A DNA stretch of 64,000 bases from an uncultured Campylobacterales bacterium (GTDB taxonomy: Bacteria; Campylobacterota; Campylobacteria; Campylobacterales; Arcobacteraceae), in NCBI GenBank assembly GCA_947494995.1, contig CANLWY010000001.1, forward strand, positions 496,001 through 560,000, written 5' to 3'. A program made the position numbers and the translations under genes. This document shows positions 1 through 64,000 of the stretch, in pieces. The notes beneath the pieces are model-generated. The model was not told where the DNA came from. It saw only the letters and a program-made list of their open reading frames with translations, and made no database searches. Numbering within the stretch: position 1 is the first letter of the stretch; each line of letters starts with the position of its first letter.

Positions 1-2
1 TA

Positions 3-902
3 TTATGCTTTTATTTTTAATAGATAGTCAACTACATTTTCAATAAATGCATCATGCTTTCTATCTTTTCTATATGCTATATATAGTTTTCTACTCATTT
101 TATGATTACCAATTCTTGATTCATAAAGTGCACCAGCTTTTATTAGTGTTTCAATAGCATTTCTTGATACAATAGAAACCGTTGGTGTTTCATTTTTATC
201 TGAGTGTAAAACAGTCTGAACAATTGTTGTAGCACTTGTTACTTCACTAGTTACATCAAATGTATCACAATCAGGATAGTTAGCCTTCTCTAATGACTCT
301 TTAAAGATTATTCTTGTGTGAGAATCAGGGTTTCTACAAACCCACTTATATGATAATAAATCTGCAGCTTTTGCTTTTGCAGGTAATTCTTGGTTTGAAA
401 AAATTACAATTTCATCATCCATCCATTCTCTATAAATGATATCATCATCAGGGATATAGTTTTCAACTAACGCCATATCAATTTTTTTATCAAGTAAATC
501 TTCAATTGCTTTATGAGAAACTGAAACATTTATAGAAACATCATTGTTAATATTTTCTTTTAAGTTATTTAAAAATCTTGGCAAGATGTAATTTCCAATA
601 ATAAATGAAGCACCAAATACAAAAGTCACATCTTTATTCATAATTTTTAATAGCTCTTTTTCGCCATTATTAACGCATCTTTCAATCTTTTGTGCAATGG
701 CATATAGCATTTGACCTTCTTTTGTAAGTCTAATACCATTTTTCTTTCTATCTACAACTTGGACATCTAAATAATCTTCAATAAACTTCATCTGCTGTGT
801 TACAGCAGGTTGTGAAATTCCAAGTTTTGCAGAGGCTTTTGAGAAAGATTTTTCTCTTACGACTGTTAGGAAAGTCTCTAGTTTTGCAAAATCTGTTAAC
901 AT
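3..902 (-). CDS. LysR-family transcriptional regulator
   Basis: This 299-residue protein has the LysR layout: an N-terminal winged helix-turn-helix (about residues 5-65, with 'FSKASAKLGISQPAVTQQ' as the recognition region), a linker helix, and a periplasmic-binding-like effector domain from about residue 90 to the end. It should bind DNA as a dimer or tetramer and respond to a small ligand that cannot be named from sequence. It is transcribed away from the uvrD helicase, with about 150 bases of AT-rich DNA between them that must hold its promoter. LysR regulators often control a divergent neighbour, but uvrD-truB-ispE-smpB is housekeeping, so the target is more likely elsewhere or downstream of the window edge. 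Confidence 0.9.
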   Translation of the reverse strand: MLTDFAKLETFLTVVREKSFSKASAKLGISQPAVTQQMKFIEDYLDVQVVDRKKNGIRLTKEGQMLYAIAQKIERCVNNGEKELLKIMNKDVTFVFGASFIIGNYILPRFLNNLKENINNDVSINVSVSHKAIEDLLDKKIDMALVENYIPDDDIIYREWMDDEIVIFSNQELPAKAKAADLLSYKWVCRNPDSHTRIIFKESLEKANYPDCDTFDVTSEVTSATTIVQTVLHSDKNETPTVSIVSRNAIETLIKAGALYESRIGNHKMSRKLYIAYRKDRKHDAFIENVVDYLLKIKA

Positions 903-995
903 CTTTGTATACCTTTAATAAAATGTAATGATTATAATAACATTTGTTTATAAATAGAAATATTAAGTAACATAAATAATTTATAGAAATTATGG

Positions 996-1010
996 TATAA
1001 TTTATATAAT
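996..1010 (+). promoter_or_regulatory. Promoter -10 boxes of the uvrD operon
   Basis: Two overlapping-register TATAAT hexamers lie at 996-1001 and 1005-1010, about 45-60 bases before the uvrD start, in very AT-rich DNA without a recognisable -35 box. This matches the -10-dominated sigma-70 promoters of Campylobacterota. Seen by motif only. Confidence 0.45.
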
Positions 1011-1054
1011 ATTAAATCATTTTTTTTTGATTTGATGTTTTTATTGGAGAACAA

Positions 1055-3109
1055 ATGTCGGAAAATTTTTTAAATTCATTAAATGAATCGCAACAGGATG
1101 CAGCCCAGCATATAGATGGTTCTTTGCTTATTTTAGCAGGAGCTGGTTCAGGTAAAACAAAAACTATTACAACAAGATTAGCATACCTTATATCTATTGG
1201 AATTGATCCAAGTTCAATTTTAACTCTTACCTTTACAAATAAAGCAGCTTCAGAGATGAGAGAAAGAGCTTATTCTATGATAGATACATCGACTATTAAC
1301 ACTCCACCTCTTCTTTGTACATTTCATAAGTTTGGATTACTTTTTCTTAAATTTAATATGAGTGAATTAGGAAGAAAAAATTCATTTATAATTATTGATA
1401 ATGATGACAAAAAAAGAATTTTAAAGTCTATTGATAAAGAGATAACAACTTCTCTTTTGGTTTCAGAAATCTCAAAATATAAAAATTCACTATTAACTCC
1501 TATAGAAGCTAAAGCTGCTGCTCAACTTAAACTTTATCAGCAAATTGCTGATGTTTATGAAAAGTATGAAGCATATTTATTAAAAAACAATTTAGTAGAT
1601 TTTGATGATCTACTTCTTCTACCCTATAGAATTTTACAAAAAAATGAAGATTTAGCAAAAGAAATTAGCCAAAAATATCAATATGTAATGGTGGATGAGT
1701 ATCAAGATACTAATGAACTTCAATATAAACTATTAAGAAAACTTTGTACGACACATAACAATCTTTGTGTAGTTGGTGATGATGATCAATCTATTTATGG
1801 ATGGAGAGGTGCAACAATTAAAAATATTTTAAATTTTGCAGAGCACTTTGAAGGAACTAAAGTAGTAAAACTAGAAGATAACTATAGATCAACAAATACA
1901 ATATTAGAACATGCAAATCAATTAATAGAGCATAATAGAGATAGATTAGGAAAACTTTTAAAAGGAACTAGAACTAAAGGTAATAGTGTTAAGGTTTATG
2001 AGTCTCATGATGAAAATGAAGAGACCAGAAAATTAATTGATGATATCATTAAATTAATAGCACAAGGTGAAAGTGCAAGGGATATTGCAATTTTATTTAG
2101 AGTAAATGCTTTATCTAGGTCTTTAGAGGAAGGTTTTAATAGAGCTGGATTAAACTATAGACTTATTGGAGGTATGAAGTTCTACGAAAGAGCAGAAATT
2201 AAAGATTTGATTGCTTATTTTAGAATACTTACTAATACAACTGATAACTTCTCATTAAAAAGAATTATAAATAAACCAAAAAGAGGAATTGGAAAAACAA
2301 CAATTGATAAACTTGATGCTAAATCTATTGAGCTTAAACAACCAATTTTTAAAATCCTTGAGGATTATAATGCAGATGAATTAGCTGCAGTTGTTGGAAA
2401 GAAGAACTCAAGAACTTTGAAAGTGTTTATGGCATCAATTATGGATTTAAGAGAGACTTTAGAAGAATCAAAAATGAAATTTCTAGATTCATTTGAAGAG
2501 ACTTTTGATTATAGAGCTTCTTTTGATAATGCCCCAGATGGTTTTGATAGACAGGCAAATATAGATGAATTTTATGGATATATAAGAGATTTTTTTATTC
2601 AACATCCGCATTTAAGTTTAGAAGATTTTTTAAATGAAATAGCTTTAGAATCAGAAAATAGTGAATTAACTGAACAAGCCGTTTCAATGATGAGCATTCA
2701 CTCTTCAAAAGGTTTAGAGTATAAGCATTTATTTATTATAGGACTTGAAGAAGGTTTTTTCCCTATTATTGGAGATGGTTCTGATATTGAAGAAGAGAGA
2801 AGATTAGGTTATGTAGCAATTACAAGAGCTATGGATAATCTTACAATGTCTTTTGTTCATTCAAGATTCTATAAAGGTAAGAGAGCAACTTTAATAAAAA
2901 GTAGGTTTTTAAGTGAATCAGGACTTATTAAAGGTAGTCTTCAAATTGAAAAACACTCACACTTTAAGAAAGGTGATTTAGTTCAACACAAAATATTTGG
3001 AATGGGAAGAGTTCAAAAAGCGGTTAAAGCTGGAAAAGATTTTAAACTTACAATTAATTTTGGTGGACAAAAAAGAGATATTCTTTCTAGCTTTGTAGAG
3101 AAAAAATAG
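1055..3109 (+). CDS. uvrD: UvrD/PcrA/Rep-type ATP-dependent DNA helicase
   Basis: A 684-residue superfamily-1A 3'-to-5' DNA helicase acting in repair and replication restart. Visible motifs in order are the Q motif (LNESQQDAA, about 9-17), Walker A (GAGSGKT, about 29-35), the DEXQ box (VMVDEYQDTN), motif III (DDQSIYGWRGA), and motif VI (YVAITRAMDNL) near the C-terminus. Length is typical of UvrD/PcrA. The ATG is preceded by a good TTGGAGAAC ribosome site. It heads a tight operon with truB, ispE and smpB. UvrD, PcrA and Rep are hard to tell apart by eye, so the symbol is a family-level name. Confidence 0.92.
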   Translation: MSENFLNSLNESQQDAAQHIDGSLLILAGAGSGKTKTITTRLAYLISIGIDPSSILTLTFTNKAASEMRERAYSMIDTSTINTPPLLCTFHKFGLLFLKFNMSELGRKNSFIIIDNDDKKRILKSIDKEITTSLLVSEISKYKNSLLTPIEAKAAAQLKLYQQIADVYEKYEAYLLKNNLVDFDDLLLLPYRILQKNEDLAKEISQKYQYVMVDEYQDTNELQYKLLRKLCTTHNNLCVVGDDDQSIYGWRGATIKNILNFAEHFEGTKVVKLEDNYRSTNTILEHANQLIEHNRDRLGKLLKGTRTKGNSVKVYESHDENEETRKLIDDIIKLIAQGESARDIAILFRVNALSRSLEEGFNRAGLNYRLIGGMKFYERAEIKDLIAYFRILTNTTDNFSLKRIINKPKRGIGKTTIDKLDAKSIELKQPIFKILEDYNADELAAVVGKKNSRTLKVFMASIMDLRETLEESKMKFLDSFEETFDYRASFDNAPDGFDRQANIDEFYGYIRDFFIQHPHLSLEDFLNEIALESENSELTEQAVSMMSIHSSKGLEYKHLFIIGLEEGFFPIIGDGSDIEEERRLGYVAITRAMDNLTMSFVHSRFYKGKRATLIKSRFLSESGLIKGSLQIEKHSHFKKGDLVQHKIFGMGRVQKAVKAGKDFKLTINFGGQKRDILSSFVEKK

Positions 3110-3117
3110 AGTTTTAA

Positions 3118-3966
3118 ATGCAAAAAAAACTTTATGATAATAAACAATTAAATAAATTAATTGTAGTAAATAAACCAATATTTAGATCTTCAAACTCTTA
3201 TTTAAATCAAATAAAGAGAAAATATAGAAATAAAAAGGCAGGTTTTTCAGGAACATTAGATCCTTTTGCTTGTGGTTGTCTAATTGTAGCTTTTGGTCAA
3301 TACTCTAAGCTTTTTAAATATCTTAAGAAAACTCCAAAAACATATAGGGCTGTTATTTGGTTGGGAGCCACTTCAGAATCTTTGGATATAGAAAATATTA
3401 TAGATATAAAAGATGAAAAAAGAGTAGATGAAAAGCTTTTAATAGAAGAGATTAAAAATCTTATAGGAACTCATGAATACTATCCTCCAAAATTTTCTGC
3501 AAAGAAAATTGATGGAAAAAGAGCTTATGATTTAGCAAGAGCTGGAAAAGAAGTTAAAATGAAAAAATCGTCTATGAATATAAGTGATACAAAGTTTATT
3601 TCATATAAACATCCTTTTATAACTTTTGAAGCAACAGTTAGTGAAGGTTCATATATTAGATCTTTAGCTCAAATATTACTTGAAAAAATAGATAGAGTAG
3701 GGACTCTTTCATATTTAAAGAGATTAAATGAAGGAGAGTTTTTTTATCAAAATGAAAAAGAGTTAAATCCTTTAGAGTATTTAGATTTAAAAGAGAATAT
3801 TTATACAGGCACAAAAGAGTGGCTTGAAGATGGTAAAAAAATTTCATTAGATTATCTTGAAATAAAAGAAGAGGGTGAATATCTAATTAAATTTGATAAT
3901 TTTTTTAGTATAATTCAAATTCAAGAAAATGAGGTGAAATACTTATTAAATAAGGTTCTAATATAA
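3118..3966 (+). CDS. truB: tRNA pseudouridine(55) synthase TruB
   Basis: This 282-residue protein converts U55 of the tRNA T-loop to pseudouridine. The family signature GTLDPFACG is present with the catalytic aspartate at about residue 48. The central TruB segments around 'YYPPKFSAKKIDGKRAYDLA' and 'SEGSYIRSLAQIL' are also recognisable. It starts eight bases after the uvrD stop, and its TAA shares a base with the ispE ATG, so translation of the two is probably coupled. Length is normal for the bacterial family. In C. jejuni, as I recall, csrA lies between truB and ispE; it is absent here. Confidence 0.95.
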   Translation: MQKKLYDNKQLNKLIVVNKPIFRSSNSYLNQIKRKYRNKKAGFSGTLDPFACGCLIVAFGQYSKLFKYLKKTPKTYRAVIWLGATSESLDIENIIDIKDEKRVDEKLLIEEIKNLIGTHEYYPPKFSAKKIDGKRAYDLARAGKEVKMKKSSMNISDTKFISYKHPFITFEATVSEGSYIRSLAQILLEKIDRVGTLSYLKRLNEGEFFYQNEKELNPLEYLDLKENIYTGTKEWLEDGKKISLDYLEIKEEGEYLIKFDNFFSIIQIQENEVKYLLNKVLI

Positions 3967-4742
3967 TGATAAGAAAATCATATGCTAAAGTGAATATTTT
4001 TTTAAAAATTGCAGGAAAGCGAGATAATTATCATGAATTAGTTTCACGATTTGTAAGAGTTCACAATTTATATGATGTAATATCATTTGAAGAGGGCATA
4101 TATAAAGAATTTACTTTAGTAGGAAGATTTGGTTGTGAAACTAAAAAAAATACAATATATAAAGCATATGAAAAGTTAAAAAAGATTTCATCTAAAGTAG
4201 AAGAGTATTTTAAAAAATATAGTGTAATTGTAAATAAAAATATCCCTGAATTTGCTGGACTTGGTGGTGGAAGCTCAAATTGTGCTACATTTATGATTAT
4301 GGTAAATGAAGTTTGCAATTTAAATCTCTCAAAAGATGATTTAGCGAAAATAGCAGTAGAAATTGGAGCAGACGTACCATTTTTTATATATGAATATGAT
4401 TCAGCTAATGTTACTGGTATTGGAGAGATAGTAGAAAAGTTTGATGAAGAACTTTTAGATTTAGAGGTAATTACTCCAAAAATTGAATGCAATACAGGAA
4501 AGATTTTTAATAGTTTTAGAGATAAATTTTATAAAGAGATTTCTTTGGAAGATAAAAATAGATTATTAAGTTTAAAATCGAAGAATGTTTTAGAAATCCT
4601 AAATCCTTATGAAGCAAATGATTTATTAAATCCTGCAATTGATAATGAGCCAGAACTTAAAAATTATATGAAAGAAGATTTTTATTTTAGTGGAAGTGGA
4701 AGTTCTTTTTTCAGGCTAAAAACTGGAAGTGAAAATGAGTAA
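3966..4742 (+). CDS. ispE: 4-diphosphocytidyl-2-C-methyl-D-erythritol kinase
   Basis: IspE phosphorylates CDP-methylerythritol in the non-mevalonate (MEP) isoprenoid pathway, which also needs IspH, encoded at about 36.3 kb. The 258-residue protein has the GHMP-kinase fold: an N-terminal '[12 protein letters not shown]' substrate-binding strand, the ATP-binding glycine/serine loop 'GLGGGSSN' around residues 97-105, and a 'SGSGSSFF' C-terminal motif. Its ATG overlaps the truB stop by one base and its 3' end overlaps smpB by eight bases. It is slightly shorter than the E. coli enzyme, as usual in epsilonproteobacteria. Confidence 0.95.
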
Positions 4743-5208
4743 AAAAGAAACAAAGAAAAACTTAGTATTTAAAAATAAAAAAGCTTTTCATGATTATGAA
4801 ATATTAGATACTTTTGAAGCTGGTATTGTACTAGAAGGTAGTGAGGTAAAAGCAGTTAGAGAAGGTAGAGTTAATTTAAAAGATTCTTTTATAAGGATTA
4901 TAAAAAATGAACTTTTTGTATTAAATATGCATATAACACACTTAAGTACTGCACATACTACATATAGACCAAATGAAAGACGTGATAGAAAACTTTTATT
5001 ACATAGAAAAGAGATTGATAAACTATTTATAAAAGTGACAAAAGATGGGATAACAATAGTACCAATAAAATTATATTTTAATTCAAAAAACATGTTAAAA
5101 ATGCAAATTGCAACAGGTCGTGGAAAGAAACTTCATGATAAAAGAGAAGATTTAAAGCAAAAATCTATGAAAAGAGAAACAGAACAAGCCCTAAAAAACT
5201 ATAGATAG
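4735..5208 (+). CDS. smpB: SsrA (tmRNA)-binding protein SmpB
   Basis: SmpB delivers tmRNA to stalled ribosomes for trans-translation. The product of 157 residues shows the conserved N-terminal '[18 protein letters not shown]', the '[20 protein letters not shown]' RNA-binding segment and the '[15 protein letters not shown]' C-terminal tail. A GTG two codons earlier (4729) is open, but the ATG at 4735 gives the usual M-S-K start and overlaps the ispE stop by eight bases, typical of coupling. It is the last gene of the uvrD operon. No clear intrinsic terminator follows. The ssrA gene is not in the window. Confidence 0.95.
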
Positions 5209-5285
5209 AGATAAAAGTATAATTTTTATACATTAAAACAACAATTATGTAATAATTAAAAAAACCTTAAAAAAAAAATTAAGAT

Positions 5286-5297
5286 ATTAAGCTTAAT
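5286..5297. promoter_or_regulatory. 12-bp perfect palindrome upstream of ccoN
   Basis: ATTAAGCTTAAT is a perfect 12-base palindrome lying 78 bases before the ccoN ATG, in the 166-base gap after smpB. A TATAAT hexamer is at 5218-5223. Operators of CRP/FNR-type regulators are palindromic and often control cbb3 oxidase, but this half-site does not match the classic TTGAT-N4-ATCAA box. A regulatory role is inferred only from symmetry and position. Confidence 0.25.
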
Positions 5298-5374
5298 TTT
5301 ATAGCCAATTAGCTAGTATTTTGATGATAAGTGACAAAAGAGTGACTTGTAAAAAAATTAGTAGGAGGAGATTG

Positions 5375-6841
5375 ATGCAAAACGGTGCAAAAATCGAATA
5401 TGATTATTCAATTGTAAAAGCGTTTACATTTGCAACAATTCTGTTTGGTATCATTGGTATGACAATTGGTGTTGTACTAGCATTTCAACTAGCATTTCCT
5501 AGCTTAAACAATTTAGCAGGGGAATATGGTACGTTCAGTAGATTAAGACCTTTACACACAAATGGTGTTGCGTTTGGTTTTACTCTAAGTGGTATCTTTG
5601 CTTCATGGTATTATATCGGGCAAAGAGTTTTAAAGGTATCTTTAAAAGAGTCTCCATTTTTAATGGGTGTGGCTAAGTTACACTTCTGGCTATACTTTAT
5701 TACGATTCTTTTAGCTGTTGTAACTCTATTTATGGGTATTACAACTTCTAAAGAGTATGCAGAGTTAGAATGGCCTTTAGATATTTTAGTAGTAGTATGG
5801 TGGGTACTTTATGGTGTTTCAATATTTGGTTTAATTGGAATTAGAAGAGAGAGAACTTTATATATCTCTATTTGGTATTTCATTGCTGGATTTATTGCAG
5901 TTGCTATGTTATATCTATTTAACAATATGGAAGTTCCAACAAAACTATACTCTGGTTATGGTTCATGGATTCACTCTGTATCTATGTATTCTGGTACAAA
6001 TGATGCTCTAGTGCAATGGTGGTATGGACATAACGCAGTTGGTTTCGTATTTACTGTTCCAATTATTGCGATGATTTATTATTTCTTACCAAAAGAGTCT
6101 GGACAAAATGTTTACTCTTATAAGTTATCTATCTTAGCATTCTGGGGATTATTATTCGTATACCTATGGGCTGGTGGACACCACTTAATTTATTCAACTG
6201 TTCCAGATTGGATGCAAACTATGGGTTCTGTAATGTCAGTTGTATTAATTTTACCATCATGGGGATCAGCTATTAATATGCTTTTAACTATGAAAGGTGA
6301 GTGGCAACAATTACAAACAAATACACTTATTAAGTTTATGGTATTAGCTTCAACATTCTATATGTTATCAACAATTGAGGGACCAATTCAGTCAATCAAA
6401 TCTGTTAATGCTATTGCGCACTTTACTGACTGGATTCCAGGTCACGTACATGATGGTGTATTAGGATGGGTTGTATTTATGATTATGGCTGCACTTTTCC
6501 ATATGGCACCAAGAATATATGGAAGAGAGATTTACTCTAAGTCATTAATGGAAACACAGTTCTGGTTACAAACAACTGGTATTGTTTTATACTTTACTTC
6601 AATGTGGATTGCAGGTATTACTCAAGGTATGATGTGGAGAGCTTATGATGAATATGGTTCATTAGTTTACTCTTTCATTGATACTGTAACAGTATTACAA
6701 CCATATTATACTATTAGAGCTGTTGGTGGGTTAATGTACCTAATTGGATTCTTTATGTTCGCATATAACATGTACAAAACTGCAACTGCAGGTAGAGTAC
6801 TTGATAAAGAACCAGCAAATGCTACACCAGTAGCTGCTTAA
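5375..6841 (+). CDS. ccoN: cbb3-type cytochrome c oxidase subunit I (CcoN)
   Basis: CcoN is the catalytic heme-copper subunit of the high-affinity terminal oxidase in the inner membrane. The 488-residue, roughly 12-helix protein carries the metal-binding histidines of the family: 'RPLHTNGVAFG' (H61, low-spin heme), 'WWYGHNAVGF' and 'AGGHHLIYS' (CuB), and 'PGHVHDGVLGW' (heme ligands). The start at 5375 is chosen because AGGAGG at 5364-5369 sits six bases ahead and the protein then begins M-Q-N-G-A. An upstream in-frame ATG at 5321 would add an atypical basic extension with no ribosome site. It heads the ccoNOQP operon. Confidence 0.97.
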   Translation: MQNGAKIEYDYSIVKAFTFATILFGIIGMTIGVVLAFQLAFPSLNNLAGEYGTFSRLRPLHTNGVAFGFTLSGIFASWYYIGQRVLKVSLKESPFLMGVAKLHFWLYFITILLAVVTLFMGITTSKEYAELEWPLDILVVVWWVLYGVSIFGLIGIRRERTLYISIWYFIAGFIAVAMLYLFNNMEVPTKLYSGYGSWIHSVSMYSGTNDALVQWWYGHNAVGFVFTVPIIAMIYYFLPKESGQNVYSYKLSILAFWGLLFVYLWAGGHHLIYSTVPDWMQTMGSVMSVVLILPSWGSAINMLLTMKGEWQQLQTNTLIKFMVLASTFYMLSTIEGPIQSIKSVNAIAHFTDWIPGHVHDGVLGWVVFMIMAALFHMAPRIYGREIYSKSLMETQFWLQTTGIVLYFTSMWIAGITQGMMWRAYDEYGSLVYSFIDTVTVLQPYYTIRAVGGLMYLIGFFMFAYNMYKTATAGRVLDKEPANATPVAA

Positions 6842-6855
6842 GAAGGAGGGTAATT

Positions 6856-7539
6856 ATGTTTCATTGGTTTGAACAAAGACCGTTTTTCTTTGCGGTATTA
6901 GTATTTATATTTATTGCATTCGCAGGAATTATTGAAGTAATACCTGATTTTGCAAAACAATCAAGACCTACTGTTGGTACAAAACCATATAGTGTTTTAG
7001 AATTAGCAGGTAGACAAGTATATATCAAAGATTCATGTAATGCTTGTCACTCTCAGTTAATTAGACCATTTAAATCTGAAACTGATAGATATGGTATGTA
7101 TTCATTATCTGGTGAGTATGCTTATGATAGACCATTTTTATGGGGATCAAAAAGAACAGGTCCAGATTTATTGAGAGTTGGTAACTATAGAACAACTGAC
7201 TGGCATGAAAATCATATGTTAGATCCAAATTCTGTTGTTCCAGGTACAGTTATGCCAGCATATCCTCATATGTTCACAAATATTGCTGATTTAGATACAG
7301 CATATGCAGAAGCTTATACAGTAAAAAATGTATTTAATACTCCATATGATGTTGATTTAGATGGTGATGGTAAAGTTGATGTTGAACTAGGTGAGCATAG
7401 TACTGCTATTGCAAAAGCTTTAGAAGATGCTAAAGCAATTGCTGCAGATATGAAAAATCAAGCTGTAAAAGATGCCGTAGCAAACGGTCAAGTTCCTGAA
7501 ATAGTTGCATTAATTGCATATTTAAATTCTTTAAAGTAA
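6856..7539 (+). CDS. ccoO: cbb3 oxidase monoheme subunit II (CcoO)
   Basis: CcoO is the membrane-anchored monoheme cytochrome c that passes electrons to CcoN. The 227-residue protein has one N-terminal transmembrane helix (about 10-30), the heme c motif CNACH followed by 'SQLIRPF', and a 'GTVMPAYP' segment supplying the axial methionine. AAGGAGGG lies shortly upstream of its ATG and the gap to ccoN is only 14 bases. A stretch around residues 170-180 ('DVDLDGDGKVDVELGE') resembles a calcium-binding EF-hand-like loop, an insertion known in some CcoO proteins; its role here is inference. Confidence 0.96.
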   Translation: MFHWFEQRPFFFAVLVFIFIAFAGIIEVIPDFAKQSRPTVGTKPYSVLELAGRQVYIKDSCNACHSQLIRPFKSETDRYGMYSLSGEYAYDRPFLWGSKRTGPDLLRVGNYRTTDWHENHMLDPNSVVPGTVMPAYPHMFTNIADLDTAYAEAYTVKNVFNTPYDVDLDGDGKVDVELGEHSTAIAKALEDAKAIAADMKNQAVKDAVANGQVPEIVALIAYLNSLK

Positions 7540-7548
7540 GAGGTTAGA

Positions 7549-7770
7549 ATGAGTCATCAAGAATTAGTCGATTTACAAGGATATCTGAAGTTTTTCCTTA
7601 TCCTTGCAGCATTTATAATCTTTTACTCATATGCCTGGTCAATATATAAAAGGCAGAAAAAAGGTGAGAGAGATTTTGAAAAGTATACAGATCTTGTTCA
7701 TGATGACTCTATAAACTCTGATCCTCTTGAAAAAAGAAAAGAAGAAATAGAGAAAGAGAAGGAGAAATAA
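7549..7770 (+). CDS. ccoQ: cbb3 oxidase small subunit CcoQ
   Basis: This 73-residue protein has one transmembrane helix (about residues 12-30) followed by a charged cytoplasmic tail ending in a Glu/Lys-rich run. Size, topology and place between ccoO and ccoP identify it as CcoQ (FixQ), a small subunit that stabilises the oxidase and helps CcoP associate. The gap to ccoO is nine bases and to ccoP one base. The sequence itself is poorly conserved across bacteria, so the call rests mainly on context and topology. Confidence 0.88.
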   Translation: MSHQELVDLQGYLKFFLILAAFIIFYSYAWSIYKRQKKGERDFEKYTDLVHDDSINSDPLEKRKEEIEKEKEK

Positions 7771-7771
7771 T

Positions 7772-8659
7772 ATGAAGTCTATGGTAATAGGTGGAATTAT
7801 TCTTATCGTCGCTTTAATGGCAGGAACTTACTTTGTTGCAGGTGATGCTTTTGTTAGTGATGATTATATTAATAGTTTAACAATGCTTGGAGCAGTTGCA
7901 ATTATCACAATTTCTGTGTTTGTGGTGCTTAAGTATGTAAATCAAATTAAAAATGACACTGCTAGTGGTGAATTATCAGAAGAGAGATGGGATGGTATTG
8001 GTGAGTATAAAAATCCTATCCCTACAGGATGGGGATTAGCATTTATTGGTACTATTGTTTGGTTATTATGGTACTGGACAGTTGGTTATCCAACAAATGG
8101 TTTCTCTCAAATTGGTCAATGGAATGAAGAGGTAAATGAGTACAATGCTAAATTTACTTCAAAATGGGAAAACCCTACAGAAGAAGATTTAGTAGCAATG
8201 GGTCAATCAGTATTCTTAGTACAATGTGCACCTTGTCATGGTGTTGATGCTGAAGGTATTGATGGAAAAGCTCAAGATTTAACAAAAAGAATCTTAAAGT
8301 CTTCAGTTGAACATGTTATTGTAAATGGTGCAAACAACTTTAAAACTGCATATCCAGGTGGTATGCCAGCTGGTATGGCTGCTGGTGCAGATGTTGGAAT
8401 AATTGCAGAGTATGTTGCTGGTGGATTTAAAGGTGAACAACCTGCTGCTTACGCTGCTTGTGCTGGTTGTCATGGTGCTGATGGAAAAGGTATTCCATTT
8501 GTTGGTCCAAACATCATAGAGTACGATGATGCTGTGATTAGCTCAGTATTACAAGATGGTAAAAAGGCAAATATTGGTATCATGCCTAATTTCAAAACAA
8601 TGTTAAATGCAACTCAAGAAAAAGCATTAGCTGCATATATTAGAAGTTTAGGAGAGTAA
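7772..8659 (+). CDS. ccoP: cbb3 oxidase diheme subunit III (CcoP)
   Basis: CcoP is the diheme cytochrome c that accepts electrons from soluble cytochrome c or directly from the bc1 complex. The 295-residue protein begins with hydrophobic helices near residues 5-22 and 37-55, then the conserved 'NPIPTGWGLAFIGTIVWLLW' region leading into a third helix. Two c-type heme motifs follow, CAPCH (C152) and CAGCH (C230). Methionine ligand candidates are in 'GGMPAGM' and 'GIMPNF'. The N-terminal double helix before the conserved segment is the longer CcoP form. It starts one base after the ccoQ stop. Confidence 0.96.
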   Translation: MKSMVIGGIILIVALMAGTYFVAGDAFVSDDYINSLTMLGAVAIITISVFVVLKYVNQIKNDTASGELSEERWDGIGEYKNPIPTGWGLAFIGTIVWLLWYWTVGYPTNGFSQIGQWNEEVNEYNAKFTSKWENPTEEDLVAMGQSVFLVQCAPCHGVDAEGIDGKAQDLTKRILKSSVEHVIVNGANNFKTAYPGGMPAGMAAGADVGIIAEYVAGGFKGEQPAAYAACAGCHGADGKGIPFVGPNIIEYDDAVISSVLQDGKKANIGIMPNFKTMLNATQEKALAAYIRSLGE

Positions 8660-8660
8660 A

Positions 8661-8906
8661 ATGGCTGGAAATTCGCAAATGAATGAAAATGAAAGAGGAT
8701 TATTTTCTCTTCTTCATGGAATTACAGGAATGTTAATTGCTACGGTTTTATTATTAACAATTCTAGCAGTATTAGTGTTTAATGCTATTGTTGTACAGCA
8801 AAATGAAGCTCAAAACTTCTACAAGATTAACCAAAGTTTAGATGGATTAAAAGCAAATAGTACTGACAATCTTAAAAACTATGAGTTAGTTGGAAAACCA
8901 CAATAA
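8661..8906 (+). CDS. DUF4006-type small membrane protein of the cbb3 operon
   Basis: This 81-residue protein has a conserved-looking N-terminus ('NENERGLFSLLHGITGML'), a transmembrane helix at about residues 20-42 and a short C-terminal part outside the membrane. It begins one base after ccoP. A protein of this kind (DUF4006) follows ccoP in many epsilonproteobacteria, which suggests a role in assembly or stability of the oxidase; no biochemical function is known to me. It could be an additional small subunit. Confidence 0.75.
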   Translation: MAGNSQMNENERGLFSLLHGITGMLIATVLLLTILAVLVFNAIVVQQNEAQNFYKINQSLDGLKANSTDNLKNYELVGKPQ

Positions 8907-8918
8907 GGAGAAAGAAAA

Positions 8919-9011
8919 ATGGATAAAATTATTGGACTTTTATTATTAGTGTCTGCGGTATTATCTGCATATTTATCTTTCTTTGATTCAGCAAGAGTAT
9001 ATGTAGGTTAA
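8919..9011 (+). CDS. 30-residue single-helix membrane microprotein in the cbb3 operon
   Basis: A 30-codon reading frame starts at the ATG at 8919, with a strong AAGGAG Shine-Dalgarno sequence at 8905-8910 and an ideal eight-base spacer. The protein is M-D-K-I-I-G, then a hydrophobic helix of about 17 residues, ending S-A-R-V-Y-V-G. Its TAA overlaps the next ATG (TAATG at 9009-9013), so it is in the middle of a continuous translational relay. These signals make it very likely to be translated. Position and size recall other small oxidase-associated peptides such as CcoM/CcoS-type proteins, but I see no specific homology. Function unknown. Confidence 0.72.
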   Translation: MDKIIGLLLLVSAVLSAYLSFFDSARVYVG

Positions 9012-9637
9012 TGGCAAAAGTTAACTATTTAAAAGTAGCAGTGTTCACACTGCTACTTTTTTTATCTTCAAATCTTTATGCAAGCAAATTTATTTTAAGT
9101 GATGATGGGTTAATTGATCCAAGAGCTATAACAAAAATAAATGAAATAGGAAATGAAGCTCAATCGAAGTTAGGTGTAAATATTTATGTTTATGCAAAAG
9201 CTACTCTAGGATTACCTGAAAATGTTAGTGTAAAAGATAAAATTAAATATATAAAGAAAACAGAATCTGATGTTGTTAATTCATTAGTTAAACCTTATGT
9301 ATTATTAACAATGGCAGTTGAAGACACTCATGTAAATTTAATTGTATCTTCAAAATTGAAAGAAACTGTCAACAAAAATGAAATCTTAAATGATTATGTT
9401 GTACCATTACTCGCTTCAAAAGATAAAAACTCAACTTTTGCAAAAGCTAGTGCTTCAATTTTAAATGGTTATGCAGCAATTGCAGATATTATAGCTGAAG
9501 AAAGAGATTTAAAGCTAGAAAGTAGTATTGGAAGTTCAGGAAAAGTTGCTGGTACAATATGGAGAGTATTCATGTACACTCTAATTGTAGTTGGGCTGTT
9601 ACTTTATACTTTTGCAGTATTAAGAAGAAAAAAATAG
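9011..9637 (+). CDS. TPM-domain-like secreted, membrane-anchored protein
   Basis: The 208-residue protein has a signal peptide (about 1-24, ending Leu-Tyr-Ala-Ser), a soluble domain of about 150 residues opening with 'LSDDGLIDPRAITKINEI', and a C-terminal transmembrane helix (about 183-203) capped by R-R-K-K. This resembles TPM (YgcG) domain proteins, which are periplasmic or extracytoplasmic with a C-terminal anchor. It overlaps the preceding microprotein stop by one base and is followed by a FixH-like gene, so it is part of the cbb3 operon. A role in oxidase assembly is inferred only from location. The domain call is by pattern and moderately uncertain. Confidence 0.6.
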   Translation: MAKVNYLKVAVFTLLLFLSSNLYASKFILSDDGLIDPRAITKINEIGNEAQSKLGVNIYVYAKATLGLPENVSVKDKIKYIKKTESDVVNSLVKPYVLLTMAVEDTHVNLIVSSKLKETVNKNEILNDYVVPLLASKDKNSTFAKASASILNGYAAIADIIAEERDLKLESSIGSSGKVAGTIWRVFMYTLIVVGLLLYTFAVLRRKK

Positions 9638-9650
9638 GATATAAAAGATA

Positions 9651-10211
9651 ATGAGAATAAATATTTGGCCAGCATTTTTTGTTGGATTATTTTCCCTTGG
9701 CTTTTCGATGATTGTTTGGACAATCTATTCAGCAACACAAGTACCTGTTCATGAAGATGAAACTTTTTTTATGTCATATCATGATTTAAAAGAGGATTAC
9801 AATGAGGTTGTTGAATCAAATCAGAAGTTTTCAAATAAGTATGATTTTGAAATAACTATAAATGAAAAGAAATTTCCACTTATGATAACTGATATGTTTT
9901 TATCTCAAAGAGTTTTAGAAGAGAAATCAAAACATAAAGATATTTTTATAAATGGAAAGAATCTCATTTCATTAGCGTTTATTGATAAAAAAACTAAGAG
10001 TTTAATCAAAGATGTAGATATCTCTCTTAGAGTATCTAAACCAACAAATCACAATAATACAATGGATTTTATGAGTAAAGATTTTAAAGAAAATGTGAGT
10101 AAATACAATTTAGATGTGGATTTACCATTTAAAGGTAACTGGAATATTACTGCTAAATTTAAAATTGGCGAAGATACTGGATATTTTTATATAAAATCAA
10201 ATGCAATCTAG
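9651..10211 (+). CDS. FixH/CcoH-like membrane protein
   Basis: A 186-residue protein with one N-terminal transmembrane helix (about 6-28) and a periplasmic domain that ends in a FixH-like pattern ('PFKGNWNITAKFKIGED'). FixH/CcoH proteins help assemble cbb3 oxidase in other bacteria, and this position downstream of ccoNOQP fits that role. It is longer than rhizobial FixH. Its last 11 bases overlap the start of the addB-type gene. The family assignment comes from topology, context and the C-terminal pattern. Confidence 0.7.
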   Translation: MRINIWPAFFVGLFSLGFSMIVWTIYSATQVPVHEDETFFMSYHDLKEDYNEVVESNQKFSNKYDFEITINEKKFPLMITDMFLSQRVLEEKSKHKDIFINGKNLISLAFIDKKTKSLIKDVDISLRVSKPTNHNNTMDFMSKDFKENVSKYNLDVDLPFKGNWNITAKFKIGEDTGYFYIKSNAI

Positions 10212-12552
10212 GCAAAAACTTTTAGTATATCCCACTTCAAGATCTATTAGAGAGTATATTAACTCACAAAAAGAGTTTAATACTCTCTTACCTTCAATAA
10301 TTACAATAGATGAGCTTTTTAAACGTACACTTAAATTTGATAAACTTAAATATATAGATGAAGAAGAGAGATTTTTATATTTAAAAGAGGCTGTTTTAAA
10401 TATTGATTTAAAAGCACTAGGTATTTCATCTAATTTTACACAGTTTATAAAACAAAGTGATTATATATATAGATTTTTTTTAGAATTAGCTAGTGAAGGT
10501 ATTAATATTGATTCAATATCAAGTGTAGATACTTATGGCTTTTATGCAGAGCATCTAGAGATATTAAAACATATACAAAAAAACTATCTTGAAATATTAG
10601 AAAAAAACAATTCGATTGATAAAATTAATATTTCAAACTATTATGAAATAAATGAAGAGTTTTTAAAAAGATATGAAATCATTGAGTTGAATTTTGAAGG
10701 TTACTTTACTAGTTTTGAATTTGAAATTATAAAGAAAATTGCGCAGAATACTAGCTTAGAAATTAACTTTTTATATAATCAATATAATAAAAAATCAATT
10801 GAAAAATTTATTGAGTATGGTTTTGATTTAGAAAAAGGATTTTTTTATAAGATTAATTTAGAAAGTAAAGAGATACTTTCTAAAGAGAAAATTGAAAAAA
10901 AATATAAAAGTTTGGAAATAAAAGGCTACTCTTCAAGAGTTAATCAAATTGCTTTTATAAAAAAATCAATAGTAGATTTAGTAAATAATGGAATTAATCC
11001 TTCAAAAATAGCTTTAATACTTCCTGATGAATCTTTTACTAGCTCCCTATCAATTTTTGATAAAGAGGGTTATTTTAACTATGCAATGGGTTTAAATATA
11101 TACACATCAAATCTTTATAAAGTAATGGATGCCATATATTTATATATAAATGAAGATGAAATAAAAAATATTAAAAATCTTGAGTTTATAAATCTTGATA
11201 AATTAAAGATTGATTCTCTTTTTAAATCAAATTGGAATAAAAATTTGACAAGTCAAATCTTTGAAGATATTGTTGAGTTTTTAATAACTAAAGAGGATAA
11301 TAAAGAGTTAGTAGAAAAGTTTAAAGAGTTGGTTTATAGATTATATAAGCTTCTATTTTCATATGAAGAGAACATTTTATTAAAAGATGCATATAAGATA
11401 TTCCATCAAAAGGTTTCACAATTAAGTCTTGATGATGTAAACTCAGGAAAAATTACAGTTATGGGTTTATTAGAAAGTAGACTTATAGATTTTGATGGAT
11501 TAATAATTTGTGATTTTAATGAATCATTAATTCCAAAAAGATCTTTAAAAGATAAGTTTCTATCAACTTCAATAAAAGAGAAATCAAATCTACCAACTTC
11601 TATTGATAGAGAAAATTTACAAAAATACTATTATGAAAGATTAGTTTCAAGTTCAAAGCATGTATATATTTCATATGTAAAAAATGATTCTGAGCAGATT
11701 TCAAGATTTGCAAATATTCTTTTTGATATTGAAATTGATGAAAAACTATATGATAATGAATATAAAAATATTCTATTTAATAGTATTCAAATAAATCATT
11801 TTGCCGAAGAAATATCTTTTGATATTGATCTTTCTAAAATAGTTTGGAGCGCAAGCTCTTTAAAAGAGTTTTTAGAGTGTAAAAGAAAGTATTATTTTAA
11901 TCATATACTTAAAATAAAAGAACATAATATCTCTTTAAAGCCAAAAGCTTATGAGTTAGGGAATATTATTCATAAAACTTTGGAAGAGTACTATAAGCAA
12001 GATAACAGAACTTATAATAAACTTTTAGAGATATTAAATGTAAATAGAGCTTCAAATCTATTTTTAAATCTTGATTTAGAAATATGGAAAAGAAAACTTG
12101 TTAATTTTATTGAGCTTGAAGATAGTAGATTTGAAAAAGGGTTTAAGATTGAAGCTTTAGAAAAACCTTTTTTATGTGAGTTTGATGGTATTAAATTAAG
12201 AGGGACTATTGATAGAATTGATAAAAAAGATAATGAATATTTTGTAATTGATTATAAAACATCTAGTTCATTAAAAGTAAATACAAAGAAAAATTTTGAA
12301 AAAGCAGTTGATTTTCAATTAGAGTTTTATTATTTAGCAATTGAAGATTTGTATAAAACATCAAATATTGAAAGCTATTATTATGATTTACATAATATGA
12401 AGCTTTTAAAAGAGATAGCTTTAGATGAAAAGTTAGAAAAATTAAAAGAGATATTTTCTGAGTTTAAAACCCAAACAGTAAGTTTTAATAAATGTGACAA
12501 TAATCAAATTTGTCAATATTGTACATACAAAACTATCTGTAATAAAGATTAG
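10201..12552 (+). CDS. addB: AddB-like PD-(D/E)XK nuclease, iron-sulfur type
   Basis: This 783-residue protein matches the AddB subunit of AddAB helicase-nuclease, which processes double-strand breaks for RecA recombination. The N-terminal two thirds look like an inactivated helicase scaffold. The C-terminal nuclease has 'LRGTIDRIDKK...YFVIDYKTSS', giving the D-(x)n-D-Y-K active site. Four cysteines suit an Fe-S staple: one in 'KEFLECKRKYYF' before the nuclease and three in the terminal C-x2-C-x5-C ('CQYCTYKTIC'). Its start lies inside the end of the FixH-like gene, so it is translationally coupled to a respiratory operon. The matching AddA gene is at about 58 kb. A terminator follows. Confidence 0.82.
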   Translation: MQSRQKLLVYPTSRSIREYINSQKEFNTLLPSIITIDELFKRTLKFDKLKYIDEEERFLYLKEAVLNIDLKALGISSNFTQFIKQSDYIYRFFLELASEGINIDSISSVDTYGFYAEHLEILKHIQKNYLEILEKNNSIDKINISNYYEINEEFLKRYEIIELNFEGYFTSFEFEIIKKIAQNTSLEINFLYNQYNKKSIEKFIEYGFDLEKGFFYKINLESKEILSKEKIEKKYKSLEIKGYSSRVNQIAFIKKSIVDLVNNGINPSKIALILPDESFTSSLSIFDKEGYFNYAMGLNIYTSNLYKVMDAIYLYINEDEIKNIKNLEFINLDKLKIDSLFKSNWNKNLTSQIFEDIVEFLITKEDNKELVEKFKELVYRLYKLLFSYEENILLKDAYKIFHQKVSQLSLDDVNSGKITVMGLLESRLIDFDGLIICDFNESLIPKRSLKDKFLSTSIKEKSNLPTSIDRENLQKYYYERLVSSSKHVYISYVKNDSEQISRFANILFDIEIDEKLYDNEYKNILFNSIQINHFAEEISFDIDLSKIVWSASSLKEFLECKRKYYFNHILKIKEHNISLKPKAYELGNIIHKTLEEYYKQDNRTYNKLLEILNVNRASNLFLNLDLEIWKRKLVNFIELEDSRFEKGFKIEALEKPFLCEFDGIKLRGTIDRIDKKDNEYFVIDYKTSSSLKVNTKKNFEKAVDFQLEFYYLAIEDLYKTSNIESYYYDLHNMKLLKEIALDEKLEKLKEIFSEFKTQTVSFNKCDNNQICQYCTYKTICNKD

Positions 12553-12558
12553 ATTATA

Positions 12559-12589
12559 AAAAGGTTTAGAGTTTAACTCTAAACCTTTT
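12559..12589. terminator. Bidirectional terminator between addB and porin 1
   Basis: A perfect 13-base inverted repeat (AAAAGGTTTAGAG / CTCTAAACCTTTT, five-base loop) lies seven bases after the addB stop. A-rich and T-rich ends on both strands allow it to stop transcription of the cbb3-addB operon and of porin 1 from the opposite side. Confidence 0.85.
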
Positions 12590-12602
12590 ATCTCATTCTA
12601 TA

Positions 12603-13787
12603 TTAGAAAGAATATTTTACTTGAATTCTTCCTGCTGTTGCTTCATAATCATCAGCATTCTTTTTATCAACATCAAGTTTACCAAATCTAACTAAAGTAG
12701 ATAAGTTTGATGAGTGATCATATGTAACTTGCCCATAATATTCTACTTCATCTCTTTCACCATCTGCATTTCTTGAACCTGCATCCATTGTAGAGTAGTT
12801 TAAAGCTAAGTTGATTTTATCAGTAACTTGTGCATCTACACCTGCATATAATGCATCTGCATCAGCTTGTCCTGATAATGTAACCATCCAGTGCTCATCA
12901 AATCCAGTGTCAGCACCAGCCATAATACCTACAGTACCACCATCTCTATCAGTTTTACCATAAGATAAGTGTGCTCCAAAAATTCCAGTTGATGCAGCAA
13001 CACCAACTTTCCATAAGTTATTGTCAGCTTTAGAAATATCATCTTCTAAATCTAATGATGTATATCTAGCAAAAGCTTCTAAATTTGCAGCACCTAAATC
13101 AAATCCTGCATCTACACCAAGCGTGTATGCATCAAAGATATCTTTTACATCTACATATGATGCGTCTACATTAACAGGTCCAAATGCTAATTTTGTACCT
13201 GCTACTAAAACATTTTCAGAACCAACAAAAGCTAATCCTGTATCATTTACAGCATTAAAGTTATTTTGATTGAAATAAGCAGCATATAATGTTGCAGGAC
13301 CAAATGAAGTTTGTGCTAAGATACCTGTACCTACATTTTCTCCACCCGTTGAATCTCTATCAACTGTAAAAGAAGTTGGCATTGCTTGTTTACCAACAAT
13401 AATTGCTGTATTAGCAATTCCAGTATATGCAAAGTTTGCTTCAGATAATTGAACTGCTAAGTTAGCATCTGCATCTGCTTGAGTGTCAAGACCAGCCATA
13501 TCTGTTCCATCACCAATAATAAATCTTGAGTTAAAAGTTACATCATCTGTTACTTTAGAGTTAAGATTTACTGCAATTTTGTAATTGTTACTAGTTTTAG
13601 AATAGTTTGAATTTGAATCACCAGCTGTGATGTCTGTACCTTCTTTAAAGTTAACATCATTGTATCTATATACTACTGTACCAGATACTTCAACATTTTT
13701 TATAGCTTCTGCTAAAGGTTGTGCAGATGCTGTAGTTCCTGCTAAAGATAGTGCTGCGATTAAACTTAATTTTGTAAAATTAGTCAT
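12603..13787 (-). CDS. MOMP-like outer-membrane porin, paralogue 1
   Basis: A 394-residue beta-barrel porin of the Campylobacter/Arcobacter major outer-membrane protein type. A signal peptide of 22 residues ends Ala-Ser-Ala before 'QPLAEAIKNVEVSGTVVYRY'; alternating beta strands and short turns follow, and the last residue is phenylalanine (YSF), the usual BAM-complex signal. The start at 13787 is chosen because AAGGAC lies just upstream and the residues before it look unlike a signal peptide; an in-frame ATG at 13829 is rejected. It is the first of four tandem paralogues. A Fur-box-like sequence overlaps its upstream region. Confidence 0.88.
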   Translation of the reverse strand: MTNFTKLSLIAALSLAGTTASAQPLAEAIKNVEVSGTVVYRYNDVNFKEGTDITAGDSNSNYSKTSNNYKIAVNLNSKVTDDVTFNSRFIIGDGTDMAGLDTQADADANLAVQLSEANFAYTGIANTAIIVGKQAMPTSFTVDRDSTGGENVGTGILAQTSFGPATLYAAYFNQNNFNAVNDTGLAFVGSENVLVAGTKLAFGPVNVDASYVDVKDIFDAYTLGVDAGFDLGAANLEAFARYTSLDLEDDISKADNNLWKVGVAASTGIFGAHLSYGKTDRDGGTVGIMAGADTGFDEHWMVTLSGQADADALYAGVDAQVTDKINLALNYSTMDAGSRNADGERDEVEYYGQVTYDHSSNLSTLVRFGKLDVDKKNADDYEATAGRIQVKYSF

Positions 13788-13815
13788 TTTTGTCCTTTGT
13801 GTATAATAATAAGAA

Positions 13816-13821
13816 AGTATA
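13816..13821 (-). promoter_or_regulatory. -10 box of porin 1
   Basis: TATACT on the minus strand, about 30 bases upstream of the porin 1 ATG, in AT-rich DNA. It leaves a short leader with an AAGGAC ribosome site. Confidence 0.4.
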
Positions 13822-13837
13822 TCATGCAAAACTTAAT

Positions 13838-13868
13838 CTATAATGAAAATGATAAACAATATCAATTA
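13838..13868. promoter_or_regulatory. Possible Fur-type box upstream of porin 1
   Basis: The segment contains ATAATGAAAATGATAA, which partly matches the GATAAT-repeat Fur consensus, just upstream of the porin 1 -10 box. Some porins are iron-regulated in this phylum. The match is imperfect and the region is AT-rich, so this is a weak call. Confidence 0.22.
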
Positions 13869-13900
13869 AAAGAAGGAAAAGTATATTTTTTGAGCATAAA

Positions 13901-13928
13901 AAAAGGCTAGAGATTTCTCTAGCCTTTT
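13901..13928 (-). terminator. Terminator of porin 2
   Basis: A perfect 13-base inverted repeat (AAAAGGCTAGAGA / TCTCTAGCCTTTT) lies just after the porin 2 stop. Read on the minus strand it runs into seven T residues, giving a strong Rho-independent terminator. Confidence 0.85.
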
Positions 13929-13948
13929 AAGAACTTTTCTAAATTATA

Positions 13949-15046
13949 TTAGAAAGAGTATTGTACGTGTAGTCTTCCAGAAGTTGCTGCTTCTTGACCA
14001 TCTCTTTTGAATTCACCAAATCTAACGTAAGTTAATAAGTTAGAAGAGTGTTGATATACAACTTGTCCATAAGTCTCTTTTTCATCTGCAACACCATTTG
14101 GTCTGTCTAATTTAGAGTGTCTTAAAGATACGTGTAATTTATCAGTAACTTGTGCTCCAACGTTAGCAAAAAGTACATCTGAATCTGCTTGAGTTAATAA
14201 TCCAACTCTCCAGTGATCATCTGCAACTGTAGCTGATGATAATCCATCAATTGCAACACCACCATCTTTTCCAGTATCAGCATATGCTAAATAAGCATCA
14301 AACATACCAACAGTAGCACCTAAGCTAGCTTTGAATGTAGAAACTTTATCATTGTTTGCATCATTGTCTTGATCAGTATATCTAACAGCAGGAGATAAAG
14401 AAACAGCTCCAACATTAAAATTAGCATTAACAGCAACTGTGTATGCATCTAAAGTATCATCTGCATCAATATACCATGCTTCTGCATTAACACCTGCAAA
14501 AGAAGCCATAACACCTACAGTATAAATATCAGTAGCACCTACGATATTTGTTTGGTTAAAATATGCTCCTGCAAATGTAACTGGTGCAAAAGTGTAAGTT
14601 GCTAAGATACCAGTACCAGTTGACTCAGCACCCATTGCATCTCTATGAACTGTAAATGGAGTAGCAACACCTTGCTTACCAACAGTAACAGCTAAACCTT
14701 TAACACCAGTATAAGTGAAGTTTGCTTCAGATAGTTCAACATCTACATTTGCATCTGCATTAGTTGATGTACCTAATGAAACAGGTCCAGTTCCATTTCC
14801 AGCAATGAATCTTGAGTTAAAAGTTACATCATCAGTAACTTTTGAACTTGCACTTAATGCAACTTTATAGCTGTTTGATGCACTATCACCAGCAGTGATT
14901 GCATTATCTTCTCTATCATCATATCTATATGCAACTGTACCAGATACATCTACGTTTTTAATAGCTTCTGCTAATGGTTGAGCAGATGCAGTAGTCCCAA
15001 CTACAGCAATTGCAGCGATTAAACTAAGTTTTGCGAATTTTTTCAT
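13949..15046 (-). CDS. MOMP-like outer-membrane porin, paralogue 2
   Basis: This 365-residue porin has a 22-residue signal peptide ending Ala-Ser-Ala, the shared mature N-terminus 'QPLAEAIKNVDVSGTVAYRY', the paralogue-wide 'SKVTDDVTFNSRFIAGNG' strand, and a terminal phenylalanine. It should form a trimeric diffusion channel in the outer membrane. An AAGGAC site precedes the ATG and a TACAAT -10 box is at 15074-15079. Central regions differ strongly from the other three paralogues, as expected for surface loops. Its own terminator shows it is monocistronic. Confidence 0.88.
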   Translation of the reverse strand: MKKFAKLSLIAAIAVVGTTASAQPLAEAIKNVDVSGTVAYRYDDREDNAITAGDSASNSYKVALSASSKVTDDVTFNSRFIAGNGTGPVSLGTSTNADANVDVELSEANFTYTGVKGLAVTVGKQGVATPFTVHRDAMGAESTGTGILATYTFAPVTFAGAYFNQTNIVGATDIYTVGVMASFAGVNAEAWYIDADDTLDAYTVAVNANFNVGAVSLSPAVRYTDQDNDANNDKVSTFKASLGATVGMFDAYLAYADTGKDGGVAIDGLSSATVADDHWRVGLLTQADSDVLFANVGAQVTDKLHVSLRHSKLDRPNGVADEKETYGQVVYQHSSNLLTYVRFGEFKRDGQEAATSGRLHVQYSF

Positions 15047-15073
15047 TTGTGTCCTTTATTTAAATTAGCCTAT

Positions 15074-15079
15074 ATTGTA
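15074..15079 (-). promoter_or_regulatory. Extended -10 box of porin 2
   Basis: On the minus strand the sequence TGATACAATAT gives an extended -10 element (TG plus TACAAT) about 30 bases before the porin 2 ATG. The identical TGATACAATAT appears before the nearby cytochrome c gene at 16902-16907. Confidence 0.45.
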
Positions 15080-15131
15080 TCACAAAATCATTTAAAAGTC
15101 ATTATTTTGATGTTTATTTTTTACACAAAAA

Positions 15132-16226
15132 CTATTTTGCTTGTGATATTAGAACATCTTCAATAATTTTTGTGATATCACCATCTAGTATTGCGTCTAC
15201 GTTTGAGTAACCTATATTTGATCTTGTATCTTTTACTTGTTGGTATGGCTGTAGTACATAAGATCTGATTTGATGTCCCCATCCTATCTCACTTTTTTCT
15301 ATACCATCTTTATCTGCTTGTTGCTTTTCAAGTTCAAGCTCATAAAGACGTGATTTAAGCATTTTCATAGCACTTGCTTTGTTTTTGTGTTGTGACCTAT
15401 CGTTTTGGCATTGAACTACAATATTAGTTTCAATGTGAGTAATTCTAATAGCTGATTCTGTTTTATTTACATGTTGCCCACCAGCTCCACTGGCTCTATA
15501 AGTATCAATTCTTATATCTTTGTCTTCTATTTCAATATCAATATTGTCATCAATCTCTGGACTTACCATAACAGAAGCAAATGAGGTATGTCTTTTTGCA
15601 TTTGAATCAAAAGGTGAGATTCTTACAAGTCTATGAATTCCATTTTCTGCTTTTAAATATCCGTAGGCATTTTCACCTTTTATAATAAATGATACATCTT
15701 TGATCCCCGCTTCTTCTCCATCTTGATAGTCAAGAAGTTCTATTTTGAAGTTTTGTCTCTCCGCCCATCTTAGATACATCCTATAAAGCATAGAAGCCCA
15801 ATCTTGCGATTCTGTTCCACCTGCTCCTGGATGTATTGAAACAATTGCATTAGAAGCATCATCTGGGTTAGAAAGCATTACAGAAATTTCGGTTGATTTT
15901 ATTAGTTCATCTAAGTCAGAAGCTTCTTCATAAAGTAGTTCAAATGTATCTTCATCTTCATCTTCAGAAGCTAATTCATAAAGTTCATTTGTTCCACTTA
16001 AAGCATCATTTGCTTTATCAAATTTCGATAGCTTTGAAAGAAGTCTATTTTTTTCAATACCAATTTTTGTGGCAGTTGCAACATCATTCCAAAACTCTTG
16101 AGATGATTCTAGTTCTTCAATCTCCTTAAGCCTTTTATTTAATTCATCAGGCTTAAGAATATTTTTTATGTTTTCAAGTTTGCTATTTAGAAGTTTAAGA
16201 AGTTCTGAGTATTCGTAGGCATCCAT
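15132..16226 (-). CDS. prfB: Peptide chain release factor 2
   Basis: RF2 (364 residues) terminates translation at UGA and UAA. The specificity tripeptide SPF is present in '[15 protein letters not shown]' and the catalytic GGQ in '[14 protein letters not shown]'. SPF distinguishes it from RF1. The gene reads in a single frame from ATG through the start region '[16 protein letters not shown]', with no in-frame UGA or CTTTGA slippery site, so the autoregulatory +1 frameshift found in many bacteria is absent. It starts three bases after the cytochrome c stop, so the two are co-transcribed. The pair lies between porin paralogues 2 and 3. Confidence 0.96.
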
Positions 16227-16229
16227 TAA

Positions 16230-16874
16230 TTACTTAGATTCCTCTTGTTTATTCTCTTCTTTTGGTTTTAGAGTTTGAATATATGAGTATACATTTTTAA
16301 TATCAGTACTATTCATTGCATTTGCATAAGGCCTCATAATAAATGCTTGCCCTCTATCATATTCACCAAGTTCATAATCTCTTATAGTAGTTTTAAAGTC
16401 AACAAAATTTAAGTTCACTAAAGCTCTTGAGTTTCCATATGGATTGTCTGCTTTTTCTCCATGACAATTTTGACATTTTTTAATATATAAAGCTTTCCCA
16501 TCTTTAGACATTCTAATTTTTACTTCTTTTTTCTTTGCTGCTAACTCTTCTTGTTTTCTAGTTTCAAGTCTTTGAAGAATTCTTTGTTCTAACTTCTCTT
16601 CATCAAGTTTTGATAAGTTTTGTGTTTCTTCTTTTTTTAGTACATAGATGTAGTTTTTCCCACTTGAAGCAGTTTCTATTTTGATGTCTTCTACAGCCCA
16701 ACCCTCTTTTTTCATATCTAGTAAAGATTTTGAAGATGAACACGCTCCTCCATCAAGAGGTGTTGATTCAATAGTTGCCATTGAGTTATGGTTTTCCTTA
16801 AAACACATTGTTGTTTGTGCAAAAAGTGAAGTTGCTGTTATAAGTCCTAAAGTAACAGAAGTTAATAGTTTCAT
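16230..16874 (-). CDS. Periplasmic monoheme c-type cytochrome
   Basis: This 214-residue protein has a signal peptide (about 1-19, Leu-Phe-Ala-Gln), a cysteine-containing N-terminal region of about 70 residues without clear family, a Glu/Lys-rich probable coiled coil (about 85-120), and a C-terminal class I cytochrome c domain with CQNCH and a likely methionine ligand in 'AFIMRPYANAM'. It probably carries electrons in the periplasm, perhaps for the bc1 or cbb3 complexes. The N-terminal extension with coiled coil is unusual for a simple cytochrome. It is upstream of prfB with a three-base gap; a TACAAT box lies at 16902-16907. Confidence 0.8.
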   Translation of the reverse strand: MKLLTSVTLGLITATSLFAQTTMCFKENHNSMATIESTPLDGGACSSSKSLLDMKKEGWAVEDIKIETASSGKNYIYVLKKEETQNLSKLDEEKLEQRILQRLETRKQEELAAKKKEVKIRMSKDGKALYIKKCQNCHGEKADNPYGNSRALVNLNFVDFKTTIRDYELGEYDRGQAFIMRPYANAMNSTDIKNVYSYIQTLKPKEENKQEESK

Positions 16875-16901
16875 ATAAATCCTTTTAAAATTAAAAAGGA
16901 T

Positions 16902-16907
16902 ATTGTA
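16902..16907 (-). promoter_or_regulatory. Extended -10 box of the cytochrome c-prfB operon
   Basis: TGATACAATAT on the minus strand gives TACAAT preceded by TG, about 28 bases before the cytochrome c ATG. An 8-base inverted repeat (ATCCTTTT / AAAAGGAT, 16879-16901) overlaps the predicted transcription start and the ribosome site. Confidence 0.42.
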
Positions 16908-16937
16908 TCATAATTATTCTTTTTTTCGAAAATAAAA

Positions 16938-16967
16938 AAAGGCTAGAAGCAAAAGCCTCTAACCTTT
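16938..16967 (-). terminator. Terminator of porin 3
   Basis: Inverted repeat of about 13 bases with an AAAA loop and two mismatch/GU positions, followed on the minus strand by seven T residues. It lies about 30 bases after the porin 3 stop. Confidence 0.78.
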
Positions 16968-16999
16968 AATATGAGTTTAGTAGTTAAATAAATTCAATA

Positions 17000-18076
17000 C
17001 TAGAATTTATATTCAACTTGTAGTCTTCCTCTGTTGTAATCTAACTCACCTTCTTCTTCACCATCAGCATATCTAATATATGCAGATAAGTTTTTAGCAT
17101 GCTTATAAGTTAATTGAACGAATGCTTCTTTGTGCTCAGTGTCAGTGTTGTCATTTTCAAATTTGTCATAGTTTAATCCTACGTGTAATTTGTCAGTAAC
17201 TTGTGCACCTAAGTCAATGAAGTAACCATCAGTGTCAGACTCACCTGCAAAGTTCACAGAGTAACCAATTGCAGAGTTTGTAGATACAGCGTTGATAATA
17301 CCAGCACCATCTTCACCAGTTTTAGCATAAGTAACACCAGCGTTGAACATACCCATTTTTCCAGATACTCCAACTTTTAATAAGTTGATGTCATCGTTAT
17401 TATCATCATTGTCTCTATCAGAGTATTGTGCAAATAGTTTAACTGGTCCAACTGCACCAGAAACTTTTACAAAGTATTGGTCATACATATCAGCAACATC
17501 TAAGTACCAAGCTTCAGCATTTACAGGTCCAAAGTTACCAATTAATGCACCAACAACTAAGTTGTTTGCAGCAGTAATGTTAGTTTGGTTATAGTATGCA
17601 GCAGCAGCAGTTACAGGTCCAAAAGTAGTCATAGCTAAGATACCAGTACCAGTTTGCTCAGATCCATCAGAATCAATAGCTTTAGTCCATGGAGTAGCTA
17701 AACCTTGTTTACCAACAACTACAGTTGTATTAGCAATACCTGTATATGCGAAGTTTGCCCATGTTAATTCAACATCAACATTAGAATCTCCAGCATTTTG
17801 AGTATCTAAACCAGCAAATCCACCGTTAGCTCCACCAACGATAAATCTTGAATTGAAAGCTACATCATCAGTAACTTTAGATTTTAAAGATACTGCAACT
17901 TTATAGTTGTTATCTGTTGCAGATGCACCGTCATCAAAATTAATATCGTTATATCTATATACTACTGTACCAGATACGTCTACGTTTTTAATTGCTTCTG
18001 CTAAAGGTTGTGCAGATGCAGTAGTACCAGCGATTGCTAAAGCAGCTACTAAACTCATTTTTGCGAATTTTGTCAT
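17000..18076 (-). CDS. MOMP-like outer-membrane porin, paralogue 3
   Basis: A 358-residue porin with a 22-residue signal peptide, mature start 'QPLAEAIKNVDVSGTVVYRY', the shared 'ANFAYTGIANTTVVVGKQ' segment and a C-terminal Y-K-F. Its signal peptide and first 40 residues are almost the same as paralogue 4, suggesting recent duplication or gene conversion. It has a strong AGGAG ribosome site and, unlike its siblings, a predicted leader of about 94 bases with several inverted repeats (18086-18161). That leader and the clear promoter suggest high, regulated expression. Confidence 0.88.
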   Translation of the reverse strand: MTKFAKMSLVAALAIAGTTASAQPLAEAIKNVDVSGTVVYRYNDINFDDGASATDNNYKVAVSLKSKVTDDVAFNSRFIVGGANGGFAGLDTQNAGDSNVDVELTWANFAYTGIANTTVVVGKQGLATPWTKAIDSDGSEQTGTGILAMTTFGPVTAAAAYYNQTNITAANNLVVGALIGNFGPVNAEAWYLDVADMYDQYFVKVSGAVGPVKLFAQYSDRDNDDNNDDINLLKVGVSGKMGMFNAGVTYAKTGEDGAGIINAVSTNSAIGYSVNFAGESDTDGYFIDLGAQVTDKLHVGLNYDKFENDNTDTEHKEAFVQLTYKHAKNLSAYIRYADGEEEGELDYNRGRLQVEYKF

Positions 18077-18085
18077 TTGTTCTCC

Positions 18086-18161
18086 TAAATTTCGAAATTT
18101 AAATCAGTTAACTGGGCGCGCGAACAATTTAGAAAGTTGAATCTTCTAAATACTTTCCCAG
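18086..18161 (-). promoter_or_regulatory. Structured 5' leader of porin 3
   Basis: Three nested or consecutive inverted repeats lie in the predicted transcript leader: a 16-base perfect palindrome (TAAATTTCGAAATTTA, 18086-18101) ending at the Shine-Dalgarno sequence; TTTAGAA/TTCTAAA (18128-18134 with 18144-18150); and an outer CTGGG/CCCAG pair (18112-18116 with 18157-18161). A locally GC-rich GGGCGCGCG run stands out from the AT-rich surroundings. Such leaders often protect porin mRNAs or bind small RNAs; that role is inferred. Confidence 0.45.
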
Positions 18162-18176
18162 ATGACCGTTGCACAA

Positions 18177-18182
18177 ATTCTA
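18177..18182 (-). promoter_or_regulatory. -10 box of porin 3
   Basis: TAGAAT on the minus strand, placing the transcription start near 18170 and giving a leader of about 94 bases. Confidence 0.4.
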
Positions 18183-18273
18183 CTTAAGTAAAATTTAAAG
18201 TTTTCTTAAAGATAACAAAATTCTTGATATCTGAGCCGATATTCAGCAGTTCTTTATAATTATAGTAAGATTT

Positions 18274-18300
18274 ATGAGGCCAAAGTAAGTTTGGCCTCAT
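18274..18300 (-). terminator. Terminator-like hairpin after porin 4
   Basis: Perfect 11-base inverted repeat (ATGAGGCCAAA / TTTGGCCTCAT, five-base loop) about 35 bases past the porin 4 stop. The T-tract on the minus strand is weak, so it could be a partial terminator or an mRNA 3' stabiliser. Confidence 0.65.
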
Positions 18301-18334
18301 GTATAGATATTATCTATTTTTAGTGTTTTAGATA

Positions 18335-19522
18335 TTAGAATTTATAGATGAAATGTAACCTTCCAGCATCCATATCATTGTCATTGTTATCAACATCTTT
18401 TTGTCCAAGTCTAACAATTGCTTTTAAGTTTTTAGAGTGTTTATATACAAATTGTGCGTATATTTCAGTTGCATCAACTGCGTCATTTGCATCTGAATCT
18501 AAATCGTTATAATTAACTGAGATATTAAGTTTTGGGAAAACTTGTGCTCCAACAGAAGCTTTAAGATATTGAGCATCTCTTTGACCATTTAAGTATGTTA
18601 ACCATCCTACCATAGCATTTTTAGAGTGTTTATCAAGTGCAACTAAACCACCATCATCATCTGTAACACCATATTCTAATTTTCCAGAGAAGATTCCTGC
18701 TTTAGCAGTGATTTTAGCTTTTGTTAATGAACTATCTTCATCTGCTTGACCTAAATTAACTGCAGCAGCTAAGTCATCAAATGATAAAGAAGAGTGTCTT
18801 AAAGCAAAACCAAGTTTTACAGCACCAACTTTTTGTTTATAACTTGCTCCAATTGTATATGAATCAAGTACATCAGCAACATCTAAGTACCATGCATCTA
18901 AAGATACAGGACCAGCTTTACCAACTAAACCAACAGTATATACATTTTCTGCACCACTAAATGAAGCAGCAAGTTTTGCACCAGCAGAGTTGTCTCCACT
19001 TCCTAAAGTATTAAAGTTTGTTTGGTTGAAATATGCACCTACAGCAGTTATAGGACCAAAAGAAGTTGTTGCAAGAAGTCCTGTCCCTGTTTGCTCGTTG
19101 AATGAAAGAGCTGAACCAGCTGAAGCTGTCCATGGTGTTTGAATTGATTGTTTACCAAGAACAACAGTAGTATTAGCTAAACCAGTATATGCAAAATTAG
19201 CTTTAGTTAACTCAACATCTAAATTTCCATCAGCAGCAGTTTGTGTATTTAATACCATACTATCATTAACACCATCTTTTCCTGCTTGAAATGATACATT
19301 AAATACTACATCGTCAGTTACTTTTGATTTTAAGTTTGCAGTAACCTTATATGCATTAATTGAATTTGAACCTTTTGCATCAGTCTTATTATCATCATAT
19401 CTATATGTAGCTGCACCAGATACATCTACATTTTTAATAGCTTCTGCTAAAGGTTGTGCAGATGCAGTAGTTCCAGCTACCGCTAAAGCAGCCACTAAGC
19501 TCATTTTTACGAATTTTGTCAT
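18335..19522 (-). CDS. MOMP-like outer-membrane porin, paralogue 4
   Basis: A 395-residue porin with signal peptide ending Ala-Ser-Ala, mature start 'QPLAEAIKNVDVSGAATYRY', 'ANFAYTGLANTTVVLGKQS' and a C-terminal Y-K-F. Its N-terminal 40 residues nearly match paralogue 3, while the central loops are longer and different. A good AGGAG site precedes the ATG. The -10 box TATAAT is at 19600-19605 (minus). It is the most upstream of the four paralogues in transcription order, but a hairpin and separate promoters indicate each is transcribed alone. Confidence 0.88.
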   Translation of the reverse strand: MTKFVKMSLVAALAVAGTTASAQPLAEAIKNVDVSGAATYRYDDNKTDAKGSNSINAYKVTANLKSKVTDDVVFNVSFQAGKDGVNDSMVLNTQTAADGNLDVELTKANFAYTGLANTTVVLGKQSIQTPWTASAGSALSFNEQTGTGLLATTSFGPITAVGAYFNQTNFNTLGSGDNSAGAKLAASFSGAENVYTVGLVGKAGPVSLDAWYLDVADVLDSYTIGASYKQKVGAVKLGFALRHSSLSFDDLAAAVNLGQADEDSSLTKAKITAKAGIFSGKLEYGVTDDDGGLVALDKHSKNAMVGWLTYLNGQRDAQYLKASVGAQVFPKLNISVNYNDLDSDANDAVDATEIYAQFVYKHSKNLKAIVRLGQKDVDNNDNDMDAGRLHFIYKF

Positions 19523-19599
19523 TTGTTCTCCTTTTTATAACAATGAAACACTTATATTTAAAAAACTTATATTAAGTGAATATTCATTCATAATGTAAA

Positions 19600-19605
19600 A
19601 TTATA
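19600..19605 (-). promoter_or_regulatory. -10 box of porin 4
   Basis: TATAAT on the minus strand about 80 bases before the porin 4 ATG, in a 227-base intergenic region between porin 4 and folB that is extremely AT-rich and holds no open frame or RNA gene that I can recognise. Confidence 0.45.
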
Positions 19606-19749
19606 ATAGAAGAAAATTTAAGACTAACTTAATTAAATATTAAAAAATTAAATTAGAGTATATATTTAATAATAATTTTATATATTTATCAATAAAAAAA
19701 TTACTATCTTATTACTTTTGATATAAATATTAAGATTGAATTGATTGTA

Positions 19750-20067
19750 TTAAATGTTTTGTAGGGAAACAGTACAGTTTGATAAAATATCAGGTTTTGA
19801 TATTTTTATATGAAGGTTTTTTATTTTATATGTAGAGTTTAGAAAGTTTTCTATAAAAGTTATAGCTTCTTCAAGTAATTCAAATTTATTTTCAATCATT
19901 ATATGTTCAATTTGTTCTACAACTTTTGAATAGTCAATGAAATATGATTTGTCTTTAAAATCATAATCAAAAACTATATTAATATTTACTTTTTGATGAG
20001 TGACTCTTTCAAAGTCAAGAATTCCTATAATACAATTAAAGCTAAGATTTTCAATTAATACTTTCAT
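19750..20067 (-). CDS. folB: Dihydroneopterin aldolase FolB
   Basis: A short 105-residue protein of the FolB family, which converts dihydroneopterin to 6-hydroxymethyl-dihydropterin in folate synthesis. It shows the 'IGILDFERVTHQKV' segment with the family's conserved glutamate and the C-terminal 'HIKISKPDI' with the conserved lysine. The N-terminal half matches 'NLSFNCIIGI', typical of the fold. It is slightly short compared with E. coli FolB (about 120 residues). It follows plsY by 14 bases on the same strand. Confidence 0.85.
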   Translation of the reverse strand: MKVLIENLSFNCIIGILDFERVTHQKVNINIVFDYDFKDKSYFIDYSKVVEQIEHIMIENKFELLEEAITFIENFLNSTYKIKNLHIKISKPDILSNCTVSLQNI

Positions 20068-20081
20068 TTTACTAATATGAG

Positions 20082-20705
20082 TTAAACTACTCTTTTTTCC
20101 TCACCTTTTATAAGTCTAACAATATTTGGAATATGTTTATAATATATAATGAATGCAATTAGGTACATCGGAGCATTACTTCCTACATCTAAACCATTAT
20201 TTATAAATAAAGCAGAAATAACAACAGCTGTTAAGCCTAATAGTGATGATAATGAAGAGATTTTAAGAACTTTTCCACAAAATACCCAAACTAAAGCACC
20301 TATTAAAGTTGGAATTGGAATTAAAACTAAAAATACACCTAGTCCTGTTGCAACACCTTTCCCTCCTTCAAGTCCTAAAAAGATTGAATAACAGTGTCCA
20401 AGAACTGCTAATACAGCTATTCCCCAAAGTGTAGATTCACTTGCACCCATCATCATAGCGATGATTAATACAATTGTTCCTTTTAAAGCATCCAAAATAA
20501 CTGTAGCAACACTAAGTTTTTTTGCTAAAGATGGATTTGTTTCTTTTACTACTCTTAATACATTTGTTGCGCCTATACTTTTACTACCTGCTTCTTTTAT
20601 ATTTACCCCAGCAAATGTTTTTGCTAAAAGTAGACCAAAAGGAATAGAACCAGCTAAGTAAGCAACTATAAAAAATAGAATGTTAAAGTTAAAAAGAAAA
20701 TCCAT
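20082..20705 (-). CDS. plsY: Acyl-phosphate:glycerol-3-phosphate acyltransferase PlsY
   Basis: PlsY is an inner-membrane enzyme that makes lysophosphatidic acid, the first step of phospholipid synthesis. The 207-residue, roughly five-helix protein contains the three PlsY motifs: 'AGSIPFGLLLAK', 'GSKSIGATNVLR' and 'GLEGGKGVATGLGV'. Length is typical. It is followed by folB. A TATAAT -10 box lies at 20737-20742 on the minus strand, divergent from nadA. Confidence 0.95.
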   Translation of the reverse strand: MDFLFNFNILFFIVAYLAGSIPFGLLLAKTFAGVNIKEAGSKSIGATNVLRVVKETNPSLAKKLSVATVILDALKGTIVLIIAMMMGASESTLWGIAVLAVLGHCYSIFLGLEGGKGVATGLGVFLVLIPIPTLIGALVWVFCGKVLKISSLSSLLGLTAVVISALFINNGLDVGSNAPMYLIAFIIYYKHIPNIVRLIKGEEKRVV

Positions 20706-20736
20706 ATAAAACCTTGATTAAAATTTATGAAAGAGG

Positions 20737-20793
20737 ATTATAACTAAAATTTTGTTATATTCCCTTTTATTTAAAAATATGTGATATTATAAT
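20737..20793. promoter_or_regulatory. Divergent plsY / nadA promoters
   Basis: Two TATAAT hexamers face away from each other: 20737-20742 on the minus strand for plsY-folB and 20788-20793 on the plus strand for nadA-nadC. The nadA leader would be only about 15 bases, with AAGG just before the TTG start. Confidence 0.45.
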
Positions 20794-20814
20794 TTTTACT
20801 TTAAGGTATGAAAG

Positions 20815-21816
20815 TTGAATTTAAAAATGGATTTGAAAAAAGAGATTTTAAGACTAAAAGAAGAGCTTGATGTAACATTAGTGGCGCACTTTTATCAAAG
20901 AGATGAAGTGTTTGAATTAGCGGATATTACAGGAGACTCTTTAGAGCTTGCTCGTAGAGCAAAAGAGACTAGCTCAAAATATATTGTTTTTTGTGGTGTA
21001 GGTTTTATGGGTGAAAGTGTAAAGGTTTTAAGCCCAGAAAAGACTGTGTTAATGCCAAAGATAGCATGTTGTGCAATGGCAAGAATGATTGATGAAGGTT
21101 ATTATGAAGAGAATTTAAAGATTATTAATAAAGCTGGAATATCAAATGATAACATTCTTCCAATTACATATATAAATTCAAGTGCAGCAGTAAAAGCAAA
21201 AGTGGGTGAAATGGGTGGTATGGTTTGTACCTCTTCAAATGCTTATAAAATTATTGAAAAAGGTTTAGAATCAGGTAAAAAGATTTTCTTTGTACCTGAT
21301 AGATGCTTAGGTCAAAATTTTGCAAAATCATTAAATCTTAAATCAGCAGTTGTTGGTGATGGAAGTGATTTAAATGAAGCAGATATTATCTGTTATAATG
21401 GTTTTTGTTCTGTTCATCAACTGTTCACAACAGAAGATGTAGAGTTTTATAGAGAAAAATATCCGGATATTTTAATAGCAGTACATCCAGAGTGTGATCC
21501 AGCAATTTGTGATATGGCTGATTTTGTTGGTTCTACTTCACAATTAATAAAATATATAAAAGAGCTTCCTATTGAACAAAAAGTTGCAGTTGGTACAGAA
21601 TATAATATGGTGAATAGATTAAGAGAAAAAAATACATATATTTTAAGTTCTACTAAACCAGAGTGTCCAACTATGAATGAGACAACTTTAGAAGATGTAT
21701 ATAAAACACTTAAATCAATTGAAGATAACAATATAAGTGAAGAGACATTAATAAAAGTAAATGAAGAAACAATCAAGTGGGCGAGAGTAGCACTAGAAAG
21801 GATGTTCGAAGTATGA
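20815..21816 (+). CDS. nadA: Quinolinate synthase NadA
   Basis: NadA is a 4Fe-4S enzyme that condenses iminoaspartate and dihydroxyacetone phosphate to quinolinate for NAD synthesis. The 333-residue protein has 'VAHFYQRDEV', 'DITGDSLELAR', 'FCGVGFMGESVKVL' and the three cluster cysteines at 'ACCAM', 'NGFCSVH' and 'KPECPTM' regions. The TTG at 20815 has AAGG eight bases ahead; an ATG at 20827 is the alternative. It ends in ATGA overlapping nadC. nadB is not in the window. Confidence 0.95.
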   Translation: MNLKMDLKKEILRLKEELDVTLVAHFYQRDEVFELADITGDSLELARRAKETSSKYIVFCGVGFMGESVKVLSPEKTVLMPKIACCAMARMIDEGYYEENLKIINKAGISNDNILPITYINSSAAVKAKVGEMGGMVCTSSNAYKIIEKGLESGKKIFFVPDRCLGQNFAKSLNLKSAVVGDGSDLNEADIICYNGFCSVHQLFTTEDVEFYREKYPDILIAVHPECDPAICDMADFVGSTSQLIKYIKELPIEQKVAVGTEYNMVNRLREKNTYILSSTKPECPTMNETTLEDVYKTLKSIEDNNISEETLIKVNEETIKWARVALERMFEV

Positions 21817-22634
21817 TAAATATTAAGAAGTTCGTAAAAAATGCAATTATTGAAGATAATGGAAGAGGCGATTTATTTTATGATGTTGCTCCTAAGGGAA
21901 AGTTTACGGCAAAAGCAATTGCAAAAGATGATGGTATATTAGCAGGTGAACTTTATGCAAAAGCTTTAGCAAAAACAGAAAAATTTGATTGTAAGTTTTT
22001 GAAGCATGATGGTGATAGATTAAAAAAAGGTGATGTAATTGCAGAGCTTGAAGGAAAAGCAGCAATTCTATTATCTTCGGAACGAACTTTTTTAAATATG
22101 CTTCAACACGCATCTGGGATTGCAACGATGGCTGATAAGTTTGTATCTAAAGTTGGTGATTTAGATGTTGCTTTACTAGATACAAGAAAAACAAGACCAC
22201 AATTAAGAGATTTTGAAAAATATGCATCAAGAATTGGAGGAGCTATAAATCATAGATTGGGGCTTGACGATTGTTTGATGTTAAAAGATACTCATATGCG
22301 TACAATAAAAGATTTAAAAGTTTTTATAAAAGATGCAAGAAAAAGAATATCATGGGTTACAAAAATAGAGATTGAATGTGAGACTTTTAATCAAGTAAAA
22401 GAAGCAATGGAAGCTGGAGCTGATATCATTATGTGTGATAATATGTCACCATCTGAAATAAAAGAGGTTGTAGAGTTTAGAAATGAAAACTTTCCTGCTG
22501 TTTTATTAGAAGCTAGTGGAAATATATCTTTAGATACTGTTAGAGAGTATGCTCTTACTGGAGTTGATGCACTTAGTTCAGGAAGTATAATCCACCAAGC
22601 AACATGGCTTGATTTTTCAATGAAATTTGACTAA
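21813..22634 (+). CDS. nadC: Nicotinate-nucleotide pyrophosphorylase (quinolinate phosphoribosyltransferase) NadC
   Basis: NadC converts quinolinate and PRPP to nicotinate mononucleotide. The 273-residue protein shows 'SSERTFLNMLQHASGIAT', 'LLDTRKTRPQLR', 'GGAINHRLGLDDCLMLKDTH' and 'EIECETFNQVKEA', all standard for the family. The ATG at 21813 overlaps the nadA stop (ATGA); an in-frame GTG upstream lies inside nadA and is rejected. The pair carries out consecutive steps of de novo NAD synthesis. Confidence 0.96.
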   Translation: MINIKKFVKNAIIEDNGRGDLFYDVAPKGKFTAKAIAKDDGILAGELYAKALAKTEKFDCKFLKHDGDRLKKGDVIAELEGKAAILLSSERTFLNMLQHASGIATMADKFVSKVGDLDVALLDTRKTRPQLRDFEKYASRIGGAINHRLGLDDCLMLKDTHMRTIKDLKVFIKDARKRISWVTKIEIECETFNQVKEAMEAGADIIMCDNMSPSEIKEVVEFRNENFPAVLLEASGNISLDTVREYALTGVDALSSGSIIHQATWLDFSMKFD

Positions 22635-22673
22635 TTTACTATTGGTTAATTAAATTAAGGCATACTGCATAAT

Positions 22674-23660
22674 ATGAAAAAAGACTTTATAGTATCTAAT
22701 AAAATAAATATGTCAGACTTTTCAAAAGCTTTAGAGCTTATTGAAAAAAGTAGATATATTCTTATTATAACTCATGTGAATCCAGATGCAGACTCAATAG
22801 GTTCTGCTCTTGCTTTATCCAATCTATTTCATGAAAATAGAATAAAACATAAAGTCTTTAATATAAGTTCTGATTTACCTCGGAATTTAGATTTTATAGA
22901 AAAATTCAATAAGATAACAGATCAACTACCTAAGTTTTATGATTTAGCAATTTCTGTTGATTGTGGAACTATTAAAAGATTAGGTTTTGAATTACCTGCA
23001 GATATTCCCTTAATAAATTTTGATCATCACAAATCAAATAATAATTATGGAACAGTAAACTTAGTTGATCCTATGAAAAGTGCGACAGCTGAAATTGTAT
23101 ATGATTTTTTTAAGCACAATGGATTATATATAACAGAAAATACTGCAACTGCATTATATGTAGGAATATATGATGATTCTTTAGCTTTTTCATTAGGAAG
23201 ATGTGATGAATTGACTTTTGATAAAGTAAATCATTTAGTTGAGTTTGGTGCGAGTCCATCATATATAGCTAATCAGATGCGTAGACGTGACTCTTTAGCA
23301 AAGTATAGAATTATTCCAAAAGTTTTAGAATCACTTGAACTTTATGAAGAAGGAACAGTTGCAACTATATATGCAAAAGAAGAGTGGTTTAAAGAAACAG
23401 GTGCTCATAATAGAGATTGTGAAGATGCTTTAAATATGATTATGAGTATGGCAATTGTAAAAGTTGCCTTTTTTGTAAGAATTGTAAATGGAGTTTCTAG
23501 AATTTCTTTACGTTCAAAAGGTAAAATAGATGTATCAAAAGTAGCAGGCTTTTTTGATGGTGGCGGTCATTATAATTCAGCAGGTTGTACAGTTGATTCA
23601 TTAAATATAGAAGAAGTAAGACAAAGAGTTTTAAAGGAAGTACTTGAGACGACGAAATAG
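22674..23660 (+). CDS. DHH-family phosphoesterase (NrnA-like)
   Basis: This 328-residue protein has the DHH/DHHA1 layout of nanoRNases and pAp phosphatases. Motifs are 'VNPDADSIGSALAL' (metal-binding D-x-D), 'SVDCG', 'FDHHKSN' (DHH) and the C-terminal 'GGGHYNSAG'. It probably degrades short oligoribonucleotides, pAp or possibly pGpG; the last would link it to c-di-GMP turnover, but sequence alone does not decide. It starts 40 bases after nadC and overlaps the following M23 gene by 17 bases. An internal ATG at 22710 is possible but lacks a ribosome site. Confidence 0.85.
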   Translation: MKKDFIVSNKINMSDFSKALELIEKSRYILIITHVNPDADSIGSALALSNLFHENRIKHKVFNISSDLPRNLDFIEKFNKITDQLPKFYDLAISVDCGTIKRLGFELPADIPLINFDHHKSNNNYGTVNLVDPMKSATAEIVYDFFKHNGLYITENTATALYVGIYDDSLAFSLGRCDELTFDKVNHLVEFGASPSYIANQMRRRDSLAKYRIIPKVLESLELYEEGTVATIYAKEEWFKETGAHNRDCEDALNMIMSMAIVKVAFFVRIVNGVSRISLRSKGKIDVSKVAGFFDGGGHYNSAGCTVDSLNIEEVRQRVLKEVLETTK

Positions 23661-25020
23661 TAGTTTTAAAAATATATTAACACTGTTTTTTTTAGCATTA
23701 ATTGTTGGTGCGGCAGTTTTTATTTATTTTTCACCTCAGTTTGAAAAAAAATCTTCAGAGATAAAATTTAATAATAGTGGTTTTTGGAATTTAGAAGATA
23801 GTTTAAAAGTATCACTTTCAGATCAAAGTGGTATCAAATCATATGCAGTTTATTATAAAACAGTTGATTCAGAAGTAGAGATTTTAAAAAAAGAGATCTC
23901 TTCAACTCAAACACAAGTAGTATTTGATATTAATGCTTTCGCATTAAGTCCAGATGTAAAGAAGATTAAACTAGCAATAAAAGTATATGATAATAGTATG
24001 TGGAACTTCTTTCAAGGAAATGAAACTTATAAAGAGTTTGATTTAGAGATTGATAGAAAAAAACCTAGCGCAAGAGTAATTTCTAACTCTCGAAGTATTA
24101 AAAGAGGTGGAAGTGCAACTGTTGTAGTTAAAGTAAGTGATGAAAATTTAAAAGAACAGTATATAACATTTAATAATAATCATAGATTTGAATTAATTCC
24201 TTTCATGGAAAAAGGTTATTATGCAGCAATAATTGCTTGGCCTATTGAAATAGAGTTTGATGATTTTGAAAGAGTTAATTTAATTGCTATTGATAAAGCT
24301 ATGAATGTTACAGTAAAAAAAGTTCCTTTATATATAAAAGATTTAAAAATTAAAAAAGACAATTTAAAGATTTCCAAAAAATTTATTGAAAAAGTATCAA
24401 TTCCAGTATTAGAAAAAAGTGAAATTGATATACCTGAAGAAAAAGCTGAAATTTTTGTAAAGCAAAATAGAGTATTAAGAGCTAATAATGTTAAGACTAT
24501 AAAAGATAGTTCTTTAGATAATATGTCAAGAGAGATGATTGATAAATATAATATTAAACCATTTAAAAGATTAAGTGGTTCAAAAACATTTGCAGGATTT
24601 GCAGAGAAACGACAATATTTTTATAATAAAGAAAAAATAGATGAAGCATGGCATCTTGGAATGGATTGGGCAAGTATAAAACATGCGCCAATAAAGGCAT
24701 CAAACTCTGGAAAAGTGATTTTTAATGATTATTTAGGGATTTATGGAAACACATTAATATTGGATCATAAACTTGGACTTCAATCATTATATGCACATAC
24801 AAGTAAATTTCATGCACAAAAAGGTGATGAAATAAAAAGAAATCAAAAAATTGCAAATACAGGAAGTACTGGTGCAGTTTTTGGAGATCATTTACATTTT
24901 GGGATTTTAGTTCAAGGAGTTGAAGTAAATCCTTTAGAATGGATGGACAAAAACTGGATAAAATCAAGAGTTTTAAACATTTTAGCCGAAGCTAGACAAG
25001 AGATTAAAAGTAGTAAATAA
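23644..25020 (+). CDS. Membrane-anchored M23-family (LytM) murein endopeptidase
   Basis: A 458-residue protein with an N-terminal transmembrane anchor (about 10-30), a long beta-rich middle region, and a C-terminal zinc peptidase domain. The metal ligands are visible as H-x3-D ('HLGMD', H337) and HLH (416-418). M23 enzymes cut peptide cross-links in murein and help set cell shape in epsilonproteobacteria (the Csd proteins of Helicobacter). The start is a TTG at 23644 inside the DHH gene, with AAAGGAAG ahead. The next gene, lpxC, begins at its stop, linking wall and envelope synthesis. Confidence 0.9.
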   Translation: MRRRNSSFKNILTLFFLALIVGAAVFIYFSPQFEKKSSEIKFNNSGFWNLEDSLKVSLSDQSGIKSYAVYYKTVDSEVEILKKEISSTQTQVVFDINAFALSPDVKKIKLAIKVYDNSMWNFFQGNETYKEFDLEIDRKKPSARVISNSRSIKRGGSATVVVKVSDENLKEQYITFNNNHRFELIPFMEKGYYAAIIAWPIEIEFDDFERVNLIAIDKAMNVTVKKVPLYIKDLKIKKDNLKISKKFIEKVSIPVLEKSEIDIPEEKAEIFVKQNRVLRANNVKTIKDSSLDNMSREMIDKYNIKPFKRLSGSKTFAGFAEKRQYFYNKEKIDEAWHLGMDWASIKHAPIKASNSGKVIFNDYLGIYGNTLILDHKLGLQSLYAHTSKFHAQKGDEIKRNQKIANTGSTGAVFGDHLHFGILVQGVEVNPLEWMDKNWIKSRVLNILAEARQEIKSSK

Positions 25021-25925
25021 TGAGACAAAGAACTATAGCAAAACCAGTTGAGATTGTAGGTATTGGACTTCATAAGGGAGTTCCTGTAAAAATGAAACTT
25101 GAACCTCTTGATTCTGATATGGGGATCATCTTTTATAGAGTTGATGCAGGGGTTACTATACCACTTAAAATAGAGAATGTCGTAGATACTAAAATGGCTA
25201 CAGTAATTGGGAAAGATGGCGTTGTTGTTTCAACAATAGAACATCTTTTATCTGCTGTATATGCCTATGGAATTGATAATTTAAGAGTTGTAATAGATAA
25301 TGATGAAGTTCCTGTTCTTGATGGGAGTTCTTCTGGATATTGTATGCTAATAGATGAGGCAGGTATTAAAGAATTAGATAAGTCTAAAAAAGCAATTAAA
25401 ATTAAAAAAGAAATAGAAGTTACAACAGAAGATGGAAAAAGAGTAGCTTTAAAACCATCAAATCATATTATCTATGATTTTTCAATTGATTTTGAACATC
25501 CTGCAATTGGAGAACAAGGTTATCATTTTGATTATTCAATTGCAGAATATAAAGAGAATATATCACGTGCACGAACCTTTGGTTTTTTACATGAAGTACA
25601 ATATTTAAGAAGTATTGGTTTAGCACAAGGTGGCTCTATGGAAAATGCAATTGTTCTTGATCAGTCAAAGATTTTAAATCCAGAAGGTTTAAGATATGAT
25701 AATGAGTTTGTAAGGCATAAGATTTTAGATGCAATTGGAGATATGGCACTTCTTGGGTATACAATAGTGGGAGAATATGATGCACATGCGGGATCTCATC
25801 ATTTGAATCACCTTCTTACAAAAGAAGTTTATAGTGATGAATCTAATTATGAAATTATAGATTTAGAAGAAGCAGAAGAAGAAGCAGAAGTGTTTGAACT
25901 TGCCTATTCTAAAGTAGAAGTATAA
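25020..25925 (+). CDS. lpxC: UDP-3-O-acyl-N-acetylglucosamine deacetylase LpxC
   Basis: LpxC performs the committed step of lipid A synthesis. The 301-residue zinc enzyme has the N-terminal 'GIGLHKGVPVKM', the zinc histidine in 'TIEHLLSAVYAYG', 'VPVLDGSSSGYC', and the second zinc site plus catalytic residues in 'RHKILDAIGDMAL' and 'DAHAGSHHLN'. The ATG shares a base with the stop of the M23 gene (TAATG), implying coupling. Length and motifs are normal. Confidence 0.97.
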   Translation: MRQRTIAKPVEIVGIGLHKGVPVKMKLEPLDSDMGIIFYRVDAGVTIPLKIENVVDTKMATVIGKDGVVVSTIEHLLSAVYAYGIDNLRVVIDNDEVPVLDGSSSGYCMLIDEAGIKELDKSKKAIKIKKEIEVTTEDGKRVALKPSNHIIYDFSIDFEHPAIGEQGYHFDYSIAEYKENISRARTFGFLHEVQYLRSIGLAQGGSMENAIVLDQSKILNPEGLRYDNEFVRHKILDAIGDMALLGYTIVGEYDAHAGSHHLNHLLTKEVYSDESNYEIIDLEEAEEEAEVFELAYSKVEV

Positions 25926-25932
25926 GGGTAAT

Positions 25933-26385
25933 ATGACAGAAGTTTTAGTAATAAGTATTTCAAAACCTTTATTAATTGGGGTTTATAAAGATAAAAAACT
26001 AATCAAAGTATATAAAGATGAAGGTATGACTTCTGATGTTTTACCTATTATATTTGAAAATATTTTTAAAAAGTTTACATTAGATAGAATCTATTATGTA
26101 AATACACCTGGATCATACATGGCAATAAAAGTTGCCTATGTATTCTTAAAAACAGTATCAATTACAAAAAATATTGACTTAAAAGCTTGTAGTGGCTTTG
26201 AATTTAATCAAAATTCTCCTATAAAAGCTTTGGGAAAAAAATATTTTATTAATGATGAAAATCATGTTAAAGTAGATTTTTTAGATAAAAACAGTAGAAT
26301 ATGCGACTTTGAATTACCAGCAGTTTTAGAAAATATAAATTTTACTTCTGAAACGCTACCAATATATAATCTACCTGCAGTTTAA
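25933..26385 (+). CDS. tsaB: TsaB-like protein (divergent, short)
   Basis: TsaB is an actin-fold scaffold that with TsaD and TsaE makes the t6A modification of ANN-decoding tRNAs. This 150-residue protein has the layout of the N-terminal TsaB lobe, and 'NTPGSYMAIKVAYVFLKT' aligns with the family signature GPGSFTGLRIG. It is much shorter than E. coli TsaB (231 residues) and has lost much of the signature, as is typical for small epsilonproteobacterial versions. It sits between lpxC and thrB with small gaps. The call is moderately sure; it might be only a structural relic. Confidence 0.6.
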   Translation: MTEVLVISISKPLLIGVYKDKKLIKVYKDEGMTSDVLPIIFENIFKKFTLDRIYYVNTPGSYMAIKVAYVFLKTVSITKNIDLKACSGFEFNQNSPIKALGKKYFINDENHVKVDFLDKNSRICDFELPAVLENINFTSETLPIYNLPAV

Positions 26386-26397
26386 AAGGAAAAGAGT

Positions 26398-27279
26398 TTG
26401 AGAATAAGTGTTCCAGCAACAAGTGCTAATTTAGGCCCTGGATTTGATACATTAGGTTTAGCAATATCATTACATAATCAAGTAAGTATTAAGCCTTCAA
26501 AGTTTCATAGTGTAAGCCTTAAAGGTGAGGGTGCAAATAATCCAGTCTTAAAAGATAACAATATGTTTATTGCTATTTTTAATGATTTTTATCATAATTT
26601 ATCACAGAGAAAAAGACACTTTAGATTTGAATTTACAAATGAAATTCCTCTTTCAAGAGGGCTTGGTAGCTCATCTGCTGTAATTGTATCAGCAATTGCA
26701 AGTGCTTATGCAATTGAAGGAATTAATCTTCCAAAAGATAAGCTATTAAATCTAGCATTAGCTTATGAAAATCATCCTGATAATATTACTCCAGCAGTAA
26801 TGGGTGGATTTAATGTTGCTACAGTTCAAGATAATGAAGTAAGATATATAAAAAAGAAAATGCCAAACTCTTTAAAGGCTATTGTTGTTATACCTAATAG
26901 ACCTATGTCTACACAACTTTCAAGAAAAGCACTTCCTTTTAAATACTCAAAAGAAGATACAATCTTTAATATTTCTCATTCTTCTTTATTAACAGCTGCA
27001 TTTATAAGTGAAGATTGGAAGATGTTAAGAACAGCATCATTAGATAAAATTCATCAAAAATATAGGATGAAACAGATGCCTGAATTATTTGATGTTCAAA
27101 AAACAGCACTAAAGTATGGAGCTTTAATGAGTACTCTATCTGGCTCAGGTTCAACTCTATTTTCAATCTGTTTTAACCAAGATGTGGGAAGAGTTGAAAA
27201 AGAGTTAAAGAGAAGATTCCCTCACTTTAAAGTGTTAGTCAGAGACTTTGATAATGATGGCGTTAGAGTTGAAGATTAA
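26398..27279 (+). CDS. thrB: Homoserine kinase ThrB
   Basis: ThrB phosphorylates homoserine in threonine synthesis; its partner ThrC is encoded at 53.7-55.1 kb. The 293-residue GHMP kinase begins 'RISVPATSANLGPGFDTLG' and has the ATP loop 'PLSRGLGSSSAVIVSA' and the C-terminal 'STLSGSGSTLFSIC'. The start is a TTG with AAAAGGAAAAG upstream; no nearby ATG fits the family N-terminus. It is the last gene before the ylxR-infB group, with a 35-base gap that contains a TATAAT. Confidence 0.95.
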   Translation: MRISVPATSANLGPGFDTLGLAISLHNQVSIKPSKFHSVSLKGEGANNPVLKDNNMFIAIFNDFYHNLSQRKRHFRFEFTNEIPLSRGLGSSSAVIVSAIASAYAIEGINLPKDKLLNLALAYENHPDNITPAVMGGFNVATVQDNEVRYIKKKMPNSLKAIVVIPNRPMSTQLSRKALPFKYSKEDTIFNISHSSLLTAAFISEDWKMLRTASLDKIHQKYRMKQMPELFDVQKTALKYGALMSTLSGSGSTLFSICFNQDVGRVEKELKRRFPHFKVLVRDFDNDGVRVED

Positions 27280-27307
27280 AAAACATTTAAATTAAGCTAG
27301 ATTTAGG

Positions 27308-27313
27308 TATAAT
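27308..27313 (+). promoter_or_regulatory. -10 box just before ylxR
   Basis: TATAAT ends two bases before the TTG annotated as the ylxR start. If used, transcription would begin near 27320, giving a nearly leaderless mRNA that would favour the second TTG at 27324. It may be a chance match in AT-rich DNA. Confidence 0.3.
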
Positions 27314-27314
27314 A

Positions 27315-27593
27315 TTGACTATTTTGAAAAAACCAATACGAACTTGTGTAATTTGTAGAGGAAAATTTACTCAAAATGAACTACTTCGTTTGAAGTGTAA
27401 AGATAAAAAACTTGTACTATTTGATAATAATGGTAGAAGTTTTTATATCTGTAATGATTGTCTTTCTATTATAGAAGATTCGCAAAACAATCAAAAAGAT
27501 TTCAAAAAACTAGAAAAAGCACTTTTTAGAGAGTGTAAAAATAAAGATGACTATATAGGACAACTTAAGGAGATATTAACGCATGTCAGATAA
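27315..27593 (+). CDS. ylxR: YlxR-family RNA-binding protein
   Basis: This 92-residue protein begins 'KKPIRTCVICRGKF' and continues with 'LLRLKCKDKKLVLFDNNGRS', matching the YlxR (DUF448) family whose genes sit between nusA and infB in many bacteria and which is reported to bind RNA/nucleoid and affect expression. Here the usual nusA neighbour is missing; the upstream gene is thrB. Two TTG starts are possible: 27315 (AGG seven bases ahead) and 27324, which gives the family-like K-K-P-I-R start. It overlaps infB by 11 bases. Confidence 0.85.
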   Translation: MTILKKPIRTCVICRGKFTQNELLRLKCKDKKLVLFDNNGRSFYICNDCLSIIEDSQNNQKDFKKLEKALFRECKNKDDYIGQLKEILTHVR

Positions 27594-30321
27594 TGTAAGA
27601 GTGTACGAAATTGCTGAAGAGGCAGGAGCTAGTAGTAATGAGGTTATTACAAAAGCCAAAGATTTAGGGATAGAACTTAAATCACCTCAAAGTGCAGTTT
27701 CGTTTGAAGATGCTGAAGAAATTGCTAACTATATAATGACTGGTAAAAGTTCAAAGTTAGAAAAAAAGAAACCAGCAGCAAAAATAAAAAAAGCAGCTCC
27801 AGTTCAAAAAGAAGAGACTACAAAAAAAGAAGAAAAAAAAGAGGAAGCTGTAATATCAACTCCTCCTAAAGAAGAGAAGAAAGAAGAACCAAAGCCTAAG
27901 CCAGAAGAGGTTAAAAAAGAGGTAGAAGTAGTTAAGGTTGAAGAAAAAGCTATTGAACCTGAGGTTAAAAAAGAAGAAGTTGAAAAATCTAAAGAACCTA
28001 AAGAAGTAAAACCTCTTAAAAGCGTAAATCCAAATAAAATAGTTCCAAAAAGAAGGGGACTAAAAATTGTTAAGAAGAAAAAGCCAAGAGAAGAGGCTGT
28101 TTCAAAATCTCCAGTAAATAATCAAATCACATCAAATGATATGCAACCTAAAAAAGCGATGAAATCACTTAGCGAAATTTTAGGTGGAAATGACAATAGT
28201 GAATCTTCTAAAAAAGAGAATAGTTTTCCTCAAGGAAAAGTATCAACTAAGAAAAAAGAGAAAAAGAAACAACCCCAAAAAGCTCAAGAACATGGAAAAG
28301 TAATTGAGTTTGATAGGGGAGCAGGAGAAAACTTCACAAGTGCAAATGATGAGTCATTATTAGGTGAAGAAGTTGTTTTAATTGATATGAACTTAGCAGA
28401 ACCTTCAAAGTTCTTAGAAGAGACAAAACCTCAAAATAACAATAATAAACAATCAAGAGCATCAAAACCTGCTGCTTTTGGTAATAGACCTCAAGGTTTG
28501 AAAAGAGGAAAAAGAAAGAAAAGAATTAAAAGAATTGAAGAAGTTGTAGAAATTACAAATGTAACTATTCCAGAAGATGTTAGGGTATATGAGTTTGCAG
28601 AAGCTTGTGGAAAATCACCAGCTGAAGTAATCACAGTACTTTTTGGACTTGGAATGATGGTTACAAAAAATGACTTCTTAAAGCAAGATGAGCTAGAGAT
28701 TCTTGGTGAAGAGTTTGGTATTGAAGTTGAAGTTAAAGATGCCTTAGAAGATGTAAACTATGTAGATGATTATCATGAAGAAGATATTGATGATTCTACT
28801 TTTGAAACAAGACCACCAGTTGTAACTATTATGGGACACGTTGATCATGGTAAAACTTCACTTTTAGATAAAATTAGAGTAGCAAAAGTTGCTTCAGGTG
28901 AAGCTGGTGGAATTACACAACATATTTCTGCATATACAATTGAACAACATGGTGATAAAATTACATTTGTTGATACTCCAGGTCACGCCGCATTCTCAGC
29001 TATGAGAGCAAGAGGTGCAGATGTTACAGATATCGTGATTATTGTTGTTGCTGCTGATGATGGTGTTATGCCACAGACTGAAGAAGTTATCTCTCATGCT
29101 AAAGCATCAGGATGTCCTATTATTGTTGCAGTAAATAAAATGGATAAAGAAACAGCTAATATGGATATGGTTAAAGCTCAAATGGCTGAAAGAGAAATGA
29201 CTCCTGTTGATTGGGGTGGAGATATTGAGTTTATTGGTGTTTCTGCTCATACTGGAATGGGAATTGATGATTTACTTGAAAATATCTTATTACAAGCAGA
29301 AATGTTAGAACTTAAAGCTGACCCAGCTGCAAAAGCAAAAGCAACTGTTGTTGAATCTTCTTTAGAAAAAGGAAGAGGACCTGTTGCTACTGTTATTGTG
29401 CAAAATGGTGAGTTAAAAGTTGGAGATAATGTAGTTTGTGACACTACATATGGTAGAGTTAAAGCTATTACTAACTGTCTAGGAAAACCAGTTAAAAAAC
29501 TTGGACTTTCTGAAACCGGTTCTATTTTAGGTCTTAATGAAGTACCAAGTGCAGGTTCAATTATGGTTGCACAAGATTCTGATAAAGAAGCAAGAGAAAT
29601 TGCAACAACTAGAGCTGAACATGCAAGAGCAAAAGAGCTTTCTAAATCAACTAAAGTATCTTTAGAAGAAATGAGTGGTCTTATTGCAGAAGGTAAAATT
29701 AAACAACTTCCAGTAATTATTAAAACTGATGTTGGTGGTTCTTTAGAAGCTATTAAAGGTTCATTAGAAAAAATTCAAAATGAAGAAGTAAAAGTAAAAG
29801 TAATTCATGCTGGTGTTGGTGGAATTACTGAATCTGATTTAGTTCTAGCAGGTGCATCTGAAGGGTGTATTATCTTAGGATTTAATGTAAGACCTACTGG
29901 TGCAGTTAAACAAAAAGCTAAAGCTGATGGTGTTACGATTAATACTTATTCTATCATTTATGATTTAATTGATGATGTTAAAGATGCCTTATCTGGTATG
30001 ATGAGTGCAGTAATTAGAGAAGAAAATACGGGTCAAGCTGAAGTTAGAGATACATTTGTAGTTCCAAAAGTTGGTACTGTTGCTGGTTGTTTAGTTACTG
30101 ATGGAAAAGTTATCAGAGGTGGACACGCAAGAATCATTAGAGATGGTGTCGTAACATATACTGGAAAGATTTCATCACTGAAAAGATTTAAAGATGATGT
30201 TAAAGAAGTTGCAAATGGTTATGAGTGTGGTATTATGTTTGAAAAATTCAATGATATTAAAGTTGGAGATTTCATCGAAACATTCATTCAAATTGAAGAA
30301 AAAGTTCATATTGACGGTTAA
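27583..30321 (+). CDS. infB: Translation initiation factor IF-2
   Basis: IF-2 is the GTPase that brings fMet-tRNA to the 30S subunit. The 912-residue protein has an IF2_N domain at the very N-terminus ('VRVYEIAEEAGASSNEVITK'), a long Lys/Glu-rich low-complexity linker (about 60-280), a second IF2_N-like copy near 330 ('DVRVYEFAEACGKSPAEVI'), the G domain from about 415 with GHVDHGKTS, DTPGHAAF and NKMDKE, then domains II, III and C. It overlaps ylxR and is followed by rbfA and rimP, all ribosome biogenesis and initiation genes. Confidence 0.98.
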   Translation: MSDNVRVYEIAEEAGASSNEVITKAKDLGIELKSPQSAVSFEDAEEIANYIMTGKSSKLEKKKPAAKIKKAAPVQKEETTKKEEKKEEAVISTPPKEEKKEEPKPKPEEVKKEVEVVKVEEKAIEPEVKKEEVEKSKEPKEVKPLKSVNPNKIVPKRRGLKIVKKKKPREEAVSKSPVNNQITSNDMQPKKAMKSLSEILGGNDNSESSKKENSFPQGKVSTKKKEKKKQPQKAQEHGKVIEFDRGAGENFTSANDESLLGEEVVLIDMNLAEPSKFLEETKPQNNNNKQSRASKPAAFGNRPQGLKRGKRKKRIKRIEEVVEITNVTIPEDVRVYEFAEACGKSPAEVITVLFGLGMMVTKNDFLKQDELEILGEEFGIEVEVKDALEDVNYVDDYHEEDIDDSTFETRPPVVTIMGHVDHGKTSLLDKIRVAKVASGEAGGITQHISAYTIEQHGDKITFVDTPGHAAFSAMRARGADVTDIVIIVVAADDGVMPQTEEVISHAKASGCPIIVAVNKMDKETANMDMVKAQMAEREMTPVDWGGDIEFIGVSAHTGMGIDDLLENILLQAEMLELKADPAAKAKATVVESSLEKGRGPVATVIVQNGELKVGDNVVCDTTYGRVKAITNCLGKPVKKLGLSETGSILGLNEVPSAGSIMVAQDSDKEAREIATTRAEHARAKELSKSTKVSLEEMSGLIAEGKIKQLPVIIKTDVGGSLEAIKGSLEKIQNEEVKVKVIHAGVGGITESDLVLAGASEGCIILGFNVRPTGAVKQKAKADGVTINTYSIIYDLIDDVKDALSGMMSAVIREENTGQAEVRDTFVVPKVGTVAGCLVTDGKVIRGGHARIIRDGVVTYTGKISSLKRFKDDVKEVANGYECGIMFEKFNDIKVGDFIETFIQIEEKVHIDG

Positions 30322-30333
30322 TTAGGACTTATT

Positions 30334-30693
30334 TTGAAAAGTATTAATTTACAAAGAACGGAATCTCTTCTTATGGAATTGATTCCTGAAGCATTATCAA
30401 CTTTAGGTGATGAAAGAATTCGTTCTTTACCAATTACATCAGTTAATTGTAAAAATGGTAAATACGACGCTACTGTATATTTTGATGGTAGTGATTTTGA
30501 ACAAAAAGAGATAGCAGGAGTTATCTCTGCTCTTACAAAAGCAAATGGTAGAATTAAATCATATGTTTTAAGTAGTACAGGATGGTATAAGTGTCCAACA
30601 TTTAAATTTGTAAATGACACATCTTTAGAATCATCAAAAAATATTGAAGACTTATTTAGACAAATAGAAAAAACTAAAAAGAGTGAATCATGA
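30334..30693 (+). CDS. rbfA: Ribosome-binding factor A
   Basis: RbfA binds the 30S subunit during late 16S rRNA processing. The 119-residue protein has the KH-like fold of the family, with '[20 protein letters not shown]' and '[19 protein letters not shown]'-type segments. The start is a TTG 12 bases after infB, with TTAGGA upstream. The last bases overlap rimP by four (ATGA), so initiation and biogenesis factors are made together. Confidence 0.85.
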
Positions 30694-31118
30694 ATTTAGA
30701 AGAATCAATAGAAATAGCTGTAAAAGGTTGTGGTGCTGAAGTTTATGATATTATATCAACTAAAGAGCATGCAAATAATATCTATAGAGTTTATGTAACT
30801 GTTAAAGGTGGAATATCTTTAGATAAGTGTGCAGAAATTTCTAGAATGATATCTCCTATTTTAGATTTAGATGAACCTATGAATGGCAACTATAATTTAG
30901 AAGTAAGTTCTCCTGGAATTGAAAGAAAATTAAAAAAGCCTCAGCATTATATTGCATCAATAGGTGAGAAAATTAAATTAAAAGATTTTGAAAAAAATGT
31001 TATCAAAGGTGAATTAATATTTGCTGATGACAGTGAGATAAAAGTAAAAACTGAGCATGGTGAAGAGATTGTTTCATATGATGAAATATCTTCAGCATCT
31101 ACTTATTTTGAATGGTAG
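30690..31118 (+). CDS. rimP: Ribosome maturation factor RimP
   Basis: RimP helps assemble the 30S subunit, particularly uS12 entry. The 142-residue protein shows 'GCGAEVYDI', '[13 protein letters not shown]' and the signature '[15 protein letters not shown]', followed by a C-terminal small beta-barrel. The start ATG overlaps the rbfA stop. It ends the ylxR-infB-rbfA-rimP operon and is followed by a clear terminator. Confidence 0.94.
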
Positions 31119-31142
31119 AATCTAATTAAACTAATTTATAGA

Positions 31143-31169
31143 GGAAGTCAATATTGGCTTCCTTTTTTT
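31143..31169 (+). terminator. Terminator of the infB operon
   Basis: GGAAGTCAA / TTGGCTTCC stem (one G-U pair) with a two-base nominal loop, followed directly by seven T residues. It lies 24 bases after the rimP stop and just before ribD. Confidence 0.85.
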
Positions 31170-31190
31170 ATATACAAAAAAAGGTAAAAC

Positions 31191-32198
31191 TTGAAAATTG
31201 ATGATAATTTTTATATGAAATTGGCTATTGATGAAGCATGGAAATATCAACTTTTAACTTACCCAAATCCAGCTGTAGCTTGTGTAGTTGTAAAAAATGG
31301 TGAGATATTATCTATAGAAGCTCATAAAGAAGCTGGAATGCCCCATGCAGAAGTTAACGCACTAAAAGCTGCTTATATTAAAAAGCATCCTAATGATTTA
31401 TTAAAAACAAAATCAAATGCTTTTGATATACATGAGTATTTGATTAAAAATCATAATGGTTTTTTTGAAGACTGTGAAGTATATGTTACATTAGAACCAT
31501 GTAATCATGTAGGTAAAACTCCTGCTTGCGCAAACCTTCTTAAGAAGTTAAATCCAAAAAGAGTAATCATTGCTCATGAGGATATAAATAAAGAAGCCTC
31601 AGGTGGTATAGAAACTTTAAAAGCTGCAAATATAGAGGTGAGCCTAGCTTGTATGAAAAAAGAAGCCAATGACCTTTTATATCCATTTATAAAATGGACA
31701 CAAGGAACATTTGTATTCTATAAAATGGCACAAACATTAAATGGAAGTATAGATGGACAAGTATCAGGTAATCAAGCAAAGGCATATGTACATAGTTTAA
31801 GAGATAAAATAGACTTAATGCTAATAGGTGGAAATACAGTAAGAACAGATAACCCAACACTTGATGCAAGGTTTATTGCCGGCAGGGCACCTAATGTTAT
31901 GATTTACAGTAAAAATAAACTCTTTGATAAATCTATACCTTTATTTCATGTACCAAATAGAGAAGTGATAATTAGTGATGATTTATTCAAACTATTAGAT
32001 TACAAGTTTGTAATGGTAGAAGGTGTTTATAATCTTATGGAAATTCTTAAAGAAAGAATAGATTATATAGTATTACTTGTAAGTCCAAAGATTAGAAAAG
32101 GTCTTAATGCACTTAATGAAATAGATATGGATTTTGAGATTGTACATGAGAATTTTATTGGGGAAGAGAAGATAGTTTATCTTCGACGGAAAAACTAA
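31191..32198 (+). CDS. ribD: Riboflavin biosynthesis deaminase/reductase RibD
   Basis: RibD catalyses the deamination and reduction steps that follow GTP cyclohydrolase II in riboflavin synthesis. The 335-residue protein has an N-terminal deaminase domain with the zinc histidine in 'PHAEVNAL' and cysteines in 'EPCNHVGKTPAC', then a reductase domain from about residue 165 ('YKMAQTLNGSIDG', 'LIGGNTVRTDNPTLDAR'). Between the zinc motifs is an extra segment of about 30 residues compared with E. coli. The start is a TTG with AAAGGTAAAAC ahead. It is somewhat shorter than E. coli RibD at the C-terminus. Confidence 0.92.
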   Translation: MKIDDNFYMKLAIDEAWKYQLLTYPNPAVACVVVKNGEILSIEAHKEAGMPHAEVNALKAAYIKKHPNDLLKTKSNAFDIHEYLIKNHNGFFEDCEVYVTLEPCNHVGKTPACANLLKKLNPKRVIIAHEDINKEASGGIETLKAANIEVSLACMKKEANDLLYPFIKWTQGTFVFYKMAQTLNGSIDGQVSGNQAKAYVHSLRDKIDLMLIGGNTVRTDNPTLDARFIAGRAPNVMIYSKNKLFDKSIPLFHVPNREVIISDDLFKLLDYKFVMVEGVYNLMEILKERIDYIVLLVSPKIRKGLNALNEIDMDFEIVHENFIGEEKIVYLRRKN

Positions 32199-32215
32199 TT
32201 TTATTAATTCCTAGA

Positions 32216-32253
32216 CTTTACCTTTCACTTTTCTAAAAAAATGAAAGGTAAAG
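32216..32253. repeat. 12-bp inverted repeat after ribD
   Basis: CTTTACCTTTCA (32216-32227) and TGAAAGGTAAAG (32242-32253) form a perfect 12-base stem with a 14-base loop in the 217-base gap between convergent ribD and efp. There is no T-run on either side, so it is not a standard terminator; it may stabilise the ribD mRNA 3' end or be an operator relic. Confidence 0.5.
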
Positions 32254-32354
32254 ATTCTAATAAATAAATTTTATCAGAAGAATTTGAAAGTTTCAGCTTC
32301 TATATGCATTCCAAAGCTAGAGCTTAGGAACGAGATTTGAACAAAATCAAGCAA

Positions 32355-32388
32355 TAAAAAAAGGCCTTACTAAAAAGTAAGACCTTTT
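32355..32388 (-). terminator. Terminator of the pheS-efp operon
   Basis: On the minus strand AAAAGGTCTTAC - TTTTTA - GTAAGGCCTTTTTTT forms a near-perfect hairpin with a U-tract, about 28 bases after the efp stop. Confidence 0.85.
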
Positions 32389-32415
32389 ATAAAATGTATA
32401 TTTTATTTAATATAA

Positions 32416-32973
32416 CTATTTTACTTTTTCTAGGTATTCACCAGTTCTAGTATCACACTTAATAATATCACCTTCTATTAAGTGAAAAGGAATCTGTACA
32501 ACTGCACCAGACTCTAGTGTAGCAGGTTTTTTACCACCTTGAGAATCACCTTTAAAGTTTGGCGGAGTTTCTACAATTTTAAGTTCAACAGTCATTGGAG
32601 GTTCAACAGTAATTGCATTACCATTGAAGAACATCATATCTACGTTCATACCATCAATAATCCATTTTTCTGCATCCCCAACTTGGTCATATGTTAAACC
32701 AATTTGTTCATATGTCGTAGCATCCATAAATTGTAGCATTTCACCATCATCATAAAGATATTGCATAGTTTTTTGTTGTAAATCAGGAGTTGTAAACTTA
32801 TCTCCTGCATGAAAAGTTTTTTCAATAACTTTTCCATTTAAAAAAGATTTGATTTTACATCTAACAAAGGCAGCCCCTTTACCAGGTTTTACATGTTGAT
32901 ATTCTGTAATTTTATAAGGGATACCATCTAATTCGATTTTCATCCCTTTTTTTAAGTCACTCATTCCAGGCAT
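32416..32973 (-). CDS. efp: Translation elongation factor P
   Basis: EF-P relieves ribosome stalling at polyproline. The 185-residue, three-barrel protein has the modifiable loop '[14 protein letters not shown]', where the lysine between two glycines (about K32 here) corresponds to K34 of E. coli, so it may be lysylated by EpmA-type enzymes if present. '[10 protein letters not shown]', '[14 protein letters not shown]' and '[11 protein letters not shown]' are typical. AGGAGAAATT precedes the ATG. It is the last gene of the pheS-to-efp run. Confidence 0.96.
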
Positions 32974-32981
32974 AATTTCTC

Positions 32982-34568
32982 CTATATTTCTGCATAAGAA
33001 ACTGAAATTGCAGCTTCTAATGTTTTGATTTCTTCTAAAGTTTTATGTGATACTGATTCATCAATTAAAATCATTGCAAGTGCAGTATTGTCTTTTCCTC
33101 TAGCTAATCTAAAGTCAGAGATATTTACTTCATTATCACCTAGTAGTTTACCAACTGTTCCAATAACACCTGGAACATCTTTATTTTTCATGATAATCAT
33201 TTTACCTTTTGGTTCAACGTCTAATTCAAATCCATTTAGTTCAATAATTCTTTGAACATTGTCATCGAATACAGTTCCTGAAATTGTACTTACACCTTTT
33301 TCAGTTGTAATAGTTACAGTAACTTTATTACTATATCCACTACAGTGGTTTAATTCAGAAGTTTTAAATGTAATACCTTTATCTTCTGCTAAAAATTTTG
33401 CATTTACATAATTGATTTCATCACCTGCTGCAACGCTCATTGCTCCAACAGTTGCAAAAGTAGATAAAGAGTCTAAATACTCTTTAATATCACCTTCTGC
33501 ACATACTGAGATATTTCTGATTGCAGATTTATCTGATTGTGCAGCTAAGAATGCCATTTTTTGAGTTAATTCAATATATGGTTTAACAAATGAAGGGATT
33601 TTACTCTCATCAATTGGTAAGTTCAGAGCATTTGGATATGCAATTCCTCTTGCAGACTCAATAGCATTTTCAGCAGCTTGAGTTGCAATTTTTCTTTGAG
33701 ACTCTTTTGTATTTGCACCTAAGTGAGCAGTAACAGTAACATTTGGTAAATCTAATAGCTTATTATCTGTTGCTGGTTCTTTGATAAATACATCTATACC
33801 AGCCATTGCAATTTTTCCAGATTTTAGGTTATTAAATAGTGCATCTTCGTTGTATAAACCACCTCTTGCACAGTTAATTAAAATAACTCCATCTTTCATC
33901 TTTGCAATCTCTTCTTCACCAATCATATCAATAGTTTCTTGATTTTTTGGTGTATGAATAGTAATAATATCACAATCTAAAATATCTTCAAAAGAAGTTG
34001 TATACTCTATACCTAAATCAGTTGCTTTTGTAGAAGGAATATATGGGTCGTATGTTACTACATCCATCTCAAATGATTTAGCTCTTAAAGCAACTCTATG
34101 TCCAATGTTACCAAAACCAATAACACCTAGTTTTTTACCATAAAGTTCTCTACCATACCAGTCTTCTCTTTTCCAAATTCTGTCTTGTTTTAATTGATTA
34201 TGTGCATAAGGAAATTTTCTCATACAAGAAAGCATGTGAGCCATAGTTAACTCAACCGCTGCGATAGTATTTGCTGTTGGAACATTCATAGCAATGATTC
34301 CTCTTTTGCTACATCCTTCCATATCAACATTATCATAACCAACTCCAGCTCTAATGATTGCTTTTAAGTTAGTCGCAGCGGATAAGAATTTCTCATCCAC
34401 ATCAGTAGATGATCTAGTAATTGCCACATCTGCATCTTTGATTACGTCTAATAACGCAACTTTATCGATATCTGCAGCATATACATAGTTTACATCTTCT
34501 GTGTTTTTTAAGATATTTAATCCATCTTCATGGATATGGTCACAAACTACAATTGTATGTTTACTCAT
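32982..34568 (-). CDS. serA: D-3-phosphoglycerate dehydrogenase SerA
   Basis: SerA performs the first step of serine synthesis. The 528-residue long form has a D-2-hydroxyacid dehydrogenase core with the NAD loop '[14 protein letters not shown]', the catalytic arginine in 'INCARGG', a catalytic histidine in '[10 protein letters not shown]', then an intervening ASB domain and a C-terminal ACT domain ('[20 protein letters not shown]') expected to bind serine for feedback inhibition. It lies between rpsA and efp with gaps of 18 and 8 bases. Confidence 0.95.
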
Positions 34569-34586
34569 TTTCCTAATTTCCCTTAT

Positions 34587-36239
34587 TTATTTAATTTGAT
34601 CTTTTAATAAATCACCTAAAGTCATTGATGTATCATCATTAACAGCTTTTAATACTTCTCTTTCTTGTTGTTGCTCTAATCTTTTTACAGATAGTCTAAC
34701 TCTATTTTTTCTAGTATCAATATTAACTACTACTGCTTCTAACTCTTGACCGATTTCTACTTCTTCAGCATTTAATGGACCAAAATCTTCATTTCTAATA
34801 AGACCATCTAAGTTATCTTCTAATTTAATGAAAATTCCGAAATCTTTTTTATCTTTAACTGCACCTTTTACAATGTCACCCATTTTGTGTGCATTTTGGA
34901 AGTTTTTAGCTGGAGAGTCTGCAATCTCTTTAACTGATAAAGAGATATTCTCTTTTTCTCTATCAATTTTAATAATCTTAACTTCTACTTCATCACCTTT
35001 TTTGTAAATTGCTTTACATTTAGCGTTTGATTCCCAAGAAGCTTCTTCATTGTGTAATAATCCATCAACTTCACCAATAGTAACAAATGCACCAAAGTCA
35101 GTTAATGTAGCAATTTTACCTTTTACAACATCACCAACTTTGTTCTCTTTAGTGAATTTAGCAAATGGTTTTTCTTGTAGGTTTTTAAGAGAAACTCTTA
35201 ATCTTTTTTGATCAACATTTAGTTCAATAACTTCAACATTAATCTCTTCACCTAAAGTTAATAAATCTTTTGGATTTTTAATGTTTTTGTTCCAAGAAAT
35301 TTCAGAGATGTGTAGTAAACCTTCAATATCATTTCCTAAATCAACAAATGCACCATAAGATTCAAAGTTAGAAACAGTAACAGTAATTGTATCACCAACT
35401 TCTAATTCATCTTTAATCTCTTCCCATGGGTTTGCAAGTGCAGCTTTGATAGATAATGATAAGTGTTGCTTAGCTTTATCATAAGATAATACAACAACAG
35501 AAACTTCATCACCTTCGTCATAGTAGTTTGAAGGGTTAACAGGCCCTTTGTAAGAGATTTCATTGTAGTTTACTAAACCATCAATTCCACCTAAATCAAT
35601 AAACATACCGTAAGAAGTGATTTTCTTAACAATACCATTCACTGCTTCATTTCTTTCTAAGATTTCATTTACCTTAGCATCTTTTTGAAGTTTTGATTCT
35701 TCAATTAGTTTCTTTCTTGATACAATAATTGAGTTTTGAGATTCATTTACTTTTAAAACTTTAGCTTTAACTTTTTTACCTACTGCACCGTGAGCTTTTA
35801 AATAAGATTGTGCCATTGGCATAAAGTATTCTAATCCAGTCTCATCTTCAATAATAAATCCACCTCTATTTTTAACAGAAATGATTTTACCTTCAATTGT
35901 AATGTCTTCTACATTTTCACCGTGTTCTTTTACAAATGCATCAAACTTCTCTTTTTGAAGAACTTTCTTATAAGAAATAGATGGTCTTTCACCTTTATTT
36001 CCCATTAACATTACAGGGATAGTTTCACCTGCTTTAAACTGTACTTCTCCACCAATAGTGATTTCAGAAATATTAATTCTTCCTTCAATCTTTTGACCAA
36101 CGTCTACAAGTACACTATCACCAGTAATTTCAACAATTACACCATCAACTACAGAGTTATTTTCAGCATTCTCGAAAGACTCATTAAGCATTTGCTCAAA
36201 ATCAAAGTCTTCACCAATTTCAATATCATCGATACCCAT
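34587..36239 (-). CDS. rpsA: 30S ribosomal protein S1
   Basis: bS1 unfolds and holds mRNA on the 30S subunit. The 550-residue protein contains six S1 (OB-fold) repeats; repeats 3-6 show the classic 'GxxVxGxVxxxxxFGxFVxLG' pattern, for example 'YGAFVDLGNDIEGLLHISEI'. It has 'SVKRLEQQQEREV' near the end. Its position between ispH and serA matches other epsilonproteobacteria. The gap to ispH is 83 bases and may hold a separate promoter. Confidence 0.97.
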   Translation of the reverse strand: MGIDDIEIGEDFDFEQMLNESFENAENNSVVDGVIVEITGDSVLVDVGQKIEGRINISEITIGGEVQFKAGETIPVMLMGNKGERPSISYKKVLQKEKFDAFVKEHGENVEDITIEGKIISVKNRGGFIIEDETGLEYFMPMAQSYLKAHGAVGKKVKAKVLKVNESQNSIIVSRKKLIEESKLQKDAKVNEILERNEAVNGIVKKITSYGMFIDLGGIDGLVNYNEISYKGPVNPSNYYDEGDEVSVVVLSYDKAKQHLSLSIKAALANPWEEIKDELEVGDTITVTVSNFESYGAFVDLGNDIEGLLHISEISWNKNIKNPKDLLTLGEEINVEVIELNVDQKRLRVSLKNLQEKPFAKFTKENKVGDVVKGKIATLTDFGAFVTIGEVDGLLHNEEASWESNAKCKAIYKKGDEVEVKIIKIDREKENISLSVKEIADSPAKNFQNAHKMGDIVKGAVKDKKDFGIFIKLEDNLDGLIRNEDFGPLNAEEVEIGQELEAVVVNIDTRKNRVRLSVKRLEQQQEREVLKAVNDDTSMTLGDLLKDQIK

Positions 36240-36322
36240 TTTATTCCTTCGTATTAACCGTTTTTTATTAAATGGTGATGATTATATCTAAAGTTTTCTT
36301 AAAAGTTTTAAGTTAAGCTGTT

Positions 36323-37156
36323 TTAGTATTTTTCTACTTCATCAACTACCTGTTGAATAATCCAATCTGGAGTTGAAGCTCCAGCGGTTATTCCGCATAG
36401 TTTCTTGTCTTTGAACCATTCTTTATCTAGTTCTGTTGAGTTTTCTATAAGATAAGAATCTACACAATTTTCAAGACAGATTGAGTGAAGTTGTTTAGTA
36501 TTTGAAGAGTTTTTTCCTCCAATTACTACCATTATATCAACTTCTTTAGAGAGGTCTCTTGCTGCATCTTGATTTTCAAATGTTGCATCACAAATTGTAT
36601 TAAATACTCTAACTTCTTTATTTTTTAGAATAAGTTCATTTACTATTTGAAGATAAACCTCTTTCTTTTTTGTTGTTTGTGCAACTGTTGCAATTTTGTC
36701 ATATTTAAAAGATATATCTTGTAAATCTTTTGGTTCTAAGACAACATGAACATCTTCTAAATCTTTTCCATAAGATTTAACCCCTTTTACTTCAGGATGT
36801 TCTTCATCACCAAAAATCAGTATTGAGTATTTTTCTTCAGACATTTTTTTTACAATTTGCTGAGGAGTTGTAACAAAAGGACAAGTAGCATTTATTACTT
36901 TTGCATCTTTTTGTCTTAGGTCTTTTAAATCGTTTTTTGGAATACCATGGGTTCTAATAATTATTGTATCTTTTGGTTTAACTTCGTTAAGTTCTCTGTA
37001 CAGTCCAACATTATAATCATTTTGTAATCTATCTATTTCATTTTTATTATGAATAAGTGGACCCATTGTTGCAGAATTCTCATAACCTTCAGCTATTTTA
37101 ATAGCTCTTTTTACACCAAAACAAAAACCATAACTTGAAGCTAATTTTACTTTCAT
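36323..37156 (-). CDS. ispH: 4-hydroxy-3-methylbut-2-enyl diphosphate reductase IspH
   Basis: IspH is the final 4Fe-4S enzyme of the MEP isoprenoid pathway. The 277-residue protein has the three cluster cysteines in 'YGFCFGVKRAI' (C12), 'NATCPFVTTPQ' and 'NTICDATFENQ', and histidines in 'IRTHGIP' and 'DEEHPEVKG'. Together with IspE at 4 kb it shows the MEP route is used. It follows aroA by about 125 bases on the same strand; a small TCCCTT/AAGGGA hairpin is in that gap. Confidence 0.96.
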   Translation of the reverse strand: MKVKLASSYGFCFGVKRAIKIAEGYENSATMGPLIHNKNEIDRLQNDYNVGLYRELNEVKPKDTIIIRTHGIPKNDLKDLRQKDAKVINATCPFVTTPQQIVKKMSEEKYSILIFGDEEHPEVKGVKSYGKDLEDVHVVLEPKDLQDISFKYDKIATVAQTTKKKEVYLQIVNELILKNKEVRVFNTICDATFENQDAARDLSKEVDIMVVIGGKNSSNTKQLHSICLENCVDSYLIENSTELDKEWFKDKKLCGITAGASTPDWIIQQVVDEVEKY

Positions 37157-37281
37157 TTTATTCCTTAAAGAAGATCCCTTTTTTTCTAAGGGACATTTTT
37201 TGATAAATTTTTAGAAAGATAGCAAAGCAATTTTAAATAAAGGCTATGCTTCTTTTCTTTTAGAAAAAATTTAAAGATAGA

Positions 37282-38559
37282 TTAATATAGTGAGTCTAAT
37301 ATCTCTTTAAAATTTGGGAATGATGTAAGAATACAATCTACATCTTCTATCTGCATATCACAATTTAAACCTGCAATTGCAAATGACATTGCAATTCTAT
37401 GATCGCCATGAGAATTAATTGTTGCTTTATTTAGTGTCCCTCCAACTATTTCATAGCCATCTTTATATTCAGTATATTCAACTCCACATTTTTTTAAGTT
37501 TGAAACAACAGCTTCTATTCTATCAGACTCTTTTACTCTTAGTTCTTCAGCATTTTTTACTTGTGATTTACCATTTGCTAAAGACATGGCAATAGATAAT
37601 GCTGGTAGTTCATCAATAAGCCATGAGATATGTTCTTCTACAACTACACCATTTAATTCTTTGTGTTTTATCTCAATATCTCCAATAGGCTCGTATTTGT
37701 TCTCTTTTTCAATAAAGTTAACTTCTGCACCCATTCTTTTTAAAACTTTATATGCACCAATTCTAGTTGGGTTTAAAGTTACATTTTTGATTAATACTCT
37801 TGCATTTGGAGTTATTGCTGCTGCAACTGCAAAAAAGAATCCAGATGATGGATCAGTAGGAACTGTTATTTCAAGAGGTTTTAAATGACCTTCTAAAGGA
37901 TGGATATTAATAAAACCCTCATCATCTGTTTCGATTTTAGCACCCATACCTTTTAACATTCTTTCTGTATGGTCTCTTGTTAATTCATTTTCTTTATATT
38001 TTGAAATTCCAGTTGCTCTTAGACCTGCTAAAATTAATGCTGATTTCACCTGTGCAGAATCAACAGGTGAGTGGTAAACAAAAGGTTTAAGCTCTTTAAC
38101 ACCTCTAATAAAAAGTGGAGCTTTATTTCCATTATCTCTTCCATCAATATTTGCACCAATAGATCTTAAAGGATCGGCTACTCTTTTCATTGGTCTTTCT
38201 CTTAGGTATTTATCCCCTGTAAGGGTAAATGCTCCATCAACTGAAGCTAAAAGACCACAGAAAAGTCTCATCCCTGTTCCTGCATTTCCACAATCTAAAA
38301 TGTCTTTTGGTTCAGTTAAATTCTCTGTTGGAGTAATTTCAACACTAGAACCCTCTCTTTTAACTTTTGCACCAAGTTGTTCTACAATACTTAGTGAGTT
38401 TAGAGTATCTTCTGCTGTCAAGAAGTTTTTTATATATGAAGTTTTATTTGAAAAGATAGAAAACATTGCACATCTATGAGATATTGATTTATCACTTGCA
38501 ATTGAGTCAATCTCAATATCAAAGGCTTTATCTAATCTTTTAATGTCGAAGTTTTCCAT
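37282..38559 (-). CDS. aroA: 3-phosphoshikimate 1-carboxyvinyltransferase (EPSP synthase)
   Basis: AroA makes EPSP in the shikimate pathway. The 425-residue protein shows '[16 protein letters not shown]' (phosphate-binding lysine), '[17 protein letters not shown]', '[14 protein letters not shown]', '[14 protein letters not shown]' and '[10 protein letters not shown]'. These motifs and length are standard. It follows pheT by 17 bases in the pheS-efp run. A candidate class II-type feature (the NAGTG loop) is seen but resistance class cannot be settled by eye. Confidence 0.96.
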
Positions 38560-38576
38560 ATTTTCCCTTTTATATT

Positions 38577-40901
38577 TTAGTCTCTTAGACCTATATTTAA
38601 TTTTTCATTTAATGTTTCAAGAATTTTATTCATTGTTGAAGTAATGTCTTCTTCTTCTAATGTTTTCTCATCGTTTTGAAGTACAAATCTAATTGTTAAA
38701 CTTTCATTATCTCCTAGCTTTTCATCACTATAAATATCAATTAAGTTGAACTGCTTAATGTTTTTATCTTCAATAGAATTAATTGCTCTTTTGATTTCAA
38801 TATATTCCATAGATTTTGGAGTAATTACACTTAAATCTTTTTTTGAAGCTTGGAATTTAGAGTAACTTGATACTTTTATTAATTCGTTTTGAATTTTTTC
38901 AAAATCAACTTCTGCAATAAAAGTATCTGATAAACCATAATCACTTGCAACACTAGGATGAAGTTTTGAGATAAATCCAATTTCTTCACCATCTATAATA
39001 ATTGAAGCATTTTGGTAAGGATGAATTAAATCATTAGTGATTTTTTTCATTGGTTCTAGATCAAATTTTCCAATAGTATTTAACACTTTTTTAGCAAAAG
39101 AGAAGAAATCAATATTTTCAGGTTTTCCTGAATTTGAGATTTTCTCTAACTCTTTTTGTCCAGAGAATACAAAAGAGATTTTAGTTGTTTCTTCTCTATT
39201 TATATCAAATACTTTTCCTATTTCAAAGAAAGACATTGATTTGAATCCAAGCTTAGCATTATTTGAACATGCCTCAATTAGATTTAAAGAGATAGTTGTT
39301 CTAAAAGTATCAAGCTCTTTTACAATAGGGTTTAAAATATCAAGGCTATCTTGAACTGTAGGAAGAGAGTATTTTTGAAGATTTTCTTTATCTGCAAATA
39401 CATATGTAACAGTTTCAAAGAAACCATTTTCAATAGCTTTAGCCCTTAATTTATTTTTCTTAATTAGGTCTGCAGAAGTTTTATTTATTCTATTTACTTC
39501 ATCAATTGCAAGTGGTTTAGCTTGGATATTATCAATTCCAACAATTCTTACAACTTCTTCTGTGATATCAGCAATATTTTTAATATCATGTCTGAATAGA
39601 GGAATTTGTATAGATAATACATCATTTGTTGCATCTTTAACTTCAAATCCTAATGAGCTTAAAATTTTCTCTATAGTAGTTTTTTCTATATCTTGACCAA
39701 TTATGGCATTGATTTTATTTACACTTACATCTAAAGTAATCTTTTCACTATGATCATTGTAGTTTTCATTACCATTATAAACTTTTGAACCAAACTTTGA
39801 AATAAGAGCACAGAACGCATTCATTCCGTTTTCTATATGTGGTTCACTTCCTCTTGAAGATTTATAATAAACATCTCCCGTTTTTTTCTTGGTTTCAAAA
39901 ACTTTTTTTGAAAGAGTTTCTGGATTAATATATGAAGCTTCTACAATGTATTCATTTTGAGGATCTTCATTTATTGTTTGTTGATCAATACAAATTGTGC
40001 TTAAAGTTTCATTTCCATAAACAGTATCAAACCCTTGAGCATCTTTTTTAATGTCAATTGTTGCAATATCATTTACTAGTTTTGCATCTTTTTTTGCATA
40101 AGCATTTAAAATTACTCCTGTTGAATGAGTAATGTATGTAAGTGCATCTGCTAAATCAGATTCTTTGAATTTATCAATTGTCCCAACTCTTAATTTGTAT
40201 AATACAGGAAGCTTAAATTCTTTTGTATTTATAACTGTATATATGTATTTTGAGTCAATATCATTTGGACTTTCTACTTCTAAAACTTGTCCAATACCTA
40301 AATCATTATGAATTATAGTATTATCTTGTTCCGTTAAAGGAAGATTATAAAATGCAGATAGTTCTCTTGCTACACCATTAATACTTAAACAGTCACCTCT
40401 ATTTGCAGTTAGTTCAATTTCAATAACATCATCATTAAATAATGTATATTCACTTAATTCCTTACCAATAGTTAATTCACCTATTGAGTTATCAAGTTCT
40501 AAAATTCCATCATTTAAAGCTGCAAGACCAAGCTCTGTTGAAGAACAAATCATTCCATTTGATTCTAATCCTCTTAATTTTGCTTTTTTAATTACAAAAT
40601 CTTCACCAAGTTTACAACCAACTACTGCCACTGGAACAAATTGACCAGCATCTACATTTTTTGCTCCACAAACTATTTGAACAGTTTCAGACCCTATATC
40701 AACTTGACAAACATTTAATTTGTCTGCATCTGGGTGTTTTTCTTTTTCTAAAACTTTTCCTACAACAACTTTTGAAGGAATTCTTTGCTCTTCTAAACTA
40801 TCAACTTCTAAACCAATTGAGTTTAGAGTTTTACAGATATCTTCTGTAGTGATGTTTGAAATATCAATATAATCTTGTAACCACGATCTTGTAACTATCA
40901 T
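38577..40901 (-). CDS. pheT: Phenylalanyl-tRNA synthetase beta subunit
   Basis: The 774-residue beta chain of the (alpha-beta)2 phenylalanyl-tRNA synthetase. It has an N-terminal tRNA-binding EMAP-like domain ('[18 protein letters not shown]'), the B3/B4 editing domain in the middle, the B5 domain, and a C-terminal anticodon-binding ferredoxin-like domain ('[16 protein letters not shown]'). Its ATG overlaps the pheS stop (ATGA). Normal length. Confidence 0.97.
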
Positions 40902-41896
40902 TTAAACTGTCCTAATAATCTTAAATCACTCTCAAATAGAGATCTTAAATCTCCAATATTATGTATAAGCATAGCAAACCTCTCAACCCCTAATCCAAAG
41001 GCATAACCTGATTTGTTTTCATAACCTACTGCTTTAAATACATTTTCATCAACAACACCACAACCTAGAACTTCTAGCCATCCTGTATGAGAACAAACTC
41101 TACATCCATCACCTTTACAGAATACACATGAAATATCAACTTCAGCAGAAGGTTCTGTAAATGGGAAGAAAGATGGTCTAAATCTAACATCAACATCACC
41201 AAACATATGATGTAAGAATTCAACTAATACATGCTTTAAGTTTGCAAATGAAATTTTATCTGCATCATCAACAACTAATGCTTCAATCTGATGGAACATA
41301 GGAGTATGAGTTAAGTCAAAATCTCTTCTAAATACTGTTCCTGGAGCAATCATTCTAATTGGTGTATCTTTATCTTGTCCTAACATAGTTCTAATTTGTA
41401 CTGGAGAAGTGTGCGTTCTTAGTAGTGTATAGTCCTTGTTATAGAAAGTATCTTGCATGTCTCTTGCTGGGTGATACTTTGGTAAATTTAATGCTTCAAA
41501 GTTATGGAAGTCATCTTCTACAAGTGGACCTTCCTCAACTGCAAAATTAAGGTTTTGAAAATATTGAATAATTCTATCCATAGTTAAAGATACAGGATGA
41601 ACTGCACCACATGTAGCTTCATTGTTGAATTTAGTTACATCAATTTTTTCTTCTTTTAGTTTTGCTTCTAAAGCTTGTTGTTCCAATATTACTTTTTTAG
41701 CTTCTAAGGCTTCTGTAATTTCAGCTTTTTGTTTATTTAAGTTTGCTGCGAAATCTTTTTTTTCAGGTCCAGGGATATCTTTCATCTTTGCAAATTGCGA
41801 AGTGATAACACCTTTTTTACCTAAAGTTTCAATTCTTAAGTTTTCTAATACTTCAAGTGAATCAGCACTGTTGATTTTTTCTAGCCATTCTATCAC
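40898..41896 (-). CDS. pheS: Phenylalanyl-tRNA synthetase alpha subunit
   Basis: The 332-residue catalytic alpha subunit, class II synthetase. Motif 2 and 3 regions are visible: '[15 protein letters not shown]', '[18 protein letters not shown]' and '[12 protein letters not shown]'. A four-cysteine cluster '[16 protein letters not shown]' is a likely structural zinc site, found in some bacterial PheS. The start is a GTG at 41896 with CAGGAGAAA nine bases ahead. The promoter (TATAAT at 41942-41947, minus) is divergent from hinT. Confidence 0.96.
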
Positions 41897-41941
41897 TTTT
41901 TGTTTCTCCTGATTGTGTGTTGTCTCTTTGTTAAGTCTGCG

Positions 41942-41977
41942 ATTATACTTAAAATTTTATTAGAGTTTGGTTATAAT
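41942..41977. promoter_or_regulatory. Divergent pheS / hinT promoters
   Basis: TATAAT on the minus strand at 41942-41947 serves the pheS operon and TATAAT on the plus strand at 41972-41977 serves hinT. The 110-base gap has no other gene. Confidence 0.5.
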
Positions 41978-42006
41978 ATTTTTTAAATAAAAAAAGGGAA
42001 AATTAT

Positions 42007-42336
42007 ATGTGTATATTTTGCAAAATTGTTAAGGGCGAAATTCCAAATCAAACTGTATTAGAAGATGAAAATTTTTTAGCATTTAATGATATCAATCCTG
42101 CTAGAAAGATTCACGTATTAGTAATTCCAAAAGAACATTATGACTCTTTTGACGTAATTCCTCCAAAGGTTATGGCTAATATGACAGAATTTATTCATAA
42201 AGTTGTGTCAAAGCTTGGAATCAGAGAGAGTGGATACAGAATGATTACAAATATTGGAAGTGATGGTGGGCAAGAAGTTCCTCATTTACATTTTCATATT
42301 ATGGGTGGAGAGCCTGTAGGAAGATTAGTTAGATAA
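42007..42336 (+). CDS. HIT-family hydrolase (HinT-like)
   Basis: A 109-residue histidine-triad nucleotide-binding protein. It begins 'CIFCKIVKGEIPNQTVLEDE' and ends with the triad 'PHLHFHIMGG', with the catalytic middle histidine. HinT enzymes hydrolyse aminoacyl- and other adenosine phosphoramidates. The N-terminal C-x2-C may bind zinc with other residues. AAAGGG lies ahead of the ATG. It is monocistronic with a strong terminator. Confidence 0.94.
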   Translation: MCIFCKIVKGEIPNQTVLEDENFLAFNDINPARKIHVLVIPKEHYDSFDVIPPKVMANMTEFIHKVVSKLGIRESGYRMITNIGSDGGQEVPHLHFHIMGGEPVGRLVR

Positions 42337-42340
42337 TAAA

Positions 42341-42368
42341 AAAGGCTCATAGAAAACTATGAGCCTTT
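42341..42368. terminator. Bidirectional terminator between hinT and accA
   Basis: Perfect 12-base stem (AAAGGCTCATAG / CTATGAGCCTTT) with an AAAA loop between the convergent hinT and accA genes; A/T runs flank both sides. Confidence 0.85.
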
Positions 42369-42389
42369 CAAAGAGTATTGTTAATTTAA

Positions 42390-43334
42390 TTATTTTGAAG
42401 TTTCTTCAAATCTTCCTAGTTTCATTAGTTTTTCATATTTCATTTGATATCTTTGAGCAGGTGTTAATTGTTTTAATTCTTCTAAAGATGTTAGGAAATA
42501 GTCACCTAAAGCTCTAATAGCTTCTTCTTTTTGTCTATGTGCACCTATTAATGGTTCATTTACTACATCATCAATAAGTTCTAACTCTTTTAGATTTTCA
42601 GCAGTTATTTTAAGTGCATTTGCTGCTGTTTCTGCTTTTGCTGGATCATTCCAAAGAATTGCTGAACATCCTTCTGGTGAAATTACTGCATAAACAGAAT
42701 ATCTCATCATTGCTAATTTATCAGCAACAGAAATAGCTAAAGCTCCACCTGAACCACCTTCTCCAATTACAACTGACACTGTTGGTGTTGTAAAGTCAGA
42801 AAATTCATATAGGTTTTTAGCAATTGCTTCAGATTGATTTCTTTCTTCTGCCCCTAATCCTGGATATGCACCTGGAGTGTCTACAAGCATTAAAATCGGA
42901 ATATTAAATTTCTCCGCCATTCTTGCAGCTCTTAAGGCTTTTCTATATCCTTCAGGAGATGGCATTCCAAAGTTTCTTTTTAATTTACCTTTTGTACCTC
43001 TACCTTTTTGCTCACCGATAACCATTACTTTTTCACCACCTATATAGCCTAGGTAGCAAACTATAGCATTATCATCAACATAATGTCTATCTCCATGAAT
43101 TTCATAATAATCAGTCATAAGACCTCTTATATAATCCATAGCATATGGTCTATCAGGATGTCGTGCTAATTGAAGTTTTTGATAATCACTTAAATTTTTA
43201 AAAGTTTTTTCTACTTCTTTTTCTAGTTTTTTCTCTAAAATTTCAACTGCATGTTCATCATTTTTTGTTTTTGCAACTGTTATATCTTCTTCTAATTTTT
43301 TTATTTTGTCTTCAAAATCCAGGTAAGTTGCCAA
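42390..43334 (-). CDS. accA: Acetyl-CoA carboxylase carboxyltransferase alpha subunit
   Basis: AccA, with AccD, transfers carboxyl from biotin to acetyl-CoA to make malonyl-CoA for fatty acid synthesis. The 314-residue protein has '[15 protein letters not shown]', '[20 protein letters not shown]', '[20 protein letters not shown]' and '[12 protein letters not shown]'. The start is a TTG at 43334 with AGAGGA nine bases ahead. It follows fabF by 30 bases, forming a fatty acid synthesis cluster with acpP and fabG. Confidence 0.96.
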
Positions 43335-43364
43335 GTTATTAATCCTCTTTTAAATATATTATAG

Positions 43365-44621
43365 CTATTTAACTTTCTTAAAAATTACAGTACCGTTTGT
43401 TCCACCGAAACCAAAGTTGTTACTCATAACTGTTTGAAGTTCTGCTTCTCTTGCCGTTCCAGGAACATAATCAAGTTTACACTCTTCATCTTGGTTTTCA
43501 ATATTGATTGTTGGAGGAATTATACCTTCATTTAATGCTTTAATTGCAAAAATTGCTTCAATCGCTCCAGCAGCACCTAAACAGTGGCCAATTTGTCCTT
43601 TTGTTGAAGTAACAGGAGGACAATTTTCTTCACCATCGAAAAGTTGCGCAATTGCTTTTGACTCATTTACATCTCCAACAGGAGTTGAAGTACCATGAGT
43701 ATTGATATAATCAATTTTAATTTCTTCACCAGTAGAAGCTTTTGCCATTGCAAGAGCTGCTTTCATAGATCTTAATGGACCATCCATTACAGGTGAAGTA
43801 ATATGATTCGCATCACCAGATTCACCAAATCCAATAATTTCACAATAAATTTTAGCTCCTCTTGCTACTGCTGCTTCATACTCTTCAACAACAAGTGCAC
43901 CAGCACCTTCTCCCATAACAAAACCATCTCTATCTTTATCAAATGGTCTTGATGCTTTTTTAGGATCATCATTTCTAGTTGATAATGCTTTCATTGAAGC
44001 AAATCCACCAACTCCTGCACCACAAACTGCTGATTCAGCACCAACAACTAAGATTTTATCAGCACCATTAACTTTTATAGTCTTAACTGCATCATTTAAA
44101 GCATGTGTTGAAGCTGCACAAGCTGTAACATGAGATAGCGATGGACCTTTTAATCCATGTTCAATTGAAATAAATCCACCAAGCATATTTACTAATGAAG
44201 AAGGGATAAAGAATGGTGAAATTCTTTTTGGGCCTCTATTTTCACAAACTATTGAGTTTTTTTCAATTGTAGAAAGTCCACCAATTCCTGATGCAGAAAT
44301 TAATCCAAATCTTTCTGCTATAGAATCATCAACTCTTTTATTTTCTTCACTTGCAAAACCTGCATCAATCATAGCCTCTTTAGCGGCTTTTATACCTAAC
44401 TGAATAAATCTGTCGGCTTTTTTAACCTCTTTTTTATCCATTACAGTTGTAGGGTCAAAATCTTTAACTTCTCCTGCAATTTGTACTGGGTATTCACTCG
44501 CATCAAATAGTGTGATTTTATCAATACCACACTCACCAGCAACTACGGCTTTAAATGACTCTTCTACAGAGTGACCTACTGAATTAATTGTTCCTAAACC
44601 AGTTATAACAACTCTTTTCAT
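43365..44621 (-). CDS. fabF: 3-oxoacyl-ACP synthase II FabF
   Basis: FabF elongates acyl-ACP by condensation with malonyl-ACP. The 418-residue thiolase-fold enzyme has the active-site cysteine in 'SHVTACAASTHALNDA', and histidines in 'INTHGTSTPVGD' and 'KGQIGHCLGAAG', giving the C-H-H triad. The ATG at 44621 is chosen, with GGAG eight bases upstream; a TTG one codon earlier is open. It follows acpP across a terminator. Confidence 0.97.
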   Translation of the reverse strand: MKRVVITGLGTINSVGHSVEESFKAVVAGECGIDKITLFDASEYPVQIAGEVKDFDPTTVMDKKEVKKADRFIQLGIKAAKEAMIDAGFASEENKRVDDSIAERFGLISASGIGGLSTIEKNSIVCENRGPKRISPFFIPSSLVNMLGGFISIEHGLKGPSLSHVTACAASTHALNDAVKTIKVNGADKILVVGAESAVCGAGVGGFASMKALSTRNDDPKKASRPFDKDRDGFVMGEGAGALVVEEYEAAVARGAKIYCEIIGFGESGDANHITSPVMDGPLRSMKAALAMAKASTGEEIKIDYINTHGTSTPVGDVNESKAIAQLFDGEENCPPVTSTKGQIGHCLGAAGAIEAIFAIKALNEGIIPPTINIENQDEECKLDYVPGTAREAELQTVMSNNFGFGGTNGTVIFKKVK

Positions 44622-44703
44622 CAAACATGCTCCAAATAATTATTTAAATAATTCAATCTTTTAACAGAAAAACTCAACAATTTAAATAGAAAAATTAAGA
44701 AAA

Positions 44704-44726
44704 AAAGCCAGTAAAATACTGGCTTT
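44704..44726 (-). terminator. Terminator of acpP
   Basis: Perfect 10-base stem (AAAGCCAGTA / TACTGGCTTT) with an AAA loop; read on the minus strand it runs into T residues. It separates the abundant acpP message from fabF-accA. Confidence 0.82.
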
Positions 44727-44746
44727 ATCAAATTATAAAGCGTAGA

Positions 44747-44977
44747 TTACGCGTTATCTTCGATGTATTTAATAGCGTCAGCTACAGTTAAGATACCTTC
44801 TGCATCTTCGTCAGGGATTTCGATATCAAATTTTTCTTCTAACGCCATAACTAATTCAACAACGTCTAAAGAATCTGCACCTAAATCTTCGATAAATTTA
44901 GAATCTTCTTTCACTTCAGCTGCATCACAATCTAATTGCTCTACTACTACTTCTTTTACATCATCTAATAATGCCAT
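44747..44977 (-). CDS. acpP: Acyl carrier protein
   Basis: The 76-residue acidic carrier protein. The phosphopantetheine serine is in '[13 protein letters not shown]'. The ATG at 44977 gives M-A-L-L-D-D and has AAAGGA about eight bases ahead; the ATG two codons upstream is too close to that site. A TATAAT promoter lies at 45008-45013 on the minus strand, and a terminator follows, so it can be made in excess of the surrounding enzymes. Confidence 0.97.
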
Positions 44978-45007
44978 ATTCATTTCCTTTTATAAAATTA
45001 TCGCCAA

Positions 45008-45013
45008 ATTATA
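45008..45013 (-). promoter_or_regulatory. -10 box of acpP
   Basis: TATAAT on the minus strand (TGTTATAATTTGG context) between the fabG stop and the acpP start, about 30 bases before the acpP ATG. Confidence 0.55.
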
Positions 45014-45039
45014 ACACAAAAAGATTTAATTAATCTTTT

Positions 45040-45783
45040 TTATACGTATAAACCACCATTTACTTTCAAGATTTCACCAGTTATATATGATGAATGATCA
45101 CTTAATAAAAATGCCACAGCATCCGCAATTTCCTTAGGTTGACCAAATCTTGATAATGGAATATTTCTTTCATATTCTGCTTTTACATCTTCTTTTAATT
45201 CATCAGTCATATCTGTTTGAATAAATCCTGGAGTTACTGCATTATATCTAATACCTCTTGCGGCTGCTTCTTTCGCAAATGATTTAGTCATTGCATTTAA
45301 TCCACCTTTAGAAGCTGCATAGTTTGTTTGACCTGGATTTCCCATTTCTCCAACAATTGAAGAGATATTTACAATAGAACCAAACTTCTTTTTACCCATA
45401 GCTTTTAAAGCACCTTTACATCCAATAAATGCAGATGTTAAGTTTGCAGCAATTACATCGTTGAAATCTTCAACTGACATTCTTAAAGCTAATTTATCTC
45501 TTGTAATACCAGCATTATTTACTAAATAAGAAAGTTGTCCATCAGCATCGACAATTGTTTTAATTGCAGCTGTAAATTCATCTTCTTTTGTTACATCAGC
45601 TTTTACAATTGCAGCACTTCCACCCGCAGCTTCAATCTCTTCTTTAATTTTTTCAGCAGCTTCAGCTCCAGATCTATAGTTTATCCATACTTTTAAACCA
45701 AAACCAGCAAGAGTTTTAGCAATTTCTGCACCAATACCTCTTGAAGCACCAGTTACAAGTACATTTGAACCTGAAAAATTCAT
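45040..45783 (-). CDS. fabG: 3-oxoacyl-ACP reductase FabG
   Basis: FabG reduces 3-oxoacyl-ACP with NADPH. The 247-residue short-chain dehydrogenase has the cofactor loop 'VTGASRGIGAEIA', 'NNAGITRDKL', the catalytic serine in 'NISSIVGEMG' and Y-x3-K in 'NYAASKGGLNAM'. AAAAGGAT precedes the ATG. It sits 51 bases downstream of queE and upstream of acpP, so it may be both the tail of the moeA-que operon and the head of the fatty acid cluster. Confidence 0.94.
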   Translation of the reverse strand: MNFSGSNVLVTGASRGIGAEIAKTLAGFGLKVWINYRSGAEAAEKIKEEIEAAGGSAAIVKADVTKEDEFTAAIKTIVDADGQLSYLVNNAGITRDKLALRMSVEDFNDVIAANLTSAFIGCKGALKAMGKKKFGSIVNISSIVGEMGNPGQTNYAASKGGLNAMTKSFAKEAAARGIRYNAVTPGFIQTDMTDELKEDVKAEYERNIPLSRFGQPKEIADAVAFLLSDHSSYITGEILKVNGGLYV

Positions 45784-45834
45784 TTATAAAATCCTTTTTG
45801 TAAGTTTATTTTTTAATTTAATCGTTTATTATAT

Positions 45835-46584
45835 CTAAACGCCTCTTTTGTTATCCCAAATTCTTATATGAAGTCTATCGCTATATATAAAACTATTTTC
45901 AATAGCACTAGTGATTACTGCTTGAGAATTTATATTTAATTCTTCTATTGTTGCTCCCTTGGGCATTAGATAAACATCAATTTTAGGTATTTGTTTTAAA
46001 ATTTCTTTAATTTCATTTATCGTATTTTCTTTTGTTGTCTTTTCAATCACAAATTTTAAGTAGGATAGTCTAGTCTTTTTAGAGATTTGGCTAAGGGTAT
46101 CTGTATTAATTCTTTTTTTATAAGGTTCCAAAGAATTTGAAAGTTTTACGCTCATAGAAAAAACAATATTTTTTTGATATTCTTGCGTAAATTCTATATC
46201 TAATGATGCGTTTGTTTCTATTGTAACTCTATGTCCATTTTGAATATAATATTTTATGAGTTCTTGAAAATCAGTATTTTTCCAATATAAAAGAGGTTCT
46301 CCTCCTGTAATTACTATATCTATTTTATAATTTGGAAGAAGTTTTGAAACTTGATTTATAATCTCTTTTGAAGATAGCTTTTCCCATTGCTCTTTAAAAC
46401 ATGGATCAACTGCATAATATGTATCACAAGACTTTTTTATTTCACCCGTTGGTGTTGTATATTCAACACCAAAACCTTCACAACGCATATTACATCGACC
46501 AAATCTAATAAAGATAGAAGGTGTTCCTACAAACTTTCCTTCTCCTTGTATTGTTGGTCCAAAAATCTCATTTACTTCAAGCAT
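45835..46584 (-). CDS. queE: 7-carboxy-7-deazaguanine synthase QueE
   Basis: QueE is a radical-SAM enzyme making 7-carboxy-7-deazaguanine in the preQ0/queuosine pathway. The 249-residue protein opens 'LEVNEIFGPTIQGEGKF' and has 'FIRFGRCNMRC'. The third cluster cysteine is probably in 'KKSCDTYYAVD', giving C-x3-C-x17-C instead of C-x3-C-x2-C, because an insertion lies before the conserved C-D-T. 'IVITGGEPLLYW' is the SAM-binding GGE motif. The ATG at 46584 overlaps the queD end; earlier in-frame codons lie within queD and are rejected. Confidence 0.9.
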   Translation of the reverse strand: MLEVNEIFGPTIQGEGKFVGTPSIFIRFGRCNMRCEGFGVEYTTPTGEIKKSCDTYYAVDPCFKEQWEKLSSKEIINQVSKLLPNYKIDIVITGGEPLLYWKNTDFQELIKYYIQNGHRVTIETNASLDIEFTQEYQKNIVFSMSVKLSNSLEPYKKRINTDTLSQISKKTRLSYLKFVIEKTTKENTINEIKEILKQIPKIDVYLMPKGATIEELNINSQAVITSAIENSFIYSDRLHIRIWDNKRGV

Positions 46585-47110
46585 ATACGTGGCTTGTACT
46601 CTTAGGACTTTCTTGAAACTCAATGCTTGCAACTTTTACGTCAAGTTTTGACATCTTTTTTTGAGCTATTTGTAAAAACCATGTTGATAGGTTTTCACTT
46701 GTAGGAACAAAGTCAACAATTACATAACTTTCGTAAAGTTCAATAGTATGTTGTTCTTCATCTTTTACTTTTGTCAAATCAGGGATTTTATATCCATCTT
46801 CAAACTCAACTAACTCATCTTTGCTTATATGAGGTAGTAGGGTTTCATAAAGTGGGTCATTTATATCAATAATAAATTTATGGTCAAGAACATCGTCTAA
46901 AAAGGCCTTAAACCAATTTAAGTGATTAAAGTCTGTAACCATTCCATTTTCTAACTTGTTTGATTCAATATAGAGTACAATTTTTCCTTGATGTCCGTGT
47001 AGATGTCTACACTTTAAACATGGGTCAAGTGAGAATTCAGGATTTAACTCTTGCGACCAAACTCTATGTCCATAACAAAAATCAAAAGATTTAGATATTT
47101 TCCAAGTCAA
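46577..47110 (-). CDS. queD: 6-carboxytetrahydropterin synthase QueD
   Basis: QueD converts dihydroneopterin triphosphate to 6-carboxytetrahydropterin. The 177-residue protein has the PTPS fold with zinc histidines in 'FCYGHRVWS' and 'CRHLHGHQGKIV', a catalytic cysteine candidate in 'PCLKCRHLHGH', 'GMVTDFNHLNW' and 'DHKFIID', and a C-terminal 'PTSENLSTWFL'. Its length exceeds the E. coli enzyme (121 residues) because of an extra middle segment. The start is a TTG with AAAGGAT ahead. It lies between queC and queE. Confidence 0.92.
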   Translation of the reverse strand: MTWKISKSFDFCYGHRVWSQELNPEFSLDPCLKCRHLHGHQGKIVLYIESNKLENGMVTDFNHLNWFKAFLDDVLDHKFIIDINDPLYETLLPHISKDELVEFEDGYKIPDLTKVKDEEQHTIELYESYVIVDFVPTSENLSTWFLQIAQKKMSKLDVKVASIEFQESPKSTSHVYA

Positions 47111-47113
47111 TTT

Positions 47114-47785
47114 TTATCCTTTATAAGGTATTGGGTCTGTAGTTCCAGCTTGTTTAAAACCATTTAGTCTTAATCTACAAGAGTCACAAACTCCACATGC
47201 TTCCTCTTCTTCTTTATAACAAGACCAAGTATGTTTTAAAGGAACATTCAATTCTAAAGATTTTTCTACTATTTGGTTTTTCATTAAATGAACCAGTGGA
47301 GTTTTGATTTCAACTTTTGTAGACTCCTTTGTTCCTTCATTGATTGCTGAAGTCATTTTATCAATAAAACTATCAGTACAATCAGGATATCCAGAACTAT
47401 CCTCTTCAACTACTCCAATATATAGTGCTTGAGCTTCTTCTTTCTCTGCAATTGCTGTTGCAATTGAAAGAAAAATACCATTTCTAAATGGTACATAAGT
47501 TATTGGAACTCCAGTTTCAACTCCATTTGTTGGAACATCAATTGTCTTATCAGTTAAGGCACTAGCTCCTATTTGTGTAAAAAATGGAATATCAATTTCA
47601 TATTTCTTTTTAATTTGTAAATCTTCACAAATATCTCTAAATGCTTTTAACTCTCTTTTTTCTGTTCTTTGCCCATAGTTAAAGTGTATAGCTATAATTT
47701 CATAGCCTTCATCTTTTGCAATATAAGAGCTTAATGTAGAGTCCATTCCTCCACTTAAAATACATACTGCTTTTTTACTATTCAT
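47114..47785 (-). CDS. queC: 7-cyano-7-deazaguanine synthase QueC
   Basis: QueC turns carboxydeazaguanine into preQ0. The 223-residue ATP-pyrophosphatase-fold protein has the P-loop '[14 protein letters not shown]', '[12 protein letters not shown]' and four zinc cysteines in '[18 protein letters not shown]'. queC, queD and queE are consecutive, covering three steps of preQ0 synthesis; queF and tgt are not in the window. It overlaps the moeA end by eight bases. Confidence 0.96.
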
Positions 47786-49001
47786 ATGTTAAAAAATCCT
47801 TACTATTTTCTTCAAAGAATTTCCAGTTTATTGGTAGAACTTTTATTTGTGAATCTTTTTTTATAAATGAAACATCATCGTTTAAAATAATCATAGAGTT
47901 ACAAAGTCTTAGTGTTGAAACCATTCCTGGACTTCTTTTCTCTTCAATTTTAAAATATTGACCATCAAAATATCCTGGTAGAACACTAATTCTTCCTGGT
48001 TTATTTTTAAAATCTTCACTCATTTTTGCAAAGATAAAATTATGATATTTTTCTTTTGCTCCTAATAAGTTTTGTACAAGTAGTTTTCCAAAAAGTTCAA
48101 AAATTAGTGCACTAGCTAAAGGATTACCTGGAAGATTTAAAATATAGGTATTTCCAATTTTTCCTAAAACAGTTGGTTTCCCTGGTTTGATTTTAATTCC
48201 ATCAAATATCGTTTCAAATCCTAACTCTTGAAAGGCATCTTTTGTAAAATCTGCTTCACCTACAGAGACGCCTCCTGAAGTAATAATTAAATCTGCATCA
48301 AGCGAGTTCATTGTAAGTTCTTTTATTGATTCTATTGAATCTCTAGCTTGACCAATAAAATTTACTTGTGCACCTAATTCTTTACATCTACTCATAAAAG
48401 TTGGTGTATTTGAATTATAGATTTGATACTCTGCTGCTCTATTATAATGAAGTTTTAACTCTTCTCCACTTGCAAATACTACAACTTTGGGTTGTTTAAA
48501 AACTTTTATATGTGAGATACCTTGACTTGCTAGAAGAGTGATTCTTGCAAAATTAATCTCTTCACCAATATTTATTAGAATATCACCTTCTTTTATATCT
48601 TCACCAATAAATCTAATATGTTGAAATTCTCTTATATCATTTGGTACTTTAATTTTCTTTTCACTTAAATACTCACAATCCTCTTTAGGAATAATTGCAT
48701 TACAATTTTCAGGTACTCTAGCACCTGTCATAATTTTTACAGCTTGGTTTTTCTTTAATACTAAACTGTTATTATCTCCTGCAAAAATTGTATCAACAAC
48801 TTTTAGTTCTTCATCTTTATCTTCAAATAGTATTCCGTATCCGTCCATTGCTGAGTTGTTGAATCTTGGAAGACAAACTTTTGCAATGATATTTTTTGCG
48901 CAAATTCTATTTTCTGCATCTTCAATTGGAATAATTTCATATTTGAGGTTTATTGGAAGTTGTGTGATTTTTTCAATTGCTTCATTTACATTTATAGCCA
49001 T
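47778..49001 (-). CDS. moeA: Molybdopterin molybdenumtransferase MoeA
   Basis: MoeA inserts molybdate into adenylylated molybdopterin for molybdenum enzymes. The 407-residue protein has '[13 protein letters not shown]', '[15 protein letters not shown]', '[14 protein letters not shown]' and '[13 protein letters not shown]'. The ATG at 49001 has AAGGAC ahead; an in-frame start at 49025 is rejected for lack of a site. Linkage with queCDE is not functional in an obvious way. Two short palindromes (49026-49038 and 49103-49118) lie upstream. Confidence 0.94.
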
Positions 49002-49025
49002 ATCTGTCCTTAAAAAATGTCTCAT

Positions 49026-49118
49026 AGTCTCAGAGACTGTTTATTTAAAAACTTCTTTTAATAAGATTTATTAAAAATCTTTAAAGAAGCAAACCCTAAA
49101 GAGAGTAACGAGTTACTC
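49026..49118. promoter_or_regulatory. Two palindromes in the moeA upstream region
   Basis: AGTCTC-A-GAGACT (49026-49038) and GAGTAAC-GA-GTTACTC (49103-49118) are perfect inverted repeats in the divergent gap between moeA and the next plus-strand gene. Neither has a T-run, so they are more like operators than terminators. Which regulator would bind is unknown. Confidence 0.3.
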
Positions 49119-49169
49119 CAATAAATAAATTGTAGGTATATTTAAAAGATGTCCTAATGACAATTCAGA

Positions 49170-49175
49170 TATAAT
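49170..49175 (+). promoter_or_regulatory. -10 box of the membrane protein-rsmE operon
   Basis: TATAAT on the plus strand, 28 bases before the ATG at 49204. Confidence 0.5.
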
Positions 49176-49203
49176 ACCCAAATTTTTTAAAAGTGAGATT
49201 AAC

Positions 49204-49608
49204 ATGGAACTGATGAGTGATGCAATTGTAACGCATGTTTATGCAATATATATTTTTTTAGGAATAATGCTTTTTAATCTTTATTCTGTAATATCTATAA
49301 AAGAGTTTGTAAAATTAGGAAAACGATTAAAGTTTATGACTCCTTTATATCATCTTACAAATGCAATTATTATGTACACAGGAGCAATAGTATCTGCTTA
49401 TGCAAGTCACTTTTCTTGGACAATTGCATTAATGATTCCTGCTTCAATATTTTTATTAGTAATAGAGATAAAAAGATATAAAAAAATGAGGATAATTAAA
49501 TCAACAGATACTAAACTTCAAGAAGAGTTTATTGTTTATGCAAAAAAGATATATACAATTGAAATTGCTGTTTTAGTCTTAGTTTATATTATTTCAAAAG
49601 TTTTTTAA
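49204..49608 (+). CDS. Uncharacterised four-helix membrane protein
   Basis: The 134-residue protein has about four transmembrane helices (near residues 10-30, 48-66, 70-87 and 113-132) with a basic cytoplasmic loop (about 88-97, K-R-Y-K-K-M-R) between helices three and four. I do not recognise its family. Its stop overlaps the rsmE ATG (TAATG), so it is co-transcribed with rsmE, and a clear promoter lies just upstream. Histidines at 'HVYAIYIF' and 'PLYHLTNAI' are potential heme or metal ligands, but that is only speculation. Confidence 0.75.
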   Translation: MELMSDAIVTHVYAIYIFLGIMLFNLYSVISIKEFVKLGKRLKFMTPLYHLTNAIIMYTGAIVSAYASHFSWTIALMIPASIFLLVIEIKRYKKMRIIKSTDTKLQEEFIVYAKKIYTIEIAVLVLVYIISKVF

Positions 49609-50279
49609 TGCAATTTAGTTTTCACGAAAATGCTTCTTGCGAGAATCTAGAGATTGAAAATGATTTATATAAATATTTAATAAAAGCAAGAAGACATAAA
49701 GTAAACGATGAAATTGTTTTTAGGAATTTAAAAGATAAAAACATTTATCTACATAAAATAGTATCAATTGATAGAAAAAAAGCATTTTGCAAATTACTTT
49801 CACGTGAAGAAAAAATTGTTGAAAATAGTAAATATTTACATATTGGCTGGTGTTTAGTTGATCCTAAGACTGTTGAAAAATCTCTTGCTTCATTGAATGA
49901 ATTGGGAGTAGGTAAAATTACTTTCATTTATTGTGAATATTCTCAAAAGAATTTTAAATTAAATTTTGAAAAACTAGAGAAAATATTAATTAATTCATCT
50001 TCTCAATGTGGTAGAAGTTCTATCATTAAACTAGAAACTTGTAATTCTTTAGACTCATTTTTAGAAGAAAATCCAAATTCATATGTTTTGGATTTTTCTG
50101 AAAATTTAATTGATGATAATAAAGTTGATATTCAAACTTTTATATTAGGGTGTGAAGGTGGTTTTTCAAAAAATGAGAGAGAAAAATTTAGTAGTGAAAA
50201 AATTATTGGTTTTGATTCTAATTTAATTTTAAGAAGTGAAACTGCAATAATATCAGCATCTTCAAAAATTTTAATATAA
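49608..50279 (+). CDS. rsmE: 16S rRNA (uracil1498-N3)-methyltransferase RsmE
   Basis: RsmE methylates U1498 of 16S rRNA. The 223-residue protein has an N-terminal PUA-like domain and a C-terminal SPOUT knot with 'LASLNELGVGKITFIYCEYSQ'-like, 'LGCEGGFSKNE' and 'LRSETAIISASS' segments, the last two forming the SAM-binding knot. The ATG overlaps the stop of the membrane-protein gene. It ends at a bidirectional terminator. Confidence 0.9.
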   Translation: MQFSFHENASCENLEIENDLYKYLIKARRHKVNDEIVFRNLKDKNIYLHKIVSIDRKKAFCKLLSREEKIVENSKYLHIGWCLVDPKTVEKSLASLNELGVGKITFIYCEYSQKNFKLNFEKLEKILINSSSQCGRSSIIKLETCNSLDSFLEENPNSYVLDFSENLIDDNKVDIQTFILGCEGGFSKNEREKFSSEKIIGFDSNLILRSETAIISASSKILI

Positions 50280-50303
50280 GAAGTAGAGTTTAATCTACTT
50301 CTT
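50278..50303. terminator. Bidirectional terminator between rsmE and cytochrome c'-like gene
   Basis: Perfect 10-base stem (AAGAAGTAGA / TCTACTTCTT) with a six-base loop that overlaps the rsmE stop codon. T-tracts are short, so strength is moderate. Confidence 0.6.
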
Positions 50304-50308
50304 ATAAG

Positions 50309-50704
50309 CTACCATTTTCTTACTATAGAATGGCATCTAGCACAGGCATTTAGCATATCTGAGTATGCATTTGCTGCATTAATATAAGCTTTTTCATCTA
50401 AATTTAATTCTAAGACATTTACATCTAAACTAATTCTTTTTGCTGCATTTTCAGCTACATTTACCATATGTTTTTTATCTGCTGGTAAATAAGTAGCAAT
50501 TACTTTTTTATCAGAGAATAGATTATTTCCTTGATCTACAAGTTTAGAACCACTTCTAATTAATTCAATGTTATTATTTAGAAAACCTTGTTGAATCTGA
50601 GTCATCCCTTGTTCCATCATCGACATTGATTTCTTTAAAACATCTTCTGCTTTTGCTGCTCCAATAATTAAACAACATGCTAATAAAATCTTCCCAAATT
50701 TCAT
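50309..50704 (-). CDS. Cytochrome c'-like periplasmic heme protein
   Basis: A 131-residue protein with a signal peptide (about 1-19, ending Ala-Lys-Ala), a helical body and a single heme motif CARCH close to the C-terminus, followed by 'SIVRKW'. A C-terminal CXXCH in a small all-helical protein is the layout of class II cytochromes (c' or c556). Such proteins bind NO or carry electrons. It is transcribed alone, between rsmE and the bc1 operon, with an AGGAG site before the ATG. Confidence 0.78.
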   Translation of the reverse strand: MKFGKILLACCLIIGAAKAEDVLKKSMSMMEQGMTQIQQGFLNNNIELIRSGSKLVDQGNNLFSDKKVIATYLPADKKHMVNVAENAAKRISLDVNVLELNLDEKAYINAANAYSDMLNACARCHSIVRKW

Positions 50705-50820
50705 TACCTCTCCTTTTTTATTTAAGATTATATAAATGTTACTGATTGAAAATTAAATACAACTTAAAAATTGAGAAAATAATAAATAAATAATTTTGAA
50801 TGTGTTAAATCATAAAAGAA

Positions 50821-50852
50821 AAAGGGGAAATTGCAAAAGCAACTTCCCCTTT
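50821..50852 (-). terminator. Terminator of petABC
   Basis: A 14-base stem with one mismatch (AAAGGGGAAATTGC / GCAACTTCCCCTTT, AAAA loop) followed on the minus strand by a T-rich run, about 25 bases after the petC stop. Confidence 0.85.
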
Positions 50853-50876
50853 AGTAAGTTATATAAAGAAAGGTTC

Positions 50877-51749
50877 TTAGTGAACATCTCTCCATTTACT
50901 AGCTTTCCATAACCATGCAAAGATAGCAAAAATAACCATATAGATTAAGAATTTTGGTCCTAAAGCTTCTCTTTCAGCTTTTTTAGAGTCACCAACTTCT
51001 TGCATATAAGTTACTACTTGTTTTTCTGCCTCTTCAGTTAAACCAACTCTAGGCATAGCAGTACCTTCAAGAGTTTTTTGAGGGTCATTAATAAACGTAT
51101 GTAAGTAAGACTCTCCTCTTGATCTAATGTATTGTGATAAGTCTGGAGGTAATTTACCCATATATGCTTTGATATTTTCAGAAGGAGTAAATGCTGCCAT
51201 TGTTCCTTTTTGCATATCACCATATTTGATACCATGACATCTTTGACAAGCATCAGTAAATACTTCTTTGTTAGTCATCTCTTTTGGTGCAATAGATTGT
51301 AAATATGCAACCATATCAGCAATCTCTTGTGGTTGCATCCATGCATAACCTGGCATTGGATGAACAGCACCATCTTGGAATTTATGCTCAACTTTTGCAG
51401 CTTTTGCAGGGTTTTTGATAAATGCAGCTAAATAGTCACCATTATAAATTTTACCAGAAGTTGATAAATCTGGTGGTACAACACCATAAGATGCAGCAGA
51501 AGTAGCATCATCCATTAATGGTGGGAAACCTTGAGTCTCAATTGCGTGACAAGCAATACAGTTAGCTTGAACTAAAGCAGCACCAGCTTGTGCATTACCT
51601 TTCATTCCATTTAATCCATCAACATCTTTAAATTGATAATCAGCAGGAGCTACTGCTGGATGCATAATTTTATGTGCAATTGTTTCAACTGTAATATAAG
51701 TTGCTGCTGTAAATAGGACTAATACTCCTAATATTTTTAATTCTCTCAT
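50877..51749 (-). CDS. petC: Di-heme cytochrome c1-type subunit of the bc1 complex
   Basis: This 290-residue subunit takes electrons from the Rieske protein and passes them to periplasmic cytochromes. It has an N-terminal helix (about 7-25), two cytochrome c domains with CIACH and CQRCH, methionine ligand candidates in 'HPMPGYAWM' and 'GTAMPRVGL', and a C-terminal helix ('KFLIYMVIFAIFAWLWK'). The di-heme form is characteristic of epsilonproteobacteria, in contrast to the monoheme c1 of mitochondria. Its ATG overlaps the petB stop by one base. Confidence 0.93.
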   Translation of the reverse strand: MRELKILGVLVLFTAATYITVETIAHKIMHPAVAPADYQFKDVDGLNGMKGNAQAGAALVQANCIACHAIETQGFPPLMDDATSAASYGVVPPDLSTSGKIYNGDYLAAFIKNPAKAAKVEHKFQDGAVHPMPGYAWMQPQEIADMVAYLQSIAPKEMTNKEVFTDACQRCHGIKYGDMQKGTMAAFTPSENIKAYMGKLPPDLSQYIRSRGESYLHTFINDPQKTLEGTAMPRVGLTEEAEKQVVTYMQEVGDSKKAEREALGPKFLIYMVIFAIFAWLWKASKWRDVH

Positions 51750-52996
51750 TATTCACCCCTTCTTTTAGCATCTGCTTTTGTAACAAATGGTAATGCTACA
51801 AATAGTAAAATAAAGATTACAGCAGAGATAAATCCTGCAATAGCAAATCCTGTTGTTGGAGGCCATTTACCAAGAGCAGTAAGAGCAACCATGTCAATCA
51901 TTAATAACCAGAACCAAATTTTAAACAGTGGTCTTTTATGTGCTGGTAAAATTTGAGGATCTCTATCTAACCATGGTAATACTAAGAAAATAACATTAGC
52001 AAATCCAAATGCAACTAAACCAATATCAAATGCTTTAATAGGACCAACATCAAAGAAGAAACCTCTTAATACTTCATATGACCATAAGAAATACCACTCT
52101 GGATAAATAAAGTGTGGTGTAACCATAGCATCCGCAGGATCAAAGTTTACTGGGTCCATTGCAAAGTTATAGTGATAGAATACTAAGTAGAAATAGAAGA
52201 TTAAGAAAATACCTAATACAGCTAAATCTTTAGAAATAAATACAGGCCAAAAAGGAATAACTTTAGACTCTTTTTTATTTCCAGATAAATATTTTTCAGC
52301 TTCAGCATCATAATCAATATCTTCAGAAGATTGATTATTAACGTGAGGAATTCTTAATGTATAGAAGTGTAAACCAATAATACCCATAATAGCAATAGGT
52401 AATAAGAAAACGTGTAACATAAAGAATCTAGTTAAAGTAGCATCAGCAACGTTAAAGTCACCTCTAATCCATACAACTAGAGCATCACCAATAACTGGAA
52501 CACCACCAAATAAGTTAGTAATAACCATAGCAGCCCAGTAAGACATTTGTCCCCATGGTAACATATATCCTGAGAATCCTGCAGCTGAGAATGTCATGAA
52601 TAATAACATACCAGAAATCCAGATCATCTCTCTACCTTGTTTATAAGAACCATAATAGATACCTGTAAACATATGAATATAGATAATTAAAAATACAACA
52701 GAAGCTGCAACACCGTGCATATGTCTAAATAGCCAACCATATGCAACCTCTTGCATAATTGTATAGTTAACAGAATCAAATGCTAAATTTACATCTGGCT
52801 TGTAGTACATCATTAAGAAGATACCAGAAACAACTAAGATACCAAAAGTAGTTGCTAAAAGAACACCCATAGCCCATAAGAAGTTAATATCTTTTGGAAT
52901 CCAATATTCAGTCATCATTACTTTGTTTAATTGAGTAGTATTTAACCTTTGATCTAACCACTCTCCAACAGAGTTTGCTTTTTCAATTTTTGCCAT
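51749..52996 (-). CDS. petB: Cytochrome b subunit of the bc1 complex
   Basis: The 415-residue membrane protein has about eight helices and carries the two b hemes through histidine pairs: 'YGWLFRHMHGVAAS' and, in the fourth helix, 'RFFMLHVFLLPI' with 'GLHFYTLR'. The quinol-oxidation site motif 'PEWYF' is present in 'FIYPEWYFLWSYEVLR'. It is the core of the quinol:cytochrome c oxidoreductase. Ten bases separate it from petA. Confidence 0.97.
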   Translation of the reverse strand: MAKIEKANSVGEWLDQRLNTTQLNKVMMTEYWIPKDINFLWAMGVLLATTFGILVVSGIFLMMYYKPDVNLAFDSVNYTIMQEVAYGWLFRHMHGVAASVVFLIIYIHMFTGIYYGSYKQGREMIWISGMLLFMTFSAAGFSGYMLPWGQMSYWAAMVITNLFGGVPVIGDALVVWIRGDFNVADATLTRFFMLHVFLLPIAIMGIIGLHFYTLRIPHVNNQSSEDIDYDAEAEKYLSGNKKESKVIPFWPVFISKDLAVLGIFLIFYFYLVFYHYNFAMDPVNFDPADAMVTPHFIYPEWYFLWSYEVLRGFFFDVGPIKAFDIGLVAFGFANVIFLVLPWLDRDPQILPAHKRPLFKIWFWLLMIDMVALTALGKWPPTTGFAIAGFISAVIFILLFVALPFVTKADAKRRGE

Positions 52997-53006
52997 TTAC
53001 TACTCC

Positions 53007-53507
53007 TTATGCCATCATCGACGCAGCGATTTTTTTGTATTCAGGACCTTCTTCACCAAGAACGATAGAAGAGTCTTTAACAGAGAAAGGAGGTAAATCT
53101 AGTGGTCTTGGAGGAGGTCCAAAAGTTTGTTTACCATTTGAATCAAACTCTCCACCGTGACATGCACATTTCCACACATTCTTTTTCCATGCTGGAATAC
53201 ATCCTAAGTGAGTACATAACCCAATTGCAACAATGAATCTATCAGATCCAACAACTAAGTCTCTTTCACTATTTTCCATATCTGCAGTTTTCTTAAGAAC
53301 AAAAATTGGTTTACCTCTCCACATAATTGTGATTGGTTCACCAGCTTTTAATCCAGCAAGTTCAACTGTAGTAAATCCACCAGCTAATACACTCGGTAAC
53401 GGATCCCATGCTTGTTTCATACCCACAAGCGAAGCCGCCCCACCAACTGCCGCAACAGCTGCAAATGTATAACCTAGAAAATCTCGTCTATTTGTTTCGT
53501 TAGACAT
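53007..53507 (-). CDS. petA: Rieske iron-sulfur subunit of the bc1 complex
   Basis: A 166-residue Rieske protein. The N-terminus has a twin-arginine-like 'NRRDFLGYTFAAVAAVGG' signal anchor, and the 2Fe-2S ligands are in 'CTHLGCI' and 'CACHGGEF'. It heads the petABC operon, whose promoter candidate TATAAT is at 53540-53545 on the minus strand. Only one R-R pair is seen (N-R-R-D-F-L), consistent with Tat export. Confidence 0.96.
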   Translation of the reverse strand: MSNETNRRDFLGYTFAAVAAVGGAASLVGMKQAWDPLPSVLAGGFTTVELAGLKAGEPITIMWRGKPIFVLKKTADMENSERDLVVGSDRFIVAIGLCTHLGCIPAWKKNVWKCACHGGEFDSNGKQTFGPPPRPLDLPPFSVKDSSIVLGEEGPEYKKIAASMMA

Positions 53508-53539
53508 TTAGCTTCCTTATTTTAAAATTAAATCTATAC

Positions 53540-53545
53540 ATTATA
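53540..53545 (-). promoter_or_regulatory. -10 box of petABC
   Basis: TATAAT on the minus strand, about 35 bases before the petA ATG. A TTGACT further upstream is too distant (30 bases) to be its -35. Confidence 0.45.
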
Positions 53546-53601
53546 TTTATAATTTACTTAAAAAGATATGACATGAGTCAAAAGGTACCGGTTTAGTGAG
53601 T

Positions 53602-53626
53602 AGGGTGTGGTTAAACTACACACCCT
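53602..53626 (-). terminator. Terminator-like hairpin after thrC
   Basis: GGGTGTG / CACACCC stem with partial inner pairing, about 28 bases after the thrC stop, with no clear U-tract on the minus strand. It separates argB-thrC from petABC. Confidence 0.55.
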
Positions 53627-53653
53627 TAATTATAAGTGTTTCTTATTTATTTC

Positions 53654-55135
53654 TTAATTGTTTCTAATAAATTTTACTATTTCTTTTTCAATATCATTTT
53701 TATCTATTACTAAATCATGATTGACTTTTGCAGTAAATAATTTTTTGATAGAGTCAGGCTGTTTTGCGTTATATTCCTTTGAAATAGTTTCAAGAGCTTC
53801 TTTATCTGCGTAAGATATGTTGTTTTTATGTAAAGCATTTAAAACAGTTGGAGAGAATTTTGTCCATTCAGCAGTTGAATAAATAACTGTTTTTAACTCT
53901 TTTTCTTTTAATTCTTCATATGCTTTTAAACAAGTTGCTGTATGTGGATCCATTAAATATCCATCATCTAAAAAATCTTTTATAATTTTTGCACCATATT
54001 TATCATCTGAGTTTATAGCAGCAAAATATTTTTGTAGTTTCTTAGTCTCTTCTTCTGTCATTTTAAAAATTTTTTTCTCATTTAAGTCATCAAAGAATTC
54101 TTTTGTTCTTTTTGCTCCATAAAGAGAATAGATAACTCTTTCAATATTTGAAGATTTTAAAATATCCATTGCAGGAGATTTTGTAAGTTTTAAATCTTTG
54201 TCTCTAATATCATAAATTCCTGTATTAATCCATTCTGTTAAAATATTGTTTTCATTTGAAGCTACAAGTAGTTTCTCTACTGGCACACCCATTTCTTGTG
54301 CATAAAATCCTCCAAGAACATTTCCAAAGTTTCCAGAAGGAACAACTAAATAGATTTTTTCACCAAAAGTAATCTCTTCTTGTTTTAAAAGTTGAATGTA
54401 TGACCAAAAATGATAAATGATTTGGAAGATAATCCTTCCAAAGTTTACTGAATTTGCAGCGGATAGTTTAATTCCATCATCTTCAAGCTCTTTTTTAAAA
54501 GATTCTGATGAAAGTAGGTTTTTTAGTGCAGATTGTGCATCATCAAAGTTTCCATGGATTCCTAATACTTTTAGATTATCTCCATCTTCACAAACCATTT
54601 GAAGTCTTTGAACATCAGAAGTACCTCCATCTGGATATAGACAAGCAACTTGGATATTCTCTTTATTTTTAAAAGTATTAAGTGCAGCCGGTCCTGTATC
54701 TCCTGATGTTGCAGCTAATATAAGATAATGTTCATCTCTTTTTTTTGCAATAGAAGAAAGGATAGAACCAAAAGGTTGAAGTGCCATATCTTTAAAAGCA
54801 CGAGTAGGCCCATGATATTGCTCATGTACAAATAAATCATCTTTTACTTTAACTACTGGACAAGGGTTTGAAGCTTCATCAAAGTTATCATATAGATCTA
54901 ATGCTTTATTAATTTCTTCATCATCAATATCAATTTTAAAAGCTTTTAAAATATTATATGCAAGTTCTTTATAACTTTTATCAATATGATTTTGGATAAA
55001 GTTCTCTTCTAAAAATGGTAATTCTTTTGGAACATAAAGCCCTCCAAAAGAAGCACTTGGACTTAAAATAGCCTCTGAAAATGTAACTTCTTCTGGTTTA
55101 ATACCATCATTTCCTCTAGTTTCAATAAAATTCAT
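53654..55135 (-). CDS. thrC: Threonine synthase ThrC
   Basis: ThrC converts O-phosphohomoserine to threonine with PLP. The 493-residue long-form enzyme begins 'NFIETRGNDGIKPEEVTFSE'-like, has the PLP lysine in 'GPTRAFKDMALQ', 'AATSGDTGPAALN' and 'VPSGNFGNVLGGFYA' phosphate loop. The substrate is made by ThrB at 26.4 kb. It starts five bases after argB. Confidence 0.96.
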   Translation of the reverse strand: MNFIETRGNDGIKPEEVTFSEAILSPSASFGGLYVPKELPFLEENFIQNHIDKSYKELAYNILKAFKIDIDDEEINKALDLYDNFDEASNPCPVVKVKDDLFVHEQYHGPTRAFKDMALQPFGSILSSIAKKRDEHYLILAATSGDTGPAALNTFKNKENIQVACLYPDGGTSDVQRLQMVCEDGDNLKVLGIHGNFDDAQSALKNLLSSESFKKELEDDGIKLSAANSVNFGRIIFQIIYHFWSYIQLLKQEEITFGEKIYLVVPSGNFGNVLGGFYAQEMGVPVEKLLVASNENNILTEWINTGIYDIRDKDLKLTKSPAMDILKSSNIERVIYSLYGAKRTKEFFDDLNEKKIFKMTEEETKKLQKYFAAINSDDKYGAKIIKDFLDDGYLMDPHTATCLKAYEELKEKELKTVIYSTAEWTKFSPTVLNALHKNNISYADKEALETISKEYNAKQPDSIKKLFTAKVNHDLVIDKNDIEKEIVKFIRNN

Positions 55136-55140
55136 CTTGT

Positions 55141-56046
55141 TTAATCCTCTTCACTTAAAAGTTTTTCCATATCAATCCCATTGTTAGGATTATCACGTCT
55201 TAGAAATTGAGTACCAATTCCATCATATGTAAATAATTCTAATAGAATAGAGTGCTCTACTCTTCCATCAATAATATGTGCTTTATTTACTCCATTGATA
55301 ATAGCATCTATACAAGAGTCTACTTTTGGTATCATACCTCCAGCAATTGTACCATCTGCTTTATAGTTATCTACTTCATTTTTATCAAGTGAAGTTAAAA
55401 GTTCGCCATTTTTATCAAGTACTCCTACTGTATCAGTTAAGAATAGAACTTTTTGTGCTTTAATAGCTTGTGCAACTTTTGAAGCAGCTACATCTGCATT
55501 AATATTAAAACCTGGATGGTTAGGTTTTGCACTATCTGCAATTGGAGCAATTACTGGAATAAAACCCTCTTCAATAAGTTTATTAATCATTGTTCCATCA
55601 ACTTCTGTAATAACACCTGTATAACCAAATTTTCCATCATCTTTAGGGATTGCATTGATAATGCTAGAGTCTTTTCCTGAAATACCAATAGCTTTAGCAC
55701 CATGGTGATTCAAAAGTGAAGTGATGTTTTTATTTATCTCACCAGATAAAACCATTTCCACAACTCTCATAGTCTCTTCAGAAGTAACTCTATGTCCATC
55801 TATAAACTCTGAGTGAATCTCTAGTTTATCAAGAAGTTCAGAAATCCTTGCTCCTCCACCATGTACAATAACTGGTTTTATACCTACAAGTTGTAGAAGT
55901 ACTATATCTTCTGCAAATTTTTCTTTTAACTCTGGACTAGTTTGTGCAGAACCACCATATTTAATAACAATAGTTTTTCCATAAAACTTTTTTATATGAG
56001 GAATTGCATCAAGTAGGGTTTGTACTTTGTGCTGTTTCTTTTGCAT
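55141..56046 (-). CDS. argB: Acetylglutamate kinase ArgB
   Basis: ArgB phosphorylates N-acetylglutamate in arginine synthesis. The 301-residue amino acid kinase has 'VIKYGGSAQTSPELK', 'VIVHGGGARISELL', 'GHRVTSEETMRVVEMVL' and 'DTVGVLDKNGEL'. The N-terminal extension of about 20 residues ('HKVQTLLDAIPHIKKFYGK') is typical of hexameric arginine-sensitive kinases. It heads the argB-thrC pair, with TATAAT at 56080-56085 flanked by an inverted repeat. Confidence 0.96.
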   Translation of the reverse strand: MQKKQHKVQTLLDAIPHIKKFYGKTIVIKYGGSAQTSPELKEKFAEDIVLLQLVGIKPVIVHGGGARISELLDKLEIHSEFIDGHRVTSEETMRVVEMVLSGEINKNITSLLNHHGAKAIGISGKDSSIINAIPKDDGKFGYTGVITEVDGTMINKLIEEGFIPVIAPIADSAKPNHPGFNINADVAASKVAQAIKAQKVLFLTDTVGVLDKNGELLTSLDKNEVDNYKADGTIAGGMIPKVDSCIDAIINGVNKAHIIDGRVEHSILLELFTYDGIGTQFLRRDNPNNGIDMEKLLSEED

Positions 56047-56055
56047 AAAATTTCC

Positions 56056-56100
56056 TAAGACTATTTTTTTAAGGCAAATATTATATCTAAAACAGTCTTA
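56056..56100. promoter_or_regulatory. argB promoter inside an inverted repeat
   Basis: The minus-strand -10 box TATAAT (56080-56085) lies between TAAGACT (56056-56062) and AGTCTTA (56094-56100), two arms of an imperfect repeat that extends to about 12 bases each. This arrangement would let a regulator cover the promoter. It does not clearly match an ArgR box. Confidence 0.35.
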
Positions 56101-56113
56101 AGAACTTAATTTG

Positions 56114-57940
56114 TTATTTTAGTAGAGTTCTATCAAATCTAATTACTTTATTTCTTCCTGACTTTTTTGCTTTATAAAGGGCTAAGTCAGCATACTTTAT
56201 GCATTCATTTAAATCTTCACTATCTTTTGAGAACATTGATACTCCAATACTCATTGTTTTCATGATAATAGTTTTCCCTCCTGTGGGAATCTCTTTTTTA
56301 GAAAAGTTAATTCTAATCTTTTCTGCAATATTTAGAATATAATCTTCATCACAGTTATATAGAAGAATCATAAACTCTTCTCCTCCATATCTAACAGCAA
56401 CATCTGATTCTCTAATGTTATCTTTTAGAGTTTGGGCTACTACCTTAATCGCATTATCACCTATATCATGTCCATAGGTATCATTAATCATTTTAAAATA
56501 GTCTATATCACATAATAAAATACCATAAGGTGTATTTGTTCTTTGTGCTTGAGATGTTATTTTAACTATTGAGTCTTCTAGGTATTTTCTGTTTTTAAGT
56601 CCTGTAAGAGCGTCTGTTTGTGCATTATATTCTAATATTGCCATAAGTTTTTTACTAACAATTACAGTTTTTGCAGCATCAACATAGTCTTGAATATAAG
56701 GAATCATCTTTTTTACTTTTAAAGTTTGAACTTTATCCCGTGCATAGATTGATATAACTAAATCAATCTCATTTGAAATAGAATAAGGAATACAAAAATA
56801 GTTTAAATCATCACAATTTTTACAAGCACTACATATATTTTTAAATTGAGTAGAGTCTATTGCAGTATTTGTTTTATCTGCTCGGCAACCCTCTTCAAAT
56901 ATATTACATAAAACTTCAATATTTGAATAAACATTTTTAATTTCACCAGTATTAGTATTTGTTTCAAAAAAGTTAAATTCACTAATATCAAGTTTTAATA
57001 TAAGTATTTGGGCAAGTCTTATATATATTTCATCAACAGTTTCATCGTATTCTATAGTCTTTCTAAATTTATATATATCAGAGAGTCTCTCTATAGTATT
57101 TTTTACATTTATTAAATGATCTTTATCTTCAACTTTTTGATTCTCAGAAAGAAAAATTGATATTTTTGAGTCAATTGCATCAAGTGTGACCTCAAGTTTT
57201 TCTAATAAACCATTAATCCATAATGATACATCTTTGGCCTCTTTACCTTTAGTCTCTTTTATTCTATAAGAGTAATCTCCTTGTTGAGCTTTATTCATAA
57301 CTTTTTTAATAGAGTCAAAAAGAGATAAAAAAGGTGAAATAATATAGTTTAAAATTATAGTGATTAATACCATTAAAATAAGGGCAATAAGAATAGTATT
57401 AGATGCAGTTTTTATACCAATTTGTTTTGAATCATCAATTGACATAGTGATTGTAATAGCTCCTAAAGTGTCACCTTCACTAGCATTTGTGTGACAGGAC
57501 ATACAATCAATTTTTCCTTTTCTTGTAGCTTTATAAGGAATTGTAATTCTATAAGTACTTTGTGAGAATAAGTTATCATTTATTACTTTTTTTGCTTCAC
57601 CTGTTCTTAGCACTTCTAAATCAATTTCATCTTGTGCACTCTCTTTTGAAAGTCCTTTTCCATACATTTCAATAACTTTATGACCTCGACTTAACCAAAT
57701 ATCATCAATATTTGGGATATCTTCAAGTTGACTTAAAAAGAGTTCTCTATCTTCAATAACACCTGTTACCATTAGAGAAGTTAACGAGTGTTCAACAGTT
57801 CTTGAAATTGCTTGAGCTTTATCATCAATTGATTTAACTCCATAAGCTCTAAAGTTATAAGCCATTTCAACAGTAATAATTATAAACATAAAAGATATTA
57901 TAGAAATAACTAGTAAAATAATTTTATTCTTCGTTTTCAT
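56114..57940 (-). CDS. Heme-tagged membrane diguanylate cyclase (GGDEF)
   Basis: This 608-residue protein makes c-di-GMP. It has a transmembrane helix (about 7-28), a periplasmic domain ending with CMSCH (C146, C149, H150), a second helix (about 178-200), a HAMP-like linker, a GAF-like cytoplasmic region with six cysteines (C-x6-C-x17-C-x2-C-x2-C-x6-C), and a C-terminal GGDEF domain. The active loop is GGEEF (about 519), with the inhibitory I-site RESD nine residues ahead, so it should be an active and product-inhibited enzyme. The covalent heme suggests redox or gas sensing. It is monocistronic and divergent from addA. Confidence 0.88.
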   Translation of the reverse strand: MKTKNKIILLVISIISFMFIIITVEMAYNFRAYGVKSIDDKAQAISRTVEHSLTSLMVTGVIEDRELFLSQLEDIPNIDDIWLSRGHKVIEMYGKGLSKESAQDEIDLEVLRTGEAKKVINDNLFSQSTYRITIPYKATRKGKIDCMSCHTNASEGDTLGAITITMSIDDSKQIGIKTASNTILIALILMVLITIILNYIISPFLSLFDSIKKVMNKAQQGDYSYRIKETKGKEAKDVSLWINGLLEKLEVTLDAIDSKISIFLSENQKVEDKDHLINVKNTIERLSDIYKFRKTIEYDETVDEIYIRLAQILILKLDISEFNFFETNTNTGEIKNVYSNIEVLCNIFEEGCRADKTNTAIDSTQFKNICSACKNCDDLNYFCIPYSISNEIDLVISIYARDKVQTLKVKKMIPYIQDYVDAAKTVIVSKKLMAILEYNAQTDALTGLKNRKYLEDSIVKITSQAQRTNTPYGILLCDIDYFKMINDTYGHDIGDNAIKVVAQTLKDNIRESDVAVRYGGEEFMILLYNCDEDYILNIAEKIRINFSKKEIPTGGKTIIMKTMSIGVSMFSKDSEDLNECIKYADLALYKAKKSGRNKVIRFDRTLLK

Positions 57941-57967
57941 GGGGTCTCTTTAATGATTGTTATTAGA

Positions 57968-57982
57968 TATAATCTTATTATA
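57968..57982. promoter_or_regulatory. Promoter region between the diguanylate cyclase and addA
   Basis: TATAAT on the minus strand at 57977-57982 suits the cyclase; TATAAT on the plus strand at 57968-57973 could serve addA. The two overlap closely in a 96-base AT-rich gap. Confidence 0.4.
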
Positions 57983-58060
57983 ACAAAAAAATATCAATAT
58001 AAAATTATATTTGTAAATAAATATAGTTAATCCTAAATGATAATTATGTATTATTTCAAT

Positions 58061-60799
58061 ATGAAACATAATTTAGCCTTGAAAGCCAGTGCAGGAAGCG
58101 GAAAAACTTTTGCACTTACCGTTCGATATATTAGTCTGCTTCTTTTAGGTGCAAAACCAAAAGAGATATTAACATTAACCTTTACAAATAAAGCTGCAAA
58201 TGAGATGAGTGAAAGAATCTTTAAAACACTTCAGAGTTTGGGAGATGATGAAGCTTATTTAATAGAAATTATAAAACAATCGGGTATTTCTAGAGAACAA
58301 GTATTGTATAAAAAAGAGAGAATTCTTAGTGATTTTACAAATTCAACACTATCTATTTTTACTATAGATAAATTTGTTAATAAAATTTTGCGTGAGTTTT
58401 GTGGATATATAGGTATAAGTGATGATTTTGAAATAAAAGAGGATGATATAGAGGCTTTAAGTGTGAAATTTTTAGAGTCTTTATCTTTAGATGAATTTGA
58501 TAAACTTATTGATTTTCAAATATATGAAAAGAAAAAATATTCGTCTTTATTTGATATTTTTAAAAATTTACTTGAAAAAAATGAAAAATGTGAAATTTTA
58601 AATATTGATGCATCTTTAATTAATCTTCAAAAAGAAGAAGCTTTGAAATGGGCATATAAAATAAAAGAACATATATTAAATTGTCCAAATGCTTCTGCAA
58701 CAGCAAAAAAAGCAGTATCTTTTGATTCTTTTGATGAATTATTAGATAAAGGAAAAACTTGGCTTACAAAAGATGTTGCAAGTGATTCTAGAGATTTTAA
58801 AAAGTGCTCAAATGAAGTCTTTGAAACTTACTTTTTAAATTTAAAAGAACAAATTACAATATATTATAAAATTAGGGCAGGATTTTCTTTAAGTAGGCTT
58901 TTTGAACTTTATACACTTTTTAAAAATTATAAAATCAAGTTTAATAAATCAAAAAACTATCTTCATTTTGATGATATTTCAAATCTAACTTTTGAGTTGT
59001 TATCAACAAAAATTGATAAAGAGTTTTTATATTTTAGATTAGATTCAAAGTTTTCACATATTTTAATTGATGAATTTCAAGATACTTCCCTTTTACAATA
59101 TAAAATTTTACAGCCTTTAATAGAAGAGATTTTAGCTGGATCAAACAATGAGTTTAAGAGCTTTTTTTATGTAGGAGATACAAAACAGTCTATATATAGA
59201 TTTAGAGGAGGGAAGAGAGAACTTTTTGATTATGTATTAAGAACCAATCCTCAAGTAGAAGTAGAGGTTTTAAATACAAATTATAGGTCTTGCGAAAAGA
59301 TAGTAAATTTTGTAAACGATTCTTTTTTGCCTCTTTCAAATTATGAATACTATAATCAAGAAGCAAAAGAAGAGGGTGGGTATATTGAAGTTTTTGAAGA
59401 TGAGGCTTTAGCAAGTGAAGAGAAGTATGAAAATATTGCAAAAAAAATATCATTACTTTTACAAAATGGAGTAAATAGTAATGATATAGCTATTTTAACC
59501 TATACAAATGAAGATGTTTTAAATATCTATTCATATTTAAAAAAGATGTTTCCAAGTTTAAAAATTACAACAGAAATGACATCTAAATTAATTAACCAAG
59601 AGAATGTGAAAGCAGTTATAAATGGTATAAAATACTTATATTTTAAAGAAGAGTTGTATAAAGAGAATTTAAATGCAATTATTGGAAAAGAACCTAATTC
59701 AGATTTGGAGTTAAGTGTAGATATTAAAAACTTAACTGTTCAAGAGATAGTTTATAAGCTTGCAAATATTTTAAAGGTTATGGATGACAATGTTATAAAG
59801 TTAATTGAAATTTGTAGCACATTTAAAAATATTGTTGATTTTGTTTATGAGATTGATAAATCAGAGGCATCAATTCAGAATTCAGAACAAATTGGATTAC
59901 AGATTTTAACAATTTTTAAATCAAAAGGTTTAGAGTTTCATACTGTTCTACTTCTTGATAGAATTAAGCAAAAAAATGCAGATAGAAGTTCTTTACTTTT
60001 TGAGTATGATGAAGTACATCTAAAAAATATATATTATAAAATTTCAAAACTTGAAAATTATAATGAGGATTATAAAAATGCTTTAAATAAAGAGAAAGCT
60101 CTAAGTTTAGAAGATGAGTTAAATATTCTTTATGTTGCAATGACAAGAGCAAAAAACAATATGATAATCTTTAAGAAAAAAGAGAAGTCCGTTTTTGATT
60201 TAATCTCTTTGGAACTTCAAACTTTAGGTGAAATAGTAAAGAGTAAAAACCAGTCTAAAAACTATGAAAAAATAGATAAAGTAACTTATCTTCCTCTTGA
60301 TTTAGGAAGACAAGATAAACCAATATCCAAAGAACAAGATGATAAAGAGTATTCTTTACATTCAAGATATTTTGGAATAGCTACACACTATTGTTTAGAG
60401 ATGATGAATGAATTTAATCAAGACTCTTTAGAGTATGCTATTAATTTAGTAATAAATAGGTTCTCAAACTATTTATCTGAAAATGACTTTAAAAATATTA
60501 AAAAAAGAGTTTTATATTTACTTGAAAATAAAGAGTTTCAAAATATAGTAAATAATGCTAATTTAAATAAAGAGCAGTCTTTGATATATAAAAATGAATT
60601 AAAAATTATTGATTTATTAGTAGAAAAAGATAACAAATACTATATTTTTGATTATAAAACTACAAAAGAAGAGATTCATGAACATAGTTTTCAGGTTGAA
60701 CATTATAAGAATGCAATAAAAGAGATAGTAAATAGTAATGAAGTATATTCATACATAATCTATTTAAAGGAGAATGAAACTACATTAAAAATAGTGTAG
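58061..60799 (+). CDS. addA: AddA-like UvrD-family helicase-nuclease
   Basis: A 912-residue RecB/AddA-type protein. Helicase motifs are Walker A 'KASAGSGKTFALTVRY' at the N-terminus, 'ILIDEFQDTS', 'GDTKQSIYRFRGG' and 'LYVAMTRAKNNM'. The C-terminal nuclease has 'IIDLLVEKDNKYYIFDYKTT', giving D and D-Y-K of the PD-(D/E)XK fold. It would work with the AddB-type protein encoded at 10.2 kb. No ribosome site is obvious; the ATG at 58061 is chosen because it puts the Walker A close to the N-terminus, but ATGs at 58037 and 58046 are also in frame. Confidence 0.83.
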   Translation: MKHNLALKASAGSGKTFALTVRYISLLLLGAKPKEILTLTFTNKAANEMSERIFKTLQSLGDDEAYLIEIIKQSGISREQVLYKKERILSDFTNSTLSIFTIDKFVNKILREFCGYIGISDDFEIKEDDIEALSVKFLESLSLDEFDKLIDFQIYEKKKYSSLFDIFKNLLEKNEKCEILNIDASLINLQKEEALKWAYKIKEHILNCPNASATAKKAVSFDSFDELLDKGKTWLTKDVASDSRDFKKCSNEVFETYFLNLKEQITIYYKIRAGFSLSRLFELYTLFKNYKIKFNKSKNYLHFDDISNLTFELLSTKIDKEFLYFRLDSKFSHILIDEFQDTSLLQYKILQPLIEEILAGSNNEFKSFFYVGDTKQSIYRFRGGKRELFDYVLRTNPQVEVEVLNTNYRSCEKIVNFVNDSFLPLSNYEYYNQEAKEEGGYIEVFEDEALASEEKYENIAKKISLLLQNGVNSNDIAILTYTNEDVLNIYSYLKKMFPSLKITTEMTSKLINQENVKAVINGIKYLYFKEELYKENLNAIIGKEPNSDLELSVDIKNLTVQEIVYKLANILKVMDDNVIKLIEICSTFKNIVDFVYEIDKSEASIQNSEQIGLQILTIFKSKGLEFHTVLLLDRIKQKNADRSSLLFEYDEVHLKNIYYKISKLENYNEDYKNALNKEKALSLEDELNILYVAMTRAKNNMIIFKKKEKSVFDLISLELQTLGEIVKSKNQSKNYEKIDKVTYLPLDLGRQDKPISKEQDDKEYSLHSRYFGIATHYCLEMMNEFNQDSLEYAINLVINRFSNYLSENDFKNIKKRVLYLLENKEFQNIVNNANLNKEQSLIYKNELKIIDLLVEKDNKYYIFDYKTTKEEIHEHSFQVEHYKNAIKEIVNSNEVYSYIIYLKENETTLKIV

Positions 60800-60807
60800 T
60801 TTTATTG

Positions 60808-62316
60808 TTAAATATTTTTTTCTAAAGCTGAAATAGAATCTATATCATTTTTAGTTATATTAATTTCTTTATATGTAAGAGAAACTTCTTTAGAGTAAAG
60901 GTTTATAAACTCTTTAAGTTCATTATATTTATCTACTTCAAAAGCCTTATTATTATGGTTTATTAAGGCATAGTCATCTCCATGAATTCTAAATATTGTA
61001 AATTCATTAAATAGTTCAGAAATTTTTTCGGATATTTGAACTAAAAATTCATTTCCTTTTGCCCATGAAAATCTTTTATTATATTTAGAGAAGTCTTCTA
61101 AAAATATAATATATATTTTCTCAAACTTTTTATCAAAAGCATTTTTTGAAAGAGTAACATTTAAATATTTTTCATTAAAAATATTTGTTAAAGGGTCTTT
61201 ATAAAAATATGAGAATCTTTCTTGTTCAAGTTTGTTTTGAGGAAGCTGTGTGATTGTATCATCTATTTCTATATTAGTTAAAACTTTTAATGATGCATCA
61301 ACAATCTCCTTTTTAAAATGTATGTTTGAAAGAGAAGATATTTCTTGAAGGGCTTCATCAATACTCTTTCGTGCTCTATATATTCTACTAGTAGTCATGG
61401 CATCAAATGAGTCTGCAAGAGCCATTATATTTGCTTTAAAAGGGATTTCCTCACCTTTTAAGCCAGAAGGATAACCTGATCCATCAATTCTTTCATGATG
61501 ACAATTAATAACCTGAGCAATTTCCTTAAACATAGGGATTTGAGATAACATATTAAATCCTATATTAACATGCTCTTTTATTAAATTATATTCATTTAAT
61601 GATAATTTTCCAGGTTTTAATAAAAGAGAATCTGGAATTGCTATTTTGCCAATGTCATGTAGAATTCCTGCTCTATATATCTCATCACACTCTTTTTTTG
61701 AGAAGTTTAATTCTTGGGCTATAAGTTTTGAATAGTTTGCAACTCTTAAACTATGTTTTCCTGTGTATGTGTCACGACTTTCAATTATATCTATTAAAGC
61801 ATAGAGTGTTTTTTCATAATTATCAATTTTTTCAAGTGAAAGTTTTAAATTGTCTTTATTCTTTTCTTTTAAAAGTTTTTCAAGATTTCTTTCATAAATA
61901 TCATGTTCTTTAAATTTTTTTACTTTTGTCATAATTTTAAATAGTGTTGTATTCAAGTTATCATAATCAATAGGTTTTAAAATATATCCATCTACACCAA
62001 TTTTTATAGAACTAATAAATTTCTCTGAATCAGAATATGCTGAGGTAATAAGAATATTTTGTTCCTCGTTAATCTCTTTAATTTTAGAAGCCATAGTAAT
62101 GCCATCCATAATTGGCATTTTTACATCTGTGATGATAAGATCAAAACTCTCTTTTTTATAAGTGTCAAGTGCAGCTTGTCCATTGTTTCTATAAACAACT
62201 TTAAAAAAAATCTTTTCTAAATAATTTTTAAATGTATAAGCAATATTTTCATCATCTTCTACATAAAGTACAGAACAATTAGAAGCTAAGCTTTTTAATT
62301 CACTTATTTTGTACAT
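60808..62316 (-). CDS. Response regulator with HD-GYP phosphodiesterase and degenerate GGDEF domains
   Basis: The 502-residue protein has a receiver domain (phospho-acceptor D64 in 'IITDVKMPIMDG', lysine in 'YILKPID'), an HD-GYP domain (H188, H220-D221 in 'LHDIGK', H249, H273-H274 and 'DGSGYPSGLKG'), and a C-terminal GGDEF-like domain whose loop reads H-G-D-D-Y and is probably inactive. HD-GYP enzymes hydrolyse c-di-GMP. Phosphorylation at D64 should switch activity. It is divergent, 78 bases away, from a heme-tagged histidine kinase, its likely partner. The 3' end is only eight bases from the end of addA. Confidence 0.88.
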   Translation of the reverse strand: MYKISELKSLASNCSVLYVEDDENIAYTFKNYLEKIFFKVVYRNNGQAALDTYKKESFDLIITDVKMPIMDGITMASKIKEINEEQNILITSAYSDSEKFISSIKIGVDGYILKPIDYDNLNTTLFKIMTKVKKFKEHDIYERNLEKLLKEKNKDNLKLSLEKIDNYEKTLYALIDIIESRDTYTGKHSLRVANYSKLIAQELNFSKKECDEIYRAGILHDIGKIAIPDSLLLKPGKLSLNEYNLIKEHVNIGFNMLSQIPMFKEIAQVINCHHERIDGSGYPSGLKGEEIPFKANIMALADSFDAMTTSRIYRARKSIDEALQEISSLSNIHFKKEIVDASLKVLTNIEIDDTITQLPQNKLEQERFSYFYKDPLTNIFNEKYLNVTLSKNAFDKKFEKIYIIFLEDFSKYNKRFSWAKGNEFLVQISEKISELFNEFTIFRIHGDDYALINHNNKAFEVDKYNELKEFINLYSKEVSLTYKEINITKNDIDSISALEKNI

Positions 62317-62358
62317 TTAGTTCCTTTATATGAACTTGTATCTTTCTTGTAATTGTAA

Positions 62359-62364
62359 TATAAT
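62359..62364 (+). promoter_or_regulatory. -10 box of the sensor kinase
   Basis: TATAAT on the plus strand, about 30 bases before the kinase ATG, in the 78-base divergent gap with the HD-GYP regulator gene. Confidence 0.45.
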
Positions 62365-62394
62365 AATATTGAAAAATAATATAAAGAAGTAAAT

Positions 62395-64000
62395 ATGAAT
62401 AGGTTAAGGGTCTTTTTAATTATAATATTTGGACTTGTTACTTGTTCAATGTTTGTTATTTATACTATAGATAAAAATACTAAAAGTAGCGAAAATTTTC
62501 TTAAAAATATGATTAAAAATGAAGCGAATTCATATTACAAAAATATTGTAGAAGCAAGAAAATGGAACTCGATACATGGTGGAGTATATGTAAAAAAGAA
62601 TGCTAATTTAAAAAGTAGTGAGAATTTAAAAGATGAATATCTTTATACAAGTGATGGAGAAGTATTAGTAAAAATCAATCCATCATTAATGATAAGACAA
62701 ATATCTGAAATCTCAAATAAATTAAATGATAATTTTTTTAAAATTACAAGTTTAAATCCATTAAATTCTATAAATGCACCTGATGATTTTGAAAGAAGAG
62801 GATTATTCTACTTTAATAAAAATAAAGAAGAAAATATCTACACTGAATATTCTAAAAACTTGTCAGAGTTTAATTTTATTGGTTCCTTAAAAGTTTCAGA
62901 ATCATGTCTCTCTTGTCATAGAAATCAAGATTTTAAATTAGGTGAAATTAGAGGTGGCATTCGAGTCTCAATTCCTACAAAAAAATATTATCAAAATCTT
63001 GAAGAGATTAAAGAAAAAAATAGAACAATTATATTTATAATTATTGTAGGAACCATGGCTTTAATTCTTGGATTTAAATTTATTCTTGATAAATTAGATG
63101 AAAATAGTGATGAAATAGAAAAAAACTTAGAAAATATCAAACAACTAAAAGATCAAAAAGAGTTATTGTTACTTAGATATGAATATGCAATAGAAGGAAC
63201 AAAGGATGGTTTGTGGGATTGGAATTTAGAGACAAACAGTGTTTTTTATTCTAAAAACTGGAAAAATATGCTTGGATATAAAAATCATGAAATTGAAAAC
63301 AAATTTGAAGAATGGGATAAAAGAGTTCATCCTGATGATAAAGAACAAGCTATAAAAGATATAGAGAATAATCATAAGAAGCTTACTAGTTTTTATCAAA
63401 ATATTCATAGAATGAAACATAAAAATGGAACATGGGTATGGATTTTAGATAGAGGAAAAACTTACTTTAATGAAAATGGTGAGCCATATAGAATGGTTGG
63501 TTTTCATTCAGATATAACAGAGCTTAAAAACCTAGAAATAAGTTTAAAAAAGACAAAAAATGAATTAACAGAGTTTAAGTTTATAATTGAAAGTGCCCCA
63601 ATTACTATAATGATTACAGATATAAATGGGGATATAACATACGTAAATCCACATTTTACAGAGATTACAGGATATGAAAAAAATGAAGTTATAGGAAAAA
63701 AGCCTAAGGTTCTTAGATTTAATGAACATAAAAATAAAGAAGATGATGAAAAATATAAAAGTTTATGGCGTACAATCTTAGATAAAAAAACCTGGGGAGG
63801 TATTTTTAGAAATAGGAAAAAGAATGGTTCTGAATATTGGGAAACCGCAACAATTTTACCTATATTAAATAATAGAGGTGAGATACAAAACTATTTAGGA
63901 ATTAAAAGAGAAATTACTAAAGAACTTTTCTTAGAGAAGCAGTTAAAAGAGAAAGAAGAACTAATGTTAGCTCAGTCAAAAAATGCTGCAATGGGTGAAA
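62395..64000 (+). CDS. Heme-tagged PAS sensor histidine kinase (partial, runs off the window)
   Basis: An open frame starts at the ATG at 62395 and continues without a stop to the window edge (at least 535 codons). The protein has a transmembrane helix (about 5-25), a periplasmic DUF3365/Tll0287-like domain with CLSCH (C171, C174, H175), a second helix (about 210-230), then two PAS domains: 'DGLWDWNLETN...GYKNHEIE' and 'ESAPITIMITDINGD...GYEKNEVIGK', the first PAS_3-like. The visible end 'LMLAQSKNAAMGE' is the usual lead into a HisKA domain of the 'AxMGEM' type. It is divergent from the HD-GYP response regulator, so likely its cognate kinase. The catalytic part is outside the window. Confidence 0.82.
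   Translation, partial: MNRLRVFLIIIFGLVTCSMFVIYTIDKNTKSSENFLKNMIKNEANSYYKNIVEARKWNSIHGGVYVKKNANLKSSENLKDEYLYTSDGEVLVKINPSLMIRQISEISNKLNDNFFKITSLNPLNSINAPDDFERRGLFYFNKNKEENIYTEYSKNLSEFNFIGSLKVSESCLSCHRNQDFKLGEIRGGIRVSIPTKKYYQNLEEIKEKNRTIIFIIIVGTMALILGFKFILDKLDENSDEIEKNLENIKQLKDQKELLLLRYEYAIEGTKDGLWDWNLETNSVFYSKNWKNMLGYKNHEIENKFEEWDKRVHPDDKEQAIKDIENNHKKLTSFYQNIHRMKHKNGTWVWILDRGKTYFNENGEPYRMVGFHSDITELKNLEISLKKTKNELTEFKFIIESAPITIMITDINGDITYVNPHFTEITGYEKNEVIGKKPKVLRFNEHKNKEDDEKYKSLWRTILDKKTWGGIFRNRKKNGSEYWETATILPILNNRGEIQNYLGIKREITKELFLEKQLKEKEELMLAQSKNAAMGE

Follow-up and report, generated by a model that had tools for sequence, protein, structure and literature searches.

Periplasmic c-heme sensors on c-di-GMP enzymes have only begun to be described. 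The sCache_heme signalling proteins (DUF3365/Tll0287, PF11845; Deshpande et al. 2026 preprint, PMC12889525) carry a CxxCH motif in a periplasmic Cache fold, which is fused to kinases, MCPs or GGDEF enzymes. Campylobacterota are named as enriched in these proteins, and a membrane signalling member binds NO and has NO-sensor properties. The main text of that preprint mentions neither GAF, Fe-S, iron-sulfur nor methionine. GSU0582 and GSU0935, heme MCP sensors of Geobacter, have potentials of -156 and -251 mV and a redox-linked Met switch, and both also bind NO; in GSU0935 the heme is ligated by Met60 and His144 (PMC8396549). In the HnoX-HnoK-HnoB NO pathway of Shewanella (reviewed in PMC8846402), an NO-linked kinase controls a REC-type c-di-GMP phosphodiesterase. 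In Chloroplast Sensor Kinase (CSK) and Hik2, a GAF domain has been implicated in an Fe-S cluster reading redox state (plastoquinone; PMC6949291).

The window (the whole stretch of 64,000 nucleotides analysed, from an uncultured member of the Arcobacteraceae) ends in an 8 kb block where genes related to these systems lie together. Based on sequence, fold prediction, conservation and synteny, the block would probably correspond to two independent sensory units, a diguanylate cyclase with a c-heme and a four-cysteine (Cys4) site and a two-component cassette of patchy distribution. Its features are as follows.

56114..57940, minus strand: diguanylate cyclase (DGC), 608 aa, arranged as TM / periplasmic c-heme Cache-like sensor / TM / HAMP-like linker / Cys4 GAF / GGDEF (predicted)
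56147..56623, minus strand: GGDEF domain, aa 440-598 (Pfam), with GGEEF at 56372-56386
56645..57157, minus strand: cytoplasmic GAF-fold domain, aa 262-432 (from a model of aa 255-436)
56792..56908, minus strand: Cys4 segment with C345, C352, C370 and C383, plus C373 and C376 in the window DGC (alignment)
57401..57862, minus strand: periplasmic sensor, predicted Cache fold, aa 27-180 (structure model m11f17b7aae93)
57491..57505, minus strand: CMSCH heme-attachment motif, C146, C149 and H150 (motif search, alignment)
57770..57772, minus strand: Met57, predicted distal heme ligand (alignment, GSU0935 analogy)
58037..60799, plus strand: UvrD/RecB-like helicase gene between the DGC and HD-GYP genes (Pfam, synteny)
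60808..62316, minus strand: response regulator, REC / HD-GYP / C-terminal degenerate GGDEF with RIHGDDYA in place of RxGGDEF (Pfam, sequence)
62395..63999, plus strand: histidine kinase, Tll0287-like c-heme sensor / PAS / PAS / HisKA / HATPase, running past the window (Pfam)
62905..62919, plus strand: CLSCH heme-attachment motif, C171, C174 and H175 (motif search, hydropathy)

The CMSCH-bearing GGDEF protein, the HD-GYP response regulator and the CLSCH-bearing PAS kinase of the initial annotation are all found where it had placed them, each CxxCH motif included. It had omitted the helicase gene. The window holds 13 copies of the pattern TGY-N6-TGY-CAY, where shuffling predicts 2.7 (largest shuffle, 7).

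The DGC carries a Pfam GGDEF domain (E 1.8e-48) and an intact GGEEF with an RxxD I-site, GEEF being present in all 145 aligned rows having residues there. Diguanylate cyclase activity is predicted from this domain and its intact GG(D/E)EF. The CMSCH motif lies between two hydropathy-defined TM segments (3-30 and 174-211). The model of the intervening sensor (pLDDT 88.9, pTM 0.84) matches WalK (7dud, VIA Z 11.8) and the heme protein Tll0287 (5b82, 9.9), while the GSU0582 and GSU0935 structures are absent from the fold matches listed. Its CxxCH (model 120-124) precedes the last strand (132-141), as in an sCache_heme fold. All 148 aligned rows, duplicates among them, carry the motif, as do 139 of the 152 relatives in the widest non-identical set; it is missing from 7 of the 20 copies in a more distant set. 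Where the aligned rows have a residue at position 57, it is Met in 145 of 146, the named loci having been gathered with a pattern that includes Met57, so that Met-poor forms are under-sampled. The spacing is comparable to that of GSU0935, where Met60 lies 84 residues before His144; Met57 lies 93 before His150. Unlike GSU0582 and GSU0935, which have a chemotaxis output, the DGC is predicted to synthesize c-di-GMP, and the available parts of the two papers (PMC8396549, PMC3460858) describe no Cys4 GAF.

The initial annotation brought in DUF3365/Tll0287-like domains as possible carriers of c-type heme. This label holds for the kinase sensor, which passes PF11845 (E 3.4e-18, 66.9 bits against a cut-off of 24.1) and belongs to the sCache_heme family already described; heme on the kinase is predicted on this basis. 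It does not hold for the DGC sensor, which, unlike that family, stays below the curated PF11845 cut-off. The window sequence has no family at E<=1; among 70 aligned members, 22 match PF11845 weakly (best E 0.019) and 11 match PF21563, the profile of class 40H heme sensors such as GSU0582 and GSU0935 (best E 1.6e-6), which the window sequence does not. On sequence grounds, covalent heme is very probable in both sensors.

The domain preceding GGDEF was overlooked in the initial annotation. Its model (aa 255-436, pLDDT 87.2) matches the GAF domain of Lcd1 (5w10; VIA Z 12.5, rmsd 3.4, 154 aligned; Foldseek E 9.4e-4), and a GAF fold is predicted from this match. Pfam identifies no family in this domain of the window DGC; scattered Pfam matches, none of them shared by more than 4 of 71 members, were taken as chance. 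PDB sequence searches yielded nothing meaningful, whether made with single domains or with profiles, and the plasmid records searched gave no match. The four core Cys occur in 39 of 39 sequences (the window DGC and 38 of the 82 other family-genome matches) and in 136 of 144 non-identical sequences; 7 of the 144 lack C345 only, and 6 of these 7 have another Cys at 371-382. Among 152 scored relatives, which were gathered with profiles containing the Cys and therefore under-sample Cys-poor forms, the segment holds at least four Cys in 146, three in one (L226, which bears CxxCH) and at most one in five. The Cys are thus present nearly all-or-none. In the same 152, 11 have the Cys4 site without CxxCH, three have CxxCH with at most one Cys and two have neither. 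The heme motif and the Cys4 site therefore vary independently, as distinct modules. The best reading is that of a Campylobacterota diguanylate cyclase with a predicted periplasmic c-heme and a predicted cytoplasmic Cys4 sensor (Fe-S, Zn or thiol).

Sites of four Cys are commonly zinc sites. This commonness, and the conservation of the Cys nearly as a set, would suit a structural zinc, with no redox cluster and the heme alone sensing; the set is however missing from five relatives that retain the GGDEF motif, which is odd for a needed structural metal but not decisive, and we consider this explanation rather unlikely. Since GAF domains of similar Z include free Met-(R)-sulfoxide reductases (1vhm, Z 12.1, which we take to be MsrC/YebR; 3mmh, 11.7; 3ksf, 11.2), thiol chemistry also has to be weighed: the Cys may switch between thiol and disulfide, or they may be a binding site for an oxidised metabolite, for instance methionine sulfoxide. 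Cys 66, 76 and 100 of E. coli MsrC fall near C345, C352 and C370 in a by-eye alignment, which is not a test, whereas hhalign of the family profile against E. coli MsrC gave no sequence support, and this explanation appears unlikely. For the Fe-S reading, the closest known case is CSK/Hik2, with its GAF domain implicated in an Fe-S cluster; that protein is a kinase in which one Cys is shown as a [3Fe-4S] ligand (PMC6949291), whereas the DGC is a GGDEF enzyme with four Cys at a predicted site.

As for the signal, the genome encodes three long, CcsBA-sized ResB-domain frames and a 538-aa cd1-type nitrite-reductase-like frame, so that heme attachment and NO are plausible. There is a nearly even prospect that the CxxCH sensors follow periplasmic redox potential or respiratory flux rather than NO. 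The potentials and redox-linked Met switch of GSU0582 and GSU0935 (PMC8396549), and the resemblance of the predicted Met57/His150 pair to GSU0935, favour redox; the NO-sensor properties of the membrane sCache_heme member (PMC12889525) and the NO binding by both GSU proteins point the other way. The redox and NO readings overlap.

The HD-GYP regulator matches Response_reg and HD_5 (E 4.6e-42, 144.1 bits against a cut-off of 27.2), with a weak second GGDEF (1.8e-6). It has the HD motif and HHERIDGSGYP, which fits HHExxDGxGYP, and phosphodiesterase activity is predicted. By Pfam and active-site motifs, the cyclase and phosphodiesterase outputs initially proposed are thus both plausible. Like NosR-family regulators (NF053512), it combines REC and HD-GYP; unlike them it has the extra C-terminal degenerate GGDEF, and it scores 206.7 bits over two stretches, below the curated 400. 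The kinase extends 665 bases beyond the window (full length 756 aa, L009:1396-3666). CLSCH lies between its hydropathy-defined TM segments (1-27 and 208-234), the PAS domains are recognized by Pfam, and the catalytic part has HQWRQP with HisKA and HATPase_c. CxxCH is present in all eight Tll0287 domains of this genome. The kinase and HD-GYP genes are divergent and 78 bp apart. A REC-PAS-coil regulator gene follows the kinase past the window end, and its first 170 residues share 51% identity with the first 170 of the HD-GYP regulator. Pairing of the kinase with the HD-GYP regulator is plausible; adjacency is its basis. In other genomes, HD-GYP relatives adjoin kinases with other sensors, and the heme kinase adjoins other regulators in G008, G014 and G035. 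The arrangement recalls HnoX-HnoK-HnoB, where a separate H-NOX protein senses; in the window the kinase itself is predicted to carry the heme, on the periplasmic side.

The initial annotation regarded the three genes as one c-di-GMP circuit, in which the same periplasmic signal drives synthesis (DGC) and breakdown (kinase and HD-GYP), their closeness reflecting joint function. CxxCH in both sensors, the location within 8 kb and the same three-gene arrangement in genome G019 agree with this. Conservation in the family was not borne out by profile searches of the three proteins over the same 61 family genomes with set E-value limits: the DGC family is present in 46 and near full-length HD-GYP relatives in 6, and all three are clustered in only 2, own genome included, at the limits used, the DGC usually occurring without the other two. 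In G009 the cassette genes are located elsewhere, and in G035 they are scattered. Because the helicase gene (plus strand) intervenes, the signalling genes do not form one operon. With 39 GGDEF, 8 Tll0287 and 11 HD-GYP loci listed for the genome, the last including frames with stops, uniform random placement brings at least one GGDEF locus within 8 kb of an HD-GYP locus in 88% of simulations, and a GGDEF/HD-GYP/Tll0287 triple within that distance arises in 6%; four GGDEF-HD-GYP pairs are observed. Closeness by itself says little, and a single circuit is quite improbable.

The two-unit reading agrees better with synteny. The argB-DGC-helicase-thiE block occurs in 12 of the 13 relatives' loci examined, and of the 12 loci fetched in which the DGC belongs to the argB/helicase block, 11 have the helicase gene directly against thiE, with no cassette between. 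The helicase is a usual neighbour of the DGC and not part of the signalling system. The kinase, HD-GYP regulator and REC-PAS regulator look like a separate cassette of patchy distribution, presumably added to the window locus rather than lost elsewhere. Closeness to the bc1 genes, proposed as support for a respiratory link, carries little weight: of the 79 named loci, which come from the best 80 of 238 confirmed matches in the contig scan and are in some cases cut by contig ends, 16 have argB close to the DGC, and in all 16 the DGC is at least 54% identical to that of the window. As functional evidence the bc1 linkage was rejected, being kept in the argB block of closer relatives but unobserved at the remaining named loci; argB, thrC and thiE share that block as well.

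In the first of the two units, whose DGC belongs to a family found across Campylobacterota, the CMSCH of the Cache-fold domain would hold a c-heme ligated by His150 and, by analogy with GSU0935, by Met57. Met57 might leave upon oxidation or be displaced by NO or CO, and the change at the heme would pass through TM2 and the HAMP-like linker to the cytoplasmic GAF domain. There the four Cys may hold another redox- or metal-responsive centre, with Fe-S the likeliest kind, and GGDEF dimerisation and c-di-GMP synthesis would depend on heme and GAF centre alike. In the second unit, which has the helicase gene on one side and thiE on the other, the c-heme kinase would most likely phosphorylate both flanking regulators, the REC-HD-GYP phosphodiesterase and the REC-PAS regulator. 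We infer here that heme is loaded and that Met57 is a ligand, and likewise the nature of the Cys4 cofactor and of the signal, the phosphotransfer and the direction of the response.

Tentatively, the DGC could be a two-sided redox comparator, reading the periplasm through a switchable c-heme and the cytoplasm through an Fe-S GAF domain, with c-di-GMP as output. Such a pairing was not found in the c-di-GMP sensor review or in literature searches, and Fe-S control of a diguanylate cyclase was not among the matches that these searches listed; the text of the 2022 sensory review does not mention 'iron-sulfur', 'Fe-S' or 'c-type'. Should the Cys4 GAF be a cofactor site, a single protein would tie conditions on both sides of the membrane to lifestyle in many respiratory Campylobacterota. 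In a wide search of 298 genomes from 58 genera, all within Campylobacterota, the GAF domain matches in 81 genomes and 33 genera, the Cys having been read in only part of them. Six of the 81 are f2 genomes, in which the five copies scored all lack the Cys4 site and one was not scorable. Natural heme-only, Cys4-only and neither variants are available for comparison.

The GGDEF cyclase, HD-GYP regulator and PAS kinase of the initial annotation are present as described (sequence reading, motif scan, Pfam). They lie on alternating strands:

56114-57940, minus strand: diguanylate cyclase (DGC, 608 aa) with a periplasmic CMSCH sensor and, at aa 262-432 between HAMP-like linker and GGDEF, a GAF-fold domain
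58037-60799, plus strand: UvrD/RecB-like helicase (920 aa), separating the DGC from the next two genes
60808-62316, minus strand: HD-GYP regulator
62395 to beyond the window end, plus strand: heme kinase (756 aa) with HisKA and HATPase_c, followed by a convergent gene for a REC-PAS-coil regulator

Given this strand order and the intervening helicase, the genes do not form a common operon. With genes named by inspection, the DGC lies 67 bp upstream of argB and is co-directional with argB, thrC and the bc1 genes, as well as with the gene of a small CARCH protein. This protein (50309-50704, minus strand; 131 aa) looks secreted, carries its CARCH motif C-terminally and adjoins petC in relatives too. 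It appears cytochrome c'-like by eye, and a Pfam search at E 0.01 gave no match. The C-terminal third of the HD-GYP regulator is a degenerate GGDEF (RIHGDDYA), covered by near full-length relatives and maybe a nucleotide-binding regulatory domain.

A single circuit had been proposed for the three genes, each of which was searched against the same 61 genomes (this one and 60 of its family, Arcobacteraceae to judge from named relatives). DGC-like proteins occur in 46 (E<=1e-90, a count that takes in other paralogue groups), near full-length relatives of the HD-GYP regulator in 6 (E<=1e-70) and of the kinase in 6 (E<=1e-110; in G009 as one frame in two pieces). All three co-occur in four genomes (this one, G019, G009, G035) and are clustered in just two, this one and G019, which does not sustain the proposal. 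Twenty loci were fetched, 13 of them centred on a DGC relative, and 12 of these 13 fall in an argB/helicase/thiE block; eleven of these 12 lack the cassette and have the helicase frame and thiE directly adjoining, the exception being G019. Elsewhere the HD-GYP regulator neighbours kinases with different sensors (in L074, L083 and L065 these include substrate-binding-protein folds and dCache_3). The simplest reading is therefore that the DGC normally occupies this place and that the HD-GYP-kinase-REC-PAS set was added. When the listed GGDEF, HD-GYP and Tll0287 loci of this genome (3.17 Mb, 31 contigs) were placed uniformly at random, some GGDEF-HD-GYP pair lay within 8 kb in 88% of runs and some triple including Tll0287 in 6%, both low estimates if signalling genes cluster.

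The GAF-fold domain of the DGC had been overlooked. No Pfam family matched aa 262-432, which are modelled as a GAF fold (pLDDT 87.2; Foldseek 5w10 E 9.4e-4; VIA Z 12.5). Four cysteines (Cys4: C345, C352, C370, C383) are present in 39/39 sequences (the window and 38 taken from the other 82 matches in the family-genome search). The core is complete in 136 of 144 non-identical sequences; seven lack C345 alone, six of these having another Cys between 371 and 382, and one has none of the four. Adding nine more distant relatives and dropping L241 (match over 44 aa only) gave 152 scored rows, with at least four Cys in the segment in 146, three in one and at most one in five, Cys-poor forms being under-counted because relatives were sampled by profile. 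This near all-or-none loss suggests that the cysteines act as one site.

CxxCH and Cys4 are both present in 135 of the 152 rows. Eleven have Cys4 without CxxCH (seven short forms of family f5, four with an unrelated sensor in f10), three have CxxCH with at most one Cys, one has CxxCH with three, and two have neither; the two motifs separate from each other among relatives. Five of the 135 two-motif rows have no GG(D/E)(D/E)F string: four end at a contig end and L229 is full-size. The GAF-domain profile matches 81/298 phylum genomes and 33/58 genera, including six f2 genomes (five copies without Cys4, L241 not scorable), the remaining matches having been read in part. Two GAF-domain cyclase genes lie near each other on opposite strands in G187 (L206), G229 (L207 and L229, the second copy lacking the GG(D/E)(D/E)F string) and G267.

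The kinase sensor scores above the PF11845 cut-off. This genome has eight PF11845-type domains, all with CxxCH. A 2026 preprint (PMC12889525) defines the family as sCache_heme, gives CxxCH as 99% conserved and reports that one of its members, a membrane signalling protein, has NO-sensor properties. The DGC sensor in the window sequence had no Pfam match and, by model fold match, is a divergent relative (pLDDT 88.9; VIA Z 11.8 to WalK, 9.9 to Tll0287). CxxCH is found in 148/148 and Met57 in 145/146 aligned DGC rows, the same genome under two names being kept as separate rows, and CxxCH in 139/152 of the widest non-identical set. Since the heme ligands of GSU0935 are His144 and Met60 (PMC8396549), and Met57 and CxxCH are conserved, Met57/His150 is the predicted DGC pair. 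In GSU0935, Met leaves upon oxidation and CO or NO takes its place (PMC8396549).

Most likely, a heme ligand change in the periplasm would alter the TM2/HAMP-like linker while the Cys4 GAF would contribute an intracellular redox or metal input, with GGDEF dimerisation as the downstream result of both. CSK/Hik2, which reads plastoquinone redox state, offers a GAF/Fe-S precedent (PMC6949291); zinc or thiol chemistry may instead operate at the Cys4 site. Titles and abstract openings among the matches listed, subscription literature lying mostly outside this scope, report no DGC whose GAF domain bears Cys4 or Fe-S. The logic of the kinase/HD-GYP/REC-PAS cassette is like that of HnoK-HnoB, as presented in a review (PMC8846402).

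ResB-domain frames occur in this genome, as does a frame resembling a cd1-type nitrite reductase. To judge from their motifs, c-heme-type sensors are joined here to chemotaxis, kinase and cyclase outputs. The DGC search matched two further MCPs whose sensors have CLLCH (L011:2987-5173, L012:3751-5709). The stretch L013:3859-8339 (contig C1, about 960.9-965.3 kb, beyond the window) holds another MCP frame (661 aa, listed with a TTG start) with two CxxCH motifs, CKECH and CIVCH; a search of the 60 other family genomes gave no match to its sensor. This frame shares 8 bp with a [NiFe] hydrogenase small-subunit gene that directly follows the large-subunit gene, all three on one strand, and is possibly a hydrogen-taxis receptor in a hydrogenase operon.
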